A stretch of DNA of 44,959 nucleotides from Thermodiscus sp. (GTDB lineage Archaea; Thermoproteota; Thermoprotei_A; Sulfolobales; Acidilobaceae): contig WAOR01000108.1 of the NCBI GenBank assembly GCA_015521175.1, forward strand, positions 1 to 44,959. The letters run 5' to 3'. This document shows, piece after piece, positions 1-44,959 of the stretch. Under the pieces are notes generated by a model, which searched no databases, was not told the DNA's origin, and worked only from the letters and a program-made list of their open reading frames with translations. The position numbers and the translations under genes are program-made. The first letter of the stretch is position 1; every line of letters starts with the position of its first letter.

Positions 1-5
1 CCTTT

Positions 6-629
6 ATGAAGAGGCCAATAGTTGCCGTGGAGCACATGGAGGATCACCCAACCAGGTGGCTAGTAGAGGAGTACGTTGAAGCTGTAAGAGAGGCCACTAC
101 GGCAGGCCTCCGCCTGATAATAACTGGCGTGAGGGACCCCCGCCTCCAAGCGATACTGAGTAAGAGAGGGGTGGAATGGGAGTGGAGGCATTCATGGGAG
201 CTATACGACCTGCCCGGCACAATAGTGCTAGACATGTGGGCCCCAAGGGACCTCGAGGTGTGGGAGGCGCAGCAGGCTAGGGCGTTTGTAGTCGGAGGCA
301 TAATGGGGGACTATCCTCCACGGGGAAGGGGGAGGCTCCTCTCCTGGATGTTCGACTGGGCCTCTACTCGCAGGCTAGGCGAGGCACAGCTTAGCATTCA
401 CACGAGTGTTTGGGCTCTCGCAATGGTTAGGCGGGGCGTCCCGGTTAACCGCCTCCCCCTGTGCCCGGAGGGGGCTTCCTTCGAAGCTGACCTGGGCTTT
501 TACAGGGTTGAAGTCACACTACCCTTCGCTTACCCCTGCGGGGAAGACGGTTCGCCGAGGGTCCCCCAGGGTGTTAGGAGGATACTGGCTCGAGGGGTTG
601 TGTGGGACGAGGAGGTATGGTCTTTCTAG
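6..629 (+). CDS. SPOUT-type SAM-dependent methyltransferase, Sfm1/DUF431 family
   Basis: The 207-residue protein carries the landmarks of the Sfm1/DUF431 family (yeast YOR021C): an early EHMED stretch near residue 9, the glycine-rich GGIMGDYPPRGRGR segment around 97-110, RRLGEAQLSIHTS around 122-134, and a late LPFAYP motif. In this family the GGIxGDxPPR loop is the trefoil-knot SAM site. Yeast Sfm1 methylates an arginine of ribosomal protein uS3; the archaeal substrate is not known to me, so I claim only a methyltransferase. The ATG lies six bases into the window, so no upstream context is visible, but the family's EHME start sits right after it and suggests the protein is complete. The next gene converges on it and its stop overlaps by about four bases. 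Confidence 0.8.
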   Translation: MKRPIVAVEHMEDHPTRWLVEEYVEAVREATTAGLRLIITGVRDPRLQAILSKRGVEWEWRHSWELYDLPGTIVLDMWAPRDLEVWEAQQARAFVVGGIMGDYPPRGRGRLLSWMFDWASTRRLGEAQLSIHTSVWALAMVRRGVPVNRLPLCPEGASFEADLGFYRVEVTLPFAYPCGEDGSPRVPQGVRRILARGVVWDEEVWSF

Positions 630-1057
630 GCCTCGACTATTCCCTCGGCTCCCTTCTTTTGACTAGTTATCTCAGCGGCTTCGGCTTCAAGCTCTGCTCG
701 GAGATCGTCGTTTATGTAGGGTGCTATTAATAGCACCTTGTTCTCTTGATATTCATCCTCAGTTATTATGGTGCTGTCGAAGCTCACTAGGATTATTGGG
801 AGCATTGCCGATGCCTTATCCTTCCCTCTGCTTAGCGGTATGCCAGCGTCTCTTAGCGCATCGTATAAGGCCGGGTCTATTGGTAGCTTAATCTCGACCT
901 CTCTAACATCGCGGGCTACCACGAAGTCGCTCTTCCGCGGCTCCCATTCGTCTATGACGCGTTTAACCTCCTCTTTCGTGACCTCGTAGAGGTCGCCCTC
1001 AACGATATCCGATTCAACTACCTTGCCGTACTCGGCTCTTATCACCAACACCTTCAA
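626..1057 (-). CDS. Conserved hypothetical protein, possibly DUF2286-like
   Basis: A soluble acidic protein of about 143 residues with alternating beta and helix-like segments (KVLVIRAEYGKVVES at the start, a central EVEIKLPIDPALYDALRDAG, then MLPIILVSFDS) and a charged Glu-rich tail. No catalytic motif is recognised. The general look resembles a small crenarchaea-restricted family (DUF2286), but this is memory of style, not a proven match. I prefer the TTG at 1057 because GAGGGGT precedes it at ribosome binding distance; an in-frame GTG at 1075 would add six residues (RGARAL after Met) that do not look conserved. It is divergent from the PP-loop gene, with a promoter-sized gap of about 120 bases. 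Confidence 0.6.
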   Translation of the reverse strand: MKVLVIRAEYGKVVESDIVEGDLYEVTKEEVKRVIDEWEPRKSDFVVARDVREVEIKLPIDPALYDALRDAGIPLSRGKDKASAMLPIILVSFDSTIITEDEYQENKVLLIAPYINDDLRAELEAEAAEITSQKKGAEGIVEA

Positions 1058-1176
1058 GGCCCTGGCACCCCTCACTGCTCTCCTTGCAGGGCCATCAGTG
1101 CACTGAGGTAAAAACCCTTGACTACTATACGGAGGGAGGTGCGCCTGCCCAGGGGGCGAGCCAGCAATACTGAGGG

Positions 1177-3258
1177 GTGTCGAGCGGAGTGGCTAGGAGC
1201 AAGGGGCCAGAAGCCTGGCCTGTGAGAGCAGAAACCTACTGGTGCCCCGAGACGAACGTGCCACTAGTGGGCAAGGAGTGTAGGAGTGGTGCTAAGGGTT
1301 ACAGGCTCAACCTAACGGATCCGGGAGACGCGAGGCCAGCGTTCGACCACGATATTGAATCACTCAGGAAAGGGTACGAGAGAGAGACGGGGTCGCCAGC
1401 CGGATTCCAGGAACTCCGCGGGTATAGTGTAGTGTTATTCAACAAGGTACCCTTCATGGATCTAATGTACGAGGTTGTAGCCGATGGACGGGTTATAGGC
1501 CGGCTCTACTGGGACCCCCTCGAGTCAACCTGGAGGTTCCGCTTCTCCTACCCCGGCCTCGCACGCGTATGGCACAGGGAGCCCCTCCCTATTATACGCT
1601 TCCAGGGGTCCCCCAGGGACCTCAAGAAGCACTGGCTCCACCCGAACAACGGGGGCCTCGCACCTGGGACCCAGGTAGCATTCGCCACCCCGCAGGGGGA
1701 CCCGCTGGGAATAGGCTACGTTCACCCCAACGGGGAGAGGATAAAGGTTCACACCGTCTTCTGGAGGAGGCCAGAGCCCTACGCCTCGCGCAGACCGTCC
1801 ACATGGAACGACGCCCTGAGAGAGAACGAATACTATCTTTACCTTCACCCGGCCCGGGCAGTGAAGTTCATCTATGTCATGAAGGAGAAGATAGGCAAGC
1901 CCGTGATAGTATCCTATAGCGGCGGTAAGGACAGCCTAGCCGCCCTCAACCTAACACTGGAGGCTGGCATTAAACCCTACGTCCTATTCAACGACACCGG
2001 GATAGAGCTGCCGGAGACGAGGGAGTCCGTGAGGAAGATCGTAGAGGAGAAGGACCTAGAATTGCTCGTCGCCGACGCAGGCGACGCTTTCTGGCGTGCA
2101 GTCGAGGTTGTAGGACCGCCCGGGAAGGATTACAGGTGGTGTTGCAAGGTAACCAAGCTAGCCCCACTGAGCAGACTCCTATTAGAGAGGTTCCCCGACG
2201 GCGCCTTGAACATTGTTGGGCAGAGGGCGTACGAGAGCCTGGATAGGGCTAGGAGCCCAAGGGTTTGGAGGAATAGGTGGCTCCCCCAGATCCTCAACAT
2301 AAGCCCCATCCAGTACTGGAGCCAGCTAATGGTCTGGCTCTACATCTGGGACAGGAAGCTACCCTACAACCCCCTCTACGAGAGGGGCTTCGACAGGATA
2401 GGCTGCTTCATGTGCCCGGCCGCCTTCATGGCCGAGTATAAGCATGTGAAGGAGGCGCACCCAGAGCTCTGGGAAAAGTGGGAGAAAGTACTATGGAAGT
2501 GGGCCGAGCGGATAGGATTACAGGGCAAGGAGGCAGAGGCATGGGTCCGCAGGGGAATATGGCGGTGGCTCACGCCAGCGGCTCAAAAACAAAGGCTAGC
2601 TCAGAGGCTAGGCGTGAGGCTCCCCGACTGGAGGGAGAAGTACCGGAGATGGCTGAGGCCAGGCCTGGAAGCCTATGATGAAGGGGAAGATGGAGTAATC
2701 GTAAGGTTTAGCGACCCCTACCCGATAGAAAGCCTAGCCGAGCAGTACACGGTCCTAGGCGCATTCAAAGCCCGCAAACAGGGAGACGAGCTGGAGCTCG
2801 AGGGGCCCTCCGGGATACGGGTAGAATTCAACGGGCGAACCATCAGGGTGAAGGGGGCTAAGGGGATACTAGCAAGAGAACTAGCACTAGATGCCGCTAA
2901 GCTCGCCTTCCGCTGGTACGGCTGCGCTGGCTGCAAGGCCTGCGAGACGAGCTGTCCCACAGGCGCTATCCGAGTAGTTTACGAGGATGGAAGGTATAGG
3001 CCCGTGGTTGAAGAGTCTAAGTGCATCCACTGCAAGCTGTGCCTCGACAATTGCCCTCTGGCAGACGTCGTCGCAGAGAGGATATACTCGGCACTCGCCC
3101 TAGACGAGCCCACTGCTTGGCGGAGGAGCGGGCGGAGGAGTAGGGAGAGCGTTATCCGCAGGTACCTCCTCTTGAAGGGCTATAAGATCGAGGAGGATAG
3201 TACTGCTGTCGTCGACGAGGACGTGCTAGTAATGCCTCCAGGCCTCATGGAGGAATAA
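1177..3258 (+). CDS. PP-loop ATPase (PAPS reductase-like, COG0175) fused to a 2x[4Fe-4S] ferredoxin domain
   Basis: The 693-residue protein has three parts. The first 200 residues begin with a zinc-ribbon-like pair (WCPETNVPL then C) and a beta-rich region that may be PUA-like. The middle has the PP-loop signature SYSGGKDSLAAL at about 246-257, with FNDTGIELPETRE downstream, as in PAPS reductase and related ATP pyrophosphatases that adenylate substrates. Cysteines in WCCKVTK and GCFMCPA could bind a cluster or thiol. The C-terminus has two ferredoxin motifs, CAGCKACETSCP and CIHCKLCLDNCP. This architecture occurs in archaea (for example MJ0973-like proteins); the substrate is unknown, and assimilatory sulfate reduction should not be assumed. 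GTG start at 1177; a second GTG at 1189 is possible. A sulfite-exporter-type permease follows. Confidence 0.82.
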   Translation: MSSGVARSKGPEAWPVRAETYWCPETNVPLVGKECRSGAKGYRLNLTDPGDARPAFDHDIESLRKGYERETGSPAGFQELRGYSVVLFNKVPFMDLMYEVVADGRVIGRLYWDPLESTWRFRFSYPGLARVWHREPLPIIRFQGSPRDLKKHWLHPNNGGLAPGTQVAFATPQGDPLGIGYVHPNGERIKVHTVFWRRPEPYASRRPSTWNDALRENEYYLYLHPARAVKFIYVMKEKIGKPVIVSYSGGKDSLAALNLTLEAGIKPYVLFNDTGIELPETRESVRKIVEEKDLELLVADAGDAFWRAVEVVGPPGKDYRWCCKVTKLAPLSRLLLERFPDGALNIVGQRAYESLDRARSPRVWRNRWLPQILNISPIQYWSQLMVWLYIWDRKLPYNPLYERGFDRIGCFMCPAAFMAEYKHVKEAHPELWEKWEKVLWKWAERIGLQGKEAEAWVRRGIWRWLTPAAQKQRLAQRLGVRLPDWREKYRRWLRPGLEAYDEGEDGVIVRFSDPYPIESLAEQYTVLGAFKARKQGDELELEGPSGIRVEFNGRTIRVKGAKGILARELALDAAKLAFRWYGCAGCKACETSCPTGAIRVVYEDGRYRPVVEESKCIHCKLCLDNCPLADVVAERIYSALALDEPTAWRRSGRRSRESVIRRYLLLKGYKIEEDSTAVVDEDVLVMPPGLMEE

Positions 3259-3314
3259 CCCTGAAATATAGAATTCCCTGACACCGCTTGCATCTCCGGG
3301 GGAGTTGCTGAGAG

Positions 3315-4070
3315 TTGACAAGCCCGGTCGACGCTCTGTTATTCCTCACAATAGGCTTCGCTGGAGGATTCCTCGGCTCGATACTAGGAATTGGAGGAGG
3401 CTCGCTCATGACGCCCCTCCTGCTAGCGGTAGGCTATGATATAACAGTGGCAGTCCCCGCCAGCCTCCTAGCAATCGTCGGTACAAGTCTTGGAGGACTC
3501 TATGTCTACGAGGAGAAAGGCCTCATAGACTACGACCTAGCAGTTACAGCTGAAGCTGTAACCGTCCCCGGGAGCCTGACCGGGGTCTTAATAGCCTCCG
3601 CTGGCTTCAAGGAGGCTATGAAACTCACACTAGCAGTCATACTACTCCTTATCAGCATTGACATGATCCGCCCCACGAAACAGGGCAATAACGGGGAAAA
3701 CGCTGGACCTAGTACTCACCCGTTAGTCGGCTATGCTTCAATGTACCTGGCAGGAATGATCTCAGCTCTAGCAGGCATAGGCGGGGGAGTATTAAAGGTA
3801 CCTGTTCTCCACAAGCTGATGGGAGTAGACATCAAGAAGGCGGTGGCAACAAGCAAACTCATGGTGGGGCTAACTGGGGCGGCGGGGGCACTGGGATACT
3901 ACCTGGGAGGCCTCCTTAACTCGTGCCTCGCCCTTAGCCTTCTAGCGGGATCGTTAGCGGGGGGATTAGTCGGGGCTAGGACGGGGGTAAAGCTATCGGG
4001 AAGACTGATCAAGGTCTTGTTCTCATTATTCCTACTTGCCATGAGTGTTCTCGTCATAGTGAGGGGATGA
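3315..4070 (+). CDS. TauE/SafE family membrane permease (sulfite/organosulfonate exporter type)
   Basis: A 251-residue polytopic membrane protein with the two repeated halves typical of TauE/SafE: GFLGSILGIGGGSLMTPLLL near the N-terminus and the matching GMISALAGIGGGVLKVPVL in the second half. About seven to eight hydrophobic helices are visible. Members export or import small sulfur anions or carboxylates; the actual substrate here is not shown. It lies 56 bases after the PP-loop/ferredoxin fusion on the same strand, which makes a sulfur-compound role attractive but inferred. The start is TTG at 3315, the only in-frame codon before the first helix. Its stop overlaps the next start as ATGA. 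Confidence 0.85.
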   Translation: MTSPVDALLFLTIGFAGGFLGSILGIGGGSLMTPLLLAVGYDITVAVPASLLAIVGTSLGGLYVYEEKGLIDYDLAVTAEAVTVPGSLTGVLIASAGFKEAMKLTLAVILLLISIDMIRPTKQGNNGENAGPSTHPLVGYASMYLAGMISALAGIGGGVLKVPVLHKLMGVDIKKAVATSKLMVGLTGAAGALGYYLGGLLNSCLALSLLAGSLAGGLVGARTGVKLSGRLIKVLFSLFLLAMSVLVIVRG

Positions 4071-4315
4071 AGGTGAGCCGTTATACTAGGGCGGTATCGA
4101 GGAGTGTTACTAGGTACGTACCGCCAATAGCCCTCCTGTTATCCCTCGCCGGCGTAGGGGTATTGTGTGATGCGCTAGCCCTTATCATGGTCTCTCTACC
4201 ATACGCTCTACTAGTGGTGGCGTTGGTCACGCAGGAGTTCAAGGCGTCTACTAAGATAGCATTAATAATATTATATTTAGAATTATTATTAGTTTTAATA
4301 GTCAAGCATGGCTAG
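4067..4315 (+). CDS. Small hydrophobic membrane protein, unknown function
   Basis: An 82-residue protein with a basic N-terminus (KVSRYTRAVSRSVTRYV) followed by two or three hydrophobic stretches and a short charged tail. It starts at an ATG overlapping the stop of the TauE/SafE gene (ATGA), with GAGGGG just upstream, so translational coupling is likely. No family is recognised. It may be an accessory subunit of the permease, but only the position says so. The 3' end overlaps the convergent glycosylase gene by four bases and is AT-rich compared with its neighbours. Confidence 0.55.
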   Translation: MKVSRYTRAVSRSVTRYVPPIALLLSLAGVGVLCDALALIMVSLPYALLVVALVTQEFKASTKIALIILYLELLLVLIVKHG

Positions 4316-4905
4316 CATGGAGTAAAGGGAACCAGCCTTCTAGGATTAAACCTACGCGGCCTAAACAACCCCCCTACAGCAAAGCGGAGCGGTACATCGA
4401 AATCAGATGACACGTTCACTCGGTAATGCCTCGACACCTCAACGGGCTCATAGGCGAAGTAAACCCTTATCATACCACGCCACACGGGCAATCCATCATG
4501 CCTAAGACTAATGCCCATGGCCCTGGAAACCCTCCCAGGACCCTCAACGAGTCTTCCATCCACAAGGCACGAGCGTGCTAGAACCGCTCCCCCACTCCCC
4601 GGCTCGTGGGCAACAATGTTTGCCAAATACCAACCATGCATACCGTAAACAAGCAGTATCCCCGGATCTCCAAACAGCCTCTCCCTTATCCTGCCAGACT
4701 TATACCGCCTAGCCCTAGAGCCGGGATCACAATCTCCGAAGTAAGCCTCGGTCTCCACGATAATACACGAGCGATCATTGACTACTAGCCTAGCTCCTAG
4801 AAGTTCACGCGCCACAAGGTCTGGCCTCCTGGCATAGAAGTCTCTGGGGATAATCCGGCCCTTCTTCGGAGACTCTTTAAGGGCGCTACTGCTCGTGTTC
4901 TTCAT
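4312..4905 (-). CDS. 3-methyladenine (alkyladenine) DNA glycosylase, AAG/MPG family
   Basis: This 197-residue protein has the AAG fold landmarks in order: RDFYARRPDLVARELLGARL at the start, the catalytic segment IIVETEAYFGDCDPGSRA (the first Glu of ETEAY is the general base), then LLVYGMHGWYLANIVA in place of the usual YVYxxYGMHxCxNVV, and AVLARS further on. AAG enzymes flip and excise alkylated or deaminated purines in base-excision repair. The length fits bacterial and archaeal members. ATG at 4905 is followed by a short basic tail before the conserved region, so an internal start cannot be excluded. Transcribed towards the TauE/SafE operon. Confidence 0.88.
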   Translation of the reverse strand: MKNTSSSALKESPKKGRIIPRDFYARRPDLVARELLGARLVVNDRSCIIVETEAYFGDCDPGSRARRYKSGRIRERLFGDPGILLVYGMHGWYLANIVAHEPGSGGAVLARSCLVDGRLVEGPGRVSRAMGISLRHDGLPVWRGMIRVYFAYEPVEVSRHYRVNVSSDFDVPLRFAVGGLFRPRRFNPRRLVPFTPC

Positions 4906-4961
4906 AAGTTTGGACCCTCTTGATGGAATCGTATAGGATGGTTTTTCTATGTGCTTTCGGC

Positions 4962-5018
4962 GGGGTCGAGCCGCAGAGAATTCTTCACTGTTCAGCTAGG
5001 TGTTGGCTCTTCATCCCC
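4962..5018 (-). ncRNA. Box C/D sRNA candidate (double guide, 16S rRNA targets)
   Basis: Read on the minus strand: a G-run, box C ATGAAGA (5014-5008), 12-nt guide (5007-4996), box D' CTGA (4995-4992), 3-nt spacer, box C' GTGAAGA (4988-4982), 12-nt guide (4981-4970), box D TCGA (4969-4966), then CCCC pairing with the leading Gs. This is the textbook C-12-D'-3-C'-12-D spacing of archaeal 2'-O-methylation guides. The guide complements, readable on the plus strand, are CTAGGTGTTGGC and GCCGCAGAGAAT; crenarchaeal 16S rRNA, as I recall it, has CUAGGUGUUGGG and, some 35 nt later, GCCGCAGGGAAG. A TATA-like CTAAAAATAT lies about 40 nt upstream. The D box deviates from CUGA but keeps the GA needed for the K-turn. 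Confidence 0.8.
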
Positions 5019-5050
5019 CCACGGTCTTGCCCAGCGCTCTGGAAGGATTG

Positions 5051-5060
5051 ATATTTTTAG
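5051..5060 (-). promoter_or_regulatory. TATA-like box for the 4962-5018 sRNA
   Basis: The minus strand reads CTAAAAATAT here. Transcription starting about 25 bases further on would begin near 5025, just before the sRNA's leading G-run. No coding gene start fits this distance. Confidence 0.45.
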
Positions 5061-5088
5061 TCCCACGTTTATCCCACCTCTATATGTA

Positions 5089-5100
5089 AAGATTTATATT
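5089..5100 (+). promoter_or_regulatory. BRE/TATA-like element upstream of the winged-helix regulator
   Basis: AAGATTTATATT resembles an archaeal BRE plus TATA box. It would place transcription near 5125 and leave a leader of about 100 bases for the regulator at 5225, long enough for autoregulatory sites. The stretch between the sRNA (ending 5018) and 5225 holds no other gene I can see and is unusually AT-rich. Confidence 0.4.
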
Positions 5101-5224
5101 AGTTTGTAGTGTATTGGTACTTACGAATACGGACTGAGTAACAAATAAAATCTTTGAATTCCCATATTAACACCTGGCAAGGGCCTAGTGAACAGATTAG
5201 GCCTGTAGAGAGGGGGAATGGAAA

Positions 5225-5578
5225 ATGGTAAAACAAGTAGGCCTTGATAGGAGTGAACTAGAGAAGAGCCTAAGAGCGCTGCTACACTGCTTTAAAGCCG
5301 CTAACCCGGAGGTGTCAGCCAGAATAATACTGTTACTACTTGAGAATGAGAAGGGTATTACTGTCAGCGAGATAAAGGACAAGGTGAATGTGAGCTATGC
5401 AATGGCTCTCCGTATCATTAGCGAGCTGGAGAGCCTGGGCATTGTGGAGACTGATAGAGTGAAGGTTGTTAAGGGTAGGGGTAGGGCTAGGAAGCTAGCG
5501 AGGCTCTCAAAGGAGGGAATAGTGAGGCTAGCCAAGCAGTGCATTGAGCTACTAGAGCCTCTTACAAAGATACAATAA
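5225..5578 (+). CDS. Winged helix-turn-helix transcriptional regulator
   Basis: A 117-residue DNA-binding protein with a single wHTH: a helix at EVSARIILLLLENE, then ITVSEIKDKVNVSYAMALRIISELESLGIVE as the HTH and recognition helix, and the wing at KVVKGRGRARKLARLS, which is rich in Arg and Lys. The general plan is MarR/ArsR-like or Lrs14-like; I cannot fix the subfamily. No ligand domain is present. It is monocistronic, with an AT-rich upstream region and an AT-rich tail before the convergent tpiA gene. ATG at 5225 is preceded by GAGGGGG. Targets are unknown. Confidence 0.75.
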   Translation: MVKQVGLDRSELEKSLRALLHCFKAANPEVSARIILLLLENEKGITVSEIKDKVNVSYAMALRIISELESLGIVETDRVKVVKGRGRARKLARLSKEGIVRLAKQCIELLEPLTKIQ

Positions 5579-5599
5579 ACTATATAAAATATATAGAAA

Positions 5600-5618
5600 T
5601 AATAAATTTTTTAATTAA
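5600..5618 (+). terminator. T-rich region between convergent genes
   Basis: A run of six Ts within an AT-only stretch follows the regulator gene and faces tpiA. Archaeal termination commonly needs only such a U-tract, so it could end the regulator transcript. Confidence 0.35.
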
Positions 5619-5622
5619 TGAT

Positions 5623-6300
5623 CTAGGTTTTTTCAAGCGCGTAGGCTAGTGCTTCAAGAGAGCCGGCCGGATCCTTAGATTTCATAATGATGCTCGCGAC
5701 CAGTACGCCTCTGGCCCCCAGCTCGACGGCCCTAACTGCGTCGTCGGGAGAGGAGATACCTGCTCCCGCTAATACTGTGATCCCAGGATCAACCCGGTGT
5801 ACTGCTTCCACGCTTCTTGTAATGACCTCTGGCTTAGCCTTACTAACAGGAATCCCGGTACCTATTAGCTCGGGAGGCTCTACTGCAATCATGTCGGGCT
5901 TAAGGTATGCCAGGCCTGCCGCTTCACTAGGAGTATCAGCGCATGCTATCACCTCCTTGCCAGCTTTCCTTACAACATCAATAATTTTAGCAACATCTCT
6001 AAAGGGTATCTTGTGCTCGCTATGATTTATGAGGGTCCCTCGTACTGGAAGATCCCTGATTGCTTCGGCTGGAATGTATCCTGTGTGAGCCCCGTAATCC
6101 AGAGGGTCTAGGTGCTGCAGGTAGAGGTCCTCGTATATGCTAGCTATCTTGTAGGTCATGGGGGCTGGTACTGCTAGTATTATCCTGGTCTTGGATAGTT
6201 TCTCGGCGAGCTCTGCGGCTTTCCTCGCGATCTCCACGGCTTCCTCGCGGAAAGCTGTGGGATATGCCTTGTAGTTGACTACTAGGAATCTCTCCTTCAA
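5623..6300 (-). CDS. tpiA: Triosephosphate isomerase (archaeal type)
   Basis: This 225-residue protein is the short, archaeal form of TIM. Substrate-binding Asn/Lys lie in VVNYKAY (residues 7-13), the catalytic His in LINHSEHK, the catalytic Glu in IAVEPPELIGTG, and the phosphate-binding loop in LAGAGISSPDDAVRA and GARGVLVAS. It interconverts dihydroxyacetone phosphate and glyceraldehyde 3-phosphate. Archaeal members are often tetramers. It lies 54 bases downstream of the FBP aldolase/phosphatase gene on the same strand, so two consecutive gluconeogenic steps are adjacent. The start is TTG at 6300 with GGGAGGGTATCAC upstream as ribosome binding site. An AT-rich CTATAATATA at 6330-6321 could be its own promoter. 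Confidence 0.93.
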   Translation of the reverse strand: MKERFLVVNYKAYPTAFREEAVEIARKAAELAEKLSKTRIILAVPAPMTYKIASIYEDLYLQHLDPLDYGAHTGYIPAEAIRDLPVRGTLINHSEHKIPFRDVAKIIDVVRKAGKEVIACADTPSEAAGLAYLKPDMIAVEPPELIGTGIPVSKAKPEVITRSVEAVHRVDPGITVLAGAGISSPDDAVRAVELGARGVLVASIIMKSKDPAGSLEALAYALEKT

Positions 6301-6354
6301 CGTGATACCCTCCCCTAGAGTATATTATAGGGATGTAGGGGGATCGCTCGGAGT

Positions 6355-7521
6355 TTAGTCGTGGATTTCCTCTCCGCTCAGCTCCTCGCTGTGCTTGATC
6401 ACAGGCTTGTAGCCTAGCTCGTAGGGCTTGAACCTGTCGTGTAGCTTCTTCAGTACCTGGGGTAGTGTTGTGTACTCCATTTCCTCGGGGCCTAGCCTGT
6501 GAGGCATGAATGGACCGTGCCTCCTCATGTAGTCGGTTATTAGCTGGGCTAGCCTCCTGGCCTCGTCGAATGCTGGGTCGTCGAATAGGTCGGCTGGGCC
6601 TATAAGCTCTCCGTTGTGGATCTGGAAGCCTAGCGCTACGACTCTGGGCGGGCCGTCAAACCTCGTCATCTTGGCGTCCTTTAGTCCTACTGGCATTAGC
6701 GGGCCGTGGTGGCTTCCGCGCATCCAGCCGGCAACTAGGTGTGGGAAGCTGAAGGCTTCTAGTATCTCTCCGACTGCTGGGAACCCGCTCTGGGCCCTGG
6801 CGATTGCTACCGGGTCGTCTTTCCCAACGTATTTGCCTGCTATTAGGTTGAGCCTCTCGCTGCTCACGACTCCAGCGATCTCTCCGTCGCTCTTCCTGTA
6901 GACTCTCTTAATAACGTACCTGCTCGGGGTTCCTATGAGTGCTAGGATGTCGTAGAGCTCCTCGGGGGCGGAGAGGCGCACCATCTTGCCCTCGAACACG
7001 TCTAGTATCTCGAATATGAAGCCGTCATGCATTCTAGGATCTATTACTAGGCCGGCTGTGTTGAAGGGGTCGGCGAATATCTTGTAGAAGGGGAGGTTGA
7101 ATGCTCCGGGCTCGGTCTTATCGGCCATGAATATGACGACTGGCTCCGAGGGTCTCTCGACAAACTCCATCTCGGCAACTCCAGGGCCTAGGCCCCGGAC
7201 GTTACCGCTGAACGCGTCGCTTAGCAGGTCCTGTCCTGCGGCGTATAGGCCTAGATCCTTGGCCACCTTGGTGGCTTCCTTGAAGGCGTTCCAGGCCAGC
7301 TCGTGGATCTCTGGGTTATCGACGCCCTTGTAGTGGGTCATTATGAGTTGGAGATCGTCGCCTACATGGGTCACGTAGAAGCTCTTGATTACACCCTTCT
7401 TCTTAGCCTCGGCTAAAATCCTCGAGGCCGCGAGCATCGTGTCCGGGTGCACCTTGTGGTGTCCAGCGAGGCTCCCTATATCGGCCTTGATAACGCTCAG
7501 CGTAACCTTCTCCCCAGGCAT
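6355..7521 (-). CDS. fbp: Bifunctional fructose-1,6-bisphosphate aldolase/phosphatase
   Basis: A 388-residue class V FBPase, the ancestral gluconeogenic enzyme of archaea that condenses triose phosphates to fructose 1,6-bisphosphate and dephosphorylates it. Visible landmarks are the metal-binding start TLSVIKADIGSLAGHH, THVGDDLQLIMTH with its Asp pair, ADKTEPGAFNLP, the Schiff-base region LNLIAGKYVGKDDP, SFPHLVAGWMRGSHHGP and FDGPPRVVALGFQ. Length is normal for the family. The ATG start at 7521 is followed directly by the conserved N-terminus. It precedes tpiA, which supplies its substrates. Confidence 0.95.
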   Translation of the reverse strand: MPGEKVTLSVIKADIGSLAGHHKVHPDTMLAASRILAEAKKKGVIKSFYVTHVGDDLQLIMTHYKGVDNPEIHELAWNAFKEATKVAKDLGLYAAGQDLLSDAFSGNVRGLGPGVAEMEFVERPSEPVVIFMADKTEPGAFNLPFYKIFADPFNTAGLVIDPRMHDGFIFEILDVFEGKMVRLSAPEELYDILALIGTPSRYVIKRVYRKSDGEIAGVVSSERLNLIAGKYVGKDDPVAIARAQSGFPAVGEILEAFSFPHLVAGWMRGSHHGPLMPVGLKDAKMTRFDGPPRVVALGFQIHNGELIGPADLFDDPAFDEARRLAQLITDYMRRHGPFMPHRLGPEEMEYTTLPQVLKKLHDRFKPYELGYKPVIKHSEELSGEEIHD

Positions 7522-7582
7522 AGGATGCCACCAAGACTATGAAGGTATCCTGGGAGAGTTTAAAGGTTAGGGTAGTATTCCA

Positions 7583-9409
7583 CTATGCTCCTCCATAATA
7601 GTATTCTCCCTTCGCCTTCTGCATCCTGTCCAGGAAGCTTCCCGGCTTGTTGACCCTGGGCCTCCCAGTGGCTGGGTCCCTCCTGAAGGTCACGCCTAGC
7701 TCTCTTAGGAATAGGTTCATGGCCTTGTAGAGGTTCATAGGCTTGCTCGCGTGTCCTTCTACTCCGGGCTTTCCTAGTATTGGGATAAGCTTGTCGCTTA
7801 TGAAGTCGATAACTAGGAGGTCGTGTTCTACGACGAAGGCAGCGGCACCTCTCCCCTCCGTGACCCGCCTAATCGCCCTGGCCACGGCAAGCCTCTCTTC
7901 AACGTCGAGGTAAGCGCTAGGCTCGTCGAGTAGATATATGTCGGCCTCCCGTGCAAGCGCTATGGCTACTGCGAGTTTTTGCATCTCGCCTCCACTCAAC
8001 CTCCGGGCCTCTCTGTCCCAAAGCTTGTTCAAGCGCAGCTTCTGGATCAGCTCGAGGTAAAGCCATGACCCGGGCACAACGGCCTCAGGGTTAGCCTCTC
8101 GTAGAAGGTCTCCAACCGTGTATCCTTTCGGGAAGAGTTCCGGCCCAACATACTGGGGCTTATAGCTAACGGTGTACTCACCCTCGATCATTACCATGCC
8201 GTCAACGGGCTCTATCTTTCCAGCGAGAGTTGCGATAAACGTCGTCTTCCCAATGCCGTTGGGACCAACAATACCTATGACTTCTCCGCTCCAGACTTCT
8301 CCCGCCTCTGCTCGAAGCGTGAAGGAGCCCCTCCTAACGGCGAGGTCAGTCCACTCCAAGTACTTGATCTTTTTCTTAGGACCTGCCTCGACCGATGCCT
8401 CCGAGAGTTTTCTAAACCGGATGGGCTCTTTCCTCAACCGGATGTTCTCTGCTGGCAGGTATCCTTCTAGGAAATTGTTTACTCCAACCCTGGTACCGTA
8501 GGGTGTAGACACGATCCCGTAGGCACCCGGCTCTCCATATAGTATGTGGACGATTTCCGTGACAAAGTCCAGAACTGCTAGGTCGTGCTCGATTACTAGG
8601 AAATAGCGGCCCGGCTTAACTTCCCTCATTATAAGGTTCGCGACCCGCATTCTCTCCCTGATGTCAAGGTAGCTGCTTGGCTCGTCGAAGATGTACACGT
8701 TAGCATCCTTAGATAAAACAGCCGCGATTAGGAGTTTCTGCAGCTCGCCGCCACTAATCTTCCTAATATCTCTATCCCAGATAGTGTCGAGGCCAAGCTC
8801 CTGGGCCAGATCTTTCGCGACTCCCCGTTCATCGGCCCTCTCAAGCAGTTGGCCAACTGTTCCCTTGAGGTACCTAGGAACTAGGTCAACATGTTGTACC
8901 TTATGAGCCACCCGGAGCTTCCCGTCCGCCAGCTTTCTAAGATATGTCTGGAGCTCGCTACCACGAAACCTCCTAATTATCTCGTCCCAGTCGGGTTCAC
9001 GGTTCGGGTCGCCGAGGTTAGGCTTCAACTCTCCGCCGAGTATCCTGACAGCTGTAGTCTTACCGGTGCCATTCTTGCCTATGAGGCCTACTGCCTTCCC
9101 ATCCTTGGGCACCGGTAGCCTGTAGAGCTTGAACCCGTTAACCCCATATCTATGGACAGCCTGTTCCTCTAGCTCGCTTGGCAGGTTCACGATGAATATG
9201 GCGTCGAAGGGACAGGCCTTCACGCAGAGGCCGCAGCCGATGCACACGTCCTCGAATATGACGGGCTTACCCTTCTTCTCCTTGTCAGCCTTAATCGCTA
9301 CGCCACGCCCGCTCTTGTTAATGGGGCACACATTGATGCACTCGTAGCTACATTTTCTCGGTTTGCACACGTCGTAGTCTATTACTGCGAGCCGCACCTT
9401 GCCGGCCAT
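7583..9409 (-). CDS. rli: Ribosome recycling ATPase ABCE1 (RNase L inhibitor homologue)
   Basis: About 608 residues with the ABCE1 order: N-terminal Fe-S domain (CKPRKCSYECINVCP then CIGCGLCVKACP), first ABC cassette (GKNGTGKTT, signature ISGGELQK, Walker B YIFDEPSSYLD), hinge, and second cassette (GPNGIGKTT, LSGGEMQK, IYLLDEPSAYLD). ABCE1 splits 70S ribosomes after termination. All key residues are present. The longest ORF begins with a GTG at 9421, but GGAGGGTG sits where it serves the ATG at 9409 and the family normally starts MxxKxRxAVID, so I take 9409. It is preceded by an AT-rich gap of about 115 bases that should hold its promoter. Confidence 0.96.
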   Translation of the reverse strand: MAGKVRLAVIDYDVCKPRKCSYECINVCPINKSGRGVAIKADKEKKGKPVIFEDVCIGCGLCVKACPFDAIFIVNLPSELEEQAVHRYGVNGFKLYRLPVPKDGKAVGLIGKNGTGKTTAVRILGGELKPNLGDPNREPDWDEIIRRFRGSELQTYLRKLADGKLRVAHKVQHVDLVPRYLKGTVGQLLERADERGVAKDLAQELGLDTIWDRDIRKISGGELQKLLIAAVLSKDANVYIFDEPSSYLDIRERMRVANLIMREVKPGRYFLVIEHDLAVLDFVTEIVHILYGEPGAYGIVSTPYGTRVGVNNFLEGYLPAENIRLRKEPIRFRKLSEASVEAGPKKKIKYLEWTDLAVRRGSFTLRAEAGEVWSGEVIGIVGPNGIGKTTFIATLAGKIEPVDGMVMIEGEYTVSYKPQYVGPELFPKGYTVGDLLREANPEAVVPGSWLYLELIQKLRLNKLWDREARRLSGGEMQKLAVAIALAREADIYLLDEPSAYLDVEERLAVARAIRRVTEGRGAAAFVVEHDLLVIDFISDKLIPILGKPGVEGHASKPMNLYKAMNLFLRELGVTFRRDPATGRPRVNKPGSFLDRMQKAKGEYYYGGA

Positions 9410-9524
9410 CGTGTAGAGCACCCTCCACTGTTATCTCTGGCTGGAGGATTATCAACTCACCGAGAGTGGGGTGGAAGGCGAGACGTTTAATTATTAAGTT
9501 AAGTAAAATAATTTAGGTAAATAT

Positions 9525-10208
9525 CTAGAACTTGAACTCGTACTTCTCACCAGGGTTCAAGACTACTACCTTCGTCTCCGGCGCTCTCTCTTTAACGAGT
9601 TTCTCGAACTCCTCGGGGGTCCCGTATAGTACTGGGAAGGTCTTATAGTGCATTGGTATCGCTACCTTCGGCTTAATCAGCTCAACGGCCTTAGCCGCCT
9701 CCACTGGGTCCATGGTGAAGTGACCTCCAATGGGTAGCAGGGCTATGTCCGGCTTGTAGATCTCGCCTACAAGCGCCATGTCCATGGTTATGCCCGTGTC
9801 GCCCGCGTGGTAGACCGTGCCCTCGCTGGAGATTATCACTACTCCCGTGGGCGCCCCGTAGGGGCTGCTGTGTGTGGCTGGGACTAGTGCTATCTTTAGC
9901 CCATCAACGTGCATTGGGCCGCCCATGTTGCCTCCAATCGCCCTGCTCGGATCGCCTATTCTCTCGCCTATGTAGTTGGCTAGCTCGAATATTGCCACGA
10001 CTTTAGCGTTCTTATTGTTCTTCAAGATGGTTATCGCGTCGCCTATGTGGTCGTCGTGGCCGTGTGTTAGCACTACTAGGTCAACGTCTCTTATCTCGTC
10101 GGCTCTGGCCGGGGATAGGGGGTTGCTCAGGAATGGATCTATGAGGATCTTCTTCCCATCCACGTAGAGTTCGAAGGCAGAGTGGCCGTAGTACTTTAGG
10201 TACGCCAT
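9525..10208 (-). CDS. Metal-dependent hydrolase, MBL fold (UPF0173 type)
   Basis: A 227-residue metallo-beta-lactamase-fold protein. The opening LKYYGHSAFEL and ILIDPFLSNP are typical of UPF0173; the metal site is THGHDDHIGD, with further His/Asp at HAGDTGITMD, LPIGGHFTMD and PMHYKTFP. No rhodanese, KH or beta-CASP extension is present. The substrate of UPF0173 proteins is not settled. ATG at 10208 is chosen over the upstream GTG (10220) because GGTGAGAG lies at ribosome binding distance. Divergent from the methionine aminopeptidase gene, with a shared 80-base promoter gap. Confidence 0.85.
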   Translation of the reverse strand: MAYLKYYGHSAFELYVDGKKILIDPFLSNPLSPARADEIRDVDLVVLTHGHDDHIGDAITILKNNKNAKVVAIFELANYIGERIGDPSRAIGGNMGGPMHVDGLKIALVPATHSSPYGAPTGVVIISSEGTVYHAGDTGITMDMALVGEIYKPDIALLPIGGHFTMDPVEAAKAVELIKPKVAIPMHYKTFPVLYGTPEEFEKLVKERAPETKVVVLNPGEKYEFKF

Positions 10209-10291
10209 AGCTCTCACCACTAGTAATACGTAATTAGCGAGTTACTTAAGCCTAACACTAGAGGACTCTTTATAGGGAAGGTGCGCTGGAG

Positions 10292-11206
10292 ATGGATATT
10301 GACGTGGACAAACTAGTGAAAGCCGGGAAGATTGCTGGCGAGGCGAGGGACCTCGGAGCCTCACTAGTCAAGCCTGGAGCCTCGGCGAGGGAAATCTGCG
10401 AAGAGGTCGAGGGATACATTCGGAGGAAGGGGGCCGAACCAGCATTCCCCTGCAACTTCTCGGTGGACGAGGTCGCAGCCCACTATACTCCCGGCCTGGA
10501 CGATGATGTAAAACTGCGGGGAATAGAGGTTGTCAAGGTGGACGTCGGAGCCCACATCGACGGCTATATTGCCGACACGGCTAGAACCGTCGATCTCTCA
10601 GGTGTTTACGAGAAGCTCCTCGAAGCAAGCAAGGCCGCCCTGGAAAGAGTAGTCTCAATAATGAAGCCCAACATACGCGTCTACGATATCGGAAAGGCAA
10701 TCGAGGCAGAGATAAGAAAGAGGGGATACAAGCCAGTAAGGAACCTGACAGGTCATACAATCGACAGGTGGACTATACACGCTGGAACCCAGATACCCAA
10801 CTATCCGGACCGGGCAACCTTCCACAAGAGGCTACGCCCCGGGACCCTCGTTGCAGTAGAACCATTCGCCACGAACGGACGGGGAATAGTGAGAGACGGA
10901 GGACTAGTAAACATCTACTCCCTTATACCAAGGAAGCCGAAATACAAGCTCTCAGAGGAGGAGGCGGAAATACTCTCCTATATCCAGGAACACTATAAGA
11001 CACTCCCATTCACCCCGAGATGGCTACTGGAAGACTTCGACAAGAGGGGAATAGAGGCGGCCATAAGGTCACTGGTATCCAAAGGCATCCTATACCCCTA
11101 CCCCATACTCGTAGAAGCGGGAAAAGGGAAAGTCTCACAGTTCGAGCACACATTCCTCATACTAGAAGACCGCGTCATCGTAACAACATGCAAAGAATGC
11201 GTATAG
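10292..11206 (+). CDS. map: Methionine aminopeptidase, type II
   Basis: A 304-residue MAP2. The substrate-site His is in AAHYTPG, the two metal Asps in KVDVGAHIDGYIADTAR, the metal His in LTGHTIDRW, and the metal Glus in VAVEPFA and SQFEHTF. The winged helical insert of type II enzymes is present (SYIQEHYKTLPFTPRWL). It removes initiator methionine from nascent proteins. ATG at 10292 has GGAAGGTG about ten bases upstream, and TTTATAGG at 10269-10276 could be a TATA box giving a very short leader. Confidence 0.95.
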   Translation: MDIDVDKLVKAGKIAGEARDLGASLVKPGASAREICEEVEGYIRRKGAEPAFPCNFSVDEVAAHYTPGLDDDVKLRGIEVVKVDVGAHIDGYIADTARTVDLSGVYEKLLEASKAALERVVSIMKPNIRVYDIGKAIEAEIRKRGYKPVRNLTGHTIDRWTIHAGTQIPNYPDRATFHKRLRPGTLVAVEPFATNGRGIVRDGGLVNIYSLIPRKPKYKLSEEEAEILSYIQEHYKTLPFTPRWLLEDFDKRGIEAAIRSLVSKGILYPYPILVEAGKGKVSQFEHTFLILEDRVIVTTCKECV

Positions 11207-11274
11207 GCCAGGAGCCCCTAGGCCCCAAAATTTAAGGCCCACTACAGGACTCGGCCCACAAGGGACACTAAGGG

Positions 11275-12384
11275 TTGGCCTCAGCAAGCCTAGCCGACTG
11301 GATATCGGCAATAAGCCAGTTACTCTTCCTACTAATATTCATATTGCTATTCCTAGGCGTGAATCAGCGCTTCCAAGTCTATGTCTGGAGCAGGGACATA
11401 AAAGCGAAGCTTGCAATAATCGAGGCAATGGCTAAGGATGCCAGGAAGAAAACACTAGACTACATGATAAAGAATAAGGCGAGGGACGCTCCGAAGCTAA
11501 TGGATAGAATACTGGACTTCTTCGTTATCTCACCAGTAGACATAGAGCCAACAGACATTATCAAGAGGTTGGCCCACCTCCTAGATGTTAGAAGGAGAAG
11601 GTTCAAGCAAGCCTTCCAAGAGGCTATGCCGGAGTCCGACGATTACACGAGGAGTAAGGCTGAGACCGCCGCTGAGATTTCAGCCGCGTTGAACTTCATC
11701 TACAAGTTCGTACGACACCTACTCATAACGGGGGAAAAGACCAGGAACTGGATACTAATAATGCAACTCCAGTTAATAATGCCCCAGATACTACGAATAG
11801 CAGACATGTACAGGAAGGCTCTAGACGACTTCATCGCGGGGACACCCATAGGCGACGCGGCAGGACCAATGGTGGCGCTCAGGCTAGCGGGATACGATGC
11901 GGAGTGGCAAGAGATAGAAGAGGAAACAGTCTACGCCCGGGCAACAGTCGAGGGGAGAAAAGCCTACATAGTCAAGGCGAAGGGACCCGCCTCCAGCGTG
12001 GGCAAACCTGGCTACGCTACTGCGAAGCTTATAGAAGAGCTAGTCAAGAAGGGAGAGAAGCCCTCACTCCTCATAACCGTTGACGCCGCCCTCAAACTCG
12101 AGGGAGAGGAGACCGGGAGTATTGCAGACGGTGTAGGCGCAGCCATAGGAGACCCCGGCCCGGAGAAGATAAGCTTCGAGAGAATAGCTGCGAAACACGG
12201 AATCCCCCTCCGCGCCGTTATCATAAAGATGGGGATGGAGGAAGCCATTCAGGCTATGAAGAAAGAGATCGCGGAAGGAGTCGATAAAGCTGTGGAGCGC
12301 GTCAAGGAACTTATAAAACGGGAAACCAGGGAAGGCGACGTTGTAGTAGTAGTCGGTGTAGGTAACACGCTAGGCGTAAGGTGA
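11275..12384 (+). CDS. Archaeal membrane-anchored protein, DUF1512 type
   Basis: A 369-residue protein with one N-terminal transmembrane helix (LLFLLIFILLFLGV, residues 17-30), a long helical, charged middle (DARKKTLDYMIKNKARDAPKLMDRILDFF and VRRRRFKQAFQEAM) and a C-terminal domain that ends in the beta segment GDVVVVVGVGNTLGV. The architecture matches the archaea-only DUF1512 family as I remember it; no function is established. A late GIGDPGPE-like turn and conserved DAALKLEGEETG could form a ligand pocket, which is speculation. The start is TTG at 11275. A small membrane protein follows after seven bases, almost surely co-transcribed. Confidence 0.7.
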   Translation: MASASLADWISAISQLLFLLIFILLFLGVNQRFQVYVWSRDIKAKLAIIEAMAKDARKKTLDYMIKNKARDAPKLMDRILDFFVISPVDIEPTDIIKRLAHLLDVRRRRFKQAFQEAMPESDDYTRSKAETAAEISAALNFIYKFVRHLLITGEKTRNWILIMQLQLIMPQILRIADMYRKALDDFIAGTPIGDAAGPMVALRLAGYDAEWQEIEEETVYARATVEGRKAYIVKAKGPASSVGKPGYATAKLIEELVKKGEKPSLLITVDAALKLEGEETGSIADGVGAAIGDPGPEKISFERIAAKHGIPLRAVIIKMGMEEAIQAMKKEIAEGVDKAVERVKELIKRETREGDVVVVVGVGNTLGVR

Positions 12385-12391
12385 ACACCCC

Positions 12392-12688
12392 ATGACGGGT
12401 AATGCACTCTTTCCTGATTGGCTGCAATCCCTCCTCCTCCTACTCTTCCTGGGCCTAGCAATAATCCTAGCCTTCCAACAGGCAAACGAGTTAAAAAAAC
12501 TACAAAAATCATCAAATAAGAAAGTCTACACGGTAATAGTCTGCGGAGACAAGGAGCACACCAGGCAGTTCCGCGAGGGTGACTATGTGGGAGCTAAAGT
12601 ATCCTGTGATGGTGAAGGAGAGGGCCGGATAGTGAAAATATACGCGATTGTTCCAGAAGAGCAGAGTAAAAAGCCGATGAAGACCTAG
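12392..12688 (+). CDS. Small single-span membrane protein next to the DUF1512 gene
   Basis: 98 residues: one hydrophobic helix (LQSLLLLLFLGLAIILAF, residues 11-28), then a charged linker and a small beta-rich domain (KVYTVIVCGDKEHTRQFREGDYVG) with two cysteines. Topology puts the domain on the same side as the C-terminal part of the DUF1512 protein, and the two genes are seven bases apart, so they may form one membrane complex. No family is recognised. The last codons overlap the 5' part of a box C/D sRNA candidate, whose box C spans the penultimate codons. Confidence 0.7.
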   Translation: MTGNALFPDWLQSLLLLLFLGLAIILAFQQANELKKLQKSSNKKVYTVIVCGDKEHTRQFREGDYVGAKVSCDGEGEGRIVKIYAIVPEEQSKKPMKT

Positions 12689-12741
12689 CTAGCCTTGAGC
12701 CCCCGTGGGGGCTGTGATGAGCACCGGGTTAGCCGAGGCTT
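12671..12741 (+). ncRNA. Box C/D sRNA candidate with D'-C' stem-loop
   Basis: Parsed as: terminal stem AAGCC (12671-12675), one extra base, box C ATGAAGA (12677-12683), 11-nt guide (12684-12694), D' TTGA (12695-12698), perfect hairpin GCCCCC/GGGGGC (12699-12712), one extra base, C' GTGATGA (12714-12720), 12-nt guide (12721-12732), D CCGA (12733-12736), terminal stem GGCTT (12737-12741). Both K-turns have the same geometry: stem, extra base, box C, and box D abutting the other strand. Guide complements are GGCTAGCTAGG and CTAACCCGGTGC; I do not recognise their targets. It overlaps the last 18 bases of the preceding gene, so it may be processed from that mRNA. Confidence 0.65.
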
Positions 12742-12795
12742 CAGCTCTTCTCAAGTAATCCGTCTCATTCTGGAACGCCATTTGAATAATTTAAT

Positions 12796-12831
12796 TTAAA
12801 AATAATTATATACACCGAGAGGGTTAAATAC
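12796..12831 (+). promoter_or_regulatory. AT-rich promoter region of the subtilase gene
   Basis: Two TATA-like stretches lie here, AATAATTATATAC (about 12801-12813) and GGTTAAATACC (about 12821-12831). The second would start transcription near 12855 and leave a leader of about 35 bases before ATG 12890. Which is used cannot be told from sequence. Confidence 0.4.
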
Positions 12832-12889
12832 CAGCTTCCAGTTTAACTAATAATCACAGAATCCTCCAGGGTGAATGGGTGAATTCGAG

Positions 12890-15800
12890 ATGAAAAAAGC
12901 AATACTTAGCAGCCTCCTAGCAGTAATATTCATACTGAGCATAGCGGCTCCAGCCATGGCCAGCAGCCCAAGCATAATAGCCAAGGAGTTTGCAAAGCAC
13001 TCAGTACAATCAACTATCCTCTCGAAGACTGTGCCCCCTAAGGCAGACTACTTCCCCGTAGACAAGATTGACAGAGCAATAATGGATGCCCACTATATGA
13101 GGGACCTAGCCGGAAGGTATGCAACATTATTTGGCAAGGTATATCACACGAACAAGCCCTCGCTAGGCGTCTTCGTGAAAATCAAGAACATGAACTATGT
13201 AAGCGATATAACGAGGATAGCTAGTAGGTTCGGAGGAAAAATAGTGAAGACCTATCCGGAAATAAACACCGTTCTAATAGCATTCCCAGCGGACCCGGGA
13301 GCCGTGGCTAAATTCTCCAGGATAGCCGCCGGCTCCACCTATGTAGAAAAGATAACCCTAGATAGGGTTGCCCAGCCTGCAATGTGGGACACGACAATAC
13401 TTCTCAGGGCCTACGACGTTTGGAACACACTAGGCATTAACGGAAGCGGCACACTGGTAGCAATACTAGACACGGGAATAGATCCGACGAACCCTGCAGT
13501 TCCTTATCCAGCCTATTGGAAAGACTTCATAAACAACCAGTCAACACCCTATGATGACGTCGGCCACGGGACCCACGTGAGCGGCACAGTAGCCGGTAAC
13601 GGTCCATCAATATTCAACACGACGACTGGAATGTGGCACGCTGTGCTAGTAGGTCAGACCGGGCAGTTCAACTACATAGACAAGGCCAACCTAACCTATT
13701 CAGTAAACGTCACAGGCTACGGTGGAAGCAACGTGACCCTAAACATAACACACCTCTATATACTACTAGATACTTCATATGCTAGCTATGGCTACATCTT
13801 CAAAGCTGGAGCCTATATATACTATAAATTTGATAACGGCAATTGGACGCTCCTAGCAAGCTTCAATGGAAACCAGACCACTCCGGTAACAAACTCCTAT
13901 AATATAACGGTTCCAGCTAATGCAACAACAATGGAAGTCTCCTTCATCTACGACTATCTAGCGGCATACATAAATGGAACGTACTACTTGAGCCACTGGG
14001 ACATAGATGGATGGTTCATAGACAAAATAGTAATATACAATGCAACTAACTCGTCCCAAGTACTCCTCTACGACGACGTATCAACGCTAACTCCACCGCC
14101 AAACGTTATCACACACAGCTGGTGGGTAAGGACGCCGAGCCAATTCCATGGAATAGCGCCGGGAGCTAAGATAGCCATGGGCAAAGTCTGCGGAACATCC
14201 GGATGCCCCTACAGCGCAATACTCAATGGAATGGAGTGGGCCTACAATATTAGTGCAGACGTAGTATCTATGAGCCTGGGAGGACCCGCCTCATCCTATG
14301 ATCCAATAGCGCAAATGGCTGACTGGCTAGTCGAAAACGGAATAGTAGTTGTAATAGCAGCAGGCAACAGCGGCCCAGACTACTACACAATCGAAAGCCC
14401 AGGCATAAGCCACGAAGCAATCACGGTAGCGGCCGCAACAAAGGCATGGACAACCGCATACTTCAGTAGTACTGGTCCAAGCCCGGTAGACTACTACCCG
14501 AAGCCAGACGTCTCCGCCCCCGGAATGGCGGTATCATCAACGGTCCCAATGAGCCTCGGTCTGTGGGCGCCTGACTTCCCCTACGAGGCATGGGCCGGGA
14601 CAAGCATGGCTACGCCACATGTTGCTGGCCTCGCCGCCCTCATAAAGAGTGCTCATCCAACATGGACACCCTACATGATTAAGTCGGCAATAATCTCGAC
14701 CGCGGACTGGCTCTACCCTAACGTCTACTTCCCCTACGCTTATGACATCTACAAGCAAGGCGCAGGAATGATTGACCCCATGCAAGCCGTGACTACTACC
14801 GTGATCCCGAAGGAGGCAAACGTGTTCCTAGGAACTCCGGTGAAGTACATAGACAATAGCACCGAGTACAACATCACGCTAATTAACCTAGGCTCCACTC
14901 CAGCCCAGGTCAATATCACAGACATAGACCTCTACTGGACTAGCGCTAACATAAGCCACCTCTCATACCAAGACTGGGACGCTGCAGTGCAGTCGCCAAG
15001 CATCGGCGACAGCTATGTCATACCGCCCAATGGAACTATAACAATAACGCTATACATTAATCTGACAAACACAACCATGCCCACAGGACCCTACGGTGGC
15101 CACATAACATTCAGCACCAATACAAGCGGTACCATTAAGGTAATCTACGGCTTCACACTCCTAGTCCCAGTATGGATAAACGGCACAGTCATAGACTACG
15201 ACACTGGGAAACCAATAGCGAACGTGAATGTAAGCGCCTGGACCCCATACCTCGACAGCCTTTACGGCTGGAACGTCACAGACTCAAATGGAGAATTCCA
15301 CATAAGAGTGCCGTCTAACACCACCATTAGGCTTGTAGGCGAGGACCTCTCCGGCACTCACTACCTCTACATGAGCTACCCCTTCGACAGTGACGGAGGA
15401 GCATACCTCTACATATACATGAAAGAGAGGGTAACACAGCCTACAATACTAATAGTCCCCGACGCCCACGCGGCCCCTAACGTAACTAAGAGCATAGCGG
15501 CGATGGAGGGAGCGGCGAAGGAAGCGGGCTTACCATTCTTCCTATGGAACCCTGCAAAACTAGGAACAATATACGGCCCCGTCCTGAGCGGAGACTTTCC
15601 AGTAATAGCGTACTTCTCCGGAGGCTACTACTATCCGATAAGTGACGCCGCCGACTATACAGCCCTATACTACTATTCAGTCTACTACAACGGTCTAATC
15701 ATCTTATCTGGAGGAGACATAGGATGGTTCCACGACAATGATGCATTAATGGTTAATGTTGCCCACGCAAAGTTCTACGAGGACATGTGGCCGGACACCT

Positions 15801-16996
15801 ACAATGTAACCCTGCTAAAACACCCGATAACAGTGACGTTCTTCGGTCCAGAAAACTATCTAGAATACTATAATGCTAGCGACGGCACTCCAATAGGTAA
15901 CATCACAGCCTACTATATCGGCGGTTACTGGCCGGACAGAGTCCTACCAGAGAATGGTGGAGTAACTATAGGCAACTGGAGCGACCAGATCAACACGTCG
16001 GCTATAGTAGCCTACGACGGATCCGGAAACACCACGGCCAAGACGGTATACTTCGCCTTCGACACGGACATGCTCAACGAGAGTATAACAGAGCAACTAC
16101 TAATGAGAGCACTCGCCTTCTACTACGATCAAGCACCACCAGCTCCAAAGAACGACGCGATAATAAGCATCGACTACCCAATTATTGAGATAAACGCTAC
16201 AAATGCCTTCCAGGACGACTTCGCGATGGCTCTCTATAAGATTTCAATAACGAGTGGAAACACAACTCTATATACCTCAGCGGCGTCTTCTCCGATCTTC
16301 GCGATAAACGCTTCTGAAGTGGGACTAACACCTGGTAATGAGTACAATGTAACAATAACTGGAGTAGACCTACTAGGCAAGGAGACACCTGCAATAGCAT
16401 CACTGAAGCTCTACAGCCCTGCAAAGGGAGCATCAGTACTCTTCCTGGACAACACAACCGCCGTTGTGCCAGGCGTGACTAGAGAGGAGGTATTAGATAC
16501 GACCATGGTCTCGGCCAACATTACCGCTCCAGCGACAGTGCAGATAGTGAAATTCCCAGATAACACTACCTTCTCAAGCGTCCTAGGCGTGCCACTACCA
16601 GCGAAACTGAACAGGTTAAACGTTTACATGGACGTGTACGTCAAACAGTCGACAAGCGGCGCCGTGAAGAAGATAGTGTTGAAGTTCTACATGAATACGA
16701 AATGGGTGAAGAACGATGACGCAGTAGTGCTCTGGTACGATGGAACCACTTGGAGAAAAGCCAGCAATGTAACTGCCGACCCGAAGACTGGTGAAATTGA
16801 CGTTGTGATAACGAACACCACCAGCCCGTCGATCTCTGACCTAACCGGCACACCGGTAATTCTGTCAGCTCCCGCTAAGATAGTTGGAGGAAGCCTGGCG
16901 TTACCAGAGGCCTCTAACAGCTTTGCAGTAGCAGTAATGGCGCTGACGGCGGCTCTCGCAGTAGCGGTTTACTTCTCCGCGTATAGAAAGGAGTAG
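12890..16996 (+). CDS. Secreted, membrane-anchored subtilisin-like serine protease (S8)
   Basis: About 1368 residues. Signal peptide (KKAILSSLLAVIFILSIAAP, cleaved after AMA), an I9-like propeptide, then the catalytic triad: Asp194 in AILDTGIDP, His226 in GHGTHVSG, Ser572 in GTSMATPHVAG; oxyanion Asn493 in AAGNSGP. About 180 residues are inserted between the His motif and HGIAPGAKIAMGKV, ending in WFIDKIVIYN, like the beta-sandwich inserts of some secreted peptidases. After the catalytic domain come beta-rich modules including a carboxypeptidase-regulatory-like repeat (GTVIDYDTGKPIANVNVSAW). Many NxT/NxS sequons suggest N-glycosylation. A C-terminal helix followed by YRKE anchors it, probably at the S-layer. 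ATG 12890 starts a standard signal peptide; ATG 12875 adds five residues. Confidence 0.93.
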   Translation: MKKAILSSLLAVIFILSIAAPAMASSPSIIAKEFAKHSVQSTILSKTVPPKADYFPVDKIDRAIMDAHYMRDLAGRYATLFGKVYHTNKPSLGVFVKIKNMNYVSDITRIASRFGGKIVKTYPEINTVLIAFPADPGAVAKFSRIAAGSTYVEKITLDRVAQPAMWDTTILLRAYDVWNTLGINGSGTLVAILDTGIDPTNPAVPYPAYWKDFINNQSTPYDDVGHGTHVSGTVAGNGPSIFNTTTGMWHAVLVGQTGQFNYIDKANLTYSVNVTGYGGSNVTLNITHLYILLDTSYASYGYIFKAGAYIYYKFDNGNWTLLASFNGNQTTPVTNSYNITVPANATTMEVSFIYDYLAAYINGTYYLSHWDIDGWFIDKIVIYNATNSSQVLLYDDVSTLTPPPNVITHSWWVRTPSQFHGIAPGAKIAMGKVCGTSGCPYSAILNGMEWAYNISADVVSMSLGGPASSYDPIAQMADWLVENGIVVVIAAGNSGPDYYTIESPGISHEAITVAAATKAWTTAYFSSTGPSPVDYYPKPDVSAPGMAVSSTVPMSLGLWAPDFPYEAWAGTSMATPHVAGLAALIKSAHPTWTPYMIKSAIISTADWLYPNVYFPYAYDIYKQGAGMIDPMQAVTTTVIPKEANVFLGTPVKYIDNSTEYNITLINLGSTPAQVNITDIDLYWTSANISHLSYQDWDAAVQSPSIGDSYVIPPNGTITITLYINLTNTTMPTGPYGGHITFSTNTSGTIKVIYGFTLLVPVWINGTVIDYDTGKPIANVNVSAWTPYLDSLYGWNVTDSNGEFHIRVPSNTTIRLVGEDLSGTHYLYMSYPFDSDGGAYLYIYMKERVTQPTILIVPDAHAAPNVTKSIAAMEGAAKEAGLPFFLWNPAKLGTIYGPVLSGDFPVIAYFSGGYYYPISDAADYTALYYYSVYYNGLIILSGGDIGWFHDNDALMVNVAHAKFYEDMWPDTYNVTLLKHPITVTFFGPENYLEYYNASDGTPIGNITAYYIGGYWPDRVLPENGGVTIGNWSDQINTSAIVAYDGSGNTTAKTVYFAFDTDMLNESITEQLLMRALAFYYDQAPPAPKNDAIISIDYPIIEINATNAFQDDFAMALYKISITSGNTTLYTSAASSPIFAINASEVGLTPGNEYNVTITGVDLLGKETPAIASLKLYSPAKGASVLFLDNTTAVVPGVTREEVLDTTMVSANITAPATVQIVKFPDNTTFSSVLGVPLPAKLNRLNVYMDVYVKQSTSGAVKKIVLKFYMNTKWVKNDDAVVLWYDGTTWRKASNVTADPKTGEIDVVITNTTSPSISDLTGTPVILSAPAKIVGGSLALPEASNSFAVAVMALTAALAVAVYFSAYRKE

Positions 16997-17009
16997 TCAA
17001 TCAACTCCT

Positions 17010-17028
17010 ATTATTTTTTATTTTTAAT
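17010..17028 (+). terminator. T-rich terminator after the subtilase gene
   Basis: A dense T-run starts 14 bases after the protease stop. It overlaps the last codons of the convergent glycerate kinase gene, whose C-terminus is correspondingly Lys/Asn/Ile rich. Confidence 0.4.
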
Positions 17029-18336
17029 TAAAATTATGATTACACTGTTTAAGTTCGAATCTATAGGACCAGTCTCTATCGTAGCACCAATCATAGATAG
17101 CAACGAGTAAGAATCATGCTTCTCTAGGTACACCCATGGATCTAAGCCAGAATCCCTAGCAACACGAGCTAATCCAGGCCAAACGACGGCTCCAGCAGCA
17201 GGACTATTACCATCGATACCATCAGTATCCATCGCTAAGAGAACCATTTGTGCTGCGGGTTTTTCCATCCACTTTTCAACGTGTAGAAGCCAGGAGAGCG
17301 CCAACTCTTGGTTTCTACCACCCCTCCCTCCCTCACCCTGAACGCTAACCGTAGTCTCTCCTCCAACGAGGAAGGCGGCAGGAGCCTCTAGGGGTATCCC
17401 TTTTTCCATTGCCTCGAGAGAGATCGATGCTAGGGCCCTGCCTACCTCCCGGCTCTCTCCATCTATCCTACTAGTCAATATCAGAGTATTGTATCCAAGA
17501 CGTCGCAAGTAGCCACTGAGTTTTTCGAGTACATGCATATTCGACGCGACTAGGCTGTTGAAGACCTTCGAGAACACCGGGTCTCCTGGCTTAGGTGTTT
17601 CTGGGCGGAGACCGCTTGCTCCCTCCTCTAAGACGCGCTTGACATCAGCTGGGACGCGGTCGAGCAGGTTATACCTACTAAGTACTGTGAGGGCGTCTTC
17701 ATAAGTAGAGGGGTCTGGGACGGTGGGCCCAGAAGCAATAGTGTCAAGCCTGTCTCCAGGCACGTCGCTGGCGTACAATCCATAGACTGTACCCGGGTAG
17801 GCATGTTTGGCAAGCCACCCGCCTTTGACGAGGCTTAGGTGTTTCCGGACAGCGTTTATCTCATATATTGAGGCGCCGGATAATAGAAGGAGTTTGTTTG
17901 TCTCCGCAATGTCTTCGAGCCCGACTCCTTCCTGGGGTAGCTCGACCATTGCACTCCCACCACCTGAAACCAGCACGAGCAACTCTTTGCCTCTAGCAGC
18001 CCTCGCCCACTCTACAACTGCCTGTCCAGCCTGGAGGCTTGACTCGTCTGGAACAGGGTGGCTCCCCTTGACTACTTCGAGCCCGGGCAGGCTTGGCGTC
18101 TCTCTCCACTTCGGTATTACCACAACGCCTCCCTCAATGCTATCGCCGAGGTAGTCAATGGCTGCCCTCGCCATTGGAACACTTGCCTTGCCAAAAGCTA
18201 TCAGGATCCTAGGCTTCACGTTAAGGGATTCTAGCGCTCTCATTGTATAAGTGTAGAGATCGCTGTATTCGATTATTCTATCGACTAGTGATCTGGCTTC
18301 TAGCGCTATCCCGGGAATATCGCGTGTATTCGTCAT
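17011..18336 (-). CDS. Glycerate 2-kinase (MOFRL family)
   Basis: About 441 residues with the GckA/MOFRL landmarks: AFGKASVPMARA, GSHPVPDE, VSGGGSAMVELP, INAVRKHLSLVKGG, ASDVPGDRLDTIASGPT, then the MOFRL part GGETTVSVQG, GGRNQELAL and LAMDTDGIDGNSPAAG. It phosphorylates D-glycerate to 2-phosphoglycerate, part of the archaeal (semi-)non-phosphorylative sugar or serine/glycerol routes. The longest ORF starts at 18363, but a minus-strand TATA-like GATATAATAATG at 18387-18376 would start transcription near 18355, and GGGGATC precedes the ATG at 18336, so I use 18336. Divergent from the por operon. Confidence 0.93.
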   Translation of the reverse strand: MTNTRDIPGIALEARSLVDRIIEYSDLYTYTMRALESLNVKPRILIAFGKASVPMARAAIDYLGDSIEGGVVVIPKWRETPSLPGLEVVKGSHPVPDESSLQAGQAVVEWARAARGKELLVLVSGGGSAMVELPQEGVGLEDIAETNKLLLLSGASIYEINAVRKHLSLVKGGWLAKHAYPGTVYGLYASDVPGDRLDTIASGPTVPDPSTYEDALTVLSRYNLLDRVPADVKRVLEEGASGLRPETPKPGDPVFSKVFNSLVASNMHVLEKLSGYLRRLGYNTLILTSRIDGESREVGRALASISLEAMEKGIPLEAPAAFLVGGETTVSVQGEGGRGGRNQELALSWLLHVEKWMEKPAAQMVLLAMDTDGIDGNSPAAGAVVWPGLARVARDSGLDPWVYLEKHDSYSLLSMIGATIETGPIDSNLNSVIIILIKNKK

Positions 18337-18375
18337 TGAGGAGATCCCCATGTATGGTAACATATACTAGTTGAA

Positions 18376-18388
18376 CATTATTATATCG
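18376..18388. promoter_or_regulatory. Shared AT-rich core between divergent gck and por promoters
   Basis: The same stretch reads as a TATA-like box both ways: TTATATC on plus and GATATAATAATG on minus. Start distances fit porG at 18439 (leadered) and the kinase at 18336. Confidence 0.45.
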
Positions 18389-18438
18389 GATAGACCGTGA
18401 ATACTATATTTGATAGAAACTGGTGTGAGGGGTACGAC

Positions 18439-19011
18439 TTGCGATTCGAGATAAGATGGCATGGCCGGGGCGGCCAAGGAGCCGTAACGGCCGCAATGAT
18501 CCTTGCCGAGGCAGCCATATTCGAAGGAAAGTATGCTCAGGCTTTCCCCGAGTTTGGCGCTGAGAGGCGTGGAGCACCGGTTAGAGCCTACACGCGAGTA
18601 TCCGATAAGCCGATACTAACAAGGGCTCCAATAACAAGACCCGACGTCGTAGTAGTCCTAGACTCAAGCCTTCCCAAGGAGCTCTACCTGGCAGGCCTCA
18701 AGGAGGGTGGGCTAATCCTTGTCAATACTAAGAAGACGGCAGGCGAATTCGCAGAGTCAACTGGTATCGATACAAGCAAGTACAGGCTCTACACTGTGGA
18801 CGCAACGAGAATAGCCCTCGAGATCCTAGGAGTCCCGATAGTGAACACCGCTATGGTAGGCGCGCTAGTAAAGGTTCTACCAATCGTGTCACTCGAGAAT
18901 GTAGAAAAAGCTATTATGGAGACCTTCCCGGGCCGCCTCGGCGAGAAGAACGTCAAAGCCGTACGGGCGGCCTATGAGGCTGTGGCCGCTGAGAGTGTAG
19001 TTGCGAGGTGA
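18439..19011 (+). CDS. porG: 2-oxoacid:ferredoxin oxidoreductase, gamma subunit
   Basis: About 190 residues with the gamma-subunit signature at the very start, [16 protein letters not shown], then [19 protein letters not shown] and NTAMVGAL. The gamma subunit binds CoA in four-subunit pyruvate or 2-oxoisovalerate:ferredoxin oxidoreductases. The reading frame is open back to an ATG at 18397, but GAGGGGT before the TTG at 18439 and family length favour the TTG. It leads an operon gamma-delta-alpha-beta. A 2-oxoacid specificity (pyruvate versus branched chain) cannot be read with certainty; a single copy in this window and overall similarity favour pyruvate. Confidence 0.92.
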
Positions 19012-19017
19012 GTAGCG

Positions 19018-19344
19018 GTGGCGGCTGAGGAGAAGCTTCCCGCGTGGAACGAGATCCCTCCTGGAGGAATTATTATCGAGCCAGGTAATGCCGAGGAGAG
19101 ATATACTGGAGACTGGAGAGTCTTCAGGCCCGTGATTAATCAGGACAAGTGTATAAGGTGCCTTCTATGCTGGGTGTACTGCCCGGACTCTGTTTTCCAT
19201 ATTGTTGACGAGGAGTATGTCACAAGCAAGGGCAGGAAATACTCCTTTTCCCTCAAGATAGACTACGACCACTGTAAAGGGTGCGGGATCTGTGTTGAAG
19301 AGTGCCCCGTGAACGCGATAGACTTCGTGGAGGAGGTGAAGTAG
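19018..19344 (+). CDS. porD: 2-oxoacid:ferredoxin oxidoreductase, delta (ferredoxin) subunit
   Basis: 108 residues with two [4Fe-4S] motifs, CIRCLLCWVYCP and CKGCGICVEECP, and the typical N-terminal linker that ends in GDWRVFRPVINQDKC. It passes electrons from the beta-subunit cluster to ferredoxin. The start is GTG at 19018, six bases after the gamma stop. Delta is followed by alpha after one base, so the four genes are translated as a unit. Confidence 0.94.
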   Translation: MAAEEKLPAWNEIPPGGIIIEPGNAEERYTGDWRVFRPVINQDKCIRCLLCWVYCPDSVFHIVDEEYVTSKGRKYSFSLKIDYDHCKGCGICVEECPVNAIDFVEEVK

Positions 19345-19345
19345 C

Positions 19346-20572
19346 ATGGCGGTAACGGTTCAGGAGGCTAAGGTCACCTGGAAGAGGCTCCCCCTCTCGA
19401 GTAACTACGCAGCCGCCTATGCTGTAAAGGATCTAGACGTCGACGTTATCGCGGCCTACCCGATCACGCCTCAGACGACTGTTGTAGAGAAGATCGCAGA
19501 GTTCATAGCCAATGGCGAGCTAAACGCTGAAATGATACACGTCGAGAGCGAGCACTCAGCACTCAGCGCGACAATCGCCGCGTCAGCCGCTGGAGCAAGA
19601 GCATTCACAGCAACCGCAAGCCAGGGACTAGAACTGATGCATGAGATACTCCATATAGCTAGCGGGCTAAGACTACCAGTAGTAATGAGCATCGCTACCA
19701 GGGCCCTATCGGCGCCGATAAGTATCTGGAACGATTATAGCGACCTAATGAATACGAGGGATACCAGCTGGATAACCCTGATAGCTTCTTCAGCCCAAGA
19801 GGTCTACGATAGCATAGTGCAAGCATACCGCATCGCAGAAGACCCTGAGGTAATGCTACCCGTAATGGTAGCCTACGACGGCTACCTAATGAGCCACACA
19901 TACGAGCCCGTCCTCGTCCCAGAGGACAACAAGCCAATACTAGACTATGCTCCTAAGAACTATAACAGGATCAAGCTAGACCCCGAGAGGCCCATCTCGA
20001 TGGGAACCCTGACAGGGCCGGAATGGTACTACGAGTTCAAGTACCAGCAGGTCGTAGCAATGAAGAAAGCCCTCGAAAAAGCCAGGAAGGCGGACGAGGA
20101 ATTCAAGGCAAGGTTCGGACGAGGCTACGGCCTCATAGAAACCTTCAACGTTGAAGACGCAGACGTCGTAATAGTGGCGTATGGAGGCCTCTACGGAACA
20201 GTCATTGAGGCGATAGAGCCGCTAGTAGAGAAGGGGGTGAAAGTTGGAGCTATGAGGCTGAGGCTGTGGAGGCCATTCCCAGTCGAGGACGTGAAGAAGG
20301 CACTAGGTAATGCCAAGCTAGTCACCGTGATAGACAAGGCCATTAGCTACGGAGCGAGAATAGCTGGCCCTGTAGCACTCGAGGTAATGTCCTCATTCTA
20401 CCATGATGAGGCGAAACCCATGATCATGAGCGTTATAGCAGGTATAGGGCAGCGGAGGATAACAGAGGATACAATCCGAGAGATAGTAGATTACTCGTTC
20501 AAGGTTTTAGGCAGGGGGAGAGCCCCAGAGGAGTCTCTCTATTGGGGAGTTAGGGGTGTGAGATATGAGTAG
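19346..20572 (+). CDS. porA: 2-oxoacid:ferredoxin oxidoreductase, alpha subunit
   Basis: 408 residues. The N-terminal pyrimidine-binding domain shows AAYPITPQTTVVEKIAEF, the acidic motif HVESEHSALSATIAASAAGARAFTATASQGL and TRALSAPISIWNDYSD; the C-terminal transketolase-like domain has VVIVAYGG and a VKVGAMRLRLWRPFP stretch. Together with beta it builds the thiamine diphosphate site. ATG start one base after porD, and its 3' end overlaps the porB start by eight bases. Confidence 0.95.
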   Translation: MAVTVQEAKVTWKRLPLSSNYAAAYAVKDLDVDVIAAYPITPQTTVVEKIAEFIANGELNAEMIHVESEHSALSATIAASAAGARAFTATASQGLELMHEILHIASGLRLPVVMSIATRALSAPISIWNDYSDLMNTRDTSWITLIASSAQEVYDSIVQAYRIAEDPEVMLPVMVAYDGYLMSHTYEPVLVPEDNKPILDYAPKNYNRIKLDPERPISMGTLTGPEWYYEFKYQQVVAMKKALEKARKADEEFKARFGRGYGLIETFNVEDADVVIVAYGGLYGTVIEAIEPLVEKGVKVGAMRLRLWRPFPVEDVKKALGNAKLVTVIDKAISYGARIAGPVALEVMSSFYHDEAKPMIMSVIAGIGQRRITEDTIREIVDYSFKVLGRGRAPEESLYWGVRGVRYE

Positions 20573-21536
20573 CCAGGCACAGAAGAAAAAGAAGAGGTAC
20601 TTCAAGCTCATAAACCAGATACCCAGGCAGGAGCTATTCTCCCCCGGTCACGGCCTATGCGCCGGGTGTACGGCTGGGACCATAGTCAGGCACCTCCTAA
20701 AAGCCGCCGGCCCTAACACCATAGTAGTAAACGCAACCGGATGCGTAGAGGTATCAACCACCACGTATCCGTACACGAGCTGGAGGGTACCATGGCTACA
20801 CCTGGCATTCGAGAACGCTGCAGCCGCTGCTAGCGGTGTCGAGACAGCGATAAAGGTCCTGCAGAGGAAGGGAGTGATCGACCCGAACAAGAAGATTAAC
20901 ATCGTAGTGCTAGGAGGTGACGGTGGAACATACGACATAGGCTTCCAAGCACTCTCCGGAATGCTAGAGAGAGGCCATAACGTAATGTACGTGCTCTACG
21001 ACAACGAGGCCTACATGAACACTGGAATCCAGAGAAGCGGGTCCACCCCACTCTTCGCCTGGACAACCACTACACCCGCCGGCAAGGTATGGAGGGGAGA
21101 GAGGAGGCCCAAGAAGCCGATAGCAGAGATAGTAGCAGCCCACAGGGTACCCTACGTAGCCACCACGAACCCCGCCTACCCCCTAGACATGCTCAACAAG
21201 TTCAAGCGCGGCTTAATAGTAGAGGGTCCAACCTTCGTACACGTGCTGCAACCATGCCCGACCGGGTGGAGATTCGACCCGAGATACGGTATCAAGATTG
21301 CAAGACTGGCTACTGAGACGGGAATGTGGGTGAACTGGGAGCTAGACCACGGCGAGTTCGACGTAACAGTACCAGTACCGAGGAGGAAGCATGTTAAGCA
21401 CTACCTCCGGATGCAAGGGCGCTTCAAGCACCTAACCGAAGAGGAGATTGAAGAGATCCAGAAGTGGGTGGACCAGGAGGTCGAAAGGATAAATAAGATG
21501 GTGGGCAGGCAGGTAATAGGGCCGGTAGAAGAGTAA
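20565..21536 (+). CDS. porB: 2-oxoacid:ferredoxin oxidoreductase, beta subunit
   Basis: 323 residues. The thiamine diphosphate/Mg motif is GGDGGTYDIG with downstream YDNEAYMNTGIQRSGSTP. The proximal [4Fe-4S] ligands are visible as HGLCAGC, ATGCVEV and QPCPTGW. A Lys-rich N-terminal tail (QKKKKRYFK) precedes the domain. It oxidatively decarboxylates 2-oxoacids to acyl-CoA. Last gene of the por operon; it overlaps porA by eight bases, which suggests coupled translation and 1:1 stoichiometry. Confidence 0.95.
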   Translation: MSSQAQKKKKRYFKLINQIPRQELFSPGHGLCAGCTAGTIVRHLLKAAGPNTIVVNATGCVEVSTTTYPYTSWRVPWLHLAFENAAAAASGVETAIKVLQRKGVIDPNKKINIVVLGGDGGTYDIGFQALSGMLERGHNVMYVLYDNEAYMNTGIQRSGSTPLFAWTTTTPAGKVWRGERRPKKPIAEIVAAHRVPYVATTNPAYPLDMLNKFKRGLIVEGPTFVHVLQPCPTGWRFDPRYGIKIARLATETGMWVNWELDHGEFDVTVPVPRRKHVKHYLRMQGRFKHLTEEEIEEIQKWVDQEVERINKMVGRQVIGPVEE

Positions 21537-21616
21537 GCATCTCATACTACCCCCTCATTAATTTCTCCTGGTCCTCAGATAGTATCCTCGAGAGCCTGCG
21601 AGGTGTACCACCAGCT

Positions 21617-22309
21617 TTGAAGGAGCCGATAGGCATTGTAGGAGGCCTCAGCCCCTACTCTACCATACTCTACTATAAGTTCATTGTAGAATATTTTCGA
21701 GATAAGGTGGGGAGAGACCCACGTATAATCCTTTACAGTATTCCGGTCCAAGAAATGTGTAAACACGTTGAAAAAGGGGATAAAAAAGAAGCAGTAGGAC
21801 TCCTTGTCGAAGCCTTCCGGGGCCTAGAAGACGCCGGGGCCAAGATAGGCTTGCTGGCCGCTAATACTCCACACATGTTCCTGAAGGAAGCACTAGGGGA
21901 AGCGAAGCCGAGTTATCCTGTCGTGGATATAAGGGAAGCCGTAGCTAGGCGGATCGAGAGGATGAGAGTATCTAAGGTCGGCTTACTGGCGACGAGGGCA
22001 ACAGTGGAATCAAGGATTTATCACGAATACCTAGAACCTTTGGGAGTCGAAGTTGTAACGCCTGGACTTTATGGGCAGAAGATAGTAGACTCTATAGTTG
22101 ATAGGCTCGTTGAGGGGCGAATACCAGAATCGCTTAACCTAAAGCTAGCTCAAGTTATCTCGTCGCTTAAGGCCCGTGGCGTAGAAGCCCTAGTTTATGG
22201 GTGTACAGAGCTGTCCCTGCTCGTTGGAAAGATAAAATTATCAATACTTATTATAGATAGTCTGACTGAGCATGTAAAACTGGTAGTTGACAGGGCTCTC
22301 GAGAAGTGA
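21617..22309 (+). CDS. Aspartate/glutamate racemase family protein lacking the first catalytic Cys
   Basis: 230 residues with the family start IGIVGGLSPYSTILYYK and the second catalytic motif VYGCTELSLLVG near the end. The first motif, normally PCNTAH, reads LAANTPHMFL, so the N-terminal cysteine is an alanine. Two-base racemisation by the usual cysteine pair is therefore not expected; some relatives use Thr or act as isomerases, decarboxylases or one-base enzymes. Substrate is unknown. The start is TTG at 21617 with CGAGGTG ten bases upstream; the gap from porB is 80 bases, so it could be read through. Confidence 0.75.
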   Translation: MKEPIGIVGGLSPYSTILYYKFIVEYFRDKVGRDPRIILYSIPVQEMCKHVEKGDKKEAVGLLVEAFRGLEDAGAKIGLLAANTPHMFLKEALGEAKPSYPVVDIREAVARRIERMRVSKVGLLATRATVESRIYHEYLEPLGVEVVTPGLYGQKIVDSIVDRLVEGRIPESLNLKLAQVISSLKARGVEALVYGCTELSLLVGKIKLSILIIDSLTEHVKLVVDRALEK

Positions 22310-22351
22310 GCCACGTTAATTTCCCCTGCAATGCTTCGAGTATGTTAACGA

Positions 22352-22414
22352 GGGGATGAAGAGCTCGGCGTAACTGAGAATACTTGGTGAAGAGGGTCTT
22401 GAGTGCGGACCCCC
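22352..22414 (+). ncRNA. Box C/D sRNA candidate
   Basis: Parsed as GGGG (22352-22355), box C ATGAAGA (22356-22362), 11-nt guide (22363-22373), D' CTGA (22374-22377), 9-nt spacer, C' GTGAAGA (22387-22393), 12-nt guide (22394-22405), D-like CGGA (22406-22409) and CCCCC pairing back to the leading Gs. Box C, D' and C' are the same as in the 4962-5018 element; D keeps only the GA. Guide complements are TTACGCCGAGC and CACTCAAGACCC; targets not recognised. It lies about 60 bases upstream of a second C/D candidate in the same gap. Confidence 0.6.
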
Positions 22415-22474
22415 TACCATTCTAGATACCCAATACTGTGGTCTTTACAATACTCTCGCGGTACTAGGTCTAAT

Positions 22475-22547
22475 GGGGATGAAGAAGTACACGGGCCCGA
22501 GCCCCCGTGTGCTCGAGGGCTGTGAGGAGACCTGTCTCAGCCGACCC
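22475..22547 (+). ncRNA. Box C/D sRNA candidate with D'-C' stem-loop, 23S target
   Basis: Parsed as GGG (22475-22477), one extra base, box C ATGAAGA (22479-22485), 11-nt guide (22486-22496), D' CCGA (22497-22500), stem-loop GCCC...GGGC (22501-22520), one extra base, C' GTGAGGA (22522-22528), 12-nt guide (22529-22540), D CCGA (22541-22544), CCC closing the stem. The second guide GACCTGTCTCAG is complementary to UGAGACAGGUC, a stretch I recall in archaeal 23S rRNA (GUGAGACAGGUCGG) shortly before the sarcin-ricin loop; 11 of 12 positions pair. The first guide's target is not recognised. A CTTTACAATA about 25 bases upstream could be its TATA box. Confidence 0.65.
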
Positions 22548-22556
22548 GCTCGTTGA

Positions 22557-22901
22557 CTAGGGAGTGGGTAGCATTTGCCTATCGATAATGTGGTATAATA
22601 GTTGCCATCTAGGATCGTCGTATAATGCTTGTGTTAGCTTGTCCAGGATATCGGCCTTTATCTCGCTGAAGCAGTCCCTGTCGAACACTCCAGCGTCTAG
22701 TTCGAGTATGAACCCGGCCCCTCTCTGGTTGACGTATAGGTACCTGATCTTTTCATTGCCATTAATCATCCTTATATTCACGTTCCCGACAGTTACCTCC
22801 CTGTACACGTCGACTAGATCACCAGCCTCCTCCATGAGCCCTGAATCACAGACTATCCACCTAGCGCTACACTCGCTCCTAGAGCCTCTCCAACACGCCA
22901 C
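22557..22901 (-). CDS. Small hypothetical protein
   Basis: 114 residues. The stretch from VDVYREVTVGNVNIRMING to the end reads like a compact alpha/beta domain (NEKIRYLYVNQRGAGFILELDAG, then an acidic helix SEIKADILDKLTQALYDD), while the first twenty residues are Cys/Arg/Trp-rich and less protein-like, so translation may begin at ATG 22835 or the GTG at 22901. No family is recognised. The opposite frame is also open but gives low-complexity Ser/Leu sequence, which is why I prefer this strand. Confidence 0.45.
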   Translation of the reverse strand: MACWRGSRSECSARWIVCDSGLMEEAGDLVDVYREVTVGNVNIRMINGNEKIRYLYVNQRGAGFILELDAGVFDRDCFSEIKADILDKLTQALYDDPRWQLLYHIIDRQMLPTP

Positions 22902-22996
22902 AAGTAAGCACCTCGGATATCGATACCCTCCTTTTCAGTAGAGGAAGAGTTACAACTAGCCTCTAAATAGTACTAGTACTAGCGCCTAATCTAACG

Positions 22997-23566
22997 GTGC
23001 AAGGTTTGGACCAGGAGAAATGGCCAAGGCCCTGGTACAGGATACTATACGCCCCGTGGAGAATGAAGTACATAGCAGGATCAGAGCGAACAAGCGGATG
23101 CGTCTTCTGCGAGGCACCCAAGCATCGCGATAAGGAAGCATTAATCGTCTATCGCGGAGAGCTATCATACGTCATATTAAACAAATACCCCTACAACTCG
23201 GGTCACGTAATGGTAGTACCGTACAGGCATGTGCCCACCCTCGAAGACCTCCGACTACCGGAACTAGCCGAGATGGGACTCCTTGTAAAGGCCTCGATGA
23301 GAGCCCTAAGGAGAGCCTACAACCCTCACGGCTTCAATATAGGAGTGAATGTGGGAGAGGCTGCAGGGGCAGGGATAGCTGGCCACGTGCATATACACAT
23401 ACTGCCGAGATGGAGCGGAGACACGAACTTCACAGTGATATTCTCGGCGACCAAGGTGTTGCCAGAGGCCTTGGAGGATACTTACGAGAAGCTGAAAAAA
23501 CTCCTACCCGAAGCTGTAAATGAGGTGGCCAGGGAGGAAGGTATAGAATGGGGCACCTCTTCATAG
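22997..23566 (+). CDS. HIT-family nucleotide hydrolase/phosphorylase
   Basis: 189 residues. The histidine triad is GHVHIHILPRW; the N-terminal APWRMKYI and the zinc-type pair CVFCEAP are those of AP4A phosphorylase/hydrolase-like HIT proteins. LNKYPYNSGHVMVVPYRHV is the central strand pair. Members cleave dinucleoside polyphosphates or nucleotide phosphoramidates. Start is GTG at 22997. The 3' end overlaps the DHH gene by 19 bases, the first overlap of a long operon. Confidence 0.9.
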   Translation: MQGLDQEKWPRPWYRILYAPWRMKYIAGSERTSGCVFCEAPKHRDKEALIVYRGELSYVILNKYPYNSGHVMVVPYRHVPTLEDLRLPELAEMGLLVKASMRALRRAYNPHGFNIGVNVGEAAGAGIAGHVHIHILPRWSGDTNFTVIFSATKVLPEALEDTYEKLKKLLPEAVNEVAREEGIEWGTSS

Positions 23567-24570
23567 TAACACACACTGACCTCGACGGTGCAGGATCAGC
23601 GGCGGCAGCCCTTATCGCTTATAAAAGGAGAATCGAGGAAGCCACGATACTCTTCGCAGAGCCCTACAATATACACGAGGCCCTGGAAAACCTCGTAGGC
23701 AACGTAGGCCAAGGAGACATCCTAGTCGTCTCTGATCTCGGCCCCAACAAGAAGAGCGTCGAGGAGTCTGCGAAGCACATATCAACGATGACAAGCGAGG
23801 GAGCAAGAGTAGACTGGTACGACCACCATATATGGCCCGAGGAGTGGAGGAAGCTAATCTCCGACGCAGGCGCCAAGCTCACAATCGACACTAGCACTTG
23901 CGCAACAGGCGTAGTGGCCAGGTACGCCACCAAGTACAATAACACGGAATACACTGACTATCTCCGAGAACTAGAGGAAGCCGTGTGCGCAGCAGACCTA
24001 TGGCGGTGGAACCATCCACTAGCACCCAAACTTTTCCGAATCGCTGATACAAGATACGAGGATGGAGTAGCCGAGTGGAGGAGAAGGGTTATCGCAAAGT
24101 TCTCCGAGGGTATCCTCTGGGACGACGAACTCCAGGAAAAACTCGAATCCTATGTTAACGCCGAGCTGGAGAACTTCAACAAGATACTCTCAACAGTATA
24201 TGTCGCTGAAGGCGAGTGCAGAGTAGCTGCCGCTTACAAAAAGCACGGCCCTCCATCGAACAGCTTCATAGGGGCAAGCCTCCTATCACGGTTCCAGGCA
24301 GACATAGCTGTCATAATAAGGGAGAATGGGGGACTCTCCCTAAGGAGCAGGGGAGTGAATGTTCAAGTCATAGCCGTCGAGCTGGGCGGGGGAGGTCACC
24401 CTAGGGCGGCAGGGGCCAGAATAGAGATACCCTTCACGACCAGGATGCTGGGGAAGCTGTGGAAGAGGGCAGTTACCAGGCAGGCGGCTAGGAAAATATT
24501 AGGTGTTGCAGAGGCTACTGGCGTCTGCAGGGGGCGGGGAGGCGAGGTTACATCGGCAAGAGTCATGTAG
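23548..24570 (+). CDS. DHH/DHHA1-family phosphoesterase
   Basis: 340 residues. The DHH motifs are VTHTDLDGAGSAAA (I), VVSDLGPN (II) and VDWYDHHIWP (III); the C-terminal DHHA1 motif is GGGGHPRAAGARI. This fits archaeal RecJ/NrnA-like enzymes that hydrolyse short oligonucleotides or cyclic dinucleotide products. ATG at 23548 overlaps the HIT gene. Its stop lies 19 bases inside the next gene if that gene begins at 24552. Both HIT and DHH products deal with small nucleotides, so a shared clean-up role is plausible but inferred. Confidence 0.88.
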   Translation: MGHLFIVTHTDLDGAGSAAAALIAYKRRIEEATILFAEPYNIHEALENLVGNVGQGDILVVSDLGPNKKSVEESAKHISTMTSEGARVDWYDHHIWPEEWRKLISDAGAKLTIDTSTCATGVVARYATKYNNTEYTDYLRELEEAVCAADLWRWNHPLAPKLFRIADTRYEDGVAEWRRRVIAKFSEGILWDDELQEKLESYVNAELENFNKILSTVYVAEGECRVAAAYKKHGPPSNSFIGASLLSRFQADIAVIIRENGGLSLRSRGVNVQVIAVELGGGGHPRAAGARIEIPFTTRMLGKLWKRAVTRQAARKILGVAEATGVCRGRGGEVTSARVM

Positions 24571-25991
24571 CAGCTGTCATTATTCTTATCTGGCTAGCAT
24601 TAACAGGGATTACGGCAAGTAGCCTGGAGATACCCCGCCACCCACCTATTATACTCAAACAAGCGGTCACCGTTAACGCTACACTTCTCCTGGACTCCCT
24701 GGACATAGAGTTCCTAGCACAGATAGCTATACAACAAATTAATAATATATTACACAGCAACAATATAGGAAGTAACACTACATGGCACTTACGATTAATC
24801 GACGCCCTCCGAACAGTAGCTGGGCAGGCTGAGTACGGCTTTCCATTATCGGCAATAGACGAGTTGAGGAAAGTCTTCAACTCGCTAAACACTACACAGC
24901 TATCCCTACTAGCAGAAGAGGCTCCCACATACCTCCCAGCATGCCCTAAAAGTATCGTCTACAATGGAGCTAACACAACATTCTATGCCGTAGCTAACCC
25001 CCTAGGATACCTACCCTACCAAGACTGCCAAGCACCAACCACAGCCGTAACACTTAGATCACCGCTAGACACGCTAATAGCCCTGCTAACCGTTAGGAAG
25101 GTCTCAGGCTTCATCGTACTAACGGCGAGCTATCCGGGAGAATCCCAGACATTAGTTAGAGTATACACTCCAACCTATATATCAGAAATAGTACACATAC
25201 CAAAGCAACTAGTCAGCAAAGAGCTAGTGCAAGCAGTAATCGAGGGCAAGCTGGAAATAACCCAGCCAGGCGAGAAGGAACGAGTAAACCAAACAGTAAT
25301 CGAAAAACTACTCGAAACTATAGAGAAGGGGAGCAAGGAAGAAGCAACCAACGCCCTGAAAAAACTAAACGACTACGCAAAACAGGGCCTAATCCCCTGG
25401 TCACTCTACGAGAAAGCATTAAGGGAATACGAGGGGAGATTCGGCGCTCCCAACCTCGTCGGGCAAAAGCAAGAGAAGGCCAAGGAGGAGGAAGTAAACC
25501 TAACAGACTTCCTACAAGGCCTCCAACACATAGTGGTACAGGCGGAGAAGGCACGAATAGAAGCACAAGGTGGAGCAACCCCGAAGCACAAAGGCAAAAC
25601 TCTCCCTACTACAATATCGCCACCATCCCGCGTTCTCCTAGGCGTATCCGGGGTAGGAATCCTCATAGTCGCCCTGCTAGCTCAAAGGGAAAGTCTATCT
25701 CCGGTCGCCGACCTAGTCAGGCTGCTTGCTGGTAAACCTGCAGGGGGCCCGGAGTGGTGCTATAACGCTACAATACTAGCATTCCGCCTCCGAGGAAAGC
25801 CCAAGTATATCAACGAGACGCCCCGAGAGTACCTGGAAAGGGTCAGGGACTCGCTCACACCGGAAGCCCAAGCATTACTCGAGGACGTCACACGGGCCTA
25901 CGAGGCCAGAGTCTATGGCGATACACCAACAGATTTCGAGCCTTATGATTGTGCTAGAAGACTGAGGAGGGTGCTTCTAGGTGGAGTCTAA
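24552..25991 (+). CDS. Membrane protein, DUF4129-like, with non-canonical start
   Basis: The frame is open from 24492 and has no ATG/GTG/TTG until 24864, yet the sequence before 24864 encodes GKSH, a hydrophobic helix (VAAVIILIWLALTGITA) and plausible extracytoplasmic sequence. GGGGAGG at 24536-24542 sits nine bases before an in-frame ATC at 24552, my best start (479 residues). The body has NxT sequons, a helical Lys/Glu region, a second transmembrane helix (VLLGVSGVGILIVALLA) and a cytoplasmic tail with YLERVRDSLTP and AYEARVYGD, the DUF4129 signature region. DUF4129 proteins accompany MoxR and DUF58 genes, as here. It overlaps the DUF4350-like gene by 11 bases. Confidence 0.65.
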   Translation: MGKSHVAAVIILIWLALTGITASSLEIPRHPPIILKQAVTVNATLLLDSLDIEFLAQIAIQQINNILHSNNIGSNTTWHLRLIDALRTVAGQAEYGFPLSAIDELRKVFNSLNTTQLSLLAEEAPTYLPACPKSIVYNGANTTFYAVANPLGYLPYQDCQAPTTAVTLRSPLDTLIALLTVRKVSGFIVLTASYPGESQTLVRVYTPTYISEIVHIPKQLVSKELVQAVIEGKLEITQPGEKERVNQTVIEKLLETIEKGSKEEATNALKKLNDYAKQGLIPWSLYEKALREYEGRFGAPNLVGQKQEKAKEEEVNLTDFLQGLQHIVVQAEKARIEAQGGATPKHKGKTLPTTISPPSRVLLGVSGVGILIVALLAQRESLSPVADLVRLLAGKPAGGPEWCYNATILAFRLRGKPKYINETPREYLERVRDSLTPEAQALLEDVTRAYEARVYGDTPTDFEPYDCARRLRRVLLGGV

Positions 25992-27360
25992 GAAATGGCT
26001 AGCACTAGTACTAGTTATAGTAGCGTTGCTAGCCAGCCTAGAATACATGCCCAGAAACATTCTCCTCAGGGTGGCAATACCAAGTGATGCCTCCTACCCG
26101 CTAAACAAGGGTCCCTACGGTACCAGCAAGCTGTGGAACATGCTAGCATCCAAGGGTTACAGGGAGGCCATAGTATACGGGTATAGCGGGTTGCCCAGAC
26201 TACGGAACGTTAAAGACGTTGTAATCTTAGAGATAGGCGGGTCATCAACCGCTCCACCTTCAGAGGCTTACAGGCTTGCAAGGGACCTAGTCGCCAGGAA
26301 CGTGAGGGTTCACCTAATAGTCCTAGACGAAGAGCCGAGTCAAGGAGTCTCCAAATATATCGAAAATGTAAGCGACCTGCTCTGCGGTTACACGCCTCCA
26401 AGGATAAGGGGTCCCCTCAACAGTACGTATAACGACCTCTACCTAGTCGTCGACGGGAAAGCCTACGACTTACCTACGGGGTATACGGGATACCTATCCT
26501 ACACTACAGACCCGGTCGCGACGCCAGGGAAGCCGCGCTTGCCGGAAAACCAAGGACTATACAAGCTGATCGCGGCCGCATGGCCATATCCCTCACCACC
26601 CTACAATGGCTTCTGGTACATAATAGGGGCAGAGTGCAGGTCTAATAGAGGAAGTGTTGTACTGATTGCGGATAGTACAATAGCGACTAACATGGAGGCG
26701 GACGCTCACCCCGAGGCTGTAGAAGCAATTACAAATATTATAAATGATAGAGTCTCCTCCCCTAGAACAACCCTGATACTAGTAGACGAGGAGTTCTATG
26801 TGAATCCGGGCCAAGGCAACGTGCAATTAATACTATCACTACACCCATCAATATTCCTACTGGCATTCGCAAAAGCTTACTCTGGGATAGAGAAATTTGT
26901 GATAAAAGATCTTGTGGGTCATCACCTTACACCGCTACTAGTGCTAGGTATCGCCACGGTCTTGTCGGCTGCTACACTCTATGCATCTAGAATCACGGGG
27001 AAGGAGAAGGTGAGAGTAAAAACCGGCCGGAAAAGGTCCTGGAAGCTGGGAATTACACTATCCTTAGGACTGGGATCGTGGAGCGATGCATACACGGTTT
27101 GCATGAGGGCTGAGAAGTATAGCAGGTTGATAACTGGGCATGACACGTCCTTGGGAACTATAAGAGAGCTTACTCAAGAAGTGGGAGAATTATGTCGTAG
27201 AGTAAGAGGATCCCGGGTTCTACGCTATATCCCACTATGGGGGTCCCTCAAACGTAGAATTATTGTTAATACGGCTCTAGCCCTTTCCATTGAGGGGGTT
27301 TACCCTTACCAGGAGGCTTTAAAGCTGTTAGAGGGTGAAGGCCGTGGACAGCAACGGTGA
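25981..27360 (+). CDS. DUF4350-like membrane protein of the MoxR operon
   Basis: 459 residues. N-terminal helix ([17 protein letters not shown]), then an extracytoplasmic domain that starts with [25 protein letters not shown], the hallmark of DUF4350 (a GATase-like fold used in membrane-protein clusters), with [27 protein letters not shown] second helix ([18 protein letters not shown]) leads to a basic cytoplasmic tail with [18 protein letters not shown]. Its start lies inside the 3' end of the preceding gene. Function of DUF4350 is unknown. Confidence 0.78.
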
Positions 27361-28315
27361 CGGGCCCGTATTCGTAGCTGAACTAGCAGGCAAGATAATA
27401 GGCGAAGTATCAAAGGTTATAATCGGTAAGAAAAAGGAGTTACAACTAATCCTAGCATCAATGCTTGCCCAAGGCCACGTTATCCTAGTTGGAGTGCCAG
27501 GTGTATCCAAGACTAGTATGGCCAAAGCACTGGCTCGCGCGATAGGCTTATCGTTTAAGAGGATTCAATTCACGCCAGACCTCCTCCCAGCCGACGTACT
27601 AGGTACAATGGTCTACGATCCTAGGAGCGGAGAATTCAGGTTCCGCAAGGGCCCTATTTTCGCTAACATAGTGCTGGCCGATGAGATTAACAGGGCTAGT
27701 CCCAGGACCCAGAGCGCCTTTATAGAAGCCATGCAAGAGAGGCAGGTGACTATTGAGGGCATCACTTATGAACTGCCTAAGCCTTTCATTGTGATAGCTA
27801 CAATGAACCCGGTGGAGTTCGAGGGTGTATACCCTCTCCCGGAAGCCCAGATTGACAGGTTCATGGTAAAGGTTGATGTCGGTTATCCCAGTAGAGACGA
27901 GGAGAAGGATATACTCAAAAAATACAATATTATAGAAGAGTTCAACGTTGCAAAGGTAGCCGAAGCACAGGAAATAATGAAGGCGTCTCGGGTAATAAGG
28001 AATATCCACGTGTCAGACCCAGTAATCGACTACATACTCGACATTGCACGGGCCACTCGAGACCACTCAATGATAAGGCTGGGAGCGAGCCCGAGAGCCT
28101 CAATATTCCTCATGAGAATGAGCCAGGCATGGGCCGCAATAAATGGCAGAGCCTACGTTTTACCAGACGATGTCAAGAGCGTCGCAGTACCAGTACTGGC
28201 CCACAGAATAATACTAAAGCCGGGAGTCACACCAGAACCCGGGCTCACAGAAAAAATAATAGAACAAATAATTAATACGATACCGACTCCCAGCCCGCCG
28301 GCGAGGAAACAATGA
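27344..28315 (+). CDS. MoxR-family AAA+ ATPase
   Basis: About 323 residues. Walker A is GVPGVSKTS, with Ser in place of the usual Gly before Lys; Walker B is [27 protein letters not shown]; sensor 1 in [24 protein letters not shown]; sensor 2 region [18 protein letters not shown]. MoxR ATPases act as chaperone-like activators of DUF58/VWA partners. GAGGGTGA lies six bases before the GTG at 27344, which I prefer over the GTG at 27335. It overlaps the previous gene by 17 bases and DUF58 by four (ATGA). Confidence 0.93.
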
Positions 28316-29454
28316 AGGAGCCACGACTAATAGCTAGAAAGCTTACACCACTAGGATTAGGCCTTGCCCTAGCAGGACTCCTAATAGCAGCCTGGGGGCT
28401 ACTCGAGGATAGCTGGCAGAGAACAGGCCTCGGCCTTGCCCTAGCATTCACACCCCTAGCATCCGGCTTACTAACTCATCTCGCCGCTAACGAGCTCATG
28501 AATAGCCTTGAGAGAAGGATCCCAGAGGTCCCAGTGGAGGGTTACGTGGCCCCTATCATACTATCGGTTAGGAACAACAGCCTGTTAGCACCAATAATCG
28601 CCGAAGTAGAAGACACGCCCCCCGGAAACCTTAGACGAATAGGCTCCGCGAAAACACGTCTAATCGCCCTGCCGGGCACCGAAGCCCGCACCACATACTA
28701 CCTAGTAGCCAGGCCTGGTAAACGAGCCTTCGCACAGGTCAAAGCGAAAGCCTACGACCCGCTCGGACTATACGAGTTAACAATCGAATGGCATCCGAGG
28801 GGCGACTCTTACCTCCACGGAAAGCCGGCTCAGAAAAAAGTCGAGTTAAAGGAATCTCTGGAAAGGGAGATCTCAACCCTGGTTCGAAGGTACTCCAGGG
28901 GGATGGGCCTGGAATTCTACGAGGTCAGGGAGTACAGGGAGGGCGATGACCCGAGGCTTATAGACTGGAAGGCGACCGCAAGGCTCGGCAAGCTCATAGT
29001 CAAGGAGATGGCTAGGGAGACGAGTAGCCCTGTAATTATTATGGTTGCTCCAGGCCCGGAGGGTGATAAGGGGGAACCATATAAGACACCATTCGAGAGG
29101 CTCTCTCGAATAGCGGCTGGCCTCGCAGGCGAGCTGTCAAGCAAGGGAATAACCGTTGGCTACATTGGCCTCGTAGAAGAACCCATAATTGTTCCTCCAA
29201 GCCCGGGACCCCGAGGCCTCGACGCCGTACTATCTGGTCTCGCAGAGACGCCTCCCTTTGGAGAACCTCCCCCAGACCTGGCTGCTGTTATAAGGAAGTA
29301 CTTAAGGGACTTCGTGAGGGCTAGGCCTCTCCTCATACTATTGGCCCCACCGGAGATAGCAGATGCTATTGGAGGAGAAGCCAGAGCCGTGGCCGGGGAG
29401 GCGAACGGGAAGCTTGTAGTCATGGTGATCAAGGATGAAAAAGAGAATAATTAA
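28312..29454 (+). CDS. DUF58 protein
   Basis: 380 residues. Two N-terminal transmembrane helices ([18 protein letters not shown] and [18 protein letters not shown]), then a beta-rich part and the DUF58 core [33 protein letters not shown], followed by a VWA-like fold ([17 protein letters not shown]) in which the MIDAS-type residues are only partly kept. DUF58 is the standard partner of MoxR. Starts with ATGA overlap and ends 20 bases inside the next gene. Confidence 0.92.
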
Positions 29455-30547
29455 TATTATTCTAAGAATCATACAGATTGGAGCAGCCTATATTCTCTTT
29501 ACAGAAATAGCCCGCAGCATGACAGTGCAACTCATACCCGGCCTCAGTATCGGCGAAGTGCTACTACCTCTCTACCTTGTAGCCCTAATACCCCTAGCCT
29601 ATCCCCGCTATTATTACCTGTCCATCCTCCCGGGACTAGTATCCATCCTTCTAACCCCTAACCTGGGAATAATATATAATAGCTTATTATTATCTATAAT
29701 ATCATTTATAGTATTCTGGGCTAACATAGGGGGAACAAGCATAATTATTACTAGAAAATGGCGCTTCCTAGCCTCCAACCTACTAGTATTCCTAGTCTTC
29801 GCAATATTGGCGATCCTAGGATACGCATCCGTGCTACTATCCGAGAAGGCCTACCACGCCAACCCACCCCTGCAAGGCGAGGTTAAGGCCATAATCTACC
29901 TCCTCAAACCAACTGTAGCATACAAACTAACACTATTACTGTTAATCACAGTTTTACTATATAAGACGGCCTCAAGCATAGTAGAGCTAGCAATAGCGTG
30001 GAAGGCGAAACCCTCCCTAAGAAAAGCACTGCTAGCTAAGCAGATAGCAGAAGAAGAGAAAACACTAATCCATTTCGATGGAACCCAGTATCCAGTCCTA
30101 GATTGGGGCTCCGGGCTACTATTAACCCTGCTACTCGCACCAGTACTCTATCCAGCCTTCGAAGCCCTCGTGAAAACGGGGCTAAGCATATCGCACGTAA
30201 ACGCTGGAAACTATACGGGCGTCACAGCATCACTACTAGCCACCATTATACTCTGGCCCTTCAACAAATACCTCATCCAGGCCCTAACTAAACCCCACAC
30301 TCTAGCAAAGCTCTACAAGCCTGCCCCCGAGAAGATACTCGTTGCGGCAGGAGTCGTCATAATATCACTACTACTACTCGTAGACATTACGGGTTACGAT
30401 CCAATAGCCCTCCTAAACAATGTTGTCCACGGGGAACTACCGCCAGCCGACCCCTTTTCAAAACTCCTAGTAGAGCCTGGCGAAAAGTACTATCAGGGAC
30501 TCTCGCGCCTCCTAGACCTACTAGTGCAATTATTCTGGGGAGGATAA
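29435..30547 (+). CDS. Polytopic membrane protein, last gene of the MoxR operon
   Basis: 370 residues with about eight to nine transmembrane helices, a cytoplasmic Lys-rich segment around 190-215 (KAKPSLRKALLAKQIAEEEK) and a C-terminal soluble tail ending FWGG. No transporter motif or family is recognised. It starts inside DUF58 (20-base overlap), so it is surely part of the same unit and may be the membrane platform for the MoxR/DUF58 pair. Its mRNA is unusually AT-rich in the middle (29670-29760). Confidence 0.7.
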   Translation: MKKRIINIILRIIQIGAAYILFTEIARSMTVQLIPGLSIGEVLLPLYLVALIPLAYPRYYYLSILPGLVSILLTPNLGIIYNSLLLSIISFIVFWANIGGTSIIITRKWRFLASNLLVFLVFAILAILGYASVLLSEKAYHANPPLQGEVKAIIYLLKPTVAYKLTLLLLITVLLYKTASSIVELAIAWKAKPSLRKALLAKQIAEEEKTLIHFDGTQYPVLDWGSGLLLTLLLAPVLYPAFEALVKTGLSISHVNAGNYTGVTASLLATIILWPFNKYLIQALTKPHTLAKLYKPAPEKILVAAGVVIISLLLLVDITGYDPIALLNNVVHGELPPADPFSKLLVEPGEKYYQGLSRLLDLLVQLFWGG

Positions 30548-30574
30548 CTCCCAATCCATCCTGGTGCAACAAGA

Positions 30575-31438
30575 TTGAGGGACCCCCTCACACCACTCCA
30601 AGAAGCAGTAGAGGAGATCCGGAGAGAGAAGGTAAGAGGGGCGAGATGGGCCCTATACCGGGCAGTAAGGGCCGTAATAGAATCAGTCGAGAATGGAGCC
30701 ACCTGTAGCGATGCCGAGAGAATAGCGAAGTCAATAATCAATGCAAACAAGTCGATGGCTCCACTTTACAATCTAAGCCTTGCAATACTGGAAGGATGTA
30801 AGAAGGGTCTCGATCCGTCTAAAACTGCTAGGAAAGTACTGGATTATTATTCTAAAAGCCTTGAGAGGATTAGGATGGAGGCGAGATCGTTCCGAGAACC
30901 TATAAAAATAATAACTATAAGCTATAGCTCCACCGTGGAAGCATTAATACTAGCCTCCAAGCAGAACTTCGCCAAAGTAATTGTATTAGAGAGTAGGCCG
31001 GGCGGGGAAGGAGCCCTTCTAGCCGCGACACTCAGGGACTCGGGGCTCCCCGTCGAACTCATACCCGATACGGCGACCCCGCTACGGATAGAAGAGGTAG
31101 ACTATGTTATCGTTGGAGCAGATGCTGTGACAAGAGACGGATGCCTCGTAAACAAGCTAGGAACCCGGCAACTAGCGATGATAGCAGGCCAATCGGGTAA
31201 ACCCGTGGTGGCGGTGTTTGACTCGCTGAAGATTCATCCGGAATCAACATGTGATAGCCACCCTATAGAAGAGAGATCCTACATAGCCCCTGGTTATGGC
31301 CCGGTAAGGTATCCTCTCTTTGACAAGACGCCGCGGAGCCTGGTATCATATATGTTAACTGAGAGGGGCGTAAACAAGTATGAGGTTTCAGTACTTAGGG
31401 AGGCCTGGGAAGATATGATGAGGGAAATACTCGAGTAA
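30575..31438 (+). CDS. eIF2B-alpha/ribose-1,5-bisphosphate isomerase family protein
   Basis: 287 residues: helical N-terminal domain, then the isomerase-type Rossmann-like half with TISYSSTVEALI, VLESRPGGEGALLAA, YVIVGADAVTRDGCLVNKLGTRQLA and VVAVFDSLKIHP. Catalytic Cys and Asp equivalents of R15P isomerase may be in the DAVT and upstream loops, but I cannot prove them, so both a regulatory eIF2B homologue and an R15P isomerase of the AMP salvage path remain open. No RuBisCO or AMP phosphorylase is seen in the window. TTG start at 30575. Confidence 0.8.
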   Translation: MRDPLTPLQEAVEEIRREKVRGARWALYRAVRAVIESVENGATCSDAERIAKSIINANKSMAPLYNLSLAILEGCKKGLDPSKTARKVLDYYSKSLERIRMEARSFREPIKIITISYSSTVEALILASKQNFAKVIVLESRPGGEGALLAATLRDSGLPVELIPDTATPLRIEEVDYVIVGADAVTRDGCLVNKLGTRQLAMIAGQSGKPVVAVFDSLKIHPESTCDSHPIEERSYIAPGYGPVRYPLFDKTPRSLVSYMLTERGVNKYEVSVLREAWEDMMREILE

Positions 31439-31537
31439 ATAACAGGCTACTACAATGTATTAACTCCCATAGTAACCCCCGTTATAATCCCCATAACCGG
31501 CCCTCCGTCAAACCCGGAGCCTGAGAGGTGTAGAGAT

Positions 31538-32596
31538 GTGAAGTTCCTAAGATGCAAGGAGATACCCCCCTCAACTGGGAAGAAGGTAGCCATAGTAGGA
31601 GCAGGCCCAGCTGGGCTCGGGGCCGCTGGTATACTCCGGTGCAGGGGTCACGACGTAGTGGTATATGACCAGAACCCGGAGCCCGGAGGGCTCATACTCT
31701 TCGGCATACCCGTTACGAGGATACCTAAAGGCCCCGTAAGAAAGGGTATCAAGGAACTCATAGACGCCGGAGTGAAATTCGTTCTAAGAACTAAGGTCGA
31801 CATGGTAGGAGACCTGGAATTAATGGATAAGATCATAGACCCTCAGGACAGAGTCCACCTCGAGGAACTCATAAACGAGTACGACGCAGTCCTCATAGCA
31901 ACAGGGACATGGAAGACCAGGAAAATGAACGTGCCCGGAGAGGACCTCCCTTGGGTATACCCCGCGGTCGAGTGGATAGTAGCACTACACATGGCAAAAT
32001 ACGGGTACAAGCCATGGGACAGCGTGCCACCACTCGAGGGGAGAATACTAGTAATAGGAGGAGGACTTACAGCAGCGGACGCAGTACTCATACCCCTAAC
32101 CTACGAGGAAGTCAAAGGTAAGGTGAGTGAGGTCGTACTAAGCTATAGGAGAACGGCCGAATACGCCCCAATGGGCAAGAAGGAGATCGACAACCTAATA
32201 GCGGCGGGAGCAAAATACTGGGAGCTAACACAGCCCATAGAGTTCAGGGAGGAGAACGGTAAGAAGATAGTCAAGTTCGTACGAATGAGGCTAGTAAGGA
32301 CTAGCGCTGAGAAAAGGCCCAAGCCCGTGCCAATAGAGGGAACGGAGTTCGAGGAAGAGTTTGACTACGTGTTAAAAGCCGTAGGAGTCCTGCCAACACC
32401 GCCAGTAAAAGACGGTTGCTGCGGAATAAAGGTAGACCCACACGGCACCATAGTAACCGATGAAAACTTCATGACGACAAGGGAAGGAGTATTCGCCGCA
32501 GGAGACGTAAGACACGGGCCAAGCCTAATAGGCCCAGCCCTAAAGAGCGGAATGGACGCCGCAAAGAAAATACACGAATACCTAATGAACAAGTAA
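31538..32596 (+). CDS. GltD-like FAD/NAD(P)H oxidoreductase
   Basis: 352 residues. FAD site KKVAIVGAGPAGLGAAG at 16-32, GGLILFGIP, the NAD(P)H site LVIGGGLTAADAV, and the second FAD motif GVFAAGDVRHGPSLIGPA. It resembles the glutamate synthase small subunit/NfnB group but lacks their N-terminal Fe-S domain, keeping only a short LRCKEIP. Cysteines in KDGCCGIK are unusual. Possible roles are ferredoxin:NADP reductase or sulfide dehydrogenase subunit; no partner gene is next to it. GTG at 31538 has GAGAGGTG eight bases upstream. Confidence 0.85.
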   Translation: MKFLRCKEIPPSTGKKVAIVGAGPAGLGAAGILRCRGHDVVVYDQNPEPGGLILFGIPVTRIPKGPVRKGIKELIDAGVKFVLRTKVDMVGDLELMDKIIDPQDRVHLEELINEYDAVLIATGTWKTRKMNVPGEDLPWVYPAVEWIVALHMAKYGYKPWDSVPPLEGRILVIGGGLTAADAVLIPLTYEEVKGKVSEVVLSYRRTAEYAPMGKKEIDNLIAAGAKYWELTQPIEFREENGKKIVKFVRMRLVRTSAEKRPKPVPIEGTEFEEEFDYVLKAVGVLPTPPVKDGCCGIKVDPHGTIVTDENFMTTREGVFAAGDVRHGPSLIGPALKSGMDAAKKIHEYLMNK

Positions 32597-32638
32597 GCCT
32601 AAACCCTATTTCCACTCTCCAGAGAATCACTTAGTGGG

Positions 32639-32760
32639 GGGTCCCCCAGCCCTCGAGGAGGGGTGTGAGGAGGAGAAAGGGGTAGAACAGAGCCCCTCTG
32701 AGGGCTATGAGCGGAGCTCACCCCCACTAACCCCCTTAACGAGGGCTTTGCGGGGGACCC
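32639..32760 (+). ncRNA. GC-rich structured element, degenerate box C/D-like
   Basis: The outer GGGTCCCCC (32639-32647) can pair with GGGGGACCC (32752-32760). Inside: GGGG (32660-32663), extra base, box C-like GTGAGGA (32665-32671), 16-nt segment, D'-like CAGA, stem-loop GCCC...GGGC (32692-32705), extra base, ATGAGCG, 13-nt segment, CTAA and CCCCC. The order and the stem-loop match the better copies at 12671 and 22475, but the boxes are worn and the first spacing too long, so it may be a pseudo-copy or another RNA. AGTGGGGG/CCCCCACT offers a competing fold. Lies in a 280-base gap. Confidence 0.35.
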
Positions 32761-32790
32761 TCAACTCCTAGCCATAATTGTCCTTACTCT

Positions 32791-32800
32791 AAAATATATT
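32791..32800 (+). promoter_or_regulatory. TATA-like box upstream of the extracellular Lon-fold protease
   Basis: AAAATATATT within a sharply AT-rich stretch, after the GC-rich element. Transcription would begin near 32826, leaving a 60-base leader. Confidence 0.4.
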
Positions 32801-32885
32801 CTAATATTTTGGAAACCATAATTGTATAACCCTGAAGACCTACTAGGGTAATGATAAATGGAGACCAGTTGGAGGCGTGAAAGAA

Positions 32886-34844
32886 GTGCGCCGGGTCGCG
32901 CCGCTAGTGCTTGTAGCTATCATTATGGCTTCACTACTATCTCCTGTGTTAGCGATAGCGTCTCCCTCGGGCACCGCTACGTCCAGGTGGTCTAGGACTT
33001 GTAGCGTTTACATTGTTGCTGTTTCCAGTAGCGGTGGAGGAGTAACCGGTAATCTAACGGTGACGGTAGTTTACCCGGGCCACGGGCGGGTGTACATCTC
33101 CACCAGCCCTGCCTCTATGATCGACACGCAGGGCAGTGCTAGGCTCGCCGCCTTCTCTGCTAGCCTGCTAGCAGGAGTCGACATGACGAGGCTCGACTTC
33201 TACTATGACGTTGAATCGGGCTCGATAATAATAGGAGGTCCCAGCGCTGGCTTCGCAATGGCCCTCGCAACACTACTAGCCCTAGAAGGCGTGAACTGCA
33301 CGAGGGACTTCGCTGTAACAGGCATGATCCAGCCAGATACAAGCATAGGTCCTGTGGGAGGCTTAAAGGAGAAACTGGAAGCGGCGGCCCACGCTGGGGC
33401 CAAGCTCTTTATAATACCTGCGGGCCAGGAAGTCTACAAGTACTATAAGACTGTCTACAAGAGAATAGGTCCACTAGTAATAGCTGAGAGAGTCCCCGTC
33501 CAAGTGAACTTGACAAGCTACGGTGAGAAGCTCGGCGTCCGAGTGGAAACAGCCGCATCCCTCGATGAGGGATACCGTCTTGTAACAGGTAAAACCCTCC
33601 TTACAGCGAACGTCTCGAAGCCTAAAATAGATCCGCGAATACAAGCTCTCATAAAGCAATACCTAGCACACGTCAACACGACGCTCATAGAGTTAAACAC
33701 AACTATCTCCCAGGCTAAAAACAAGTATGTAGAAAACCTCTACGATAACGCGACTAAAACTCTGGAAGAGGCTGCAAACCTATACTCCCAAACCCACTAT
33801 TACCAAGCCGCGCTCAAAGCAGTAGAATCTCTGGAGACAGCTTACACTGCAAGCTATCTTGCCTACGCCATAGGCCACAACCTCGACATAACAGTACCGG
33901 TAGAAGAAGTAAACGCTACGCTACAACATCTCTACAACAAGCTTAACGACACTAACTACGATAACCTATCCCCTGTAGGAGTAGAATCCCTTGAGAAGGC
34001 GTGGGCTAAAACAGGTATAAGCGCCTACTACTATCAAAAAGCACTCCAAGCCCTGGAAAGTGAAGATGGGAAATACAAGCTCCCATCATTCCTGGGAAGA
34101 ATAGACACAACTGGAGCAGAATATCTAGCGGAGTCGAGGGCACTCGCCTCATGGTCCTGGTTCTGGCTGAACGCCTCAACCCTATACCCTGGTAAAACTA
34201 GCCCCGACAGGGTCAGGCAGGTAGCATTAGTATTACTAGCAGAGGCGAGGACGGCAGTAGCATATCTGGACACCCTTCTCAACGAAGCGGGAGCACCGAC
34301 TACCGGAGAGGAACTACCCATCTATCTAACCACGGAAGCAATGAGTACGTCCAACCCGGTAGGGAAGCTAGGGCTCTCGATAGAAGCGATAGCCCTATCG
34401 ACCAGTATTATCCACGAGACGTTCACGCTCCAACCGGCAAGGACTGCGAGGGAATTAGTGAGGACCGCTGAGACGATCGCGTCAAGGATAAACAATACAA
34501 GCCTACAGGAGAAACTTCTAGTCTCCTACGCCCTATCAATAAACAGTACTAGGGACCAACTCCTGAGCGCTAGTAAAGCAGTCCTATATGCCTATACAAC
34601 CCAGCTCCTACTGCAAGAGAAAGTCAAGCCGCAGAAACCGGTTAGCCCTAGGCCAACCACGAGCACGCCGACAGTTGCCACAAATAAGACCGCGTCCAAC
34701 CAGCCAGGAAAAACGGCGGCGAACACGACTGCACCCGGCGTAGCACGCCCCCAGTACTCGCTCACAATAGCCCTAATAGCTATCATAACATTAATAATCG
34801 GCGTAATAGTAGGAGCCCTAATCCCTAGAAGCGGCCAATACTAG
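32886..34844 (+). CDS. Extracellular, membrane-anchored Lon-fold serine protease (COG1750-like)
   Basis: About 652 residues. Signal peptide (APLVLVAIIMASLLSPVLAI), then an S16 Lon proteolytic domain: catalytic Ser120 in GGPSAGFAMALA and Lys161 in GPVGGLKEKLEAAAHAGA, 41 residues apart as in Lon. No AAA+ module is present. A long helical region with many NxT sites follows, then a Thr/Pro/Asn-rich stalk and a C-terminal transmembrane helix (LIAIITLIIGVIVGALIP). The helical part may project the protease from the membrane. GTG 32886 has GGAGGC at a good distance; GTG 32877 is too close. ATP-independent proteolysis outside the cell is inferred. Confidence 0.88.
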   Translation: MRRVAPLVLVAIIMASLLSPVLAIASPSGTATSRWSRTCSVYIVAVSSSGGGVTGNLTVTVVYPGHGRVYISTSPASMIDTQGSARLAAFSASLLAGVDMTRLDFYYDVESGSIIIGGPSAGFAMALATLLALEGVNCTRDFAVTGMIQPDTSIGPVGGLKEKLEAAAHAGAKLFIIPAGQEVYKYYKTVYKRIGPLVIAERVPVQVNLTSYGEKLGVRVETAASLDEGYRLVTGKTLLTANVSKPKIDPRIQALIKQYLAHVNTTLIELNTTISQAKNKYVENLYDNATKTLEEAANLYSQTHYYQAALKAVESLETAYTASYLAYAIGHNLDITVPVEEVNATLQHLYNKLNDTNYDNLSPVGVESLEKAWAKTGISAYYYQKALQALESEDGKYKLPSFLGRIDTTGAEYLAESRALASWSWFWLNASTLYPGKTSPDRVRQVALVLLAEARTAVAYLDTLLNEAGAPTTGEELPIYLTTEAMSTSNPVGKLGLSIEAIALSTSIIHETFTLQPARTARELVRTAETIASRINNTSLQEKLLVSYALSINSTRDQLLSASKAVLYAYTTQLLLQEKVKPQKPVSPRPTTSTPTVATNKTASNQPGKTAANTTAPGVARPQYSLTIALIAIITLIIGVIVGALIPRSGQY

Positions 34845-34845
34845 G

Positions 34846-35208
34846 TCAGGCTTCAGCTCCACCTAGTTTTTCACTGGCTTCAACCGGCTCCTTCCAGGAT
34901 TTCACCATGAAGTAGCCTATTCTCCAGTCCTCGTCGGAGAAGGGGTCCTCTGGCTCCTCTATACGGAGTAGGTCAACCTCTGCTCCGAGATCTTCAAGGA
35001 CGAATTTGAAGTCCTCTACCCAATCGTTTATGCCGCAAGTCTCGCAGAAAGAACCCCGGAATAATACTATAACGGTGTCTCCATCGATCCGGAGTAGTTC
35101 AGCCTTAGCCTCCGGGGCTCTATACCTGTTATACAACTCGATAGCCTTATCCACGAGCCTCTTGAGCCCCAGGCTTACGATCCTACCGCCGCTCATTTCT
35201 CCACTCAC
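34846..35208 (-). CDS. Small CxxC-containing hypothetical protein
   Basis: 120 residues, acidic, with a motif GSFCETCGINDWVEDF in a beta-helix setting (VIVLFRGSFCETC) that resembles a thioredoxin-like or thiol site, though the protein is too short to show a complete thioredoxin fold. No family is recognised. Its start overlaps the stop of the GNAT gene by four bases, so it is co-transcribed with GNAT and perhaps the AOR-family gene. Confidence 0.65.
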   Translation of the reverse strand: MSGEMSGGRIVSLGLKRLVDKAIELYNRYRAPEAKAELLRIDGDTVIVLFRGSFCETCGINDWVEDFKFVLEDLGAEVDLLRIEEPEDPFSDEDWRIGYFMVKSWKEPVEASEKLGGAEA

Positions 35209-35780
35209 CGGTATCGCCTCCTCCTCCAGGGCTTATAGCATATCTCCTCGAAAAGATCGTCCACAAGCTGGTCGGGGACACCGTCTATTACTCTCCAACC
35301 CTTTACCGGCGGTCTAACGGCGGCGTACTCGTCCTCATACCCGCAGGCAAGCCTCGAAACCTTCCGGAGAACCTCAACACCATACTTCTCCTCTACAAGC
35401 CTATAAGGGAGGACTTCAAAGCCCTGGCTCCTAAAGAAGGCCACACTAGCCCTATTACCCCTGCTAATAGTAGCAAGCACCGCATCCGGCCTCTCACGCT
35501 TTAGGGCCTCTGACAGCAGTATCTTAGCTACACCCTGCCTCCTAGCCGAAGGGCTGCTAGCAATATAGTAGACTACTAGAACCCTGCCACTAACCCCCTC
35601 CACGGTATAGTAAATGAGGCCTCCGAGGACACCACTCTCACTAACAGCCGCTAAGCCCTTTGCAACCCCGGCCTCGACCGCGGCACGAGCATAGTATGCG
35701 TGCCAGTCACCCATCGTCTCACTAATTACCCTAAGCGCTGTAGCCGGATCCTCCACTACTCGAATTTGCTTGGCCCTCAT
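35205..35780 (-). CDS. GNAT-family N-acetyltransferase
   Basis: 191 residues. The acetyl-CoA motif A is YIASSPSARRQGVAKILLSEAL, motif B GNRASVAFFRSQGFEV. An extra C-terminal stretch of about 60 residues ends in a strongly basic RRRRYR tail, unlike typical GNATs. Substrate unknown. It sits 12 bases after the AOR-family gene and overlaps the CxxC protein. Confidence 0.85.
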   Translation of the reverse strand: MRAKQIRVVEDPATALRVISETMGDWHAYYARAAVEAGVAKGLAAVSESGVLGGLIYYTVEGVSGRVLVVYYIASSPSARRQGVAKILLSEALKRERPDAVLATISRGNRASVAFFRSQGFEVLPYRLVEEKYGVEVLRKVSRLACGYEDEYAAVRPPVKGWRVIDGVPDQLVDDLFEEICYKPWRRRRYR

Positions 35781-35792
35781 GATCCCAGCCGC

Positions 35793-37697
35793 TTACACCT
35801 CCAATCCAATCCTACTAGCTCTCTCTGCCACGACTTGTAACGCTTTCTCGGCATCCCTAACCGCCCATTCCAGCCCAAGCCTTTCAAGAGTCTCCGGGAG
35901 CGGAACGCCTAGGACAGGGTGCCATCCCCGTAACTTGTAGTACTCACGTATGGCCTCCACCTTGTCACGCTCGTCGATGAACGCTCTCTCACCCTTCAGC
36001 GGGCCTTCAGGCTCCGGCTCCATCCACCTAGGAGGTATATCGTCGTCGATTGGCGGGATCAAATGGTCTAGCACGGCGTGTATCCTAGAGAGAGCCTCGG
36101 CTCTCTGGGGGATTAGGAGTAGGTCCTCCACACTCCTCTCCTCCCCAGTTATAACCTTATAGAACTCGGCCAGGGCCTCAACAGGGTAGGATACGAAACG
36201 GCAAACTCCCAGCGTATCCATCAGGGCGTCCTCATCCCTACTCCTAGCCATGCTGGTGACGACTTCTTTTGCCGGGCCAGCACTGGGAGGGTCCCTTGTC
36301 CGGGGCCACCCCCTCAAGTGGCTTGCCCCAACGTCGGCGGTCGCATAGCTAACTGCTAGACCCCGCCTTCCACGGGGATCCCAGGCGGGCGCCTCCAAGC
36401 CCTTCACGTGCACCGCTCTCTCCCAGCCGACTCCAAGTATCTGCGAGGCCCTTGCAACACCCTCCGCTAGGATCGCCCCGATACCTCGTCTCTCAGCTAT
36501 TAGGTGTATTAGCTTCTCAACAGCCTCCACGTCTCCGAACCCCTTGGCTTCGAAGCCGTAATCCTTCGGGTCTACTAGGCCCTCTTCTACGAGCTCCAGG
36601 AACCATGCAATCGCATTGCCAGTGCTTATACTGTCGAGTCCCAGGTCGTCTACTAGCCTGTTGAAGTACAAGACGGGGTCCAGCTCGAAAACGCCTGTAG
36701 CGGCCCCCAGCATAGCTAAGTTCTCGTACTCGGGCTTAACCAGGAACTCCCAAGCCTTATACTTACCCCTAGCATACCTAGCGCACTTCACCGGACAAGA
36801 CTTGCCATGTAGAAACCAGGGAGGATCTACTTCCCTCCTCTTAACCTCCTCACCACCGAGCCTCTCAGCGAGCTCCAGTGGGACCCAGGGCTTCCTGAAG
36901 TTATAGCTCGGGCTCATGCCGACCTGGCTAGAATAGACTAGCGCGTTGGTTGTGCCATACCGGCGTAGATCCTCGTAACGAGGACTCTCCGAGAAGTGCC
37001 TATACCACTCTTTCGCTAGTCTCTCAAGAGCATCCTGGTCCTTAACGCGAGGCTTACCAGAGCCGTGTACTACTATGGCCTTAAGCCTCTTGGACCCCAT
37101 AACTGCTCCCAGCCCGCCTCGGCCCGCAGCTCTCTCCTCATCGAATACGATGTTGGCGATGCGTACGAGCCTCTCACCAGCGGGCCCGATCACCGCTACA
37201 CTGGCATCACTCCTAGTCTCCTCGCGGAGAAGCCTCGTCGCCCTCCTAGTATCCAAGCCCCACAGCTTCTCAGCGCCTCGAATCTCGGCCTCGCCATCCC
37301 TAATCCAGAGATATATGGGATCCCTGCTAGCCCCCTCAACGATTACTGCGTTGAAGCCAGCCCTCCTTAACAGAGGGCCGAAGAAGTCGCCGGCACTACT
37401 GTCGTGTATGAGCCTGGTCAGCGGGCTCTTAGATACAACACTAACCTTACTAGCCCCCGGTACCAGCGCGTTGAAGAAGCCGGCGCTGAAGACGAGTACG
37501 TTTGCGGGCGACAACGGGTCGGTGCCCGGCGGGACAAGCTTGTAAACAAGATAGTATCCGAGACTCTTACCGCCAAGGAAGAGCCTTGCAACATCACTAT
37601 CTAACTCTTCTACCTTAATTTTCCCCCTAGACAGGTCTATCCTTAACAGCCTCAAACCCTCTAGAACCATGGAGCCTGGCACCCCAGACCTACGCAT
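35793..37697 (-). CDS. Aldehyde:ferredoxin oxidoreductase (AOR) family tungstoenzyme, one cluster ligand missing
   Basis: 634 residues with AOR landmarks: FLGGKSLGYYL, SKSPLTRLIHDSSAGDFFGPLLRRAGF, VIGPAGE, IVFDEERAAGRGGLGAVMGSK, PEYENLAMLGA, DDLGLDSISTGNAIAW, and the pterin-domain stretch LAVSYATADVGASHLRGWP. The [4Fe-4S] motif of the family is CxxCxxxC plus a distant Cys; here HGKSCPVKC keeps the second and third, Gly stands at the first, and LGVCRF supplies the fourth. Oxidises aldehydes with ferredoxin; substrate unknown. ATG at 37697; an ATG at 37670 (VLEGLRLLRIDL) is also plausible. Confidence 0.88.
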   Translation of the reverse strand: MRRSGVPGSMVLEGLRLLRIDLSRGKIKVEELDSDVARLFLGGKSLGYYLVYKLVPPGTDPLSPANVLVFSAGFFNALVPGASKVSVVSKSPLTRLIHDSSAGDFFGPLLRRAGFNAVIVEGASRDPIYLWIRDGEAEIRGAEKLWGLDTRRATRLLREETRSDASVAVIGPAGERLVRIANIVFDEERAAGRGGLGAVMGSKRLKAIVVHGSGKPRVKDQDALERLAKEWYRHFSESPRYEDLRRYGTTNALVYSSQVGMSPSYNFRKPWVPLELAERLGGEEVKRREVDPPWFLHGKSCPVKCARYARGKYKAWEFLVKPEYENLAMLGAATGVFELDPVLYFNRLVDDLGLDSISTGNAIAWFLELVEEGLVDPKDYGFEAKGFGDVEAVEKLIHLIAERRGIGAILAEGVARASQILGVGWERAVHVKGLEAPAWDPRGRRGLAVSYATADVGASHLRGWPRTRDPPSAGPAKEVVTSMARSRDEDALMDTLGVCRFVSYPVEALAEFYKVITGEERSVEDLLLIPQRAEALSRIHAVLDHLIPPIDDDIPPRWMEPEPEGPLKGERAFIDERDKVEAIREYYKLRGWHPVLGVPLPETLERLGLEWAVRDAEKALQVVAERASRIGLEV

Positions 37698-37741
37698 AAT
37701 AGGATGGCCTGCCGGGAAAATAATCCCTATGAAGACTCATA

Positions 37742-37756
37742 GTTCATAGTATGAAC
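37742..37756. promoter_or_regulatory. 15-bp perfect palindrome, candidate operator
   Basis: GTTCATAGTATGAAC is a perfect inverted repeat with a one-base centre, about 45 bases upstream of the AOR-family gene on its template side and just ahead of an AT-rich GATTATTTT (minus strand). Such a site fits a dimeric wHTH regulator. Confidence 0.4.
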
Positions 37757-37836
37757 GGGGCCCGTGAGGATACGGCCGTGACCCCAGCCCTCTCACTGGG
37801 AGGGCTATGCGGAGCCGTGTTTCTACCCGAGGCCCC
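37757..37836 (+). ncRNA. GC-rich structured element, box C/D-like with D'-C' stem-loop
   Basis: Parsed as GGGGCC (37757-37762), extra base, box C GTGAGGA (37764-37770), 12-nt segment, CCCA, stem-loop GCCCTC/GAGGGC (37787-37805), extra base, ATGCGGA (37807-37813), 13-nt segment (37814-37826), D CCGA (37827-37830), GGCCCC (37831-37836). The terminal C/D K-turn is excellent; the inner C'/D' boxes lack one GA each. The first segment holds the palindrome ACGGCCGT and can also pair with GCCGTG in the second, so a hairpin RNA is an alternative. Between two minus-strand genes. Confidence 0.45.
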
Positions 37837-37844
37837 CGTGACGG

Positions 37845-38438
37845 TTAGATGAGGAGCTTGTACGAGAGCGGTAGGAGCGCTCCCACGACAGCGTATGCTG
37901 GCGCGACTCCCTGCTTGTACAATCCATAGGCGGTGAGGCCCACGCCTATAAGCAGTAAGAGTAGTCCTATCGGTGATGTCGAAGCAGACACTAGAGATCT
38001 AAAACTTAGCCTCCCCTCGAAGGCGAGAAGGGGGACCCTCAACGTATATGGTAGCAGGCTAGAAGCCCTGACCGCTATTACAGAGTACAGTGGAGGCCTA
38101 TCCGGCGCGGCTATAACAGGGATGATTATAAGGATTGTGTCCAGCCCTGCAGCTATAACAGGTACGAGGAAGCTGTAGAGCGCCGCGGTGAAGGGAGCCT
38201 CCAGGAATGAAGTTATACTGTGATACCTCACGCTATTCACGAGTAGGGCTGGAACAGCGATTAGGAATGATATAATGGCTGAGCCGATCCACGCCCCAAT
38301 GTAAAAGGATGCCGTGAATAGGAACCCGTACCGCCTGGTGAACTCTCGTATCTCCTCGAAGACTCTCCTCGGCGAGTAGAGTATCTTTAGGGGGGCTCCG
38401 AGGCCCTCGAGGAACGCGCTGAATATCCTTTGGGTCAA
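37845..38438 (-). CDS. Yip1-like polytopic membrane protein
   Basis: 197 residues with an N-terminal amphipathic segment typical of Yip1/DUF1282 proteins (LKILYSPRRVFEEI) and about five transmembrane helices: FLFTASFYIGAWIGSAIISF, TAALYSFLVPVIAAGLDTIL, VRASSLLPYTLRVPLLAF, GLLLLLIGVGLTAYGLY and a last one at AYAVVGALLPL. Function unknown. TTG start at 38438. Confidence 0.72.
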   Translation of the reverse strand: MTQRIFSAFLEGLGAPLKILYSPRRVFEEIREFTRRYGFLFTASFYIGAWIGSAIISFLIAVPALLVNSVRYHSITSFLEAPFTAALYSFLVPVIAAGLDTILIIIPVIAAPDRPPLYSVIAVRASSLLPYTLRVPLLAFEGRLSFRSLVSASTSPIGLLLLLIGVGLTAYGLYKQGVAPAYAVVGALLPLSYKLLI

Positions 38439-38551
38439 CGCTAGGCCCCCTCCACAAGACTATACTATTTTAGAGGCCGATTATGTAAATAGGAGTTGTC
38501 TCGGGGACGTCTGGGCTCGACAGCTGGCTTGAGTGTTAATGGTGCCCTGTC

Positions 38552-40396
38552 TTGTGCGGGATCATCGGGGTTACAACTAGTAAGAGAGACAACGTTGTAG
38601 ACGTTATCATAGAAGGGTTAAGGAGGCTTGAGTACAGGGGCTATGATAGTGTAGGCATAGCGGTCGTCGACGAACAGGGTAGGATCGTGGCGAAGAAAGC
38701 GGCGGGTACCATAGACTCCTTCGTGAGGAAAACCGATCTCTCGAGTATAAAGGGGCGGACCGGGATAGGTCATACGAGATGGGCCACCCACGGCCCCCCA
38801 ACAGACTATAACGCCCACCCCCACACCGACTGTAACGCGAAAGTAGCTGTTGTCCACAATGGGGTCATCAGGAACTTCTCTAGCCTGCGCCAACTACTCG
38901 TTGCCAGGGGACACCGTGTCAAGAGCGAGACTGACACGGAGCTTATAGCGCACCTACTAGAAGAAAAGCTCGAAGAATCCACTAGCGGGGTTGAAGCTTT
39001 ATCGCGAGCATTACACGAGATCCAGGGCACCTATGCTCTAGGGATACTTGTAGCGGGAGAGCCGGACAAGATCTACTTTGCGAGGATGAGGAGCCCACTG
39101 ATAGTAGGTATTGGTGATGGGGAAAACGCTATTGCCAGCGACATACCAGCCATAATCAGCCTCACGAGAAGAGTATTAGTGCTGGAAGACGGCGAGTTCG
39201 GCTATATAACGCCTCATCGAGTAGAGATCTACCGCCTCACAGGCGACGGCTATAGGAGGGTCCCCCAAAATCTTGTGGTTTCAAGAATAAAGACCATAGA
39301 GTGGACTCCGGAGGCGGCCTCAAAGTCAGGCTACCCCCACTTCATGATCAAGGAAATATTCGAGCAACCGGAAGCCCTTTACGCCACTCTTAGTGGATCA
39401 GTTGAAGACCCATTGGTCAGGGAGGCTGCCAGGATAATCCTGGGCGCTGAGAAGGTTGTCGTTGTCGGGGCGGGTACCAGCTACCACGCTGGCCTAGTGC
39501 TCGAGTACTTCCTAGCCAAGCTAGCAGGCATTGTCTCCTACCCGCTTATAGCATCGGAGTATAAAGTCTTAGAAGAGGCTGTTGGAGAGGACACCGTCGT
39601 AGTAGCTGTGAGCCAGAGCGGCGAGACCTTTGATACATTGGAGGCTGTGAGAACCTTTAAGGAGAGGGGAGCGTCTATCATAGGAGTTACCAACGTAGTG
39701 GGTAGCGCTCTATCTCGTGAAGCCGATCTTACATTATACACGAGGGCTGGCCCGGAGATCGGCGTTGCAGCAACGAAGACATACCTAACCCAGGTCCTCC
39801 TATTAGAGCTACTAGCGGTATTCGCAGGTGAGATGAGTGGACGCTACGATTCCTCAACTACGAGAAGATATCTCGATGTGCTATCGAAGGCGCCTATCAC
39901 TGCTAAAGACTCGATCGAGGTAGGCGACCCGGAGGCGAGGATGCTGGCAAGGAGGCTCGTCAAGCCCAGCATGTATATCATTGGTAGGGGTTTGGGCGCG
40001 ATGCTTGCTAAGGAGGCTGCGTTGAAGATAAAAGAGATAGCTTACCTTCATGCTGAAGCTTATCCTGCGGGCGAGAGTAAGCACGGGCCTATAGCTCTAG
40101 TAGAGGAGGGGTTCCCAGTATTTGTCGTAGCCACGGGGGATAGTCCTGAGGTAGCCGGTAATGCCGTTGAAATGCGGGCTCGGGGGGCATGGGTTAGGGT
40201 GGTTAAGCCGGCAAACTATGAGTTAGAGCTGCCCTCTGATGTGGAAGTACAGGCCACTCCGCCAGTTGATAGCCACCTATTAGAACCCTTCAGCATAATC
40301 CCCTTCTTCCAACTCCTAGCCTACCATACGGCTGTCAGTAGAGGCTACGATCCTGACAAGCCACGGAACCTTGCAAAGACCGTCACTGTGGAATAG
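38552..40396 (+). CDS. glmS: Glutamine--fructose-6-phosphate aminotransferase
   Basis: 614 residues. The start TTG is followed directly by Cys2 (CGIIGV), the nucleophile of the glutaminase domain; GHTRWATHGPPTDYNAHPH and TDTELIAHLLE follow. The two SIS domains show GAGTSYHAGLVLEYF, VSQSGETFDT and YPAGESKHGPIALVEEG; the end PRNLAKTVTVE is the classic GlmS tail. It makes glucosamine 6-phosphate, the entry to UDP-GlcNAc for N-glycans and S-layer sugars. The next gene, a GlmU-like nucleotidyltransferase, starts 25 bases later. Confidence 0.96.
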   Translation: MCGIIGVTTSKRDNVVDVIIEGLRRLEYRGYDSVGIAVVDEQGRIVAKKAAGTIDSFVRKTDLSSIKGRTGIGHTRWATHGPPTDYNAHPHTDCNAKVAVVHNGVIRNFSSLRQLLVARGHRVKSETDTELIAHLLEEKLEESTSGVEALSRALHEIQGTYALGILVAGEPDKIYFARMRSPLIVGIGDGENAIASDIPAIISLTRRVLVLEDGEFGYITPHRVEIYRLTGDGYRRVPQNLVVSRIKTIEWTPEAASKSGYPHFMIKEIFEQPEALYATLSGSVEDPLVREAARIILGAEKVVVVGAGTSYHAGLVLEYFLAKLAGIVSYPLIASEYKVLEEAVGEDTVVVAVSQSGETFDTLEAVRTFKERGASIIGVTNVVGSALSREADLTLYTRAGPEIGVAATKTYLTQVLLLELLAVFAGEMSGRYDSSTTRRYLDVLSKAPITAKDSIEVGDPEARMLARRLVKPSMYIIGRGLGAMLAKEAALKIKEIAYLHAEAYPAGESKHGPIALVEEGFPVFVVATGDSPEVAGNAVEMRARGAWVRVVKPANYELELPSDVEVQATPPVDSHLLEPFSIIPFFQLLAYHTAVSRGYDPDKPRNLAKTVTVE

Positions 40397-40421
40397 GTTA
40401 ACACTGGAGGTGGGCGTGGAA

Positions 40422-41564
40422 ATGGTCTGGATTGGAGTTCTCGCGGGTGGTTGGGGTAAGAGGCTCGGTCCTCTAACCGAGTCCAGGCCCAAGCCCTTGT
40501 TACGAATAGGTGGTAGGAGAATTATTGATTATACTCTAGAGCAAGTCCTCGAGGCGAGACCCTCCAGCGGGGTCGTAGTTGTCCACCCAGCGATTGCGAG
40601 GCTAGACGGGGTCCCCAGCCCGTTGAGAGTCGTCGCACAGGAGGGCCCAGGCCTCAAATCTGCGATAAGGACCGCCCTAAACTACGCTGACGATGACATC
40701 GTTGTCTTATCATTCACCGGCTACCTCTCCCGGCCTAACACGATCGTCTCAAGCCTCCTAGAATACTACACGGTCTCAGACTACCAGCTTGTAATGGCCC
40801 TAGCACCAGTATCCAGCGGCCTAGAAACCTTCGGGTTCGCAAGGCTAGGCTTCGGTGGAAGAGTCGAGAAGGTTACTGAAAAACTAGAAGAGTGGAGGGC
40901 AGGTCGAGGCTACGTCTTCGCGGGAGTACTAGCGGGCAAGAAGAGCCTCGTAGAGACGCTGGCCCAAGAGGGCTTCATAAATGGAGTAAACCTTCTATCC
41001 GCTAAAGGCCTCGTAGGCGGCTACATCTGGGAGGGGGACTGGCTCGAAATAGCATATCCCTGGGACTTGCTGGAAGCCCCACGCCTCCTAATCCCCAGGT
41101 ATGAGACAGCCATCCGAGAGGGGGCAGAGGTAGCTGCGACGGCGCGTATAGGGAGGGGCGTTATAATCGAGCGTGGAGCCTACATCGGTGAGAATACGGT
41201 TGTGATCGGACCCTCCTATATAGGGGCAGACGCTTCGATAGGCCCCAATAGCGTGATCGGCCCTGGCACAATCATTGAGAAGGATTCTCGCGTGGGCCCC
41301 TTGACCCTACTAGAGAATACTATAGTGATGGTTGGAGCAACCGTGGGCGCCTCAACGATAATGAGTGGCGGCGTAGTAGGAGAGGGAGGCGAGGTTGCAC
41401 CACACGTAGTAGGAGAAAAAGGCCGGCTAGACGACCCTCCAGAATGGGCAATACCCTTACTCGAGGGCAGGAGGCCGAGGAACCTGGTAATGGGCCCTCT
41501 AATCCGTCCGGGCTCCAAGGCGACCTCGCCGTGCATGTACCTCCGGCCCGGAGAGCTAGTCTAG
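40422..41564 (+). CDS. GlmU-like sugar-1-phosphate nucleotidyltransferase with left-handed beta-helix
   Basis: About 380 residues. The N-terminal nucleotidyltransferase signature is LAGGWGKRLGPLTESRPKPL, with SFTGYLSRPNTI and VEKVTEKLEEW downstream; from about residue 230 the chain is made of hexapeptide repeats (ARIGRGVIIERGAYIGEN, IGPSYIGADASIGPNSVIG), ending in an acetyltransferase-like tail. Archaeal relatives (Sulfolobus ST0452 type) carry both nucleotidyl- and amino-sugar acetyltransferase activity. Directly after glmS, so probably UDP-GlcNAc synthesis. I use ATG 40422 because GGAGGTG lies nine bases before it. Confidence 0.85.
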   Translation: MVWIGVLAGGWGKRLGPLTESRPKPLLRIGGRRIIDYTLEQVLEARPSSGVVVVHPAIARLDGVPSPLRVVAQEGPGLKSAIRTALNYADDDIVVLSFTGYLSRPNTIVSSLLEYYTVSDYQLVMALAPVSSGLETFGFARLGFGGRVEKVTEKLEEWRAGRGYVFAGVLAGKKSLVETLAQEGFINGVNLLSAKGLVGGYIWEGDWLEIAYPWDLLEAPRLLIPRYETAIREGAEVAATARIGRGVIIERGAYIGENTVVIGPSYIGADASIGPNSVIGPGTIIEKDSRVGPLTLLENTIVMVGATVGASTIMSGGVVGEGGEVAPHVVGEKGRLDDPPEWAIPLLEGRRPRNLVMGPLIRPGSKATSPCMYLRPGELV

Positions 41565-41720
41565 CCAGGGACACGGATCTCCTACGTGGTAGCTTTTGGA
41601 GTAGCCCGCCCGCCTCACCGCTTTGGCCCCACATCACTACCATGATTATTCAGCCCGGTCCACCCCATAGACCCTAGTTGTGGGGTGGACTATCGCTCAA
41701 CGGCGGGCGGGCCAGAAAGG

Positions 41721-42311
41721 GTGGTGATAGTGGAGAGGCCTAAAAAGAAATGGTTCCTCGGGCGCCACCTCATGTTGAAGAAACGGTACGCTGATAAATT
41801 ACTTGAAGGCGAGAAGAAGGCGACGATTAGACTTGGCATTGTAAGGGTGAAGCACCCGGAACTAATCGTTCACAGCGGGGGTAAGCCTGTAGCCAAGGTG
41901 CGTGTCAAAAACATACGTGTAAAACGGGTGAGAGAGCTAACCGATGAAGACGCTAGGCTCGATGGGTTCCGGACAAGAGAAGAACTTATAGAAGAGCTGA
42001 GAAGGGTCTACGGCTCCATATCGCTTGAAGACCCCGTTACAATAATAGAACTGGAGCTAGTCAAGAGGATTGAGGGTGAGGATGAGGATCCCTACAAGGG
42101 CCTCGAACCAGCGGATATTGCCAGGATAGCCCTACGGTACCTACAGGACGAGTTGTCTGAGGAGGAGAAGAGGGTTCTCCTCGACCTAACCAGGACTAAT
42201 AGTATAAGGATGACGGCTACGAGACTCTACGGTGGGATCCATAAGAGGAAGCGCGTTCGAGGAGCCCTTCGAAAGGCTCTCCAGTTGTTAAAGGTGAGAG
42301 GAATCCTATAG
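41721..42311 (+). CDS. ASCH-domain protein
   Basis: About 196 residues. The ASCH region is FLGRHLMLKKRYADKLLEGEKKATIRLG followed by PVAKVRVKNIRVKRVRELTDEDARLDGF, the beta-barrel fold related to PUA that binds RNA or modified nucleosides. A C-terminal helical part (SEEEKRVLLDLTRTNSIRMTATRLYGG) looks like an HTH. Function unknown; RNA-related. GTG 41721 or 41724 follows AAAGGG; the longest frame opens at GTG 41685, which adds residues of low appeal. The 120-base gap before it holds nothing I can identify. Confidence 0.7.
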   Translation: MVIVERPKKKWFLGRHLMLKKRYADKLLEGEKKATIRLGIVRVKHPELIVHSGGKPVAKVRVKNIRVKRVRELTDEDARLDGFRTREELIEELRRVYGSISLEDPVTIIELELVKRIEGEDEDPYKGLEPADIARIALRYLQDELSEEEKRVLLDLTRTNSIRMTATRLYGGIHKRKRVRGALRKALQLLKVRGIL

Positions 42312-42367
42312 CATTGTTGTCCTCAACATGTTATTAGTCGAAGAGTTATCAGTTTGACACGGGGCGG

Positions 42368-42655
42368 ATGGAGGTTATGAAGGAAGAGTATAGGGATATA
42401 GCGCCTTGCCCTAAATGCGGGGCCCCGGGCGAGTACACTTATACTATTGAGTGGCCCGGAGACGACGATGACGATAAAGTAGTCATCACGGTTAACTTCA
42501 AGTGTACCGTATGCGGCTACTCTATAACTGGCAAGAGGATCGTTATCCCAGTCAGGGCACTCTACTTACTCAAGGGGTTACTAGCTCCCAAGGTGAGGCC
42601 CTTCGTGGAAAAAATATTCCTAGCCTCCAACCTCAAGTTAGAAGACAGCCCTTAA
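42368..42655 (+). CDS. Zinc-ribbon protein, hypothetical
   Basis: 95 residues with two CxxC knuckles, CPKCG and CTVCG, flanking a beta hairpin with an acidic WPGDDDDDK turn, then a helical tail. Single zinc ribbon; no family recognised. ATG at 42368, with a second ATG at 42377 nearer to AGGTT. It lies 45 bases before another zinc-ribbon gene on the same strand, so both may belong to one unit. Confidence 0.7.
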   Translation: MEVMKEEYRDIAPCPKCGAPGEYTYTIEWPGDDDDDKVVITVNFKCTVCGYSITGKRIVIPVRALYLLKGLLAPKVRPFVEKIFLASNLKLEDSP

Positions 42656-42700
42656 GAGGTCTCGTAGCGATTACAGGTCTAGAACGGGTGTGGTAGAGAC

Positions 42701-42901
42701 GTGACTAAATGGAGGTTGAAGTGCACCGAGTGCGGGCGCGAGTGGATACTTCCAGTCAGCTTCCGCCTAGACGAGATGGGCAAGATATACCACTACTGCC
42801 CCTACTGTAAGAAGAACACCTTCCACATAGTTCTAGGTAAGGTGGAGGACGAAGCCGGAGACCCCGCTCCAAGAGAGGAGGCTCCTAACCTCGAGGAGTA
42901 A
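42701..42901 (+). CDS. Small zinc-ribbon protein
   Basis: 66 residues with CTECGREW and CPYCKKNTF, a four-cysteine ribbon, followed by an acidic Pro/Glu tail. Similar to archaeal ribosome- or transcription-associated zinc ribbons, but no family fits clearly. Start GTG at 42701. Its last 69 bases overlap the convergent ThrRS editing gene; both frames have plausible protein there. Confidence 0.65.
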   Translation: MTKWRLKCTECGREWILPVSFRLDEMGKIYHYCPYCKKNTFHIVLGKVEDEAGDPAPREEAPNLEE

Positions 42902-44209
42902 CTCCCCCAGGGTCACAGCCTCCTGGCTCCCAGGCCTCCACCTCCTCCTTACCGTAACAGTCCCTGTCTCAACCTCACGCTTCCCAACAGTTAAGACCAG
43001 GGGAACCCATAGTTTACCCGCGCTCCTAACCCTGCCGCCCACGCTAGACTGGGACTCGTCTACGGCCACCCCGGCACCAAGTGATGCGAGATCCCTGGCT
43101 ACACTCAATGCGTACTCGCTAGCCCCGGATAATGGAACTATGTATGCTGTTACCGGGTGCATCCATGCCGGTAGCCGGGGAACCCAGTCCTCAACCTCGG
43201 CCCTTGAAGCCTCATGGTCGATTACAGCCTTAACGATGTTGCCAAGCGGGCCTAGGAATACGTTTCCTCCAGTAGCGACGCCTATTGGGAGGCAGTATCC
43301 TTTCGGAGACTCGTATAGGAGTATCTCCCCACTCGCCCCTATTTCAAGGCAGGGAGGATCCCCGCACGTATTGATTCTTGTGATCCTCTTGGTTATCCCA
43401 TTTGATAGGTCGTCGAGGATCTCGACGCCAACGTCTACCCTAACCACGGCCGAAGGCATGGGAGACCCTGCCCTCCGGGCCCCGAGGGCTACCGCCTCCG
43501 AGTATAATCGAGCTACGGCTTCGATATCGTCTAAGTCCTCCGGGGGCGTATAGGGCTTTAGAGAATAGAGGGACCCCCAGGGCTTCCCGAGGTCTTCCAG
43601 CCTCCTAGCAAGCCTCTCAACCAGTCCCAGGGCGAGCCACGAGTTCCACGATCTGAGGCCCAGTAGCTCCTCCTTCTCGCCTGCTAGGCCCTCAAGCCTC
43701 CTAACACGCCTCCCTAGGCACCGGGGAGCAAGGCCTTTACTAACGGCTTCACTAACAGTGATTTCCCCATCGACTACCCGGAATGCCACACGACCCTGCT
43801 CCCCGATACTCCTCGAAAGCTCTGCTAGGGGATGTCCCTTACCATGTAATCGGAACTCCTTGTACCACCCGAAGGGTGCCCGGTGCAGGTTTCCATTCCA
43901 CAGTTCCCTCACTTTGTTCTCGAGGCGTACTAGGATTGAGTGCGCTCTCCTAGGCTTTTCCAGGTTACTGCTGAGGTGGGCGTAGGGGTAGATTACTATC
44001 CAGTCCGCTTTAACGGTCTCTCCAGCGTACTTCACGATCTCCTTACTGGCTTCATCAACCGCTCTCTCTCCATCGCCTTTTTCGACAGACACGAATACTA
44101 CTGCAGCGTTCTCTGCCTGGAATTCGCCTGGCGGGTCCGGAGGGTTCTTGATAGCCGGCTTATGCGTCTTGTACCATAGTTCTTCGGCGTGTATTAGGAG
44201 TATTTTCAA
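42833..44209 (-). CDS. Stand-alone threonyl-tRNA editing protein (ThrRS-ed)
   Basis: 458 residues. The first 140 match the archaeal ThrRS editing domain, a D-aminoacyl-tRNA deacylase-like fold (KILLIHAEELWYK, VIYPYAHLSSNL, RAPFGWYKEFRLHGKGHPLAE). The middle lacks class II motifs 2 and 3, so there is no synthetase activity; the end is an anticodon-binding domain (PVTAYIVPLSG, GAGVAVDESQSSVGGRVRSA, VLTVGKREVETGTVTVRRR). Crenarchaea split ThrRS into a catalytic and such an editing protein that hydrolyses Ser-tRNA(Thr) in trans. TTG start at 44209 with GGAGGGGT upstream; a TATA-like CCTATAAAC sits at 44259-44251. Confidence 0.9.
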   Translation of the reverse strand: MKILLIHAEELWYKTHKPAIKNPPDPPGEFQAENAAVVFVSVEKGDGERAVDEASKEIVKYAGETVKADWIVIYPYAHLSSNLEKPRRAHSILVRLENKVRELWNGNLHRAPFGWYKEFRLHGKGHPLAELSRSIGEQGRVAFRVVDGEITVSEAVSKGLAPRCLGRRVRRLEGLAGEKEELLGLRSWNSWLALGLVERLARRLEDLGKPWGSLYSLKPYTPPEDLDDIEAVARLYSEAVALGARRAGSPMPSAVVRVDVGVEILDDLSNGITKRITRINTCGDPPCLEIGASGEILLYESPKGYCLPIGVATGGNVFLGPLGNIVKAVIDHEASRAEVEDWVPRLPAWMHPVTAYIVPLSGASEYALSVARDLASLGAGVAVDESQSSVGGRVRSAGKLWVPLVLTVGKREVETGTVTVRRRWRPGSQEAVTLGELLLEVRSLLSWSGVSGFVLHLT

Positions 44210-44346
44210 TGCTTTACCCCTCCACGTGTTAATGGCTACGTGACTCGCTAGTTTATAGGCGTAGTGTAAATGCGCCGGTAGCGGTCGATAGCGGGTGAGA
44301 ATACATCCGGTAACCCCTGGGACGAGAGACCATAGTTCACTGTAAG

Positions 44347-44353
44347 TATATTA
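44347..44353 (+). promoter_or_regulatory. TATA box of radA
   Basis: TATATTA, preceded by TGTAAG, would start transcription near 44376, leaving a leader of about 20 bases that contains AGGGG before ATG 44398. Confidence 0.5.
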
Positions 44354-44397
44354 GGCGGCGTAATGCTAAAAGTACCAACAAGGGGATGGAAACAGGC

Positions 44398-44959
44398 ATG
44401 CCTAAGAAAAAAGAAATACGCGATATAACAGACCTCCCAGGAGTGGGTCCTAACGCAGCCCAGAAGCTCATCGAGAATGGGTATACGAGCATAGAGGCAA
44501 TAGCAGTAGCCACGCCTTTCGAGTTAAGCCAGGCAACAGGGATACCACTACCAACCGCTCAGAAGATAATCCAGGCAGCGAGGGAAGCATTGGACATACG
44601 GTTCAAGACGGCTAAAGAATTGAAGCTCGAGAGGTTGAATGTCAGGAAGATAACCACTGGGGCCAGAGCGCTGGACGAACTCCTCGGCGGAGGAATAGAA
44701 ACAAAAACAATAACAGAATTTTTCGGAGAGTTCGGCAGCGGTAAATGCTTTGCAAAAGATACATACATATTTTATGAGAATGATGAAATAACTCATGTTT
44801 CCACGATCCAGGAAATGTACGAGAAATACAAGGAAATCAATGGCGAGACACCCTTCGACTCCGGTTATGCAGTGCCGCTCAACTCCGTTCACGTGTACGC
44901 ATTACACCCCGAGACTCTGGAGCCAATAAAAGTAAAAGCATCATATATATATAAAGAAT
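44398..44959 (+). CDS. radA: RadA recombinase, 5' part, interrupted by an intein (continues beyond the window)
   Basis: The visible 187 codons encode the helix-hairpin-helix N-terminal domain ([37 protein letters not shown]), the polymerisation region and the start of the ATPase core up to FFGEFGSGK, the Walker A motif. The next expected residue is Thr or Ser, but the frame continues [13 protein letters not shown], an intein block A (Cys1 at 44746-44748, residue 117). About 71 intein codons follow and have higher A+T than the extein. They closely resemble the Pyrococcus horikoshii RadA intein as I remember it (EEMYxKYxxxNGE, GYAVPL, ASYIY). ATG 44398 has AGGGGATG upstream; ATG 44386 is in frame. 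Confidence 0.92.

Follow-up and report, generated by a model that had tools for sequence, protein, structure and literature searches.

The window, the whole 44,959-nucleotide stretch analysed here, is contig C108 of a source genome that spans 1.27 Mb and is 83% complete. A protein encoded next to the elements has relatives in metagenome-derived genomes that bear the labels Acidilobaceae, Desulfurococcales, Aeropyrum and Thermodiscus. It carries the following features.

4961-5020, minus strand: ordinary-type C/D sRNA with a 3-nt D'-C' spacer; its two guides pair with 16S rRNA at sites that lie close together
12671-12741, plus strand: element 1, a box C/D sRNA with a D'-C' hairpin and the terminal stem AAGCC/GGCTT; 65.2 bits with the covariance model, as a member of its training set; syntenic ortholog L042
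12677-12683: box C of element 1, ATGAAGA
12684-12694: first guide of element 1 (11 nt)
12695-12698: D' of element 1, TTGA
12699-12712, plus strand: D'-C' hairpin of element 1, GCCCCCGTGGGGGC; the one extra base after it is T12713
12714-12720: C' of element 1, GTGATGA
12721-12732: second guide of element 1 (12 nt)
12733-12736: box D of element 1, CCGA
22350-22414, plus strand: ordinary-type C/D sRNA with a 9-nt D'-C' spacer; 33.9 bits with the hairpin-less model R2
22473-22549, plus strand: element 2, a box C/D sRNA with a D'-C' hairpin; 61.5 bits, as a member of the training set; seven hairpin-bearing orthologs
22501-22520, plus strand: D'-C' hairpin of element 2, GCCC(C)CG...CG(A)GGGC
32659-32735, plus strand: element 3, a K-turn-like GAGCCC/GGGCTATGA motif within a longer hairpin; rejected as a C/D sRNA
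37758-37835, plus strand: element 4, a divergent member of the box C/D sRNAs, its D'-C' hairpin 8 bp long; 30.7 bits, outside the training set of model R1
37787-37805, plus strand: D'-C' hairpin of element 4, GCCCTCTCACTGGGAGGGC; folding z -3.0

The sequence-only reading had assigned one shared plan to four elements, starting at 12671, 22475, 32660 and 37757. That plan holds base for base in elements 1 and 2, which run in the order terminal stem, extra base, box C, 11-nt guide, D', hairpin, T, C', 12-nt guide, box D and terminal stem. It also holds in element 4, with decayed inner boxes, and fails in element 3. The extra base and the first two bases of C' form the 3-nt bulge of a K-turn, so the hairpin sits exactly at the place of stem I. 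The archaeal C'/D' motif is usually described as a K-loop, and the hairpin type lacks the short spacer of that form.

Element 1 overlaps a gene end: the stop codon TAG (12686-12688) of the ORF at 12392-12688 falls inside it. The ortholog L042 is in synteny, has the same terminal stem and guides, overlaps the end of the same upstream gene and likewise contains the stop codon. Passages of PMC7994747 describe sRNA genes that overlap gene ends. Within the guide set of element 1 (CACCGGGTTA), the inner stem is GCCCCC/GGGGGC here and differs in sequence in the orthologs, being GTC/GGC in L042, GTCT/GGAC in L149 and CCC/GGG in L182 and L186. Element 1 pairs over 11 bp (one G-U) with tRNA-Asn, at about position 39 of the sequence in G016, a single-contig relative of 1,669,696 bases. 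We regard tRNA-Asn as a lead, one target candidate among several, with tRNA-Tyr and a 23S site scoring alike. The best Rfam match of element 1 is weak (sR34, RF01273; 27.1 bits, E 0.45) and below the gathering score. For elements 1 and 2, single-strand folding does not favor the C/D structure, the alternative being guide-guide pairing. In element 1 the two guides can pair with one another (GCTAGCC/GGTTAGC), and this pairing dominates its free-RNA fold, less so in L042. A disfavored free C/D fold would be expected if the RNA folds on L7Ae, yet it lends no support.

Element 2 belongs to a guide set (ACCTGTCTCA) of eight hairpin members. Across 8 orthologs, pairing in the inner helix reaches 96.8%, and two of the four pairs show both-sided changes; the outer stem is off by one column in most rows of this alignment (A7), so the inner helix alone was used. 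The D guide pairs over 11 bp with 23S rRNA TGAGACAGGTC, and the predicted N+5 2'-O-methyl site of the family is the second G of UGAG in 23S UGAGACAGGUC. Element 2 and the ordinary-type C/D sRNA at 22350-22414, which the sequence-only reading did not contain, form a tandem pair on the same strand, 58 nt apart, with the K-loop type upstream and the hairpin type downstream. Relatives in the guide family of the upstream sRNA bear a D'-C' hairpin.

Element 4 has the inner boxes CCCA (D') and ATGCGGA (C'), with one sheared pair lost. Both of its guides are common to the sRNA L151 of a relative and both pair with 23S rRNA, at two sites. Judged on these features, we take element 4 to be a real member with decayed inner boxes. 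Element 3 was rejected as a C/D sRNA. CTAA would have to serve as its D box, one of its guides would exceed the usual length, and the covariance model gives 19.6 bits (E 0.23 in a search of its own genome). A longer hairpin dominates the sequence, and the element was found in one sister species only. This long GC-rich hairpin (GGGGGTCCCCCAGCCCTCG/CGAGGGCTTTGCGGGGGACCC) spans 32636-32775 and encloses the K-turn-like motif. The region is 82% identical in the sister species (L236), and its core pattern was not found in the other genomes searched. Against Rfam, element 3 gave chance matches only.

Among these heat-loving archaea, the hairpin type extends well beyond the window. We built a covariance model (R1) from 14 sequences, elements 1 and 2 among them. 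It matched in 43 of 48 genomes of the family (E up to 0.1) and in 65 of 197 genomes of the order (E up to 1e-4), the latter in eight families (f1, f3, f4 and f6-f10). Across the phylum, only 21 of 300 genomes had matches at the latter threshold. One genus of the same family (g5) gave no R1 match, and base composition may therefore contribute. In this genome, two models together found 34 candidates; both are tuned to this architecture, and the counts that follow are no full census. Ten candidates have a D'-C' spacer of at most 10 nt, 17 have a register-matched stem of at least 3 bp, and seven have a long spacer without such a stem. Finders of sRNAs that assume a short D'-C' spacer would miss at least half of this genome's candidates.

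This genome has 5 copies of the pattern GAGCCC-N3-20-GGGCTRTGA against 0 of its reversal, and 40 genomes have about 50 against about 5, part of this excess being coding sequence. Of the 33 motif matches retrieved, 11 are flanked by fitting C and D boxes and a terminal stem, against 0.9 expected when flanks are swapped between matches. Generic K-turns with any stem number 81, against about 60 after shuffling. This enrichment is not clear, so the motif by itself is no evidence. A strict consensus C/D box scan of the near-complete relative G016 found few sRNAs, because the boxes vary at positions 5-6 with compensation. No Rfam family reached its gathering score for the hairpin type in the window or the related loci.

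Across 81 distinct sequences from the R1 matches, pairing in the D'-C' helix reaches 95.8%, and four of the five pairs show both-sided changes; since R1 was trained on sequences chosen for GCCC/GGGC, these values are partly a result of selection. The terminal helix of the same sequences is 86.1% paired and has both-sided changes in all four pairs. The covariation score of the whole structure is 0.500, compared with 0.160 for shuffled and at most 0.181 for slid versions. The sequence-only reading had looked to further copies and to covariation across relatives as its checks, and both were found. Its description of the hairpin as GCCC...GGGC was too narrow, because GGCC, CCC/GGG, ACACC and GTC stems also occur.

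A less biased measurement came from a second model (R2), trained on stem-deleted R1 matches. With the hairpin removed, it is blind to the stem. Among 26 long-spacer sRNAs with good boxes matched by R2, three of them starting examples, 13 have a stem of at least 3 bp exactly one base before C'. At 0, 2, 3 and 4 bases before C', the numbers are 2, 3, 3 and 1; in 500 shuffles of the spacers the average is 2.0 and the maximum 7. The stem is thus enriched at the one-base register alone and the helix covaries, which are the features of a full K-turn at C'/D'. The claim that the D'-C' spacer forms a genuine helix is borne out by both results.

These measurements bear directly on a rival view, in which the elements are K-loop C/D sRNAs of the ordinary kind, no selection acts on the helix, and the long GC-rich spacers pair by chance or because of the composition of the genome. 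Such an explanation could draw on the genus without matches, on the roughly ten clear short-spacer sRNAs of the same genome, and on at least one guide set (GGGTCTTGAGTG) that is K-loop here and has hairpins elsewhere. It is largely refuted by the register test, and it also runs against the compensatory changes between orthologs (GCCC/GGGC, GGCC/GGCC, CCC/GGG and GTC/GGC). We therefore consider it very unlikely.

The UGA/GA of the outer C/D boxes is kept in 79 of the 81 sequences. The inner C'/D' boxes are intact in 70, and the other 11, element 4 among these, have one sheared pair lost or changed. In nearly all of these 11, the loss or reversal affects the pair at the greater distance from the bulge. 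According to PMC8413462, archaeal L7Ae can do without this pair as long as stem I and the first pair are intact, and the pattern fits a helix that lets the boxes decay. The same inner-box change occurs in the K-loop sRNA L222. A comparison of box decay between K-loop and hairpin sRNAs is biased, since K-loop sRNAs are detected only with good boxes, and it carries no firm claim. Box C positions 5-6 covary with box D positions 1-2 as G-C, C-G and also U-U (alignment A2). The D variants CCGA and GCGA are paired with C-box changes at positions 5-6, as in L003 (ATGAGCG with GCGA). Because of this covariation, scans that use only the consensus miss many members.

The guides are 11-12 nt long, within the 10-13 nt of guides complementary to rRNA or tRNA with a target at N+5. 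Against the rRNA of relatives at score 10, the D guides match in 41 of 81 cases and their reverse-complement controls in 4 of 81. The D' guides are weakly above control, with 20 against 13 at score 10 and 13 against 4 at score 11 (of 81). All of these counts take orthologs separately and so overstate independence. The search for tRNA targets covered the elements of the window. Grouping by D guide gives ortholog sets that span several genera, in which the stem is kept while its sequence changes. Some other guide sets, such as L212 and L223, are K-loop in this genome as well as in G016; the L223 sRNA, with its short spacer, reaches 36 bits with Rfam sR7 (RF01310), below the gathering score. The hairpin trait is mostly inherited with the sRNA, with occasional change.

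This inheritance weighs against a mobile guide-RNA scaffold that multiplies by duplication and guide replacement, the view taken in the sequence-only reading. Genomes do hold many members with a common box-hairpin-box middle and unrelated guides. This genome also has two near-identical C/D sRNAs with a 10-bp D'-C' stem, L225 on contig C10 and L226 on C118, which differ in their loops alone. Both lie near contig ends and are possibly strain variants or assembly duplicates, and they are the only members that look duplicated. Most members can be sorted by their D guide into ortholog groups, each shared by several genera; element 1 has a syntenic counterpart in L042, and the whole of element 1 as a blast query matches nothing in its own genome but itself. 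A spreading scaffold is accordingly highly improbable. A reading as pseudouridine guides of the H/ACA type, or as K-turns that bind L7Ae on their own, such as leader or terminator elements, is scarcely credible: K-turns are also present in H/ACA sRNAs (PMC3608112) and element 3 has a K-turn-like motif within a long hairpin and no proper C/D boxes, but the members at large have the C/D features, with intact outer boxes, a covarying terminal stem, the guide spacing, D guides that match rRNA at C/D geometry and the flank-swap excess.

We conclude with high confidence that the hairpin sRNAs are archaeal box C/D guides of 2'-O-methylation whose inner C'/D' motif is a full K-turn closed by a stem, not a K-loop. 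Their predicted targets are rRNA and, probably, tRNA. In the mechanism that we propose, an inner kink-turn closed by a Watson-Crick helix (stem I) would replace the open-looped K-loop. L7Ae would bind both K-turns, and Nop5 and fibrillarin would assemble on each. Methylation would fall on the target nucleotide opposite guide base five, counted upstream from D or D'. At high temperature, the helix would most likely hold the inner L7Ae site in place and stabilize it, so that weaker boxes at C' and D' would be tolerated.

A further-reaching interpretation is that a large subset of the guides in Acidilobaceae and several related families forms a class of C/D RNP distinct in structure, with two stem-closed K-turns. 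The helix would replace the boxes as the anchor of L7Ae, C'/D' would decay, and the assembly (mono- or di-RNP), stability or activity would differ from those of the K-loop guides in the same cell. We put this forward tentatively, as possible rather than probable. The internal loop has been linked to di-RNP assembly, and the question of mono- or di-particles was argued from loop-bearing and loopless artificial RNAs (PMC3608112). Hairpin and K-loop sRNAs in one genome, and same-guide orthologs of both kinds, offer matched pairs for the role of the inner loop.

The sequence-only reading knew of no described family with this feature, but precedents exist. PMC8413462, citing Nolivos et al. (2005), states that the archaeal C'/D' motif is an internal k-turn or k-loop depending on the helix that flanks the kink, and an engineered example exists (PMC7089733). 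In the passages found, two archaeal C/D sRNA surveys (PMC4644070, PMC7994747) either present the K-loop or leave the spacer unmentioned. No catalogue of a natural, covarying, clade-wide hairpin class was found in the literature searched. An internal K-turn in archaeal guides was therefore already known as a possibility, and the clade-wide natural class supported by covariation appears to be new.

Compared with known systems, the hairpin sRNAs share with the K-loop sRNAs of the Pyrococcus sR26 type the order C-guide-D'-C'-guide-D, the terminal stem K-turn, guides near 12 nt and the N+5 geometry. The difference is the D'-C' spacer, which is a short open loop in the sR26 type and a loop-capped helix of about 3-10 bp in the hairpin sRNAs. 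The Rfam families sR34 and sR7 are likewise C/D sRNA families, but both remain below the gathering score. Eukaryotic MeU2-C28 (PMC6770171) and a few yeast snoRNAs with an intact stem I (PMC8413462) also have terminal and internal K-turns, both with stem I. In eukaryotic C/D guides, however, Snu13 needs stem I, whereas archaeal L7Ae does not, and the hairpin sRNAs are archaeal, where the K-loop is usual. A further likeness is the engineered st-sR26 (Graziadei et al., 2020; PMC7089733), in which the inner K-loop was swapped for a helix-closed K-turn. Keeping the RNP assembled over days at 55 °C required this more stable K-turn. While st-sR26 is one artificial RNA, the hairpin sRNAs are natural and occur in many genera, so that the natural hairpin is a widespread counterpart of the stabilizing change engineered by structural biologists.
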